Part shown: piece after piece, positions 1 to 40,059 of the stretch
Position numbering within the stretch: position 1 is the stretch's first letter
Layout of the letters: each line of letters starts with the position of its first letter
Source of the DNA: Acidimicrobiaceae bacterium
GTDB taxonomy: Bacteria > Actinomycetota > Acidimicrobiia > Acidimicrobiales > RAAP-2
DNA length: 40,059 bases
NCBI GenBank assembly: GCA_947447225.1
Contig: CANFJV010000006.1
Coordinates: forward strand, 1-40,059
Direction: 5' to 3'
Translations under genes and position numbers: made by a program
Notes under the pieces: model-generated
Told to the model about the DNA's origin: nothing
The model's input: only the letters and a program-made list of their open reading frames with translations
Database searches by the model: none

Positions 1-63
1 ATTCAAAATTGCAGCAAGACCCACCACCATTGCTGCTCTTTGAATTTTTCGATTACAAAACAT
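1..63 (-). CDS. N-terminus of a probable exported protein (partial, runs off left edge)
   Basis: On the minus strand a frame stays open from an ATG at 63 to the window edge (21 codons). The first residues include Asn-Arg-Lys and a second Arg, followed by the hydrophobic run AAMVVGLAAIL, which has the shape of a signal peptide or N-terminal membrane anchor. AGGA lies about 6 nt before this ATG as a ribosome binding site. An in-frame ATG at 90 would add nine residues but suits a signal peptide less well. A -10-like TAGGAC lies at 99-104 on the same strand. Function cannot be told from so short a piece, and the sequence left of the window would decide whether the gene is real. Confidence 0.4.
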   Translation of the reverse strand, partial: MFCNRKIQRAAMVVGLAAILN

Positions 64-143
64 TGTCCATCCTGTCCACGCAGTTGACATTGCCTCTAGT
101 CCTACCACATTGAGAGACAAGCCCTGTCCAGTTGAATCCGCCG

Positions 144-179
144 TGGAGGTAATGGGACTCGAACCCTGAGTCCTGCAAG
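144..179 (-). other. tRNA/tmRNA 3'-end-like fragment (possible attachment-site relic)
   Basis: Read on the minus strand, 179-144 contains GGAC, a T-arm-like GGGTTCGAGTCCC, then ATTACCTCCA, resembling the 3' end of tmRNA or a serine-type tRNA. The outer two pairs of the T stem do not match and the genome encodes CGG rather than CCA after the discriminator base. No matching acceptor, D or anticodon arm lies within 100 nt on the 5' side, where the thiolase gene sits. It is therefore not an intact RNA gene. A relic of integration into a tRNA or tmRNA gene is possible, as is chance similarity. Confidence 0.3.
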
Positions 180-189
180 AGCACTTCGT

Positions 190-1380
190 TCAGTCGAGTT
201 CTGTTCCCACAACAGAGACGAACGACACCATTTCTCCGGGGTAGCCACCCAAGTTGTGCGTGAGTGCCTTGTTGGACTTGAGGGCAATTTGACGCTCTTC
301 AGGGGCTTCACCGCGAAGTTGCAGCCAGCACTCAAACATCATGCGAAGCCCAGACGCTCCCGTTGGGTGGCCGAAACTCTTGAGGCCACCATCAGGGTTG
401 ATCGGGAGGTCACCGTGAAGGGCGAAGGCACCATCGAGCACATCGCGCCACGCAGTACCGCGCTCAGCGAAGCCAAGGTCCTCCATGAGGACGAGCTCGG
501 TTGGGGTGAAGCAGTCATGGACTTCTGCCATGGCGAGTTCTGTCCGAGGATTCGTGATGCCAGCTTGGGCATACGCATCTTGAGCTGCGCCGGCACACTC
601 AGGGAAGTGGGTGTAGTCATACCCAGGGTCCACGAGGCCAGCGCCTGAACCAGCAGTGAAGGCCAGTGCCTTAATGAACAGTGGCTTGTCGGTGTACTTA
701 TAGGCGTCTTCAGCGCGCACGACAATCGCAGCAGCTGCACCATCTGCCACGCCAGCGCAGTCGTAGACGCCGAGTCCGCCGGCCAAGCGAGGCGAAGCCT
801 TGCAGGTCTCGGCCGTGATCTCTCGACGGAATTGCGCACGGGAGTTGCGAGCACCGTTGTAGTGGTTCTTCACCGCAATCTGCGCGAGCACGTCGCTCAT
901 CGTGTCCATGTCAATGCCGTACTTGGCCGCATAGGCAGGAGCGACCATCGAGAACATCGCCGCAGCGGTCAAGGTGCGAGCAGTGCCATCATTCGGTGGT
1001 GCTTGGGCGTTCAAGCCCTGAAAGCCTGAGTCTTTGACCTTTTCCACGCCAACGGCCATGGCCACGTCATAGGCCCCTGAGGCAACTGCATACGCCGCAG
1101 CACGAAGGGCCTCTGACCCTGTCGTGCAGTAGTTCTCGACGCGGGTGACGGGCTTGCCTTCTAACTGCAGCGGACGGGCGAGGGTAATACCGCTCATGCC
1201 GCCTTGGACGGTGCCGAGCCAGTAGGCGTCGACGTCAGCCTTCTTCACTCGGGTTGATTTGTAGGTGTCTTCAACTGCGTCAACGATCAAGTCGTCGAGT
1301 CCTTTGTTCCAGTGCTCAGCAAAGGGCGTACAGCCCATGCCGACAATGGCCACTTGGTCTTTGATGCCGTGACTTGCCAT
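190..1380 (-). CDS. SCP2-type thiolase / acetyl-CoA acetyltransferase-like protein
   Basis: A 396-residue protein of the thiolase superfamily, of the lipid-transfer (SCP-x/Ltp) branch. The nucleophilic Cys is in VENYC at residue 85. HDCFTPTEL and SFGHPTGASG follow in the C-terminal half, and the end carries HNLGGYPG where classical degradative thiolases have a second catalytic Cys. Family members cleave or condense acyl-CoAs, or perform retro-aldol cleavage of sterol side-chain CoA esters together with a DUF35 partner. The gene overlaps the upstream HMGCS-like/DUF35 gene by one base (TAATG), with AAGGAGA as ribosome binding site inside that gene, so the two are translationally coupled. This pairing matches the thiolase-DUF35 complexes known from archaea and mycobacteria. 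Exact substrate unknown. Confidence 0.88.
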   Translation of the reverse strand: MASHGIKDQVAIVGMGCTPFAEHWNKGLDDLIVDAVEDTYKSTRVKKADVDAYWLGTVQGGMSGITLARPLQLEGKPVTRVENYCTTGSEALRAAAYAVASGAYDVAMAVGVEKVKDSGFQGLNAQAPPNDGTARTLTAAAMFSMVAPAYAAKYGIDMDTMSDVLAQIAVKNHYNGARNSRAQFRREITAETCKASPRLAGGLGVYDCAGVADGAAAAIVVRAEDAYKYTDKPLFIKALAFTAGSGAGLVDPGYDYTHFPECAGAAQDAYAQAGITNPRTELAMAEVHDCFTPTELVLMEDLGFAERGTAWRDVLDGAFALHGDLPINPDGGLKSFGHPTGASGLRMMFECWLQLRGEAPEERQIALKSNKALTHNLGGYPGEMVSFVSVVGTELD

Positions 1381-2813
1381 TAGTTGTCTCCTTGGCTTTC
1401 GGCCGGAAGCAGTCGGGCCTTCCAGAAGTAGTCGTGGATGTCGTCTTGGGTAAATAGCTTGCGGAAGGTCATCTCCACTCGACCGCCAATGGCGACCTGG
1501 TCTGCGGTGCAGTCGGTTAACTCAATCGGGAAGCGTCCACCGCCGTCAAAGTCCACAATGGCGAACGCCACCGGTGGGCTTGGGGAGTAGACCATGCGGT
1601 CAATGGTGAAGGTCACGATCGTGCCGCGCACATTGGCCATTGGTGCTGGTTCCATGTCGTCAACCGCACCACCGACACGAGAGACGCGTGATGGTGGCAA
1701 GTGGACGGTGCCAGTTGTGCGGTCCCTTGAACCGACAAAGGCAAACTTCCATTCCTCGCTGCGCCATGCGGCAGTGGCCGAGACTCGACCGGGTTCTGGG
1801 CGCCGAGGAGGCTCGACGGTTACCATCTGGCGCCATGACAAGAACTTGCCATAGGGGAGTGGTGAGGTGCGCTCCAGTTGCTTGGCCACCGGCTTGGCAG
1901 GCACCCAGTGAGCGATTTCTGGCGTCGTTTTGAGAAGAACGACATCTGCGCCGTCTGCCAAGTTGACGAGGGCAATGGTTGCACCTCCTGCAGATCCAGC
2001 GAGCGACTCAAGGAGGTGCGCAAGCAGCAGTAGTGCGTGGGTGCCTGCAGTTTGACCAATGGATTGCGTCAAGTCGTCAACGATGATGTCTCGTCCGCCG
2101 GAAAGTTTGCCGGCGACTGCCTTGGCTGCTCTCGTGTGCATGCTCGTCACGATCAGGTGATCAATCGTTGATGCCTCAAGACCTGCTTGGCGAAGTGCTC
2201 GACCGTAGGCCTCGAGGGCAAGGGCGGTGTAGCGCTGCTCGCCAAACTTCTCTTCCCACTGCTTTGAACGACGATCGCCAGGAACGCGCCACCGGTCCAA
2301 GAACTCATCGGTTGCCGAGGCGCCACCGAGTTGGGTTGCAAGTGCCGGCACCGAGTCCGTTGCTTCTCCAACGAGCACTGCTGCGCCGCTATCTCCGCCG
2401 CCGGATTCATCGGTGGAAGTTGCAAGTCCATCGCGACGATCAGCGCTCACGACGAGTGTCGTGGGGTAAGACGCCAGCGCGAAGCCAAGTGCGCCAACCG
2501 CAGATCGAGCAGAGCCGCCAAAGTCCCAGGCGGGTTCTGAAGCCGGGCGGCCGAGAGCTGCATGAAGGGCCGTGGCATTGGTCTTGTCGGCATATGCCGG
2601 GGTTCCAGTAGCAAACAACAAGGCGAGGTCGGAAACCTCTACGCCGGCCATGGCGAGCCGGGCCGCTTCGACACCCATAGTGGTCGTGTCTTCGTCGTGA
2701 CCGGCAACAGCACGAGTGCCCTTTCCGCCACCACTGCCAAACAGGGCTGCAACTTCGCGTCGATCGAGACGATGGACAGGGACGTAACCGGAGATGGAGA
2801 GAATGCCGCGCAC
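1380..2813 (-). CDS. HMG-CoA-synthase-like / DUF35 OB-fold fusion protein
   Basis: A 477-residue fusion. Residues about 1-300 have a ketoacyl-synthase-III/HMG-CoA-synthase-like fold, with the conserved Pro-rich stretch ATGTPAYADKTNA and a DFGGSARSA segment. In active HMG-CoA synthases the equivalent of this segment holds the catalytic Cys, which is absent here. Residues about 325-470 form a DUF35 domain: FVGSRDRTTGTVHLPPSRV replaces the usual zinc ribbon and lacks its Cys pairs, and an OB-fold with AIVDFDGGGRFP follows. The protein probably scaffolds or gates the thiolase encoded immediately downstream, as DUF35 does in archaeal thiolase/HMGCS complexes (inference). The start is GTG, leaderless, 6 nt after TAGCAT. 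Genuine HMG-CoA synthase activity seems unlikely. Confidence 0.8.
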   Translation of the reverse strand: MRGILSISGYVPVHRLDRREVAALFGSGGGKGTRAVAGHDEDTTTMGVEAARLAMAGVEVSDLALLFATGTPAYADKTNATALHAALGRPASEPAWDFGGSARSAVGALGFALASYPTTLVVSADRRDGLATSTDESGGGDSGAAVLVGEATDSVPALATQLGGASATDEFLDRWRVPGDRRSKQWEEKFGEQRYTALALEAYGRALRQAGLEASTIDHLIVTSMHTRAAKAVAGKLSGGRDIIVDDLTQSIGQTAGTHALLLLAHLLESLAGSAGGATIALVNLADGADVVLLKTTPEIAHWVPAKPVAKQLERTSPLPYGKFLSWRQMVTVEPPRRPEPGRVSATAAWRSEEWKFAFVGSRDRTTGTVHLPPSRVSRVGGAVDDMEPAPMANVRGTIVTFTIDRMVYSPSPPVAFAIVDFDGGGRFPIELTDCTADQVAIGGRVEMTFRKLFTQDDIHDYFWKARLLPAESQGDN

Positions 2814-2819
2814 ACGGCG

Positions 2820-2825
2820 ATGCTA
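2820..2825 (-). promoter_or_regulatory. -10 element of leaderless promoter (HMGCS-like/DUF35 gene)
   Basis: TAGCAT on the minus strand, exactly 6 nt before the GTG at 2813. This spacing places transcription start on or next to the start codon. No convincing -35 is seen. Confidence 0.6.
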
Positions 2826-2876
2826 GCCAAGGCGGGCGACCCTCTCTCATTTCGAGAGTTGGTTGGGTCGGCAAGG

Positions 2877-2882
2877 TAGGGT
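2877..2882 (+). promoter_or_regulatory. -10 element of leaderless promoter (biotinyl/CT gene)
   Basis: TAGGGT exactly 6 nt before the GTG at 2889, divergent from the minus-strand promoter at 2820-2825. The two genes are separated by only 75 bp, so the core promoters almost touch and may share a regulator. Confidence 0.6.
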
Positions 2883-2888
2883 TCGGCC

Positions 2889-4688
2889 GTGGATGCACCG
2901 ACGTTCCAAACCTTGAGGTCGACCATGCAAGCGACCGTTGTTGTTGTCGCCGCAGTAGGTGACGTCATTGCCGAAGGCGGGGTGATTGCCGTCGTTGAAT
3001 CTATGAAGATGGAGCATGCAATTCGCTCCGAGGTTTCTGGGACGGTGGCGTCGGTAGCGGTGGTTGTCGGAGAAGCCGTCCGCGAGGGCAGCATTTTGGC
3101 CGAGGTGCGAATTGGCGAGGTGGCCAAAGAACTCGCTGATGACCGCCGACCAACCACCTCCCCAAGGCTCGAAGAACTCCGGTCGAGAGCGGCGTTGCTG
3201 CGCGATGAGGCGAGACCAGAGGCGGTTGCCAAACGTCACGCGTTAGGACTACGAACCGCTCGAGAGAACTTGGACGATCTCCTCGACGCTGACAGCTATG
3301 TCGAATACGGGCGATTTGCCTACGCTGCGCAAAGCACGCGCCGACCAGTGGCGGAACTCATTGCAAAGACGCCAGCAGATGGTCTCGTGTCGGGCATTGG
3401 CACGGTTGATGGTCTTGCTGTTGCCGCACTTTCCTATGACGCAACCGTGTTGGCTGGCACGCAGGGACAACGCAATCATCATAAAAAAGATCGCTTGTTC
3501 GACCTGGTCGCTCGCCAACGTCTCCCACTGGTGTTCTTCACTGAAGGCGGCGGTGGCAGGCCCGGTGACACCGATGCACCGGTTGTTACTGGCCTCAACA
3601 CCACGGCGTTTGCCGCGTTTGCCAAGTTGTCCGGTCGTGTACCAACGATTGGTATTGCTGCGGGACGCTGCTTTGCTGGCAATGCTGCGCTTCTTGGTTG
3701 CTGCGACATCGCCATTGGGGTTACGGGCGCCTCAATTGGGATGGGCGGACCGGCCATGATCGAAGGCGGCGGACTTGGCACGGTCCGAGCCGATGAGGTT
3801 GGGCCACTTTCTGTCCACGTCGCTGCAGGGTCGATTGATCTCGTTGCTGACAGTGAAGCCCACGCCGTCGAACTCACAAAGCAACTCCTTGGCTATGCAG
3901 GGCGTCGCTCGGTGCACGGGAGCGCGTCGCCAGTTGTTGACCTTGAAACGGTTCTTCCGAGTGATCGTCGACGGGCCTATGACGTCGCCGAAGTGCTTGA
4001 GGCGCTGTTTGATCATGGGTCGGTTCTTGAAATCCGAGCTGGATTTGGCCGCGCCATGGTGACCGCTTTTGCTCGCCTTGAAGGCCGCCCCGTGGCAGTT
4101 CTTGCCAACAATCCCCTCCACAACGCCGGCGCGATCGATGCCGATGCGGCGGACAAAGCAGCGCACTTTCTCCAACTCGCTGAAAGCTGGGGGCTGCCAA
4201 TCGTGAGTCTTGTCGATACCCCCGGTTTCATGGTTGGCCCTGAAGCAGAAACAACTGGCCTCGTCCGACACGTCAGTCGCATGTTCGTTGCCAGTGCTGC
4301 GCTGACCGTTCCGTTTGTGGCACTGATCACCCGACGTGGCTACGGCCTCGGTGCACAGGCAATGTGCGGAGGAAGTTTTGTTGAACCTCTTCTGACCGTT
4401 GCGTGGCCACAAGCAGAACTTGGCGGGATGGGTCTCGAAGGTGCAGTTCGACTTGGCTTTCGAGCGGAGCTTGAGGCCATTGCTGACGAGGCGCAACGAG
4501 CAGAGGCGTTTGATCACATGGTTGCCGCGGCCTACGAACATGGACGAAGTCTGAATGTGGCTGCACACTTGGAACTCGATGATGTGATCGATCCGGTCGA
4601 CACGAGGAAGGTTTTGGGTCAAACGATTGATCGAGCGATGCTCAACTACGAGCGACCGACGCACACTCGCTTTGTTGATCCGTTTTAA
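2889..4688 (+). CDS. Biotinyl-domain/carboxyltransferase fusion, acyl-CoA carboxylase family
   Basis: A 599-residue protein. Residues about 5-75 form a biotinyl (BCCP) domain with ESMKMEH, and Lys40 is the predicted biotinylation site. After a charged linker, residues about 95-590 form a carboxyltransferase with both halves (beta-like then alpha-like): GTQGQRNHHKKDR and the glycine-rich GGPAMIEGGGLG in the first half, then NNPLHNAGAID, VDTPGFMVGPEAE and RRGYGLGAQAMCGG in the second. The domain transfers CO2 from carboxybiotin to an acyl-CoA such as acetyl-, propionyl- or methylcrotonyl-CoA. BCCP normally sits after biotin carboxylase or behind CT, so an N-terminal BCCP on CT is uncommon, and no biotin carboxylase gene is nearby. 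GTG start, leaderless. Acyl specificity cannot be read. Confidence 0.85.
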   Translation: MDAPTFQTLRSTMQATVVVVAAVGDVIAEGGVIAVVESMKMEHAIRSEVSGTVASVAVVVGEAVREGSILAEVRIGEVAKELADDRRPTTSPRLEELRSRAALLRDEARPEAVAKRHALGLRTARENLDDLLDADSYVEYGRFAYAAQSTRRPVAELIAKTPADGLVSGIGTVDGLAVAALSYDATVLAGTQGQRNHHKKDRLFDLVARQRLPLVFFTEGGGGRPGDTDAPVVTGLNTTAFAAFAKLSGRVPTIGIAAGRCFAGNAALLGCCDIAIGVTGASIGMGGPAMIEGGGLGTVRADEVGPLSVHVAAGSIDLVADSEAHAVELTKQLLGYAGRRSVHGSASPVVDLETVLPSDRRRAYDVAEVLEALFDHGSVLEIRAGFGRAMVTAFARLEGRPVAVLANNPLHNAGAIDADAADKAAHFLQLAESWGLPIVSLVDTPGFMVGPEAETTGLVRHVSRMFVASAALTVPFVALITRRGYGLGAQAMCGGSFVEPLLTVAWPQAELGGMGLEGAVRLGFRAELEAIADEAQRAEAFDHMVAAAYEHGRSLNVAAHLELDDVIDPVDTRKVLGQTIDRAMLNYERPTHTRFVDPF

Positions 4689-4730
4689 CGTGCGGTGCGT
4701 CATACCCATGGAAACTTCGGCGCTGCGAAC

Positions 4731-4736
4731 TACGAT
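4731..4736 (+). promoter_or_regulatory. -10 element for AIM24 gene
   Basis: TACGAT about 30 nt before the start codon. It is followed by a short leader containing the ribosome binding site GAGGAGA at 4754-4760, so this gene is not leaderless. Confidence 0.45.
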
Positions 4737-4765
4737 TCTTTGCACCTACCACTGAGGAGACCTTG

Positions 4766-5560
4766 ATGATGGTGCCACCCCCACCCCCACCCCCACCACC
4801 TCCTTCAGGAGGTCTGCCTTCACCTGATGACCCTGCAGCAGTTGATGCCTATACAAGTGTCGGGCATCGCGTTTTGGGCACCACGATGCCAGTGCTTGAA
4901 GTCGACCTCCAACCCGGTCAGCGCGTCGTCAGCCACAGCGGCGAAGTGTCCTGGTTGACCTCCACTGTGCAGATGACTACCCAAACCGGTGGTGCTGGAC
5001 AATCGGGATTTCTTGGGACCATGAAGCGAGCAGTGTCGGGTGGTGGATTGTTCCTCACCTACTACGACGCCGTGGGCGGACCCGGGACCGTTGCGTTCGC
5101 CACGAAATTGCCCGGTGAGATTCGCCCTATTGCCTTGGCGCCAGGCCGTGAGTATCTCGTGCACCGCAATGGTTTCTTGGCCGCCACCGACCAAGTGACG
5201 CTTGATATTGGCATTCAACAACGACTCGGTGCGGGGTTTTTCGGAGGTGCAGGATTCATCTTGCAGCGCATTGGTGGCTACGGCACGGCATGGATTGAAC
5301 TTTCCGGTGAACTCGTCGAATATCACTTGGCTCCCGGCGAACAACTTCGGGTGCTGCCTGGTCACGTTGGGCTATTCGATGCTGGTATGCCATTTGAAAT
5401 TGAACGAGTGAAGGGGGTGAAGAACATGTTGTTCGGCGCCGAATCACTCTTCTTCGCCAAGCTCACTGGTCCTGGCATGGTCTGGCTTCAGACCTTGCCG
5501 ATTGCCAACTTGGCTCGAGCCATCGCTCCCTACCTTCCAACGCCCGATACCACGCCGTAG
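4766..5560 (+). CDS. AIM24 family protein with N-terminal polyproline tract
   Basis: A 264-residue protein of the AIM24/TIGR00266 family, glycine-rich and probably all-beta. Recognisable parts are the repeated LxPGxxxxVxxG turns (for example LQPGQRVVSHSGEVSW), the GFLGTMKRAVSGGGLFLTYY segment and WIELSGELVEYHLAPGE. The biochemical role is not established; bacterial members are often called tryptophan-rich or biogenesis-related proteins. Just after the start are ten consecutive prolines (residues 4-13, all CCN codons), an extreme ribosome-stalling sequence that should need EF-P. The start is ATG 4766 or 4769, both served by GAGGAGA. It follows the carboxyltransferase gene with its own -10 element and faces the acyl-CoA synthetase gene across about 200 bp without a clear terminator. 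Confidence 0.8.
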   Translation: MMVPPPPPPPPPPSGGLPSPDDPAAVDAYTSVGHRVLGTTMPVLEVDLQPGQRVVSHSGEVSWLTSTVQMTTQTGGAGQSGFLGTMKRAVSGGGLFLTYYDAVGGPGTVAFATKLPGEIRPIALAPGREYLVHRNGFLAATDQVTLDIGIQQRLGAGFFGGAGFILQRIGGYGTAWIELSGELVEYHLAPGEQLRVLPGHVGLFDAGMPFEIERVKGVKNMLFGAESLFFAKLTGPGMVWLQTLPIANLARAIAPYLPTPDTTP

Positions 5561-5761
5561 AACACGTCGGTGGGTAGGTTTGGCTTGAAAGGGATGCTCG
5601 ACGACAGGTGAAGGCAAGGTTGGAGTGGTTGCACGTCGTCGTGCGAGATGGCAGAACTTGGATTGCCGAACACTGCGTGTCTTTCAGTTTCCTGATGGGC
5701 GTAGGTCTACTTCGCACAATCAGCGACTTCGCAACTGGTTGCTTGCGGTAACGCTGCTTTG

Positions 5762-7417
5762 CTACAGCGGAGCGGTTTCAGCGAAGAAAGCACGCTCGGC
5801 ATCGGTGGCAAGCCGGTAGGGCTCTGTTCTTCGTGGGCCACTCCAAAACAGCGCTGAGGTGGTTGCAAGGCCAACAGCCTTGAGCGGCACTTTGGTCAGT
5901 TTTCCTGTAGCGGTGGTGGGTAGTTGATCGCAGATGGTCACGAACATCGGCGCCCATTTCGTCCCAAGATCTGGCTGAGCCTGAAGCCAAGTGAAGAACT
6001 CCGCACCATCAAAGGTCGCACCCTTTTGCAGTTCCACTGTCGCCATCACTTCTTCGCCGCCACCAAAGGGAGAGGTAACGCCAAAGACGAGGACAGAGTC
6101 AAAAGCACCGAAGCGGTTGAGCACGGCTTCAATGGGTCCAGCCGCCATGTTCTCTGAATCGACCCGAAGCCAGTCACCGCCTCGACCAGCAAAGTGGAAA
6201 AACCCTGCCTCATCGCGATAGGCGAGATCGCCCGACCAGTACCAACCAGAGCGCAGCCGTTCTTCTTCGGCGTCGGGACGTTCGTAGTAGCCCTCAAAGC
6301 GAGCCGCACCCGTGCGATTGACGAGTTCACCAATTGCAGCCTCAGGATTGAGCAACTTGCCGTGCTCATCAAAGATCGCACGTTCGCATTCATGCAAGGT
6401 CGTCGGATCAACAACAACAACGTCCATTCCAGGCGGGCAGGGACCGAGCGCACCAACTGGGGTGTCAGCAGTAGCGATGACGTTGATGCCACCTTCAGAC
6501 GATCCATATCCTTCAATGAGGCGGACCGAAAAGCGTTCGGCGAAGGCCACCCGATGGGGAAGCGAAGCTTCGGTACCAAACCCCATTGCCACATGGTGGT
6601 CGAGGTCATGTTCCGTCGGTGGGGTGGCCAAGATATAGGCAATGGCTTTACCGACATAGGTGAATTTGGTGGCGCCGGTTCGCTTGACGTCGGCGAGCCA
6701 CCTACTGGCGGAAAATTTCGCAACGGGAGCGATCGACGCGCCGCTCCACAGTGCAGGTGCCCACAGCGCCATGATGGCGTTACCGTGAAACAGCGGCATG
6801 GGGCAGTAGCAGATGTCATCTCGAACAAAGCCATAGTTCGCCCCTGCAGTTGCGGCAATGGTGGCGAGGCGCCCCTGCGTGCAGCGAACGGCTTTTGGCG
6901 TGCCGGTCGTGCCGGAGGTGAACAGCAACAAAAACAACATGTCCTTGGTCACCAGTTCAGCCCGTTGCAGGACGAGCGCCACGTCGTCATCATCAACGTC
7001 GTCCAACAGTTCCAAGTAGGCAGGATCGTCCACTCGCACAATTCGGTTCTGTGCACGGTCGAGGTTGAGGCCCTCTAAGAGTTGCGCCCCCTCTTCGTCG
7101 GTGACAATGACCTGACAATCGACACTTCGAATATCTGCGGCGAGCTGCTCACCTCGACGGGTGGGATTAATGCCAACCACCGTGGCGCCGATGAGTGCAG
7201 CGCCCGATAACCAGTCAAGGTAGTCAAGGCCATTTGGCAACAACACGCCAATGTGGGGTGGATCTTCTTCTCGAAGGAGCACTGAGGCCACGGCGCCAAC
7301 GCGGATGGCTCGACCAACGAGTTGTGCCCAAGACCACCTTGTGTTGTCGACGTCAATGACGCCGAGTCCATGATCTTCTCTGTGTTCGAGCAGCAACTGG
7401 GCAACGGTGTCAGCCAT
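5762..7417 (-). CDS. Acyl-CoA synthetase (AMP-forming), FadD17-like
   Basis: A 551-residue member of the ANL adenylate-forming superfamily, which activates a carboxylic acid to acyl-AMP and then acyl-CoA. The P-loop LLFTSGTTGTPKAV is at residues 164-177. Later come EGYGSSEGG, the hinge region SGDLAYRDEAGFFHFAGRG, DWLRVDSENM, and the C-terminal TATGKLTKVPLK with the catalytic Lys. The DWLRVDSEN wording recalls mycobacterial FadD17 (from memory, not searched). The start was set at ATG 7417 because AAAGGTGG lies about 7 nt upstream; an open extension to 7543 looks non-coding. A perfect inverted repeat sits between this gene and the divergent LLM gene. Substrate unknown; context suggests lipid catabolism. 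Confidence 0.87.
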   Translation of the reverse strand: MADTVAQLLLEHREDHGLGVIDVDNTRWSWAQLVGRAIRVGAVASVLLREEDPPHIGVLLPNGLDYLDWLSGAALIGATVVGINPTRRGEQLAADIRSVDCQVIVTDEEGAQLLEGLNLDRAQNRIVRVDDPAYLELLDDVDDDDVALVLQRAELVTKDMLFLLLFTSGTTGTPKAVRCTQGRLATIAATAGANYGFVRDDICYCPMPLFHGNAIMALWAPALWSGASIAPVAKFSASRWLADVKRTGATKFTYVGKAIAYILATPPTEHDLDHHVAMGFGTEASLPHRVAFAERFSVRLIEGYGSSEGGINVIATADTPVGALGPCPPGMDVVVVDPTTLHECERAIFDEHGKLLNPEAAIGELVNRTGAARFEGYYERPDAEEERLRSGWYWSGDLAYRDEAGFFHFAGRGGDWLRVDSENMAAGPIEAVLNRFGAFDSVLVFGVTSPFGGGEEVMATVELQKGATFDGAEFFTWLQAQPDLGTKWAPMFVTICDQLPTTATGKLTKVPLKAVGLATTSALFWSGPRRTEPYRLATDAERAFFAETAPL

Positions 7418-7519
7418 GGCGCACCACCTTTGTTTCACTGGCGATTTCGAGTCGAAGCGAACAAGGGTGACGCAGAATGGTTCCCGAGGTCGCTTCGGTG
7501 GCAGGATAGAGAGCCATAC

Positions 7520-7541
7520 GCCGACGGTAGCCGCCGTCGGC
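7520..7541. promoter_or_regulatory. Perfect 8-bp inverted repeat between divergent genes (operator candidate)
   Basis: GCCGACGG at 7520-7527 and CCGTCGGC at 7534-7541, separated by TAGCCG. It lies in the 143-bp gap between the acyl-CoA synthetase and LLM genes, 20 bp before the LLM start. It could be a regulator binding site or a hairpin in the LLM leader. No run of T follows, so it is not a terminator. Confidence 0.4.
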
Positions 7542-7560
7542 ACAAGGCGGGGGGAAACAC

Positions 7561-8439
7561 GTGCGGTTTAGTTACGCAGAGTCCATGGTCGATCCGACCT
7601 TTTATGCGCCACTCGCGCAAGCTGCTGAAGCGGCCGGATACGACTCCATGGTGATCCCAGACTCCATTTGCTATCCGCAAGAGTCAGAGTCGACCTACCC
7701 CTTCAACCCTGATGGCACGAGAGAGTTCTTGGAAGGTAAGCCCTTCATTGAACCGTTCACACTCATCCCTGCACTTGGCATGGTGACGACCACACTGCGC
7801 TTTGTCACGTTCGTCGTGAAGTTACCGATTCGCCACCCTGTGCTCGTGGCAAAGTCTGCAACCTCAACTGCCGTTTTGACGAATAATCGTCTGTTGCTCG
7901 GCGTTGGTACGTCGCCGTGGCGCGAGGACTACGAAATGCTTGGACTTCCCTGGGCGCGCCGAGGCAAGCGCATGGATGAGTCAATGGATATCTTGCGCGG
8001 CCTCATGGATGGAGAGTTCTTCTCCTACGACGGAGAGATCTACCAAGTCCCCGCCATCAAGCTGGCACCGGTGCCAACAGTGCCAGTTCCACTGCTTGTC
8101 GGTGGTCATGCAACGGCAGCACTCAGGCGTGCGGCAACGGTTGGTGATGGCTGGCTTCATGGTGGTGGCGACCCGGCGGAACTTCCAGGTTTGCTCGAAG
8201 AGTTGCGCCAACTTCGTGAAGAAGCCGGCACGCTTGACAAGCCATTTGAGACACATGTCATTTCTGCAGATGCCTACAGCGTCGATGGGGTGAAGCGACT
8301 CGAAGACCTTGGCGTCACCGACGTGATTGTGGGATTTCGTTGGCCCTACACCGTTGGTCCAGACCCAGAGTCGCTACAGACCAAATTGGACGCCATGAAT
8401 CGGTTCGCTGAATCTGTCATTGCAAAGGTAAAGGAGTAG
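7561..8439 (+). CDS. LLM-class F420-dependent oxidoreductase
   Basis: A 292-residue luciferase-like (bacterial TIM-barrel) flavin/F420 oxidoreductase. Typical pieces are the N-terminal FSYAESMVDPTFYAPLAQAAEAAGYD, RHPVLVAKSATSTAVLTNNRLLLGVGTSPW near residues 95-120, and PLLVGGHATAALRRAATVGDGWLHGG in the second half. Actinobacterial members use reduced F420 on varied organic substrates, and this one's substrate cannot be told. The start is a GTG directly after a G-rich ribosome binding site. A SnoaL-like gene follows after 2 nt with AAGGAG overlapping the end of this gene, so both should act in one pathway. The acyl-CoA synthetase is divergent and could share control through the inverted repeat. 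Confidence 0.85.
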   Translation: MRFSYAESMVDPTFYAPLAQAAEAAGYDSMVIPDSICYPQESESTYPFNPDGTREFLEGKPFIEPFTLIPALGMVTTTLRFVTFVVKLPIRHPVLVAKSATSTAVLTNNRLLLGVGTSPWREDYEMLGLPWARRGKRMDESMDILRGLMDGEFFSYDGEIYQVPAIKLAPVPTVPVPLLVGGHATAALRRAATVGDGWLHGGGDPAELPGLLEELRQLREEAGTLDKPFETHVISADAYSVDGVKRLEDLGVTDVIVGFRWPYTVGPDPESLQTKLDAMNRFAESVIAKVKE

Positions 8440-8441
8440 TC

Positions 8442-8885
8442 ATGGAAGAGCAGTTGACCGCCCGTGAACTCGGAGCAGCCTCAAGAGCCGCTGTCGCTCG
8501 AAAGGACAAAGAGGGATGGCTGGCCATCTTCGCGGAAGATGCAGTCGTTCAAGACCCAATTGGCAAGTCGCCCTTTGACCCAGAAGGAACTGGCCACCGC
8601 GGACGCGCAGCAATTGGCAAGTTCTACGACGAGGTCATCGCGTCATCGGAGAAGATCAAGTTCGACATCTTGAGCTCGAATCTTTGTGATGACGAAGTCG
8701 CCGACGTTGGCCTTATCTACACCTGGCTTGCCGGCGGAACCCATGTCGCCATTGTCCACTGCGTGTTCACCTACAAGAAGGTCCCAGGCAAGAACGAACT
8801 TGCGTCGCTGCGTGCCTACTGGGAATTCGGCGCAACCAAGTTGGTCGAAGCCAGCGAAGTTGACGAAGCCTCAATCCCTGGCTGA
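8442..8885 (+). CDS. SnoaL-like / nuclear transport factor 2 family protein
   Basis: A 147-residue protein with a cone-shaped alpha+beta barrel pattern typical of ketosteroid-isomerase/SnoaL-like proteins: an N-terminal helix, then WLAIFAEDAVVQDPIG, GRAAIGKFYDEVI, and a beta-rich C-terminal half with VAIVHCVFTY. The DPIG and EGTGHRGRAAI motifs match the group annotated as NTF2-like or steroid-delta-isomerase-related. Catalysis cannot be assigned from the sequence. It is co-transcribed with the upstream LLM oxidoreductase (2-nt gap, AAGGAG ribosome binding site) and ends 11 bp from the convergent quinone oxidoreductase gene. Confidence 0.8.
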   Translation: MEEQLTARELGAASRAAVARKDKEGWLAIFAEDAVVQDPIGKSPFDPEGTGHRGRAAIGKFYDEVIASSEKIKFDILSSNLCDDEVADVGLIYTWLAGGTHVAIVHCVFTYKKVPGKNELASLRAYWEFGATKLVEASEVDEASIPG

Positions 8886-8896
8886 CAACGCGTTGG

Positions 8897-9841
8897 TCAA
8901 GTAGTGACCAGCACAATTTTTCCGAGTTTCCCGCCGGCGGTGAAGCGCTCATAGGCATGAGCCACGTCGCTGAGCGGGAAACTCTGAAGAATCGGTACCC
9001 GAAGTTTGCCGCTCGTCAACAGCGGCAGCAGGTCCTCGCGAACGCCCTGAGCGACCGCAGCCTTTTCTTCCCGTGATCGAGCTCTTAGCGTTGCGCCAGT
9101 GAGTTGTGCTCGAGCCCCCATCAGGCCGAGCAGATTGAGCTCTACTTTGGCACCCGCGCCAACGCCAATCACACTTACTCGTGCTCCCATTGCAAGTGCG
9201 CCGAGGGCAACATCCAAACTTGGAGCCCCAACGAGTTCCAACACGACGTCATAGGGGCCGTAGTGTCCAACATCTTCGGGGACAATGACGTTGCTCGCAC
9301 CGAGACCGGCGACTTGTTCATGGCGTGAGGCGTCTCGAACTGACGCCACCACCGTGGCGCCGAGATTCACCGCAATCTGAATCGCCGCGGTACCGACTCC
9401 TCCGGCCGCTCCCGAGATGAGCACTCGATCTCCAGCCTTCAGTCGGGCTTGAGTGATGAGTGCATCATGCGCGGTTGAGAAGGCTTCGGCGAATCCACCG
9501 GCGCAGAGGAAATCAACCGAGTCAGGAACCACGAGCGCATGTGAGGCATCAATGAGGCAGTGGGTCGCCTGCGCTCCGCCAGCAACAATGCCCATGACTC
9601 TTGTGCCAACGGCAAGTGAGGAGACCTCGCTGCCACGTTCAACAACGGTGCCGGCGAATTCGAGTCCGGGGATATCAACGGGCGCTCCAGCAGGGGCTGG
9701 GTAGAACCCTCGTCGTTGCAAGATATCGGCGCCGTTTAAGCCGGCGGCGGCCACCTCAACCAAGACTTCTGTTGGTTGAGGTACCGGGTTCGGACGTTCC
9801 TCAATGAGGAGGTCTCCATCATGAATCACCACAGCGCGCAT
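8897..9841 (-). CDS. Zinc-type alcohol dehydrogenase-like NADPH:quinone oxidoreductase
   Basis: A 314-residue medium-chain dehydrogenase/reductase of the quinone oxidoreductase (QOR, PIG3-like) group. It has an N-terminal GroES-like domain (EVLVEVAAAGLNGADILQRRGFYP), then a Rossmann domain with ISGAAGGVGTAAIQIA at residues 143-157 for NADPH binding. The zinc-ligating Cys set of true alcohol dehydrogenases is missing, as expected for QORs. It should reduce quinones or enones with one or two electrons from NADPH. It has a clear ribosome binding site (AAAGGAGA) and a -10 element at 9864-9869. The neighbouring divergent glutathione peroxidase makes a role in oxidative or electrophile stress plausible but unproven. 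Confidence 0.87.
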   Translation of the reverse strand: MRAVVIHDGDLLIEERPNPVPQPTEVLVEVAAAGLNGADILQRRGFYPAPAGAPVDIPGLEFAGTVVERGSEVSSLAVGTRVMGIVAGGAQATHCLIDASHALVVPDSVDFLCAGGFAEAFSTAHDALITQARLKAGDRVLISGAAGGVGTAAIQIAVNLGATVVASVRDASRHEQVAGLGASNVIVPEDVGHYGPYDVVLELVGAPSLDVALGALAMGARVSVIGVGAGAKVELNLLGLMGARAQLTGATLRARSREEKAAVAQGVREDLLPLLTSGKLRVPILQSFPLSDVAHAYERFTAGGKLGKIVLVTT

Positions 9842-9863
9842 CGGCGTCTCCTTTGTGGCCTTG

Positions 9864-9869
9864 ACGCTA
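9864..9869 (-). promoter_or_regulatory. -10 element for quinone oxidoreductase gene
   Basis: TAGCGT on the minus strand, 22 nt before the ATG at 9841, with AAAGGAGA between. It abuts the palindrome TACCGGTA at 9868-9875, which may be an operator. Confidence 0.45.
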
Positions 9870-9902
9870 CCGGTATGGGTGGCCGAGCGTGGGGCGAGCG
9901 GT

Positions 9903-9908
9903 TATGTT
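9903..9908 (+). promoter_or_regulatory. -10 element of leaderless promoter (glutathione peroxidase)
   Basis: TATGTT exactly 6 nt before the ATG at 9915. It decides the start: an in-frame extension upstream to 9855 would place this promoter inside the coding sequence. Confidence 0.6.
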
Positions 9909-9914
9909 GAAGAA

Positions 9915-10403
9915 ATGACGATTACTTCTATTTCTCTGGCCAACCTCGACGGCACCCCAGGAGGCCTTGCACCGCTTGCTGGCAAGGCAATTCTGCTCGT
10001 GAACGTCGCATCGAAGTGTGGCCTTACGCCGCAGTATGAAGGACTCGAGCAATTGCAGAAGACCTACGGTTCACGTGGCTTCAGCGTTGTTGGTGTGCCC
10101 TGCAACCAGTTCCTTGGCCAAGAGCCCGGCACCCCAGAGGAAATCGCCACGTTCTGCTCCGCCACCTACGGCGTCACCTTCCCGTTGACCGAGAAGATCG
10201 AAGTGAATGGTGAAGGCCGCCACGAACTCTTCGACGTCTTGTGCGCGGTGCAAGATGCTGACGGCGAAGCTGGCGATGTGCAGTGGAACTTTGAGAAGTT
10301 CCTCATCCACCCAGATGGCGTGACCGTGCAGCGATTCCGTCCTGGCGTCGTCCCTGAAGACGATGGTCTCGTCGCAGCGATTGAAGCTGTACTTCCCGCC
10401 TAG
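9915..10403 (+). CDS. Glutathione peroxidase family protein (Cys type)
   Basis: A 162-residue thioredoxin-fold peroxidase. The active site is complete: Cys35 in VASKCGLTPQY, Gln69 in CNQFLGQEPG, and Trp124-Asn125 in WNFEKFL. The catalytic position is an ordinary TGT Cys codon, not selenocysteine. Bacterial Cys-type members generally reduce hydroperoxides with thioredoxin rather than glutathione, and actinobacteria lack glutathione, so thioredoxin or another thiol reductant is likely. The start at ATG 9915 is set by the leaderless promoter. The stop overlaps the GTG of the following HAD phosphatase gene by one base (TAGTG), so the two are translationally coupled. The divergent neighbour is a quinone oxidoreductase. 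Confidence 0.92.
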   Translation: MTITSISLANLDGTPGGLAPLAGKAILLVNVASKCGLTPQYEGLEQLQKTYGSRGFSVVGVPCNQFLGQEPGTPEEIATFCSATYGVTFPLTEKIEVNGEGRHELFDVLCAVQDADGEAGDVQWNFEKFLIHPDGVTVQRFRPGVVPEDDGLVAAIEAVLPA

Positions 10404-11092
10404 TGGGGCTTCAAAGCCTTCGGGCTGCCATCTTCGATATGGATGGCCTGCTCGTTGATACCGAGCGGCTTTGGCACCAAGCGGAGTTTGAAATCCTTGG
10501 GGACCTTGGGGTTCCCTTTGATCATGATGCTGGCCGCAAGTCCAAAGGCATGCGCGTCGACGAGGTCGTTGCCATGCATCATGGCGACTCTCCTTGGCCA
10601 TCGCCAAGCCAAGAAGACGTCGTCGCACAAATCCTCGATCGTGTGGGTGAGTTAGCGGAACAAGTCGGCAATTTGTTGCCCGGCGTGCTCTCCACCTTTC
10701 AGCTCTTTGATGACTTGAAGATTCCAAAGGTGTTGGCGTCATCAACGCCACATCGCCTCATTCGCCGAATCTTGGAACACTTTGACCTCTCGGAGCGTTT
10801 TGAAACGATTTCCTCGGCCGAAGATGAGCCCTATGGCAAGCCCAACCCTGGAGTGTTTTTGACGGCGGCCAAGACCATTGGTGTTGTTCCAACGGCATGT
10901 GTCGTGTTTGAAGATGCACCGGCCGGCGTGCTCGCAGCTAAAGCCGCTCGCATGACCTGCGTCGCCGTGCCAGATCCAACGGACCGAGAACACCGGTTTA
11001 TGGGCATTGCGGACCTTGTCCTGCCAACACTCGAGCACTTCACCTTGGACGAACTCGAACGCCTTGATGACCGGGTGTTCAAGAGTTCGTAA
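10403..11092 (+). CDS. HAD-superfamily phosphatase, HxpB/YniC-like
   Basis: A 229-residue HAD hydrolase of the beta-phosphoglucomutase-like subfamily. Motif I is FDMDGLLVDTE, with nucleophile Asp12 and acid/base Asp14. Next come a helical cap domain (about 20-85), motif II ASSTPH, motif III Lys in PYGKPNPGVFL, and motif IV FEDAPAGVLAAKAARM. The whole sequence recalls E. coli HxpB (YniC), which dephosphorylates 2-deoxyglucose-6-phosphate and hexitol phosphates, so a sugar- or sugar-alcohol-phosphate phosphatase is likely. The gene starts with GTG overlapping the peroxidase stop. Its last 14 bp overlap the end of the convergent glycosidase gene. Confidence 0.85.
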   Translation: MGLQSLRAAIFDMDGLLVDTERLWHQAEFEILGDLGVPFDHDAGRKSKGMRVDEVVAMHHGDSPWPSPSQEDVVAQILDRVGELAEQVGNLLPGVLSTFQLFDDLKIPKVLASSTPHRLIRRILEHFDLSERFETISSAEDEPYGKPNPGVFLTAAKTIGVVPTACVVFEDAPAGVLAAKAARMTCVAVPDPTDREHRFMGIADLVLPTLEHFTLDELERLDDRVFKSS

Positions 11093-13487
11093 ACGTCGAT
11101 GTGAGCGGCAGATCCGCCGCGGTCCACCCACAACTCGCGCTGTAGGTCCCAGGAGGCGTTGACCACACACCGTCTCGGATGACTTCCAGGCTTTGGCGTT
11201 CTAGGTTGAGGTTGACCCGAGCCGTTGCCCCAGCGGCCAACGTGGCAGAGCCAAAGGCCTTTAGTTGCAGGGGCTGCTCTCCAACCGCACTTGGGTAGGT
11301 GATGTAGCACTGCAACACTGCCCGGCCCGCCACGGTTCCCGTGTTGGTCAACAGTGCGTTGAGCGTCCAGCCCGTCCCGGAAGGTTTCACCGTGAGCGAT
11401 TTGGCGGCAAACGTGGTGTAGCTCAGGCCAAAGCCAAAGGGAAACAATGGTGAACGATGTTTGGCTTGGTAGTAGTGCATACCGAAAGCCAAAGGACGGC
11501 CATCATTTCCAACCAGTGCTTGACTGCCGTCTTGTTGGACTTGGGTCGCACTGTCGCCCGACACGCTGTTTGCATAGGTATCGGGAAAGGTGAGCGGGAG
11601 ATGGCCCGAAGGGTTGACCACACCGGTTAAAAGATTGGCCAGCGGCTTACCGCCAATTTGGCCAACAAGCCATGTGTCGACAACGGCGCCGACGAGGGAA
11701 AGCCACGGCATTGCAATGGGTCTGGCGGACTCCACCACGACCACGGTCTTTGGGTTAGCGAGCGCAACGGTTTGAATCAGTGCGTCTTGGAATCCTGGAA
11801 GTCCAATGGTGTCGTGGTCGTAGTCTTCTGAGGAGGCCGAGGCCACAAACACGACAGGGACCGCAACTTGTCGAGCGGTAGCTGCGGCAAGGCGAAGTGC
11901 ACTCTCGACACCTTGGAGACTGAAGGTCGGCGTTGTGCCAGTGGACTTCCAAGAAACCTCGACCTTGTGCAGACCGGCATCAAGGGTCATCACCCAGGTT
12001 GAGCGCTTGATGCCATCGCCACCTTGGAGATCAACCGACCCATATTTCGTGCCATCGACGCGTACGGTCGCCGTTGACGTGCCGTAGGTCGCATTCAGCT
12101 CGGCCAAGTACCGACCGCGACTCGGTGCGCTAAAGGTTGCCGAGGTGAGCGTGGGCTTTCCCGAACCAACACTTGCCTGCTTTTCCATCACCATGGTCGG
12201 TGCTTGTGCAGCGAATGCTGGTTGCACCTTCGTGCGAGAAGCGCCAACTGCGGTCGTGAGGGCTTGGGCGAAACTCACGGGCTGCTTGACCGGGACAAAG
12301 GAGGAACCGCCAACCGTGTAGGTCGGCGCGAGTGCAGCCGCTGATCCCAAGATCGCAATTGAAGGCGTCGTTGGGCTAAGTGGCAGGACGCCATTGTTCT
12401 TCAGGAGCACCATGGACTCATTTGCCACTTGCGTGGCGACCGCCACGCTTTGTGCAGTGGCGGCAGCTTTCGTTGCAGAGATCGTCGGTGGGTGATCCAT
12501 AAGGCCACGGTCGAAGAGTTCGGTAAGCACCTCGCGTACTCGTGTGGCAAGGAGTTCGCTGGAAAGGGTTCCCGCGGAAAGTGCTGCTTGTAGGCGAGTT
12601 GCTTGGGAAGGCTTGAACAGCGTTACGCCAGCCAAAAGAGCACCCACCGGGTTGTTGGTTGCGTTGAAGTCAGTGCGGAAGAATCCGGTTCCACCCCATG
12701 ATCGATACCGACTGACGAGCGACGGATCGGCGCAGTTCGCCACGGTGTTTACGGAGCCATAGGCGCACATCACGCCAAGTGGATCAACAGCAGCGACGAC
12801 TCGCCGGAACGGCGCTTCAAAGACTTCTTGACGAGTTTGGTCGTCCAGGGTCATTTTCGCCCCCACTCGATTTCGCTCATGGGTATAGACCGACAGGTGT
12901 TTGATGAGGACTTCAGTTCCATTGTCCACAATGGCTTGGGCCTCAGCGGTGCCCAAAAGACCAGCGAGAAATGGGTCTTCGCCGTACGTCTCGGCAATGC
13001 GGCCCCAAGTGGGCAGCACGGCCAAGTTGAGATCTGGTGCCTGAACAGCGGTTTGCCCCTTGGACCGGGCTGCGAGCGCAAGAGCGACGCCATAGTCATG
13101 GGCAACAGACGGATTGAAGGTCGCCGCCGTGGCAATGGACGCCGGAAGGGCATAACTGCCGGTGCTGATATTGCCGTTTGGTCCATCTTCAAGCACGAGC
13201 GCAGGAATGCAGTGCGCGGGTTGGTTTCCGAGAATGTTTTCTTGATCAGGAGCCGTGCCCAAATTGAGGAACGCAATTTGTTCCTTGGTCGACATTGAAG
13301 CCACGACCATGGCGGCGCGATCTGAGGAAGAAAGCAATTGCGCGTCGGGCTCCATCCACGGGCAGTTTGGCACTTGCGCGGCTTTTGCTGCGCTCGAATT
13401 GGTGAGCGCGATGAGCACCACAATAAGAAGTCCCGTCAGCGCAAATCGGCTGGTTCGACGATGGTGATGTGGTTTCGTCGAGTGCAC
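11079..13487 (-). CDS. Secreted glycoside hydrolase family 3 (beta-glucosidase-like)
   Basis: An 802-residue exported enzyme. An N-terminal His/Arg-rich segment leads into the hydrophobic LTGLLIVVLIALT (about 18-30), with a likely signal-peptidase site near AKA-AQ (about 37). The GH3 catalytic barrel shows EDGPNG (100-105), GRIAETYGEDPF (162-173), IKHL (195-198) and the predicted nucleophile Asp273 in FFRTDF. The second alpha/beta domain contains ESMVLLKNNGVLPL. A PA14-like insert lies around 440-520 (GRYLAELNATYG, GLHKVEVSW). A fibronectin-III-like end closes with CGWTAADLPL. Family members release glucose or xylose from beta-glycosides. The GTG start lies 6 nt after a weak -10 (TAGAAC). Confidence 0.88.
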   Translation of the reverse strand: MHSTKPHHHRRTSRFALTGLLIVVLIALTNSSAAKAAQVPNCPWMEPDAQLLSSSDRAAMVVASMSTKEQIAFLNLGTAPDQENILGNQPAHCIPALVLEDGPNGNISTGSYALPASIATAATFNPSVAHDYGVALALAARSKGQTAVQAPDLNLAVLPTWGRIAETYGEDPFLAGLLGTAEAQAIVDNGTEVLIKHLSVYTHERNRVGAKMTLDDQTRQEVFEAPFRRVVAAVDPLGVMCAYGSVNTVANCADPSLVSRYRSWGGTGFFRTDFNATNNPVGALLAGVTLFKPSQATRLQAALSAGTLSSELLATRVREVLTELFDRGLMDHPPTISATKAAATAQSVAVATQVANESMVLLKNNGVLPLSPTTPSIAILGSAAALAPTYTVGGSSFVPVKQPVSFAQALTTAVGASRTKVQPAFAAQAPTMVMEKQASVGSGKPTLTSATFSAPSRGRYLAELNATYGTSTATVRVDGTKYGSVDLQGGDGIKRSTWVMTLDAGLHKVEVSWKSTGTTPTFSLQGVESALRLAAATARQVAVPVVFVASASSEDYDHDTIGLPGFQDALIQTVALANPKTVVVVESARPIAMPWLSLVGAVVDTWLVGQIGGKPLANLLTGVVNPSGHLPLTFPDTYANSVSGDSATQVQQDGSQALVGNDGRPLAFGMHYYQAKHRSPLFPFGFGLSYTTFAAKSLTVKPSGTGWTLNALLTNTGTVAGRAVLQCYITYPSAVGEQPLQLKAFGSATLAAGATARVNLNLERQSLEVIRDGVWSTPPGTYSASCGWTAADLPLTSTFTNS

Positions 13488-13493
13488 CTACTT

Positions 13494-13499
13494 GTTCTA
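13494..13499 (-). promoter_or_regulatory. Weak -10 element of possible leaderless promoter (GH3 gene)
   Basis: TAGAAC on the minus strand exactly 6 nt before the GTG at 13487. The last base deviates from TAnnnT, so this is only a partial match to the window-wide pattern. Confidence 0.35.
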
Positions 13500-13537
13500 G
13501 TCGGATGCCGTCGCCATGCGAAGGGGTTGTGGCGACC

Positions 13538-13543
13538 TACCAT
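13538..13543 (+). promoter_or_regulatory. -10 element for ileS
   Basis: TACCAT 30 nt before the ileS GTG, followed by the ribosome binding site GAAGGAGAG at 13562-13570. The leader would be about 24 nt, too short for a T-box. Confidence 0.45.
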
Positions 13544-13573
13544 TGAGCACTGTCTCGAAGTGAAGGAGAGCGT

Positions 13574-16500
13574 GTGTTCCGCCCGGTTCCACCTGAGGTT
13601 GATCTCGTTGCCATGGAAGAAGCGGAGCTTGCCCGCTGGCGCGAGCATGGAATTTTCCAGGCCTCCATTGACCAACGAGCTGACGCAACTCCATGGGTGT
13701 TCTACGAAGGACCCCCTTCTGCCAATGGTCGACCGGGACTCCACCACGTGTGGGCTCGGTCCTACAAAGACTTGTTATGTCGTTTTCAAACCATGCGCGG
13801 CCATCGCGTCGAGCGTCGTGCTGGTTGGGATACCCATGGACTTCCCGTAGAAGTCCAGGTCGAAAAGTCCCTTGGCATTTCCGGCAAAGACCAAATCGAA
13901 GGCACCGTTGGCATTGCCGAGTTCACGCGACTTTGCAAAGAGTCAGTGCTGCAACATGTTGAAGAGTGGCGAAGTGTTACTGAACGCATTGGCTACTGGG
14001 TTGACTTAGATCGTGCCTATTGGACCTTTGACACGCCCTACATCGAGTCAGTGTGGTGGCAGCTCAAGCAAATGTTTGACCAAGGCCTGCTGTATGAAGA
14101 CCTGAAAGTCATTCCGTATTGCCCTCGCTGTGGAACGGCGCTGTCGAGTCACGAACTCGGCCAGCCCGGCGTCTATAGCGATGAAACCGAAGAGTCGGCC
14201 TATGTGTTGCTGCCACTTGTTGATGCCGACCCAAACATTGTTGGTACTGCCACCGCCCTTGTCGTGTGGACGACAACGCCATGGACCTTGTTGTCCAATG
14301 CCGGTGCAGCAGTGAATCCTGAGGTCACCTACGCCGTCGCCAATGGCGTGATTGTGGCAGAAGCGCTGGTGGCTTCTGTGCTCGGCGAGGACGCTGAGAT
14401 TACGAAGACCATGCGTGGGGCAGACCTCGTTGGTCTTCGCTACGAGCGACCCTTTGATGACCTGCCTGCTGCTGCGGGAACTGATGGCTGGCGCGTGGTG
14501 CCAGCGGACTATGTGACGACCGAAGACGGAACCGGGATTGTCCATCAATCACCCGCGTTTGGTGAGATTGACCGTCAAGTAGCAAAACTTCATGGCCTGC
14601 CAACGTTTAATCCAGTTGGGCCTGATGGCAGGTTCACCAATGAAGTGCCGTGGCTTGAAGGTCGAGAAGTGCGCGAAGCAAACTCGGCGATCAATGACGC
14701 GCTCGAGGCCAAGGGCCGTTTGCTCAAGCGCATGGCCTACACTCACGCGTTGCCGCATTGCTGGCGCTGCTCAACCACGCTCATTTACTGGGGAAAGCCA
14801 AGTTGGTATCTGGCCACGAGCACGCTCAAAGAAACAATGCTGAACGCCAATGAAGGCATTGACTGGCATCCCGCATCAATTCAGCATGGTCGCTTTGGTG
14901 ATTGGTTGGCCAACAATGTCGACTGGGCGCTCAGTCGAGACCGCTACTGGGGTACGCCGCTTCCGATCTGGCGATGTGACGCCAACCACGTGACCTGCAT
15001 TGGCTCGTTGGCGGAGCTGTCGACGCTTGCCGGAATTGATGTCACTGGAATTGACCCTCATCGTCCAAACATCGATGCGGTCACGATTCCCTGCCCAACG
15101 TGCAGCGAAACGGCAACTCGAGTCGCCCCAGTTATCGACGTGTGGTTTGACTCAGGAGCAATGCCCCTTGCCCAAGTTGGCTATCCCCATGTTGCCGGTT
15201 CAGAAAACTCGCTGCAGTACCCGGCTGACTACATCTCTGAAGCCATTGACCAAACCCGTGGTTGGTTCTATTCGCTGCTCGCGGTGAACACGTTGCTCGG
15301 CCGTGAAGCGCCCTATCGCCACGTGATGTCGCTCGGCCACATCGTCGATGCTGATGGCAAGAAGATGAGCAAGTCCCAGGGCAATGTGATCGACCCGTGG
15401 GAGATCTTGTCGACTCGTGGTGCTGATGCACTGCGCTGGTGGATGTTCTCGCAAGGATCGCCGTGGGCGTCGTCTCGCGTCAGTTTTGACGTCATTGACA
15501 ATGCGCTGCGCATGACCCTGCTGACGTGGTGGAACACCTATTCGTTCTTCATGACCTATGCCTCGCTCAATGGTTTTGACCCAAGCGACCCGCGTATTCC
15601 GGCGGAGGCTGAGCGGCCAGCACTTGATCGTTGGGCACTGTCGCGTCTTGAAGCAACCAAAACGGCAGTCACCAGTGGCCTTGAGGGCTACGAGCCCTTG
15701 GGCGCAGCCTCTGCGATTGAGCGTCTCGTTGACGACGTGTCGAACTGGTACGTCCGGCGCTCGCGTCGTCGCTTCTGGCGCACTGAAGCTGGCGCTCCGG
15801 TTGAAGATTCGCTTTCTGCGCAGGCAACCTTGCACACGATTTTGTTGGAACTGTCGCTCCTCATGGCGCCGTTCACCCCATTTTTGGCCGACTCGACCTA
15901 TCGCGAATTGTCCAATGCCAGAGCAACAGATTCGGTGCACTTGGCCAATTGGCCAGGAGAAGCACCGGGGCGAATTGATGACGCACTTGAAGCACAGATG
16001 GCCGTCACTCGTCGTCTTACCTCGCTTGGTCGGTCTTCTCGTGCCGATGCTGGCGTCAAAGTTCGCCAGCCACTTGCTCGAGCACTCGTGTTCTTGGCGC
16101 CAGGGTCTGCCCTTCCTCTGCTTGATGTGGTGGCAGAGGAGTTGAACGTCGATGCCGTTGAACTTGCGAGCGACCTCGCTGCAGTGCTTCGGTATGAAAT
16201 CGTGCCGAACTTCAAGACCCTCGGCCCCCGACTTGGCGACCGTGTACAACTTCTTCGTGCTGCGTTTGCAACGCTCGATGGTGCAGAGGTTGCGGCCGCG
16301 GTCGAGCAAGGTGCATCGTTTTCCGTGCAACTCGGTGACGAACTTGTCGACCTTGGTCCAAACGATGTCGAACTGCGAATGAAAAGTGAAGGCGCCTATG
16401 CCGTCACCCGCGATGGGGCAGAGGTCGTGGCCCTTGATCTCACGCTCACCGATCCGCTTCGACGTCGTGGACTTGCTCGAGACCTCATTCGACAAATTCA

Positions 16501-16702
16501 AGATCTTCGCAAAGCCACCGGCCTTGAGGTGAGTGACCGAATCGCTATTTGGTTAACCGGCGCAGATTACGTTTCGGAGCACTTCGAACTCATTGCGAGC
16601 GAAGTGTTGGCCGAGGCCATTACCGCGTCACCTGGAACTGGAGCGTCCTCGCCCATTGATCTCGACGGCCGCATCGCTGAGGTGTGGATCGAAAAGCGCT
16701 AA
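13574..16702 (+). CDS. ileS: Isoleucyl-tRNA synthetase, eukaryote-like (type 2)
   Basis: A 1042-residue class Ia aminoacyl-tRNA synthetase that charges tRNA-Ile. The HIGH-equivalent is GLHHVWARSYKD near residues 55-66, then RAGWDTHGLPVE. The editing domain lies around 200-400 (LVVWTTTPWTL). DVWFDSGAMP precedes KMSKS at 597-601 (GKKMSKSQGN). The anticodon-binding part contains YVRRSRRRFW, and the C-terminal extension lacks the zinc-binding Cys cluster of the E. coli type. The length and the HHV form of HIGH place it in the eukaryote-like branch, which is known for mupirocin tolerance. GTG start with ribosome binding site GAAGGAGAG. Its stop interlocks with that of the convergent marR-like gene (CTAA). 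Confidence 0.96.
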   Translation: MFRPVPPEVDLVAMEEAELARWREHGIFQASIDQRADATPWVFYEGPPSANGRPGLHHVWARSYKDLLCRFQTMRGHRVERRAGWDTHGLPVEVQVEKSLGISGKDQIEGTVGIAEFTRLCKESVLQHVEEWRSVTERIGYWVDLDRAYWTFDTPYIESVWWQLKQMFDQGLLYEDLKVIPYCPRCGTALSSHELGQPGVYSDETEESAYVLLPLVDADPNIVGTATALVVWTTTPWTLLSNAGAAVNPEVTYAVANGVIVAEALVASVLGEDAEITKTMRGADLVGLRYERPFDDLPAAAGTDGWRVVPADYVTTEDGTGIVHQSPAFGEIDRQVAKLHGLPTFNPVGPDGRFTNEVPWLEGREVREANSAINDALEAKGRLLKRMAYTHALPHCWRCSTTLIYWGKPSWYLATSTLKETMLNANEGIDWHPASIQHGRFGDWLANNVDWALSRDRYWGTPLPIWRCDANHVTCIGSLAELSTLAGIDVTGIDPHRPNIDAVTIPCPTCSETATRVAPVIDVWFDSGAMPLAQVGYPHVAGSENSLQYPADYISEAIDQTRGWFYSLLAVNTLLGREAPYRHVMSLGHIVDADGKKMSKSQGNVIDPWEILSTRGADALRWWMFSQGSPWASSRVSFDVIDNALRMTLLTWWNTYSFFMTYASLNGFDPSDPRIPAEAERPALDRWALSRLEATKTAVTSGLEGYEPLGAASAIERLVDDVSNWYVRRSRRRFWRTEAGAPVEDSLSAQATLHTILLELSLLMAPFTPFLADSTYRELSNARATDSVHLANWPGEAPGRIDDALEAQMAVTRRLTSLGRSSRADAGVKVRQPLARALVFLAPGSALPLLDVVAEELNVDAVELASDLAAVLRYEIVPNFKTLGPRLGDRVQLLRAAFATLDGAEVAAAVEQGASFSVQLGDELVDLGPNDVELRMKSEGAYAVTRDGAEVVALDLTLTDPLRRRGLARDLIRQIQDLRKATGLEVSDRIAIWLTGADYVSEHFELIASEVLAEAITASPGTGASSPIDLDGRIAEVWIEKR

Positions 16703-17199
16703 TCGCTGGTGCTCTGCCGAAATGGAGCGATGGCGATTTGGCTCAGTGCCTCGTTCAGGGCTCCAAGTTGCACTGGGGCAACGGGAGCAATGAGTAGGCA
16801 GTCAAGCGCGTCGAGATACCGAGTCGTTGCGTGCTCAAGTTCGGCAGCGCCTGAACTGGTTACTTCGATATAGAGCGTTCTGCGATCAGAAGGGCACTGC
16901 ACCCGAACAACGAACTCGCGTTCAACGAGTCGGTCAACGAGTCGGGTTGCACCACCGGTCGTTAGTCCAAGTTCTCCGGCAAGTTCGCCCATCGTCAGGC
17001 GATTGTTCGGGCTTCGGCGAACGTGCACGAGGGCTTCGTAGAAGACCAAGCTCAACCCGGTCGTCGCAAGCAAGTGCTGGTCGAGGGCCTTCGTGAGGCG
17101 GTTTGTGGCGGCAAGCAAATTGCCAGCAAGCACAATGCGCTGATCGCTGACAAACGCCGAGCAACGGTCGTTTGGCGATGGAGGGGCATGCTCGGCCAT
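16699..17199 (-). CDS. MarR family transcriptional regulator
   Basis: A 166-residue winged-helix regulator. A helical N-terminus (AATNRLTKALDQHLLATTGLSLVFYEALVHV) is followed by the DNA-binding unit RLTMGELAGELGLTTGGATRLVDRLVERE (about 78-106) and the wing with CPSDRRTLYIEVT. MarR dimers bind short inverted repeats and are usually released by small phenolic or lipophilic ligands or by oxidation. It is divergent from the YceI gene, and the 92 bp between them hold repeats that overlap both promoters, so it very probably represses itself and yceI. The ATG is 6 nt after TAACAT (leaderless). The stop codon overlaps that of ileS by 4 bp in convergent orientation. Confidence 0.92.
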   Translation of the reverse strand: MAEHAPPSPNDRCSAFVSDQRIVLAGNLLAATNRLTKALDQHLLATTGLSLVFYEALVHVRRSPNNRLTMGELAGELGLTTGGATRLVDRLVEREFVVRVQCPSDRRTLYIEVTSSGAAELEHATTRYLDALDCLLIAPVAPVQLGALNEALSQIAIAPFRQSTSD

Positions 17200-17205
17200 A
17201 GCGAA

Positions 17206-17234
17206 ATGTTAGTAGTATCTTCAATAGTTGACAA
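17206..17234 (-). promoter_or_regulatory. Leaderless promoter of the marR-like gene
   Basis: On the minus strand, TTGTCA at 17229-17234, a 17-bp spacer, and TAACAT at 17206-17211 exactly 6 nt before the ATG at 17199. It is one of the most complete promoters in the window and overlaps the operator-like repeats. Confidence 0.65.
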
Positions 17235-17272
17235 ATCAGAAACTTGAGATATAGTAGTTGTCGAATCAACTA
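17210..17272. promoter_or_regulatory. MarR operator-like repeats between marR-like and yceI genes
   Basis: The best copy is at 17255-17272: TAGTTG and CAACTA arms around TCGAAT, a perfect 6+6 inverted repeat just downstream of the yceI -10. A second 18-bp copy at 17225-17242 matches it at 14 of 18 positions and covers the yceI -35. A weaker copy (11 of 18) starts at 17210, over the marR-like -10. Copy starts are 15 and 30 bp apart. Occupancy would block both promoters. Confidence 0.55.
17228..17255 (+). promoter_or_regulatory. Near-consensus promoter of yceI gene
   Basis: TTGACA at 17228-17233, a 16-bp spacer, and TATAGT at 17250-17255. This is the strongest sigma-70-like promoter in the window. 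Start of transcription is expected near 17262, giving a leader of about 30 nt with the ribosome binding site AGAAGGAG. Confidence 0.7.
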
Positions 17273-17291
17273 ACTTTCCAGAAGGAGCATC

Positions 17292-17828
17292 ATGAGTAAC
17301 CTCCCCGCAGCCGGCACCTACGTCGTTGACGCAGTGCACTCCAACATCGGCTTCACTGTTCGCCACCTCGTCGCCGCAAAGGTCCGCGGTTCATTCACCG
17401 AGTACGAGGGCACCATTGAAATTGGCGCCACCCCAGAAGACTCAAAGGTTTCCGCCACCGTGCAAGCGGCATCGATCACGACCCACAATGAAATGCGTGA
17501 CGGGCACTTGAAGAGCCCTGACTTTTTGGACTTGGAAAACCACCCAACGCTCACTCTCGTGTCGAAGAAGATCACGGCAAAAGGTGGCGACAAGTACACC
17601 TTGACCGCCGACTTGACCCTTCGTGGCGTGACCAAGGAAATCGACTTCGACCTCACCTACAACGGTACTGGTGCGAACATGGCCGGTGGCACCGTCGTTG
17701 GGTTCGAAGCGTCAGCAACTATTGACCGTCGTGACTTCGGCGTGGCGTTCGAAGGCGCACTTGAAGACGGCTCACTCGTGGTGTCGCACCACGTCAAGCT
17801 CGAACTCGACATTGAGGCGCACGCCTAA
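17292..17828 (+). CDS. YceI family protein (lipid-binding lipocalin-like fold)
   Basis: A 178-residue protein that begins directly with the YceI beta-barrel: AGTYVVDAVHSNIGFTVRHLV, then KVRGSFTEYEGTIEI, HLKSPDFLDLENHPTLT, LTLRGVTKEIDFDLTYNG and FEASATIDRRDFGV. Structures of the family bind polyisoprenoid or other long amphiphilic lipids in the barrel. No signal peptide is present, so this copy should be cytoplasmic, as is common in actinobacteria. It is the probable target of the divergent MarR regulator, whose operator-like repeats overlap its near-consensus promoter. Strong ribosome binding site AGAAGGAG. A 14-bp perfect stem-loop follows the stop. Confidence 0.93.
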   Translation: MSNLPAAGTYVVDAVHSNIGFTVRHLVAAKVRGSFTEYEGTIEIGATPEDSKVSATVQAASITTHNEMRDGHLKSPDFLDLENHPTLTLVSKKITAKGGDKYTLTADLTLRGVTKEIDFDLTYNGTGANMAGGTVVGFEASATIDRRDFGVAFEGALEDGSLVVSHHVKLELDIEAHA

Positions 17829-17852
17829 GTCGACCGCACAACTAAGACGAGG

Positions 17853-17884
17853 ACTGCGGCATGCCGATTCCGGCATGCCGCAGT
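17853..17884. terminator. Bidirectional intrinsic terminator-like stem-loop
   Basis: A perfect 14-bp inverted repeat (17853-17866 with 17871-17884) around the loop ATTC, placed between the stops of the convergent yceI and glutamine-synthetase-like genes. Only three Ts follow on the + side, so it may work as an L-shaped (U-poor) actinobacterial terminator or mRNA-stabilising hairpin for both genes. Confidence 0.7.
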
Positions 17885-17891
17885 TTCGCGT

Positions 17892-19265
17892 CTAGATACG
17901 TTCGAAGTTCCGTCGCAGTTCCCAGTCAGTCACCGCTCGGTTGCTCGCCAACCACTCTTGACGAGCGGTGTTTGCGAGATGGTGGTGCACCGCGTCACCA
18001 AAGGCTTCTTTGGCAATGGCGCTTTGTTCGAAGTGGGTGAGCGCATCGATCAGCGTTGACGGAATCCGCTCAAGGTCCGCGGCGGTGTAGGCGTTGCCGT
18101 TGTAGGCGGCGCCAAGTTCGAGTTGGTGGTCAATGCCATAGAGCCCTGCGGCAATGGCCGCTGCTAAGGCGAGATAGGGATTGGCGTCTGCGCCCGGCAC
18201 ACGGTTCTCGACGCGTCGAGCCTCACCGTGGCCGACGAGGCGGAACCCACAGGTCCGGTTGTCTTCACCCCAAGCAATGGCTGTAGGCGCCCAGCTATCA
18301 GGCACGAAGCGACGGTAGGAATTCACCGTTGGGGCCCACATCCAGGCAAGTTCTTTTGCCGCAGCTAATTGTCCAGCAAGGAACTGTCGGCCAATGTTGG
18401 AAAGCTCATCTTCTGCGTTGTCATCACCAAAGCAGGACGTACCTGTTGCGAGGTCAATGACGCCAGTGTGGAGATGACACGAACTTCCTGCTTCATCCAT
18501 TGACCATTTGGCCATAAAGGTCACTGCTCGGCCTTCTTGGGCCGCAATTTCTTTGATGCCGTTTTTGAACACGGTATGGCGATCAGCCGTCGTCAAGGCA
18601 TCGCTGTAGGTGAGGTTCACTTCATGCTGACCGCGACCTGCTTCGCCTTTGGAACTTTCAACCGGAAGTCCCGCTGCAAGCATCTCTCGACGGATGCGAC
18701 CGAGCAAGAACTCATCGCGTGACGTTTGCAGGATTTGATAGTCCTCGATGTACGAAGCATTTGGCGTTAACCGTTGGTAATTCTGCTTGTTGGCGTCTTC
18801 ATAGGATTCTTGGAAGAGGTAGAACTCGAGCTCGGTCGCACAGGTAAAGCCAAGACCGCGTTCTTTTGCTCGTTGCAACTGCTGTTTTAAAATTGCCCGA
18901 GGAGAGACGTCGACGGGAGCGCCGTCGTTCGTAAACAGGTCGCAGAGCACTAACGCGGTTTTTTCGTGCCACGGCAAGAAAAACACTGCTTGTGGGTCGA
19001 GTTGGGCGGCAACATCGCCATAGCCTCGCTCCCAGTTGGCGAACTGGTAGCCCGGCAACGGGTTGAGGTCAATGTCAGACCCGAGGAGATAGTCGCAGCA
19101 CTCGGTGCCATGAGTCAACACCGTGTCGATGAAAAACGGTCCGGTGATGCGCTTTCCGACTGGGCGTCCGTAGAGATCTGGAAAACAGACAATGACGGTA
19201 TCGATTCGCTCATCACGAATTGCTTGCAGGAGCTCATCCAAATTGGCCATGGTCAACGTTGCCAC
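17892..19265 (-). CDS. Glutamine synthetase family, gamma-glutamylpolyamine synthetase (PuuA/GlnA3)-like
   Basis: A 457-residue glutamine synthetase homologue. It has a beta-grasp N-terminus (TVIVCFPDLYGRPVGKR), then the catalytic domain with ATELEFYLF (metal Glu145 and Glu147), GEAGRGQHEVNL (208-218), GSSCHLHTGV (260-269) and NSYRRFVPDSWAPTAIAWGEDNRTCGFR carrying the phosphate-binding Arg residues. The adenylylation-site region of GlnA is not evident. PuuA-type homologues ligate glutamate to putrescine, spermidine or other amines instead of ammonia. That choice is supported by the divergent PuuD-like hydrolase gene and by gabD1 4.6 kb away, but is inferred. Start taken at GTG 19265; ATG 19250 is an alternative. 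A -10-like TAGGAC lies at 19293-19298. Confidence 0.82.
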   Translation of the reverse strand: MATLTMANLDELLQAIRDERIDTVIVCFPDLYGRPVGKRITGPFFIDTVLTHGTECCDYLLGSDIDLNPLPGYQFANWERGYGDVAAQLDPQAVFFLPWHEKTALVLCDLFTNDGAPVDVSPRAILKQQLQRAKERGLGFTCATELEFYLFQESYEDANKQNYQRLTPNASYIEDYQILQTSRDEFLLGRIRREMLAAGLPVESSKGEAGRGQHEVNLTYSDALTTADRHTVFKNGIKEIAAQEGRAVTFMAKWSMDEAGSSCHLHTGVIDLATGTSCFGDDNAEDELSNIGRQFLAGQLAAAKELAWMWAPTVNSYRRFVPDSWAPTAIAWGEDNRTCGFRLVGHGEARRVENRVPGADANPYLALAAAIAAGLYGIDHQLELGAAYNGNAYTAADLERIPSTLIDALTHFEQSAIAKEAFGDAVHHHLANTARQEWLASNRAVTDWELRRNFERI

Positions 19266-19292
19266 ACTGCACCAAGGTCGTCCAACACCGAA

Positions 19293-19302
19293 GTCCTACA
19301 CT
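19293..19302. promoter_or_regulatory. Overlapping divergent -10 elements of the puuA-like and puuD-like genes
   Basis: TACACT (19297-19302, plus) lies exactly 6 nt before the puuD-like ATG. TAGGAC (19293-19298, minus) is the best -10 candidate for the glutamine-synthetase-like gene. They share two base pairs, so RNA polymerase could use only one direction at a time. Confidence 0.5.
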
Positions 19303-19308
19303 TTGGCC

Positions 19309-20031
19309 ATGGCAACTGCGAAACTCATTGGCCTCACCACCTATCAATTAGAGGTTCCATGGGGGCCGTCAAAGAAATGGGTTTCGGGAACGCCGGCGAA
19401 CTACTACGACCTCGTTGCTCGCGCGGGGGGTCGACCGATGCTGTTGCCCTCAGTAACGGGCGACCTTGACCCAACCTTTGGTGCCGAAGAAGTGATTGCC
19501 GCACTTGATGGACTCGTCGTCATTGGTGGGGTCGATGTGGACCCGTCGCTCTATGGAGCGCCACCGCACGAGCACTTGGGCCGCACCAGCATTGCCCGAG
19601 ACCAAGCAGAACTCGCACTGCTCAACGCGGCACTCGCGGTTGATTTGCCGATTCTGGCAATTTGCCGAGGTCATCAACTCTTAAATGTCGCCCTTGGTGG
19701 AACGCTCCACCAGCACATTCCAGAACTTTTAGGCCATGGTGACCACCAGCCTGGATTCGGTCAGTACGCCCAACGCCGGGTCCAACTGACGCCTGGCACC
19801 AAGACGGCAGACGTTTTCGGAGAGAACCCTACGGTGAGTTGCAGCCACCACCAAGTGGTGGATCGTTTAGGAGAAGGCCTCGTTGCCGTTGGCTATTCCG
19901 TAGAAGAAGAGGGCGTTGCGCCCGTCATTGAAGCCATGGAGCGACCAGCGAGTCGGTTCTGCCTTTCGGTCCAGTGGCATCCAGAAGATGGCGACGACCT
20001 TCGTCCCTTTGCTGCCCTGCTCCACGCCTGA
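19309..20031 (+). CDS. PuuD-like gamma-glutamyl-gamma-aminobutyrate hydrolase (class I glutamine amidotransferase)
   Basis: A 240-residue peptidase C26 protein. The N-terminal IGLTTYQ and a G-V-D-V-D-P-S loop (GGVDVDPSLYG, 73-83) are typical of PuuD. The catalytic triad is Cys119 in ICRGHQLLNVALGG, His224 and Glu226 in VQWHPED. PuuD cleaves gamma-Glu-GABA to glutamate and GABA in the gamma-glutamylated putrescine pathway. The ATG at 19309 is chosen because TACACT lies 6 nt before it; an in-frame extension to 19192 would run antisense through the start of the glutamine-synthetase-like gene. Divergent from that gene, with overlapping -10 elements. Related enzymes act on other gamma-glutamyl amides, so the substrate is inferred. 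Confidence 0.86.
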   Translation: MATAKLIGLTTYQLEVPWGPSKKWVSGTPANYYDLVARAGGRPMLLPSVTGDLDPTFGAEEVIAALDGLVVIGGVDVDPSLYGAPPHEHLGRTSIARDQAELALLNAALAVDLPILAICRGHQLLNVALGGTLHQHIPELLGHGDHQPGFGQYAQRRVQLTPGTKTADVFGENPTVSCSHHQVVDRLGEGLVAVGYSVEEEGVAPVIEAMERPASRFCLSVQWHPEDGDDLRPFAALLHA

Positions 20032-20056
20032 GAAGCAATCCGCAGGTGCGCAGCAC

Positions 20057-20062
20057 TAGCCT
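20057..20062 (+). promoter_or_regulatory. -10 element of leaderless promoter (35-codon gene)
   Basis: TAGCCT exactly 6 nt before the ATG at 20069. Together with the open frame this is the main evidence that the short gene is expressed on its own. Confidence 0.55.
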
Positions 20063-20068
20063 GTGTGC

Positions 20069-20176
20069 ATGGCCCCATCACAAGGACGCAAGAAGCAACT
20101 CGGTTTTCTCGGTGCACTCGTCGCCATTATCAGTGTGACGTGGTACGCGTTGCGCCCCCGCACCAAGGGTGAATAG
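20069..20176 (+). CDS. Small single-span membrane protein (35 residues)
   Basis: A 35-codon gene. The protein has a basic N-terminus (GRKK), one hydrophobic segment of about 16 residues (LGFLGALVAIISVTWY, 11-26) and a basic tail (LRPRTKGE), the layout of a small bitopic inner-membrane protein. It follows the puuD-like gene by 37 bp, has its own leaderless -10, and its stop codon directly abuts the stop of the convergent sirtuin gene at 20177. No ribosome binding site is visible, as expected for a leaderless gene. Function unknown. Confidence rests on promoter spacing and composition, not on any recognised family. Confidence 0.6.
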   Translation: MAPSQGRKKQLGFLGALVAIISVTWYALRPRTKGE

Positions 20177-20938
20177 TTAGCCAAAAAGCAATGCCGGCAA
20201 GATCTCGGCGAGATCGCCACTGATCCTCACGTCGGCGAGTTCGTCCATGCTCGTTGCACCCATATTGCAGATGATGATCTTGGCGCCAGACTCTTTTGCC
20301 AACGGAACAATGGAGGCAACGGGGTAGACCCCAAGCGTTGAGCCGAGGCATAACAGCACGTCGCAGTTCTGCGCGATGGCACTTGCTCGAGGCATCGATA
20401 GACGATGTAGTTGCTGACCAAAAGAAATCGTTGCTGACTTGAGCAAGCCTTGACATGCGGGCTCTCCCTGTGTGCATCGAGGGTCCTCGTCACCGTGTTC
20501 TACCCGCTCAAGCACCACCGAAATGGGTTGCTCATGGTGACAGGTCAAGCAGACGGAGCGGTGTGCGCTGCCGTGGACTTCGACCACGATGTCGGGAGAA
20601 GAGCCAGCTGCTTGGTGAAGGCCATCAATGTTTTGGGTCACAATGCCGACCAGTCGTCCGTTTCGCTCAAGGTCGACGAGCGCTCGATGTCCGGCATTTG
20701 GTGCTGCGGTCCAAATTGGTGAGTGCAGGCGGTTCTGCCAGGCCAACTTTCGGACTTCTTGGTCAGTGACATAGGTCTCAATGTCGGTGAGTGCTTCGGC
20801 CCCGGGATTGGTTGTCCAAAGACCCTGAGGTCCTCGAAAGTCGGGAATGCCTGATGCGGTGGAAAGTCCCGCACCTGAGAGGACTGCAATGCGCTGCGAC
20901 GTCGCAAGGAGGTTGTTGGCGTTGGAAAAAGCTGGCAC
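20177..20938 (-). CDS. Sir2 family NAD-dependent protein deacylase
   Basis: A 253-residue sirtuin. NAD-binding motifs are SGAGLSTASGIPDFRG (21-36) and TQNIDGLH (101-108). The catalytic base is His122 in EVHGSA. Zinc ligands are Cys130 and Cys133 (CLTC), then Cys155 and Cys162. LCLGSTLGVYPVA and IICNMGATSMDELADV close the Rossmann part. It removes acyl groups from lysines, consuming NAD; in bacteria a typical target is acyl-CoA synthetase. An acyl-CoA ligase is encoded about 850 bp away and another earlier in the window, so such regulation is conceivable but unproven. GTG start. The divergent methyltransferase begins 83 bp away. Confidence 0.93.
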   Translation of the reverse strand: MPAFSNANNLLATSQRIAVLSGAGLSTASGIPDFRGPQGLWTTNPGAEALTDIETYVTDQEVRKLAWQNRLHSPIWTAAPNAGHRALVDLERNGRLVGIVTQNIDGLHQAAGSSPDIVVEVHGSAHRSVCLTCHHEQPISVVLERVEHGDEDPRCTQGEPACQGLLKSATISFGQQLHRLSMPRASAIAQNCDVLLCLGSTLGVYPVASIVPLAKESGAKIIICNMGATSMDELADVRISGDLAEILPALLFG

Positions 20939-21008
20939 GTACTCAGTTTCGCGGGATCTCTACCGATTGCAATCACGTCGCAACCTTTCGTGCATGCCAC
21001 TTCGTCGT

Positions 21009-21014
21009 TACGCT
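21009..21014 (+). promoter_or_regulatory. -10 element of leaderless promoter (methyltransferase)
   Basis: TACGCT exactly 6 nt before the GTG at 21021. It argues for that GTG over the in-frame ATG at 20994. Confidence 0.5.
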
Positions 21015-21020
21015 TTGGCG

Positions 21021-21734
21021 GTGGACCGACCTGTACAAGATGCGGACCTTGTTCTCGAACAAGTTCGCTACTACGACGCACGAGCGAGCGAGTACGACGA
21101 TTGGTTTTTTCGAAACGGGCGTTATGACCGCGGTGAGCAGGCAACGAACACCTGGTTTGCAGAACTTCGAGAGGTGCAAGCCGTACTTGAGCAACTTCCA
21201 CTCGATCAGGCCAACCTGTTAGAGCTGGCACCTGGAACTGGTCTTTGGACGACACATCTTGCTTCTCGGGCCCAGAAAATCACTGCAGTTGACGCCTCGT
21301 TGGCGATGGTTGAGGTGGCCAAACAGCGCCTTGGCAAGTGGCGGGCAAAGGTCGAGTTCGTCCACGCGGACTTATTTACCTTTTTGCCCACCGCAACGTA
21401 TGACGGCATTGTGTTTTGTTTTTGGATCAGCCATGTCCCACGCTCGCGCCTTGATGATTTTGTCGAGATGATTGCCGGCGCCCTTTCGCCGGGTGGATTT
21501 GTCTTCTTTGTCGATTCTCGGCGCGACCCTCGTTCAACGGCACAGGACCATGTGCTCCCCGACACTGGAGAAGAGTTGATGATTCGCCGCCTTGACGATG
21601 GTCGCGAATTTTCCATCGTCAAGAATTTTTGGGCGTCGGACTTGCTCATTGAGCGATTTGCTGCTCAGGGCATTTCATTGACCGTGACGGAGACGGCAAC
21701 CTATTTTCAAGTTGGCGTGGGGACTCGCCGTTGA
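21021..21734 (+). CDS. Class I SAM-dependent methyltransferase
   Basis: A 237-residue methyltransferase. A short N-terminal helix region ends in QVRYYDARASEYDDWFF (14-30), common in this group. Motif I is LLELAPGTGLWT (67-78), the acidic end of beta-2 is AVDAS (89-93), and motif IV-like residues lie in FCFWISHVPRSRLDDF. The remainder carries GALSPGGFVFFVDSRRDP. The substrate cannot be predicted. The GTG at 21021 is preferred because of the leaderless -10. Longer in-frame starts at 20994 or 20847 are possible, and the latter would overlap the sirtuin gene antisense. An acyl-CoA ligase with its own promoter follows after 54 bp. Confidence 0.8.
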   Translation: MDRPVQDADLVLEQVRYYDARASEYDDWFFRNGRYDRGEQATNTWFAELREVQAVLEQLPLDQANLLELAPGTGLWTTHLASRAQKITAVDASLAMVEVAKQRLGKWRAKVEFVHADLFTFLPTATYDGIVFCFWISHVPRSRLDDFVEMIAGALSPGGFVFFVDSRRDPRSTAQDHVLPDTGEELMIRRLDDGREFSIVKNFWASDLLIERFAAQGISLTVTETATYFQVGVGTRR

Positions 21735-21776
21735 TCGAGCCCCCTTTTGACGTTCAAAAGCGGTAGCGCAACTCGC

Positions 21777-21782
21777 TAGTCT
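21777..21782 (+). promoter_or_regulatory. -10 element of leaderless promoter (acyl-CoA ligase)
   Basis: TAGTCT exactly 6 nt before the GTG at 21789. No ribosome binding site is present. Confidence 0.6.
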
Positions 21783-21788
21783 CGCAAG

Positions 21789-23141
21789 GTGCCACGTTCT
21801 ACTCCCTATGAATTACTGACGGCACATGACGCCGAGGAACGTCAACGTCGAGCGGCAGCAGGGCTCTTCAACGCCGGGCTCACCGCTGGAGACATTGTGG
21901 CGTTTTGCCTTTCAGGGTCGGCGTCGTTGCTGTGTGCGGTTCTTGGCGCCACTCGATCGCACCTGCTCCCAGCAGTCCTCAACCCAGGACTCACCGAGGT
22001 TGAACGCAAGACCTATCTGGCACAACTCAATCCACGACTGGTCATCTCAACCGAAGCACAACTCGCTGCGTTGTTTGGCGACCAAGAACGCGAACTTACG
22101 CCCTATCCACTGACGAAGCCAATGCACTTCACCTCGGGGACAACGGGGGCTGCAAAAGCGGTAACAACTGGGTTTTTTGATGAAGCGACGGCAAAGCGCG
22201 TCGTTGAGGACGAGCAAGACGTGTGGGAATTTGACGCAAGCGATCGACTTCTCATGTGCTCACCGGTCCATCACACGGTCGGTATTCGGCTGCCAATGGT
22301 CGCACTCTCACAGGGAGCTGAAGTTTTGCTGTCGAAGACCTTTGATGCGAGTGGGGCCCTCGACGCCCTCCGACACGATGGTCCAACAACAGCGTTCATG
22401 GTGCCAACGCATCTTCAACGAGTGCTGGCCTTGCCGGAGCTTGACCGTGAGGAACGGTTTCGTTCTTTGCGCTATCTCGTCCACGCAGGATCGTCGTGTC
22501 CGCCGGCGCTCAAGTATGCGGCAATGGAACGAGTCGGTGGCCAAGGCATTGTTGAGTTCTATGGCGCAACCGAGACGCAATTTGCGTTTTGTACCCAACA
22601 AGAGTGGCTTGAGCACCCGGGAACCGTCGGTAAAGCCCGAGAGGGTCGAACGCTTTCCATAGAGGCCATTGACGGCCAAGTGGGAACCATTTGGTGTGAC
22701 GTCCCCGACTTTGCCCGTTTCCAGTATTTCGGCAACGAAGCAGCAACAGCCGAGGCATGGCGAGGCAACGCCTGCACCGTTGGCGATCTTGGTGAACTTG
22801 ATGATGATGGATTTCTCTATCTCACCGGACGGCGTCACGATCTCATCATCACCGGTGGCGTCAATGTTTACCCTGCCGAAATCGAAGCGGCATTGACAGG
22901 CACGCCGGGCGTTCGTGAACTCTGTGTCTTCTCGGTCAATGACGAAACTTGGGGCCAAAAGGTTTGCTGCGCGGTTGTTGGAGATAGCGGTGCGGCTACG
23001 AAACTTCGAGAACGCGCTGCACTTGTTCTTGCTCCGTTCAAGCGACCAAAGGAGTACTTCGAATTGCCTGAACTCCCGATGACCGCAACGGGCAAAGTCT
23101 TGAGGCGAGCACTTCCTGAACTCGTTGGTTCTTCTCGCTAG
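21789..23141 (+). CDS. Short AMP-dependent acyl-CoA synthetase/ligase
   Basis: A 450-residue ANL-superfamily enzyme, about 60-100 residues shorter than typical acyl-CoA ligases, mainly in the N-terminal domain. The P-loop is MHFTSGTTGAAKAVTT (112-127). Next come CSPVHHTVGIRLPM, FYGATETQF, the hinge region LTGRRHDLIITGGVNVYPAEIEAAL, and the catalytic Lys in PMTATGKVLRRALPEL. All key residues of adenylation and thioester formation are therefore present. It probably activates a small or aromatic acid, but the substrate is unknown. GTG start, leaderless. An unknown 132-residue protein with its own promoter follows. The nearby sirtuin could regulate the catalytic Lys, as it does for acetyl-CoA synthetase elsewhere. 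Confidence 0.83.
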   Translation: MPRSTPYELLTAHDAEERQRRAAAGLFNAGLTAGDIVAFCLSGSASLLCAVLGATRSHLLPAVLNPGLTEVERKTYLAQLNPRLVISTEAQLAALFGDQERELTPYPLTKPMHFTSGTTGAAKAVTTGFFDEATAKRVVEDEQDVWEFDASDRLLMCSPVHHTVGIRLPMVALSQGAEVLLSKTFDASGALDALRHDGPTTAFMVPTHLQRVLALPELDREERFRSLRYLVHAGSSCPPALKYAAMERVGGQGIVEFYGATETQFAFCTQQEWLEHPGTVGKAREGRTLSIEAIDGQVGTIWCDVPDFARFQYFGNEAATAEAWRGNACTVGDLGELDDDGFLYLTGRRHDLIITGGVNVYPAEIEAALTGTPGVRELCVFSVNDETWGQKVCCAVVGDSGAATKLRERAALVLAPFKRPKEYFELPELPMTATGKVLRRALPELVGSSR

Positions 23142-23262
23142 GAATACTCTGCTTCTGCTCCCCACCCACCCGGGCAAGTCAATGCTGCTCAAACGAGGTC
23201 CCGTGCCGACTTTGAATCAGCATCAGTGGCTTAGAAAAATGTGCGCGGGAGAGTGGGTCAAC

Positions 23263-23268
23263 TACAGT
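23263..23268 (+). promoter_or_regulatory. -10 element of leaderless promoter (132-residue protein)
   Basis: TACAGT exactly 6 nt before the ATG at 23275. It favours this start over an in-frame extension that begins inside the upstream ligase gene. Confidence 0.55.
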
Positions 23269-23274
23269 CGTCAT

Positions 23275-23673
23275 ATGTCAACGGAACCGAGAATCTTGCC
23301 GAGCGAATGGACTGGAACCTCAACAGAGGTGTCATGGGGGCTGGTCTTCGGCGAGAATCATCCCAAGTTTGAGACGCATGGCCAACTTGATCCATCAATG
23401 CACACCGGGACCGAAGACATTACGTTGCGAATCATTTCTCAGGTTGGTCGTGCGGTGGAGATTGTCTTTGAGACTCATTCTGGAAAGATCGGCGCAATTG
23501 GCCTGCTCTCTCATGACGGTAGGAGGCTTGAGGTGACGGGTCCACTTGGGCATGCGACCTACCTCATTGATGGCAACACCATGACAGGAACGTCGAACTA
23601 CAAGGTCAACGGATCGGGTGGCGCAAGCGATGAATACGGTGTCGGTATGGCGGAGCTAACGGCAAGGCTTTGA
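23275..23673 (+). CDS. Hypothetical protein, predicted all-beta
   Basis: A 132-residue protein I do not recognise. It has alternating hydrophobic strands (EVSWGLVFGE, ITLRIISQV, AVEIVFETH, IGAIGLLSHDG, LEVTGPLGHATYLIDGN) separated by Gly/Asp turns, which suggests a beta-sandwich or small barrel. There is no signal peptide, Cys or membrane segment. The start is set by a leaderless -10. It lies between an acyl-CoA ligase and gabD1 with more than 130 bp of non-coding DNA on each side, so it is probably a single-gene transcript. The 189-bp gap after it, up to gabD1, holds no convincing gene or terminator. Confidence 0.6.
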   Translation: MSTEPRILPSEWTGTSTEVSWGLVFGENHPKFETHGQLDPSMHTGTEDITLRIISQVGRAVEIVFETHSGKIGAIGLLSHDGRRLEVTGPLGHATYLIDGNTMTGTSNYKVNGSGGASDEYGVGMAELTARL

Positions 23674-23862
23674 TCACACGTTTCGGCGCGAAATAATCCA
23701 TAATTCTGGCAACAACCGGCGCTTGCCGTTCGCGGTGCTCGACGCACAGACGATTCACATAGCGACCAAGAATTAAAGGCCGGGCGGAGCAGCAATGCAG
23801 TGGTGGTGCGCGTCTTGCCACCGTCGTCAAGTTGGACAAGCCCTTTCGGGCAGACTGTAGTT

Positions 23863-25227
23863 ATGGCGTACATCTCTACCAATCCCACCACCGGCGACGT
23901 TGTTGCAACGTTTGAGAACCACACCGAATCAGAAGTCGAAGCGCGAGTTGCCCTCGCGGCGAAGACGTTTTTGACCTACCGCACGACAAGTTTCGAAGAC
24001 CGTGCGATGTGGATGCGAACGGCGGCAGAGATCTTTGAAGGTGAACTGCCCAACATTGCCCAGGTCTTGACCGAAGAAATGGGAAAGACCTTCAATGCAG
24101 CTCGTGGCGAAGTTATGAAGTGCGCCATGACCATGCGCTACTACGCCGAACACGCGGAAGAGATGCTGAAAGAAGAAGCCATTGCTTCTGCTGCGTCGCG
24201 CTCGGGCGTTCGCTACGACCCGCTCGGTGTGGTGCTCGCGGTGATGCCCTGGAACTTCCCCCTTTGGCAGGTTGTTCGCTTTGCTGCACCTGCGCTCATG
24301 GCGGGAAATGTTGGATTGCTGAAGCACGCGTCAAACGTTCCGCGCGCCGCGCTTTTGCTTGAAGATGCCTTTCGGCGGGCGGGCTTCCCCGATGGTTGCT
24401 TCACCAATTTGTTCTTGCCGGCAAGTCGAGTTGCGGCGCTCATTGGCGATGACCGAGTGGCGGCAGTCACGCTGACTGGCAGCGAAGCAGCTGGCCAATC
24501 TGTCGCAGCAGCGGCTGGTCATTCGCTCAAGAAGTGTGTACTTGAGCTCGGTGGATCGGATCCGTTCATTGTGGCGGACTCGGCTGATCTCGACCGAGCG
24601 GTGCCAATGGCAGTGACGGGACGGGTGCAAAACAACGGACAAAGTTGCATCGCAGCAAAGCGCTTCTTGGTCGTTGAAAGCCGTTACGAGGAATTTCTCG
24701 CTCGTTTTTCGGCTGAAATGGATGCACTCGTTGTTGGTGACCCCATGGACCCCGCAACTGGCGTCGGCCCACTGGTATCGGCCCAGCAGCGTGACGAAAT
24801 TGCCGAGCAAGTTGCTGATGCAATTGCCAAAGGAGCGGTCGTTCATGCCGGCGGGACCGTCGTTGATGGTCCAGGGTTCTTTTACCGACCAACGGTGCTT
24901 ACCAAGGTCGATGCTTCGATGCGTGCGGGTTGCGAAGAACTCTTCGGGCCAGTTGCGGTGGTCGAGCAAGTCCGCGACCTTGACCATGCCATTGAAGTTG
25001 CCAATGCAACGCCGTGGGGCCTTGGCGCATCGGTGTGGGCAAATGATCAACTCGAACAAGAACGAGCAATTGCTGGCATTGAAGCGGGAATGGTCTTTGT
25101 GAATGCGATTGTGGCCTCGACGCCTGAGCTTCCCTTTGGTGGCATCAAGCGTTCGGGTTATGGCCGCGAACTTTCGAGTGTGGGTATTCGAGAGTTCTGC
25201 AACGCCAAGACCGTGTTCGTCCAGTAG
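23863..25227 (+). CDS. gabD1: NAD(P)-dependent succinate-semialdehyde dehydrogenase, GabD1-type
   Basis: A 454-residue aldehyde dehydrogenase. General base Glu228 is in LELGGSDPF, catalytic Cys262 in [12 protein letters not shown]. The substrate-tunnel and cofactor stretches [26 protein letters not shown] and [15 protein letters not shown] match mycobacterial GabD1 closely (recalled, not searched). It oxidises succinate semialdehyde to succinate and so would finish GABA degradation begun by the PuuA/PuuD-like pair about 4 kb upstream; no GABA transaminase is seen in between. The start is ATG 23863 (MAYIST). CAGACT lies 6 nt before it, an imperfect version of the leaderless -10. A GTG at 23800 would add 21 residues of unlikely composition. 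Cysteine desulfurase begins 6 nt after the stop. Confidence 0.9.
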
Positions 25228-25233
25228 CACTGC

Positions 25234-26403
25234 GTGGCGTATTTCGATCACGCTGCGGCGACGCCCGTTCGCCTTGAAGTCCTTGAAGCCGTTGCGCCGC
25301 TACTCACGACCGCTTATGCCAATCCTTCCGCTGGGCATGGGCAAGGCCGTGAAGCCCGGGCGATTTTGGATGATGCTCGCGAGGAGATTGCCCATCTTCT
25401 TGGCGCACTTCCCGGCGAGCTCATTTTCACTAGTGGCGGGACGGAATCGGATAACTGGGCGGTTGCGGGAACACTCGAGCGAGGACGACGAGAAGGTCGT
25501 GGTCGCGCCGTTGTGTCGTCCATTGAACACAAAGCGGTCTTAGAAGCAGCAGAGCGCGCCACGGGGCGCAGTGGGGAACTCTCGCTGGTGGAGCCAAATG
25601 AGTACGGTGAAGTCACTGCTGAGGCGGTGGCTCAGCACCTGGGCGACGACGTCGCCCTCGTGTCAATCATGACGGCAAACAATGAAATCGGCGTGATGAA
25701 CGACCTTGTCGACATTGCTCGGGCGGTGCGCCGTAATGCGGCGCATGCCGTGATCCACAGTGATGCCGTTCAGTCAGCACCTTGGTGTGATCTGCAAGAG
25801 GTGACTCGTGCCGTTGACCTTTTGACCGTGTCAAGCCACAAACTCGGTGGCCTGAAAGGCACTGGGGTCCTTATTGTCAAAGAAGCCGTTCGTCTCGATC
25901 CCCTCGTCGTTGGCGGTGCGCAAGAACTCGGACGCCGTGCAGGGACGCAAGATTGCCTCGGTGCCATGGCGATGGCGGTTGCACTTCGCTGTGCCGTGCG
26001 AGATCGTGATCTCGACGTGGCTCGGGTGAGCGGACTTCGCGATGGGTTTCTTTCGGGTCTTGTGGCGCTTGGCGCAGTCGTCACCGCAAGTGGCGTGCGG
26101 GTACTTCCCGGCCATGCCCACGTTTCTTTTCCTGGCCTTTTGACTGATGAACTGCTCGTTGGTTTTGATCGGGCTGGTCTTGCTGCTTCTGCCGGGGCAA
26201 GTTGTGCGAGTGGCGCCACGGAATTGAGCCATGTCGTTACCGCCCTCAAGCGAGAAGAAGCAGTCGGCAAAGGCATTGTGCGATTTAGTTTGGGCCGGAC
26301 TACAACTCAAACAGACGTTGCCGACGCACTTGAAATTATTCGACGGGTGCTCGACCTTCTTGGCGGGGTTCGTTCGACATCTGCCACCGGCCTGCTTGAC
26401 TGA
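25234..26403 (+). CDS. Cysteine desulfurase (NifS/IscS family)
   Basis: A 389-residue class V aminotransferase-fold enzyme. YFDHAAATP opens the protein, TSGGTESDNWAV (66-77) and SIEHKAV bind PLP and substrate, HSDAVQ is at 175-180, the PLP Lys is 203 in SSHKLGGLKG, and the persulfide Cys is 324 in GASCASGATELSHV. It mobilises sulfur from cysteine as an enzyme-bound persulfide. mnmA follows 4 bp after the stop and needs exactly such a persulfide donor, so supply to tRNA thiolation is the likely job; there are no isc or suf scaffold genes nearby. GTG start 6 nt after the gabD1 stop, without a clear ribosome binding site, so it probably depends on coupled translation. Confidence 0.93.
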   Translation: MAYFDHAAATPVRLEVLEAVAPLLTTAYANPSAGHGQGREARAILDDAREEIAHLLGALPGELIFTSGGTESDNWAVAGTLERGRREGRGRAVVSSIEHKAVLEAAERATGRSGELSLVEPNEYGEVTAEAVAQHLGDDVALVSIMTANNEIGVMNDLVDIARAVRRNAAHAVIHSDAVQSAPWCDLQEVTRAVDLLTVSSHKLGGLKGTGVLIVKEAVRLDPLVVGGAQELGRRAGTQDCLGAMAMAVALRCAVRDRDLDVARVSGLRDGFLSGLVALGAVVTASGVRVLPGHAHVSFPGLLTDELLVGFDRAGLAASAGASCASGATELSHVVTALKREEAVGKGIVRFSLGRTTTQTDVADALEIIRRVLDLLGGVRSTSATGLLD

Positions 26404-26407
26404 GCAG

Positions 26408-29511
<3,104 letters not shown>

Positions 29512-29549
29512 CGGTCCGAAACGTCCCACCAACGCGCCCTCGCACTCTG

Positions 29550-29555
29550 TAGCGT
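29550..29555 (+). promoter_or_regulatory. -10 element for the PASTA pseudokinase gene
   Basis: TAGCGT 10 nt before the ATG at 29566, giving a leader of only about 3-4 nt. It is a near-leaderless variant of the window's common promoter. Confidence 0.45.
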
Positions 29556-29565
29556 AAGAAGCACT

Positions 29566-31623
29566 ATGCCAACCCCTAGCGACGCCATCGGAACGATGCT
29601 CGACGGTCGCTATCGACTCGTCGCGCTCTTAGGAAGTGGGGCACACGCCTCGACCTATCTCGGCGATGACGTCTCCTTGCAACGCCAAGTTGCTGTTCGC
29701 GTCCTCAACGAAGAATTCGCCAGCGATCAAAGTTTCCGGGAGCGGTTCGCGGCAGAAGCTCGAGCAATTGCTGGCCTCAGCCACCCGTCGATTCTTCGGG
29801 TTTATGACTGGTCCGATGACCCAGAACATGCCTTTGTCGTCCTCGAGTACGTCCAAGGTGGGTCACTTCGAACCTTGCTCAACCTTCATGGAATGTTAAG
29901 TGTGAGCCAAGTGGTTGCCATTGGCATTCAGGCAGCCCGAGCACTTGCCTCGGCTCATGCTTCGGGGATCACGCATGGCGCCATGAAGCCGGCCAATTTG
30001 CTTTTTGATGCTGATGATCGACTGCGGCTCACCGACTTCAGTCCAATTGAAGGGCCAAAAGATCCCTTTGCCGTTGGTGCATCTGCACTCGACGCCGACC
30101 GCGCTCGCTACGCCTCACCGGAAGAAGCACTCGGTGCTCCCGTTGACCAGCGGGCTGACGTGTATGCCCTTGCCCTTGTGCTGTATGAAGCAGCAACGGG
30201 TTCACTGCCCTTTGAAGCGAGTTCTCCCATTGCCACATTGATGGCTCGCGTTGGCATGGCGCTGCCACATCATCCAGCGCTTGGACCACTTGACCAGATC
30301 TTGGCCTACGCCGCTGCGCCCGATCCTGATGCGCGCATTGATGCCACGACCTTGGCAGATCGCCTTGAAGCGGTTGCCGCAACCATTGTTCCGCCAGGTC
30401 CACTCAATCCGGCCGCTCGACCAACGCCGACCCTGTCGAGCGAAGGTACAACGGTCATGGTGGCGCCAACCTTTGGCATTGCCGATGCCCCGGTGACGTC
30501 CACGCCAACGGGCACTACTGCAGCGGTGGCGACGACGGTCCTTGGCGCAACAACGATTGGCTTTACTGCGCCGTCCGCGTCAGAGCTCACTGGTGCGGTT
30601 CCTGCAGTAACAACGACGGCGTTCCAAGCAACCGGTGTTTTGACGGCTCCACAAGGAACGGTCTTTGGTGAGACAACGAACGTTGGCAACGATGCCAACG
30701 CGACCGAAGACTTCTTTGAAGAGGAGAACCGAAGGCGTTGGCTGTGGTGGGTACTCGCAGCAATTCTCGTCTTCGCCTTGGCCGCAGGTGGAACCTACGC
30801 CGTGCTGCAGAACCTCAAAAAGGTCGATGTGGCGGTGCCGGGCGTCGTTGGAGATTCAAAAGAACAAGCAGCCAGTGCACTTGGCATTGCCCAGCTAACG
30901 GTGACCTACGCATCGGGCAGCTACTCGGTGACGATCCCGAAAGACCAAGTCATTGCGCAAGACCCGGCCCCGGGAACCATGGCGAAACAAGGAAGTGCCG
31001 TGACACTTCGCCTGTCGCTTGGACCGCCGCTTGTGACGGTTCCGGCAGTACTTGGACTGAGCTGCACGGCGGCCGAAGACAAATTGGCCACTGCATTGTT
31101 GTCCTCGTCATGTCCAACGTCGGCTGCGACGTATTCCGCCACGATTCCTCCTGGTCAAGTGGTGAGTTACAGCGTTGATGGGGTGACCAATCCAGCATCG
31201 GTTCCACAGGGTGCAGTGGTGCTCTTGTCGGTGTCAAGTGGCACTGCGCCAACGGCGGTGCCAAACGTTGCCGGCCAAACCGAAGCTGCGGCCAAAGCCA
31301 CCTTGACTGCTGCTGGTTTCACGGTGACGGTTGGGTCGGAGTACTCGAGCACGGTTGCCATCAATTCGGTGACTCGGACAATGCCTGCAGCTGGCAGTGC
31401 CTTGTCATCAGGCTCCGCAATCACGATCTACTTATCGACTGGGCCTGCGCCGGTCACGGTGCCAAACCTGGTTGGAAAGTCTGGCCCTGATGCGGTGAAG
31501 GCCTTGTCCGACCTCGGCTTGTCACCAAATGTGATTGGCACGGGATCTGCCGTGTCGATCCAAGACATCCCCGCTGGCACCACCGTTCCCGCCGGCACCA
31601 CCGTGACGGTGACGCTCGCATGA
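29566..31623 (+). CDS. Membrane Ser/Thr pseudokinase with four extracellular PASTA domains
   Basis: A 685-residue PknB-like protein. The kinase-like domain (about 15-275) has a degenerate Gly loop GSGAHAS. Arg45 replaces the ATP-binding Lys (VAVRVL). The catalytic loop is HGAMKPANLL (137-146), so the HRD Asp is Ala139 while Lys141 and Asn144 remain. DFS (157-159) replaces DFG. Glu64, SPEEA and DVYALALVLYEAATG are kept. Two essential residues are therefore lost. A Thr/Ala-rich linker (280-380) precedes a transmembrane helix (about 392-410) and four PASTA repeats (about 422-486, 489-558, 562-627, 629-685). PASTA domains sense peptidoglycan or lipid II. Likely a non-catalytic envelope sensor or scaffold. 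Near-leaderless start; the next gene overlaps by 4 bp. Confidence 0.88.
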   Translation: MPTPSDAIGTMLDGRYRLVALLGSGAHASTYLGDDVSLQRQVAVRVLNEEFASDQSFRERFAAEARAIAGLSHPSILRVYDWSDDPEHAFVVLEYVQGGSLRTLLNLHGMLSVSQVVAIGIQAARALASAHASGITHGAMKPANLLFDADDRLRLTDFSPIEGPKDPFAVGASALDADRARYASPEEALGAPVDQRADVYALALVLYEAATGSLPFEASSPIATLMARVGMALPHHPALGPLDQILAYAAAPDPDARIDATTLADRLEAVAATIVPPGPLNPAARPTPTLSSEGTTVMVAPTFGIADAPVTSTPTGTTAAVATTVLGATTIGFTAPSASELTGAVPAVTTTAFQATGVLTAPQGTVFGETTNVGNDANATEDFFEEENRRRWLWWVLAAILVFALAAGGTYAVLQNLKKVDVAVPGVVGDSKEQAASALGIAQLTVTYASGSYSVTIPKDQVIAQDPAPGTMAKQGSAVTLRLSLGPPLVTVPAVLGLSCTAAEDKLATALLSSSCPTSAATYSATIPPGQVVSYSVDGVTNPASVPQGAVVLLSVSSGTAPTAVPNVAGQTEAAAKATLTAAGFTVTVGSEYSSTVAINSVTRTMPAAGSALSSGSAITIYLSTGPAPVTVPNLVGKSGPDAVKALSDLGLSPNVIGTGSAVSIQDIPAGTTVPAGTTVTVTLA

Positions 31624-31904
31624 CCTGTTTGTTGTGTGAGGCCGCCCGGATTACCACCTGGCACTACGAAGATGATCACTGCTGGGTTGCGGACTGTGAA
31701 GTCTGCGATGTCCCCATGGTGGTGTGGAAGGGCCATAGCCCAACTCCTCCTGAGGACATCGTCGAGCACATGGTTGCCCGACTGACAGAAGTTGCTGACC
31801 AGGTCCTTGGCGACACGCCGTACCGAGTCGATCGCGTCATGCGGCAGATCCCGGACCATTTCCACGCCCATGCCCGCACGTCATCGTGGTGGTTCAAGGT
31901 CTAG
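31620..31904 (+). CDS. Small Cys/His-rich protein, HIT-like ending
   Basis: A 94-residue protein. CLLC (Cys3, Cys6) and CEVC (Cys26, Cys29) could bind zinc as a ribbon. The C-terminus holds MRQIPDHFHAHAR, with His80, His82 and His84 spaced like the histidine triad of HIT proteins but in a much shorter chain. CWVADCEVCDVPMVVWKGH resembles the start of HIT hydrolases. I recall similar actinobacterial proteins only as hypothetical ones. It overlaps the pseudokinase stop by 4 bp (ATGA), so it is translated from the same mRNA and may act with it. Catalytic activity on a nucleotide is possible but not shown. Confidence 0.7.
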   Translation: MTCLLCEAARITTWHYEDDHCWVADCEVCDVPMVVWKGHSPTPPEDIVEHMVARLTEVADQVLGDTPYRVDRVMRQIPDHFHAHARTSSWWFKV

Positions 31905-31935
31905 CTGCCCTCGCGCCACCTTCAGCCTCGCGGCC

Positions 31936-31941
31936 TAGGAT
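31936..31941 (+). promoter_or_regulatory. -10 element for SDR-MFS operon
   Basis: TAGGAT 30 nt before the SDR ATG, followed by the ribosome binding site GAGGAGAG. Confidence 0.45.
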
Positions 31942-31971
31942 GTGAACAACATCGAGGCAGAGGAGAGTCCC

Positions 31972-32850
31972 ATGGGCGCACTTGACGGTCGGGTAGCAAT
32001 CATCACTGGTGCAGGTCGAGGCATTGGCCGCGAGCACGCGCTGTTGTTCGCAAGCGAAGGGGCAAAGCTCGTCATCAACGATCTTGGCGGTGCGGTTGAC
32101 GGTTCGGGTGACGACCGCGGCGCGGCGCAACAAGTTGCGGACGAAATCGTTGCCCTCGGTGGCGAAGCGATTGCCAACACTGACGACATTGCCTCCTGGG
32201 ATGGTGGCAAGCGCCTAATTGACCAGGCCATTGAGCACTTTGGCGATCTGCACGTATTAGTCAACAATGCCGGCATCTTGCGCGACCGCGTGCTCATCAA
32301 CATGTCAGAAGACGACTGGGACTCGGTCATTCACGTCCACTTGAAGGGTCACTTCGTGCCTACCCGTCACGCTGCCGCTTACTGGCGTGAGCAGACGAAG
32401 AATGGCAAAGACGTCAAGGCCAGCGTCATCAACACGTCGTCAACCTCGGGCCTTATTGGCAACCCAGGTCAGTCCAACTACGGCGCAGCGAAGTCCGGAA
32501 TTGCCTCGTTTTCGCTCATCATCGCAGAAGAGCTCAAGCGCTATGGCGTGCGCGTCAACGCCATTGCACCTGCTGCTCGTACTCGGATGACTGAGTCGAC
32601 ACCAGGTCTCGCCGACATTGTTGCCGCTCCTACTGATGGCGCGACCTTCGATGCGTGGGACCCTGCAAACGTCTCACCACTCGTTGCCTACCTTGCGACC
32701 GAATCGTGCCCCGCAACTGGTCGAGTGTTCTTCGTCCAAGGCGGCACCGTTCGTGCGTTTGAAAACTGGTCGATGACTGACCGGATTGAAAAGGACGACC
32801 GCTGGACCGTGGCCGAGTTGCAAACCGAGATGGCCAAGCTTCAAGCGTGA
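31972..32850 (+). CDS. Short-chain dehydrogenase/reductase
   Basis: A 292-residue classical SDR. The cofactor motif TGAGRGIG is at 12-19, NNAG at 98-101, and the catalytic residues are Ser157 (NTSSTSG), Tyr170 and Lys174 (SNYGAAKSG). NDLGGAVDG after beta-2, with an acidic residue, suggests NAD preference. The sequence resembles the dehydrogenase part of peroxisomal multifunctional enzyme type 2 and actinobacterial homologues acting on 3-hydroxyacyl-CoA or steroids, so a lipid alcohol is the likely substrate (inference). Start at ATG 31972 with ribosome binding site GAGGAGAG. It overlaps the MFS transporter gene by 4 bp (GTGA), so export or import of a related compound is conceivable. Confidence 0.88.
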   Translation: MGALDGRVAIITGAGRGIGREHALLFASEGAKLVINDLGGAVDGSGDDRGAAQQVADEIVALGGEAIANTDDIASWDGGKRLIDQAIEHFGDLHVLVNNAGILRDRVLINMSEDDWDSVIHVHLKGHFVPTRHAAAYWREQTKNGKDVKASVINTSSTSGLIGNPGQSNYGAAKSGIASFSLIIAEELKRYGVRVNAIAPAARTRMTESTPGLADIVAAPTDGATFDAWDPANVSPLVAYLATESCPATGRVFFVQGGTVRAFENWSMTDRIEKDDRWTVAELQTEMAKLQA

Positions 32851-34469
32851 GCGAGGACGACGCGTCCTCCCCTCAGGAGCACCACCGAGCATCGGTCGAC
32901 AACCCAGACGACCTCTTTAACGCCACCAAAGATCCTGGAGCAAGTGCGCTCGGTGGCGCGGGCACTGAAGCAGCAACAGACCTGCCGTGGTTTGAGTTGC
33001 TTCGCCATCGTGTTGGCGTGCGCGCCGCAAAGAGTCCGAAATATCAGTGGTGGGTCTTGCGCTCGCTGCTTGCTGGACTGCTCGCGCTCAACTTCACCTT
33101 CACGGTCTTCAACATTGTTCTGCTGAAAGTCAGTAACGACTTCCACACCTCAACAACGGTGCTTGGCTGGACGCTTACCGGACCGTTGCTTGCCTTTGGG
33201 TTGGCAGCACCAATTTTCGGTCGAGCAAGTGACGTGTTTGGCCATCGTCGGCTCTACTTGTTTGGGCTGATGGGCGCCATGGTGTCCGCAGTGCTGACCT
33301 CATTTGCGGTCAACGCGCCAATGCTCATTGCGGCGCGGACCTTAGATGGCATTCAAGGTGCGGCCACGGCAACGGCCTCTATGGCGCTCATCAACAAGGT
33401 CTTTGCCAAAGAAGACCGAGTGAAAGCCCTTGGTTGGTGGTCACTTATTGGCGCAGGTGGACCAGTCGTCGGCATCACGGTTGGAGCGCCAGTGATTGTT
33501 GCCGTGGGCTGGCGCGGGTTGTTCTGGGTGCAACTGATCTTGCTGGCAATTGCCTATGCCGTGGTGTCGACCATCATTCCAAAGTCCATCGACAAAAAGA
33601 GCGAAGGAGCAAAAGAGATCTCGTGGGCGGGGATGGACTGGATTGGCAACTGGTCACTAATGGCTGCGGTGCTTGGCACCATGCTTGGCCTCACGATGTT
33701 GGAGCATCACGCCGTAACCTCACCGCTTGAATTGACGCTGTTTGGCATTGGGCTCCTCGGTGCGGTGGTGTTTGTGTATCAGCTCACCCATTCTCCTCAT
33801 CCGCTCATCCCGAAGCGCTACTTCACCACTCGGAACTTTGTGTTCCCCATGGTGATTCGCTCTACTGCAAACTTTGCCTACTTCTCCGGTTTTGTGTTGT
33901 TTCCGATTTTGATGTCGGTTGTCTACCAAGCATCGACCGCCCAAATCGGCATCTACTCAATTCCTCGACCAATTGTCTTTGCCATTGCGTCGCCCATTGC
34001 GGGTTACGCCGCGGTCAAATTTGGTGAACGTTCCACCACGATTCTCGGTTCGCTCGCGCTGTTTGGTTCACTTGCGGTCTTTGCCTTTGCCGCTGCTGGG
34101 ACTCCGGTGTGGGTATTGATGGTGGGTCTCGGCCTGTCAGGAATCGGCATGGGCATGGCCATGCCGGCGACCTCGGCCACCATGGCCAATGAGGTCGAAG
34201 AGCATGAATATGGCGTGATGTCTGCTGCCGGGCTTATTGCCACCCAAGTGGGTGAAGTAGCCGGCATCACCATTGTGATGGCGATCCAAGCAGCCAAACA
34301 GCGCGCCCTTCCCGCCCATCCGACCCAAAGTCAGTTGGTCTCGACCTTTACCTTGCCCTTCATCATCGCTGGAGCAATGGCGGCAATTGGTGTGGTGGCC
34401 TCGCTGTTCATGCGATCCATGGATCGCTCGAAGCCAGCACACCTAGAAGAGCCCTCGGTCGAGTTTTAA
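32847..34469 (+). CDS. MFS transporter, DHA2-like (drug/H+ antiporter type)
   Basis: A 540-residue major facilitator. An acidic cytoplasmic N-terminus of about 70 residues precedes many hydrophobic helices. The loop 2-3 signature is present as GRASDVFGHRRLYLFG. A helix-rich mid part has GWWSLIGAGGPVVGITVGAPVIVAVGWR, the motif-C-like antiporter stretch, and GWRGLFWVQ follows as in DHA2 drug exporters. The length suits 14 membrane spans. The substrate is unknown. Translation is coupled to the SDR gene by a GTGA overlap. The TAA stop interlocks with the stop of the convergent aminopeptidase gene (TTAA at 34466-34469), leaving no room for a terminator. Confidence 0.86.
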   Translation: MSEDDASSPQEHHRASVDNPDDLFNATKDPGASALGGAGTEAATDLPWFELLRHRVGVRAAKSPKYQWWVLRSLLAGLLALNFTFTVFNIVLLKVSNDFHTSTTVLGWTLTGPLLAFGLAAPIFGRASDVFGHRRLYLFGLMGAMVSAVLTSFAVNAPMLIAARTLDGIQGAATATASMALINKVFAKEDRVKALGWWSLIGAGGPVVGITVGAPVIVAVGWRGLFWVQLILLAIAYAVVSTIIPKSIDKKSEGAKEISWAGMDWIGNWSLMAAVLGTMLGLTMLEHHAVTSPLELTLFGIGLLGAVVFVYQLTHSPHPLIPKRYFTTRNFVFPMVIRSTANFAYFSGFVLFPILMSVVYQASTAQIGIYSIPRPIVFAIASPIAGYAAVKFGERSTTILGSLALFGSLAVFAFAAAGTPVWVLMVGLGLSGIGMGMAMPATSATMANEVEEHEYGVMSAAGLIATQVGEVAGITIVMAIQAAKQRALPAHPTQSQLVSTFTLPFIIAGAMAAIGVVASLFMRSMDRSKPAHLEEPSVEF

Positions 34470-35422
34470 GTCGCCTCGCCAAGCCAAGCAATGAGCGAGC
34501 CAAGTGCGTCGCCAAATCCTCGGCCAGAACCATGTCCGGCGTCATCAACGAGTTCAAGCGTGGCCTCAGGCCAGACGTCTACGAGCTGCGTCGAGGTACT
34601 GACGGGACTCGAGATATCGAGGCGACCAACGACAAGTCGTCCAGGGATTCCTCGCAGACGGGTGGCGTTGTTGATCAAGTCATCATGACCAAACGCGGTG
34701 GCATTTCGCCAGTAGTGCGTAACGAGCGTGGCAAAGCGGACCGCAAAGGCCGCATCGCGAAACAGCGGATTTGCTTTCGGTCCTGTGGCCAAAGAGACGT
34801 GAGCTTCTTCCCAGTCACACCATGCCCGGGCTGCACGCTGGCGCTCGTGCTCCTCTGACGTCCCCAGCCACTCGGCATACGAATCCACCATGCGAGGGCG
34901 TGTAAATGCGACCGGAACGGCGTCACGAAATGCGGCGAATTCTCGTGGAAATACCGGCTCAATGGTCTCGGTCATCCACGCAACTTCTTTGGCCGACGTC
35001 GTCGTCACAAGGCCGAGTCCAAGGCGCGTGACGCGCTCAGGGTGAGCTTCGGCATAGGCCAAGGCCAACGTCGTGCCCCACGAGAGCCCGAGTACCGCCC
35101 AACGCTCAATACCTGCTGCTTCACGCAAACGTTCGATATCGGCCACCAAGTTGGCCGTTGTTTGAGTAGAAAGGTCGTGGTCGGAGGCTTCTGCCAAGGG
35201 ACGACTCCGCCCAGATCCGCGCTGGTCAAGCAAGTACGCAGTCGTCGACGTTGGATCAAACATCTTGCGTTGATTGATGGAACAACCAGAACCCGGCCCG
35301 CCGTGGAGATACACGAGCGGCGTTGGGCCGGTGCCGACGGCCTCGGCGTAAAGCTCATGGCCGTCGTTGGTGCGAATCGAGAAGACCGCAGTTGGCTCAA
35401 CTGCGTCGACCTGGTGGCTCAC
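34466..35422 (-). CDS. Prolyl aminopeptidase (proline iminopeptidase), alpha/beta hydrolase
   Basis: A 318-residue S33 peptidase. It has the oxyanion loop HGGPGSG (40-46), DQRGSGRS (66-73), the nucleophile elbow GLSWGTTLALAYA with Ser114, and the histidine end DDAGHGSG; the acidic residue is probably in GRLDISSPVS. SINQRKMFDP and YLLDQRGSGRS are typical of proline iminopeptidases, which release N-terminal proline from peptides. It is cytoplasmic, with no signal peptide. GTG start 2 nt after the stop of the SCP2-domain gene, so both are co-transcribed. No functional link between a peptidase and a sterol-carrier protein is evident. Confidence 0.88.
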   Translation of the reverse strand: MSHQVDAVEPTAVFSIRTNDGHELYAEAVGTGPTPLVYLHGGPGSGCSINQRKMFDPTSTTAYLLDQRGSGRSRPLAEASDHDLSTQTTANLVADIERLREAAGIERWAVLGLSWGTTLALAYAEAHPERVTRLGLGLVTTTSAKEVAWMTETIEPVFPREFAAFRDAVPVAFTRPRMVDSYAEWLGTSEEHERQRAARAWCDWEEAHVSLATGPKANPLFRDAAFAVRFATLVTHYWRNATAFGHDDLINNATRLRGIPGRLVVGRLDISSPVSTSTQLVDVWPEATLELVDDAGHGSGRGFGDALGSLIAWLGEAT

Positions 35423-35424
35423 GG

Positions 35425-35829
35425 TTACTCGGTGAGGTCGCGCAACTCTTGGGCGTACTGTGCCGCATCGTCGCCCATTGGGCTTTGAGCCAAGACCATC
35501 AACTTAGAAACATCGCCTTCGACACGAATCTTGTTGAGAAGAAACGCCTGCATCGCCGCTTGCGGGTTGCCATCAACGAGAAGCGCTCGAGCGGTGCCGT
35601 AGTCAACGGTGACAAACAGGTCGGCACCATCAACGTGGCCAGGCTCAACAATGAGCGCGCCCGAGGTCGTATCGAAGTGGGCTTCGACCTCGGTTGCCTC
35701 AAAAGGAGAATCGTTGATCAGCAAGTTCACTTTGACTTGATGTTCAACTGGAGGCAGTACCTCTCGGAACCGCTCATAGAGGTCCCGAGCCGCTGTCATC
35801 CAACTTTCGCTTAAGAACACATGACCCAC
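35425..35829 (-). CDS. SCP2 sterol-carrier domain protein
   Basis: A 134-residue single-domain SCP2-like protein. It has an N-terminal helix (SWMTAARDLYERFREVLPP), beta strands VKVNLLINDSPF and GADLFVTVDYGTARALLVDGN, then the characteristic AAMQAFLLNKIRVEGDVSKLMVLAQ. The fold makes a hydrophobic tunnel binding fatty acids, acyl-CoAs or sterols. Together with the SCP2-type thiolase and SDR it adds to the lipid character of the window. GTG start with GAGG about 7 nt upstream. A palindrome at 35866-35879 lies between it and the divergent esterase gene. Confidence 0.85.
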   Translation of the reverse strand: MGHVFLSESWMTAARDLYERFREVLPPVEHQVKVNLLINDSPFEATEVEAHFDTTSGALIVEPGHVDGADLFVTVDYGTARALLVDGNPQAAMQAFLLNKIRVEGDVSKLMVLAQSPMGDDAAQYAQELRDLTE

Positions 35830-35865
35830 GGGAATACCTCAATTGATCGTTGTACTCAGCGAGGT

Positions 35866-35883
35866 TACCGGCACCGGTACGCT
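35866..35883. promoter_or_regulatory. Palindrome overlapping -10 of esterase-gatCAB transcript
   Basis: TACCGG and CCGGTA arms (35866-35871, 35874-35879) around CA, immediately overlapping TACGCT (35878-35883), the likely -10 of the esterase gene 8 nt before its ATG. An operator is plausible, lying between divergent genes. Confidence 0.4.
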
Positions 35884-35891
35884 TCGTGAGT

Positions 35892-36653
35892 ATGACTGCT
35901 CCCATTCTTCCCGGTTGTGAACCACTTGTGGCTGAGGGCTCAAGCCTTGGCGTCTTAGTTCTGCATGGATTTACTGGCTCGCCAGCGTCGATGCGATCAC
36001 TTGCAGAAGGCTTCGCTGCTCGTGGCTACACCGTGGAAATGCCATTGCTCCCCGGTCACGGCACGGATCTTGTCGACATGATTCCGACTCGCTGGGCTGA
36101 TTGGTATGGCGAAGCAGATGCCGCATATGGACGACTTGCGGCGCGCTGCGAGCGCGTCGCGGTGGTTGGTCTCTCCATGGGAGGGGGATTGTCCCTTGCA
36201 CTCGCCGAAGCGCACCAAGAGGTTGCGGCCCTTGGTCTCGTGAACCCAATGTGTCAGCCACTTGCGGCAGAACTTCGCGAGGGGATCGACGCACTGCTCG
36301 AGTCGGGCCTTGAGCACTTCGACTCCATTGGCTCAGATATTGCCAAGCCAGATATTTCAGAACTCGGCTACCCAGGTACGCCACTTGAGGCGGCAAAGAG
36401 TCTCTCTTTCGCCATGGAGACCGTGCACGCAAACTTGGGCGCAATCGTGGCGCCGACGCTGGTGGTGACCTCTGTTCAAGACCACGTGGTCCCACCAGAA
36501 ACTGCATCGGCCATTCTTGACAGCGTTGCTGGTCCAGTGCGTCAGATCCTGCTGCAGGAGAGCTACCACGTCGCCACCATGGACTTCGAACAGCCACTCG
36601 TTGAAGCAGAGATCTTCGCCCACATCGCCGAACACCTTGGAGCAAATTCGTGA
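35892..36653 (+). CDS. Carboxylesterase / monoacylglycerol lipase-like alpha/beta hydrolase
   Basis: A 253-residue serine hydrolase of the Est30-like carboxylesterase group. The oxyanion motif is HGFTGSP (25-31), followed by PLLPGHGTD (51-59). The nucleophile Ser95 sits in GLSMGGG. The acid is Asp in TSVQDHVVPPE and the base His in ESYHVATMD. It should cleave short- to medium-chain esters or monoacylglycerols; no signal peptide. ATG 35892 is preferred, 8 nt after TACGCT (near-leaderless); an in-frame ATG at 35850 would include the promoter and palindrome. The last bases overlap gatC (GTGA), placing an esterase at the head of the gatCAB operon. Confidence 0.85.
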   Translation: MTAPILPGCEPLVAEGSSLGVLVLHGFTGSPASMRSLAEGFAARGYTVEMPLLPGHGTDLVDMIPTRWADWYGEADAAYGRLAARCERVAVVGLSMGGGLSLALAEAHQEVAALGLVNPMCQPLAAELREGIDALLESGLEHFDSIGSDIAKPDISELGYPGTPLEAAKSLSFAMETVHANLGAIVAPTLVVTSVQDHVVPPETASAILDSVAGPVRQILLQESYHVATMDFEQPLVEAEIFAHIAEHLGANS

Positions 36654-36958
36654 GCGAACAGAGCCCACTCACCAAAGAAGAGGTCATCCACGTAGCCGGA
36701 CTCGCTCGTCTTGAGTTAACCGACGACGAAGTCACCACCTTCACCGCCCAGTTGGGGTCGATTTTGAATCACGCTGCTGATATTTCGAGTCTTGATCTTG
36801 AAGGTCTTGTGCCGATGGCGCATCCGTTTGACTTGGAAAACATCCTGCGCCCTGATGTGCCGACCGCATCGCTTGACCGCGAGGAACTCCTTGCTGGCGC
36901 TCCTTCAGTCGAATCAGGCCGATTCAAAGTCGGTCGAATTCTCGGAGAGGCACCATGA
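36650..36958 (+). CDS. gatC: Asp-tRNA(Asn)/Glu-tRNA(Gln) amidotransferase subunit C
   Basis: A 102-residue GatC, the small belt-like subunit that stabilises GatA and tethers it to GatB. Recognisable stretches are VAGLARLELTDDEVTTFTAQLGSILNHAADISSLDLEGL (about 14-52), P-M-A-H-P near 54-57, NILRPDVP and the C-terminal ESGRFKVGRILG. GTG start overlapping the esterase stop by 4 bp; its own stop overlaps the gatA ATG by 4 bp. Normal length, nothing missing. Confidence 0.93.
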   Translation: MSEQSPLTKEEVIHVAGLARLELTDDEVTTFTAQLGSILNHAADISSLDLEGLVPMAHPFDLENILRPDVPTASLDREELLAGAPSVESGRFKVGRILGEAP

Positions 36959-38376
36959 CCACCGCCCACGACGTTGCCGCCCAAGTTCGAAGTGGCCACA
37001 CCACTGCACGTGAAGTCCTCGAGCAATCCTTTGCCGCAATTGCCGAGCGCAATCAAGAACTCAACGCCTTTTTGTATCTCGACCACGACGGTGCTCGAGC
37101 GGCAGCTACCGCTGTTGATGACGTCGTGGCTGCCGGCCAAGACCCAGGGCCACTTGCGGGTGTGCCAATTGGCATCAAGGACAACTTGGCCATGCGTGGC
37201 ATTCCAACAACCTGTGGATCAAAGATCTTGGATGGCTGGAAGCCTCCCTACACCGCAACAGTGGTTGAGCGTCTTCTCGCCGCTGGAGCCGTCCCGGTTG
37301 GCAAGACCAACTTGGATGAATTCGCCATGGGCTCTTCCACTGAGAACTCGGCGTTTGGGCCCTCGCGCAATCCTCATGATGTGACCAAGGTTCCTGGTGG
37401 TTCTTCTGGTGGCTCTGCCGTTGCCGTAGCGGCGGGATTTGTTCCCGTTTCACTTGGTTCTGACACTGGCGGTTCTATCCGCCAGCCTGCTGCGTTTTGT
37501 GGCCTTGTTGGCTACAAGCCTTCGTATGGACATGTTTCTCGTTACGGGCTTGTGGCGTTTTCCTCGTCACTTGACCAGGTTGGGCCATTCACCACAACCG
37601 TGGCTGATGCTGCACTCGTCACCCAAGTCATTGGTGGACATGACCCGGCTGACTCCACATCGATGCCTGATGGCTACGACGACCTCCTTGCCGCCTGTGG
37701 GCGTGGTGTTGCTGGTCTCAAAGTTGGCCTATGTCGCGACCTGCTTGACGGTGCTGATGCAGAGATCATCGAGCGCGTTCGCCAAGCAGCTGCCGTGCTC
37801 GAAGCTGCTGGTGCGGAAATTGTCGACCTTTCTATCCCTGAGCTACGCCTCGGCCTGTCGGCGTATTACCTGATTGCGCCAGCTGAAGCGTCATCGAACC
37901 TTGCTCGCTACGACGGTGTTCGATTTGGACTTCGAGTCGAACGCGAAGACGTGGCGGCGATGAATGTCGCCACCCGAACTGCGGGCTTTGGTGCAGAGGT
38001 GAAGCGTCGCATCATGCTTGGCACCTACGCCTTGTCGGCTGGGTACTACGACGCCTACTACGGCCAAGCGCAAAAGACCCGCCGACTGATCACCAACGCC
38101 CTTGATGCGGCCTATGAGAAGGTCGATGTGTTGCTTGGTGCCACGACGCCAACGACCGCATTTGGTTTCGGCGACAAAGTGGCCGATCCAATGTCGATGT
38201 ACTTGTCCGACCTGTTCACCATTCCGACCAACTTGGCCGGCCACGGAGCAATGTCGGTTCCGTTTGGCAACTCCGCATCAGGAATGCCGATTGGTGTGCA
38301 GATTTTGAGCCCGGGTCGCAGAGACGACCGTCTTTTCCAGGTGGGTGCCGTGTTAGAAGCAGGAGTGGCGAAATGA
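36955..38376 (+). CDS. gatA: Asp-tRNA(Asn)/Glu-tRNA(Gln) amidotransferase subunit A
   Basis: A 473-residue amidase-signature enzyme that releases ammonia from glutamine for GatB. The Ser-cisSer-Lys triad is complete: Lys75 in GVPIGIKDN, Ser150 in VPGGSSGGS and Ser174 in SDTGGSIRQPA, with the same spacing as in characterised GatA. GKTNLDEFAMGSSTENSAFG and the Tyr-rich SAGYYDAYYGQA follow. With GatB and GatC it converts misacylated Glu-tRNA(Gln) and/or Asp-tRNA(Asn). Coupled by ATGA overlaps at both ends. Confidence 0.96.
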   Translation: MTTAHDVAAQVRSGHTTAREVLEQSFAAIAERNQELNAFLYLDHDGARAAATAVDDVVAAGQDPGPLAGVPIGIKDNLAMRGIPTTCGSKILDGWKPPYTATVVERLLAAGAVPVGKTNLDEFAMGSSTENSAFGPSRNPHDVTKVPGGSSGGSAVAVAAGFVPVSLGSDTGGSIRQPAAFCGLVGYKPSYGHVSRYGLVAFSSSLDQVGPFTTTVADAALVTQVIGGHDPADSTSMPDGYDDLLAACGRGVAGLKVGLCRDLLDGADAEIIERVRQAAAVLEAAGAEIVDLSIPELRLGLSAYYLIAPAEASSNLARYDGVRFGLRVEREDVAAMNVATRTAGFGAEVKRRIMLGTYALSAGYYDAYYGQAQKTRRLITNALDAAYEKVDVLLGATTPTTAFGFGDKVADPMSMYLSDLFTIPTNLAGHGAMSVPFGNSASGMPIGVQILSPGRRDDRLFQVGAVLEAGVAK

Positions 38377-39797
38377 GCATGGCTGGCTACGAAACCATCA
38401 TTGGTCTGGAAGTTCACTGTGAACTGAAGACCGAGACCAAATTATTCTGCGGCTGCCGCAATGCTTTCGGCGATGAACCGAACACCAATGTTTGCCCCGT
38501 TTGCGTCGGGCTTCCTGGCTCACTTCCGGTGCTCAACCAAAAAGCGGTTGAATTCGCCATTCGCATTGGTTTGGCGCTCAACTGCGAGGTGAAGTGGTCG
38601 AATTTCCACCGGAAGAACTACTTCTACCCTGACATGCCGAAAGATTTTCAGATCAGCCAATACGATCTGCCGCTCAATGAGCATGGAACCATTGAATTGC
38701 CCGATGGCACGGTCGTTGGCATTACTCGTGCGCATATGGAAGAAGACACCGGCAAGTCGACGCACTTAGGCGGATCAGGTCGCATCCATGGGGCTGACGC
38801 CAGTCTCATTGATTACAACCGCTCCGGTGTCCCACTGGTCGAGATTGTGTCTGAACCTGACATGCGTTCGGGTGTCCAAGCTCGTGCCTATGTGGCGGAA
38901 CTTCGGGCGATCTTGGTCGCCGTTGGTGCAACCGATGGCCGCATGGAAGAGGGCTCCATGCGCGTCGATGCCAACGTCTCGGTTCGAAAGCCAGGAGATC
39001 CTTTTGGTACGCGTTGTGAAATCAAGAATTTGAACTCACTGCGCAGCCTGCAGCGCGCGATTGAATACGAAGCACTTCGTCAAGTTGACTGCATTGAAGC
39101 GGGCGAGCGAATTGTGCAAGAGACGCGCCACTGGGATGAAGCTGCTGGTCGCACGGGCTCCATGCGATCAAAAGAAGAAGCAAACGACTATCGCTATTTC
39201 CCCGAGCCTGATCTGGTGCCCTTGGCGCCAAGCGCAGCGTGGATTGAAGAGATCCGCAGCGCGCTGCCGGCATTGCCGAAGGCGCGCCGTCAAGTGCTTG
39301 TTGGCCTCATTGGCAATGATGACCAAGCCACCCTTGATCTCATTGCGACCGTGGTTGACCGTGATCTTGATGCCTTAGTCGTTGAGGCCGCTTCCGCCGG
39401 TGCCCCGGCTCAATTGGCGGTCACGCGTGCCGCAAATGAACTCAATGCCGAAGGCGTGTTGCCAAGTGCCAAGAGTTTTGCTACAACCTGTCAAATGGAA
39501 GCATCCGGCGCGTTGTCGGCAACGCAAGCGAAGGCGGTCTTGGCTGCACTCAGCGAAACGCCAGATGCCGACCCGAAAGCAATTGCCGCATCACTTGGCT
39601 TTGAGCAACTGAGCGAGGACACCTTGTCAACAACGGTTGATGAGGTCATTTCGGCAAATGGTGACGAATGGGCTCGCTTTGCCGGTGGTGACGACAAGCT
39701 TGCACAGTTCTTCATTGGCAAGGTCATGGCAGCGACCAAAGGCAAGGCAAACGGAAAAGCCGTGATTTCCTTGCTCAACGAACGTCGATCAGGCTGA
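38373..39797 (+). CDS. gatB: Asp-tRNA(Asn)/Glu-tRNA(Gln) amidotransferase subunit B
   Basis: A 474-residue GatB, which phosphorylates the tRNA-bound Glu or Asp and aminates it. The N-terminal part has GLEVHCELKT and zinc ligands Cys26, Cys28, Cys41 and Cys44 (CGC, CPVC). KNYFYPDMPKDFQISQY, HMEEDTGKSTH, DYNRSGVPLVEIVSEPD and RCEIKNLNS are catalytic-domain signatures, then RSKEEANDYRYFPEPDL. The helical tail with a YqeY-like domain ends in GKVMAATKGKANGKAV. ATG start overlapping gatA by 4 bp. It is the last gene of the esterase-gatCAB unit; no strong terminator follows, only a weak 7-bp hairpin. Confidence 0.97.
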   Translation: MSMAGYETIIGLEVHCELKTETKLFCGCRNAFGDEPNTNVCPVCVGLPGSLPVLNQKAVEFAIRIGLALNCEVKWSNFHRKNYFYPDMPKDFQISQYDLPLNEHGTIELPDGTVVGITRAHMEEDTGKSTHLGGSGRIHGADASLIDYNRSGVPLVEIVSEPDMRSGVQARAYVAELRAILVAVGATDGRMEEGSMRVDANVSVRKPGDPFGTRCEIKNLNSLRSLQRAIEYEALRQVDCIEAGERIVQETRHWDEAAGRTGSMRSKEEANDYRYFPEPDLVPLAPSAAWIEEIRSALPALPKARRQVLVGLIGNDDQATLDLIATVVDRDLDALVVEAASAGAPAQLAVTRAANELNAEGVLPSAKSFATTCQMEASGALSATQAKAVLAALSETPDADPKAIAASLGFEQLSEDTLSTTVDEVISANGDEWARFAGGDDKLAQFFIGKVMAATKGKANGKAVISLLNERRSG

Positions 39798-39821
39798 CGA
39801 CTGCTCGTTGCCGGTCAAGAA

Positions 39822-39847
39822 CTTCTCAAGCATTGCTGACTGAGAAG
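39822..39847 (+). other. Weak stem-loop after gatB
   Basis: Arms CTTCTCA (39822-39828) and TGAGAAG (39841-39847) with a 12-nt loop, and no T run after. It might limit read-through but is a poor intrinsic terminator. Confidence 0.25.
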
Positions 39848-39896
39848 GTGCGATGAAGGAGTGACTTGTCGCAGCGTTGGTGGACGCGCCGCAATC

Positions 39897-39902
39897 TACG
39901 CT
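39897..39902 (+). promoter_or_regulatory. -10 element for right-edge gene
   Basis: TACGCT 18 nt before the ATG at 39921, with the purine-rich ribosome binding site AGGGGGAG at 39911-39918 between. Confidence 0.4.
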
Positions 39903-39920
39903 TGCGGTTGAGGGGGAGCG

Positions 39921-40059
39921 ATGAAGAAGCTTTTGGGAAGTTTCGTTGCCGGGGCGGTCATGATGAGCGCGTCATATGCGTCGGCTGCTGCGACGTACCA
40001 ACTCGTCACGCCTGGTACGGCTTCGCAGGTTGCCGCGCTCGTCAAAGCCTCGACCTCGA
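39921..40059 (+). CDS. N-terminus of an exported protein (partial, runs off right edge)
   Basis: The first 46 codons of a gene. MKKLLG followed by the hydrophobic SFVAGAVMMSASYASA and an Ala-X-Ala site around residues 22-24 form a classical Sec signal peptide, so the protein is exported. The mature part visible (TYQLVTPGTASQVAALVKAS) does not identify a family. A strong AGGGGGAG ribosome binding site and a -10 element precede it, so it is transcribed separately from gatCAB. Confidence 0.7.
   Translation, partial: MKKLLGSFVAGAVMMSASYASAAATYQLVTPGTASQVAALVKASTS

Follow-up and report, generated by a model that had tools for sequence, protein, structure and literature searches.

A conserved PASTA receptor with a predicted kinase-dead domain in an Acidimicrobiaceae bacterium

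Introduction

Among the kinases with which Gram-positive bacteria sense peptidoglycan, the PASTA kinases are the main ones, and they have been studied as enzymes. Animal pseudokinases of the HER3/KSR type carry a dead kinase domain beside an active paralogue, and dimerisation with that paralogue is their proposed mode of action. In PknB of Mycobacterium tuberculosis the PASTA repeats bind muropeptide or lipid II, and activation is linked to the dimer (PMC6428115). Bacterial pseudokinase families are also known (PMC12599244): ActPs2 has Arg at the β3 Lys position, Asn in place of the HRD Asp, a DFG deletion and, in most members, inserts of 32 and 250 aa; ActPs3, to which MviN belongs, has VALT, no DFG and a deletion in the activation loop; and the DYD pseudokinases combine a β3 Arg with loss of the αC Glu. 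MviN is fused to MurJ and, in mycobacteria, is phosphorylated and docked by an FHA protein (PMC12599244). A literature search of limited extent for a lineage of PASTA pseudokinases found none.

The protein described here is encoded in a stretch of 40,059 nucleotides from an Acidimicrobiaceae bacterium (GenBank assembly GCA_947447225.1, contig CANFJV010000006.1), referred to below as the window. It shares with PASTA kinases of the PknB/StkP/PrkC type the kinase fold, the linker, a single transmembrane helix and the C-terminal PASTA repeats, but it lacks the catalytic residues, scores 393.3 bits on the corresponding profile (NCBIfam PknB_PASTA_kin, NF033483), under the curated cut-off of 450, and is linked to ligA rather than to a pstP-pbpA operon. 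The genome's own active paralogue, PknB, scores 573.5 bits on the same profile. By the features listed in their descriptions (PMC12599244), the window protein matches neither ActPs2 nor ActPs3. With the former it shares the β3 Lys-to-Arg replacement and a C-terminal transmembrane helix; however, its HRD Asp is replaced by Ala, a DFS motif is present, no such inserts occur in the alignment with PknB-type kinases, and its PASTA repeats have no noted ActPs2 counterpart. Set against ActPs3, it has VAVR, DFS and PASTA repeats and no MurJ domain, and unlike the DYD pseudokinases it keeps the αC Glu. The analogy with MviN drawn in the initial annotation therefore survives for function only, in that both would be non-catalytic kinase-fold domains in an envelope pathway; the protein is not of the MviN type, and the genome's own MurJ was found to have no pseudokinase domain. 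The arrangement of a dead beside an active kinase may be likened to that of the HER3/KSR-type pseudokinases, to which the lineage is unrelated.

Results

The open reading frame at 29566..31623 (this and all features given below lie on the + strand) encodes a protein of 685 aa in which a kinase-fold domain, a linker, a transmembrane helix and PASTA repeats follow each other, as in PASTA Ser/Thr kinases. It matches the Pfam Pkinase profile with 108 bits, and Pfam, AlphaFold2 and structure matching place the domain at residues 8–275 (29587..30390). The transmembrane helix, at about residues 392–414 (30739..30807), was read from the sequence as a hydrophobic run after RRR, and profile matches located four PASTA repeats within 30829..31620 (30829–31017, 31033–31236, 31255–31440 and 31453–31620), in agreement with what had initially been annotated. 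By synteny, the gene has conserved neighbours in ligA upstream (27463..29511; named from sequence and context, with no family search) and, downstream, a short-chain dehydrogenase (SDR, 31942..32850) and an MFS transporter (32847..34469), both named from sequence. Positional orthologues in the family stand in the order mnmA-ligA-[PASTA kinase]-SDR-MFS within the extent of the retrieved stretches. The SDR gene accompanies the kinase gene across the family, and its product shows 97% and 99% identity and dN/dS of 0.01–0.02 in the closest pairs.

Fold prediction, which the initial annotation had proposed as a check, returned a complete two-lobed kinase fold (AlphaFold2, mean pLDDT 87) from an input alignment of 13 sequences, mostly distant viral-contig kinases. 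The model is weak only at activation segment 163–174 and at its C-terminal end. Its nearest solved structures are PknB and PknA of M. tuberculosis (Z 32), and superposition on PknB gave Z 32.4 over 252 residues.

Residue equivalences were assigned by alignment with M. tuberculosis PknB as the reference. Both catalytic replacements noticed at the outset are borne out: strand β3 reads VAVR instead of VAVK, with R45 (29698..29700) at the position of PknB K40, and HRDVKPAN has become HGAMKPAN, so that H137-G138-A139 (29974..29982) correspond to HRD 136–138 and the catalytic Asp is replaced by Ala139. Where a PASTA Ser/Thr kinase requires its catalytic Lys and HRD Asp, the protein thus has R45 and A139. 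The HRD Arg and the GT of the activation segment (VGTARY, here DADRARY) are gone as well. The αC Glu (PknB E59) is kept as E64, again as first annotated, in all five genomes of the genus, and PknB K140 and N143 as K141 and N144; E64, N144 and D157 are common to all five species of the genus and K141 to most. The degradation initially ascribed to the DFG motif and the Gly loop holds in part. D157-F158-S159 (30034..30042) has lost the Gly alone and retains the metal-binding Asp157, and the loop, GSGAHAST, retains both glycines (G23 and G25), but V25 is replaced by T30 and the A-S-A pattern of live orthologues has disappeared. The alignment was also inspected for a displaced Lys or Asp, which the initial annotation would have taken as a refutation, and neither was found: the N-lobe (residues 1–95) is devoid of Lys in four of the five species, which excludes a displaced Lys in those four, and at residues 130–160 Asp occurs only at 148, 150, 151 and 157. 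With the β3 Lys and the HRD Asp gone, the fold kept and the orthologous copies alike, the sequence bears the marks of a pseudokinase, and the protein is predicted to be a kinase-dead receptor.

The window genome (2.04 Mb, 91% complete) has two kinases, the window protein and an intact PknB on contig 29, the latter among the things that the initial annotation had suggested looking for. The same losses are found in five of five genomes of the window genus (g1), at protein identities of 55–84%, which rules out an assembly error and a strain-private change, the latter having been named in that annotation as a case against a dead kinase. The same orthologue is also dead in other genera. In genus g10 this applies to 62 of 62 sampled genomes, differently from the window genus: the HRD Arg is lost in all 62 and the Asp in 56, K140 is replaced by Ser in 51 and N143 by Lys in 49, E59 is mostly lost, DFG has become mainly DVA or DIA, and the β3 Lys is retained in 54. 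Every sampled g10 genome has this remodelled dead kinase at the same place (loci L079, L080 and L111–L168).

These comparisons bear on whether the protein could still be an active kinase with an unusual mechanism. Nucleotide and metal binding would be possible with E64, N144, D157 and, mostly, K141 kept in the genus, and Arg can stand for the β3 Lys in some nucleotide-binding pseudokinases (PMC12599244). Nevertheless, activity is very improbable: the catalytic Asp is Ala, the N-lobe has no Lys in four of five species, the activation-segment GT is gone, and g10 has lost most of the remaining residues too. The protein is also unlikely to be a non-phosphorylating switch in which binding of ATP, not its hydrolysis, sets the binding state; E64, N144 and D157 in all five species and the two loop glycines speak for it, but the g10 copies lack N143 and mostly E59, so such nucleotide binding is not common to the dead forms.

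In other genera, the orthologue is intact in about 60 genomes. Exceptions are G006 (g7), which reads HSAITP; G019 (g19, sister to the window genus), where Lys, Asp and DFG remain but the HRD Arg and the GT of the activation segment are missing; and G072 (L089), where VAIK is replaced by VASQ and no other motif is affected, perhaps through a sequence error or local frameshift. Across the order, about 70 genomes have it intact: it is so in 26 of 27 further first-hit loci, a count that leaves out a 28th, again from a g10 genome, and in 40 of 40 others. Further dead copies are linked to ligA in G249, G212 and G174 and were found without visible ligA linkage in G240, G199 and G253, many of the compared genomes being fragmented drafts in which this linkage is unreadable where a contig ends or the retrieved range cut the locus. 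Dead PASTA kinases from further families of the order sit at L216, L263 and L258, all three linked to ligA, and at L257, L260 and L249. Genomes are smaller in lineages that carry the dead form (median 2.0 versus 3.2 Mb; Mann-Whitney p 0.013, on rounded sizes and with kinship ignored).

In the tree of neighbour genes, g19 is grouped with g1. Next to g10 stands g18, which is intact, and close by are g14, also intact, and g7, which is mostly so. The dead and intact states amount to four changes on this tree, and a topology uniting g1 and g10 in one clade was rejected on the neighbour genes (AU p=0.007), which excludes one shared origin for the dead state of these two genera; catalysis has therefore been lost repeatedly. 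The state in g19, a single genome, suggests that the activation segment and the HRD Arg went first and that Lys, Asp and the DFG Gly followed later.

The dead domain is under strong purifying selection. Its dN/dS is 0.04 in the pair G000/G049 and 0.01 in G029/G041, against 0.075 and 0.065 for LigA, and it lies below that of LigA in every comparable pair; g10 pairs gave 0.03–0.17 versus 0.02–0.10 for pairs of intact orthologues. The individual values are rough, since several pairs have a dS close to 1 or higher, but the pattern is consistent. Within the window genus no part of the protein is more constrained than the kinase domain; the linker, transmembrane helix and PASTA repeats are looser. 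The domain of the active PknB gave even lower values in this genus (0.019 and 0.007). Repeated loss of catalytic residues, more often in small genomes, is what a decaying gene might display; against this, the frame is open in all five species and the domain, with dN/dS of 0.01–0.04 in the closest pairs, is the part most constrained. Because its dN/dS matches that of intact orthologues and is lower than that of LigA, the gene is not decaying, and pseudogene decay retains a negligible probability.

Apart from one motif, GFxxPSxxEL with close variants, the Thr-rich linker is unalignable. In the window protein sequence comparison identified the motif as TIGFTAPSASELTGAVP (residues 330–346, 30553..30603), and it was found in five of five g1 and 56 of 62 g10 genomes, where shuffled linkers lead one to expect 0.03 and 0.43. 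It looks like a capped docking helix. Some catalytically intact orthologues have the motif too, and it is thus older than the loss. A DNA pattern search located its strict form at one place in the window genome, and a looser form gave no hit around murJ or in the stretch of the PknB operon. Besides the window, the motif occurs at loci L049–L052 and L079–L168.

PknB was read in 35 genomes, 26 of them g10, and its motifs were intact in all 35 (34 full length, one a fragment). In the window genome the operon is fhaA-fhaB-pstP-pbpA-pknB, with gene names assigned from domain and order; C16 encodes a third FHA protein, and one PP2C was found. In the pstP-pbpA-pknB operon at L169:2997-7967 no rodA separates pstP from pbpA, and pknA is absent. 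These genes leave some room for a role mainly as a phosphorylated docking platform, in which PknB would phosphorylate the Thr-rich linker and an FHA protein would bind there. Such a role would suit the FhaA, second FHA protein and PstP of the PknB operon, the FHA protein on C16, the abundance of Thr in the linker and a MurJ without a pseudokinase domain, in which the mycobacterial docking site is consequently absent. We nonetheless consider it doubtful: no conserved Thr in an FHA-type context was seen, linker identity is only 29–42% between the more distant species of the genus, and in g10 the conserved motif lacks an invariant Thr.

Alignment showed R10, L33, R35 and D76 of PknB to be retained in 100% of the dead copies of g1 and g10. 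R10, L33 and D76 are PknB dimer residues, L33 and D76 being the sites mutated in the PknB structures 3ORI and 3ORM. Since g10 likewise keeps 30 of the 73 other invariant positions at a level of at least 95%, this three-of-three retention is weak evidence, and the residues may be kept for the fold alone.

Discussion

The protein probably signals by binding and not by phosphorylating, because its dead domain is as tightly conserved as the domain of relatives that still work and the genome also has an intact sister kinase. We favour, with moderate confidence, a dead PASTA receptor that acts in this way and has PknB as its likeliest partner. The PASTA repeats would read the state of peptidoglycan outside the cell, as the PknB family suggests, and partner proteins would be bound on the inner side by the short linker motif and the preserved kinase fold. 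The single intact PknB of the genome could be engaged through the back face of the N-lobe that is used in PknB dimers, and the pseudokinase might tune its activity or its placement. The decoy for an active PknB that the initial annotation had envisaged has nothing specific in its favour, and our second choice of role would be the scaffolding of an FHA or division protein.

A wider proposal is put forward tentatively. With catalysis lost several times independently in one order, the receptor may regulate the active PknB by heterodimerising with it, binding rather than phosphorylation being the function selected in this second receptor; it could then be a bacterial counterpart of the animal receptor pseudokinases. 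A receptor orthologue in which catalysis was lost repeatedly, with its fold under full selection beside an intact PknB, provides a natural set in which phosphorylation-independent functions of PASTA receptors can be tested directly.
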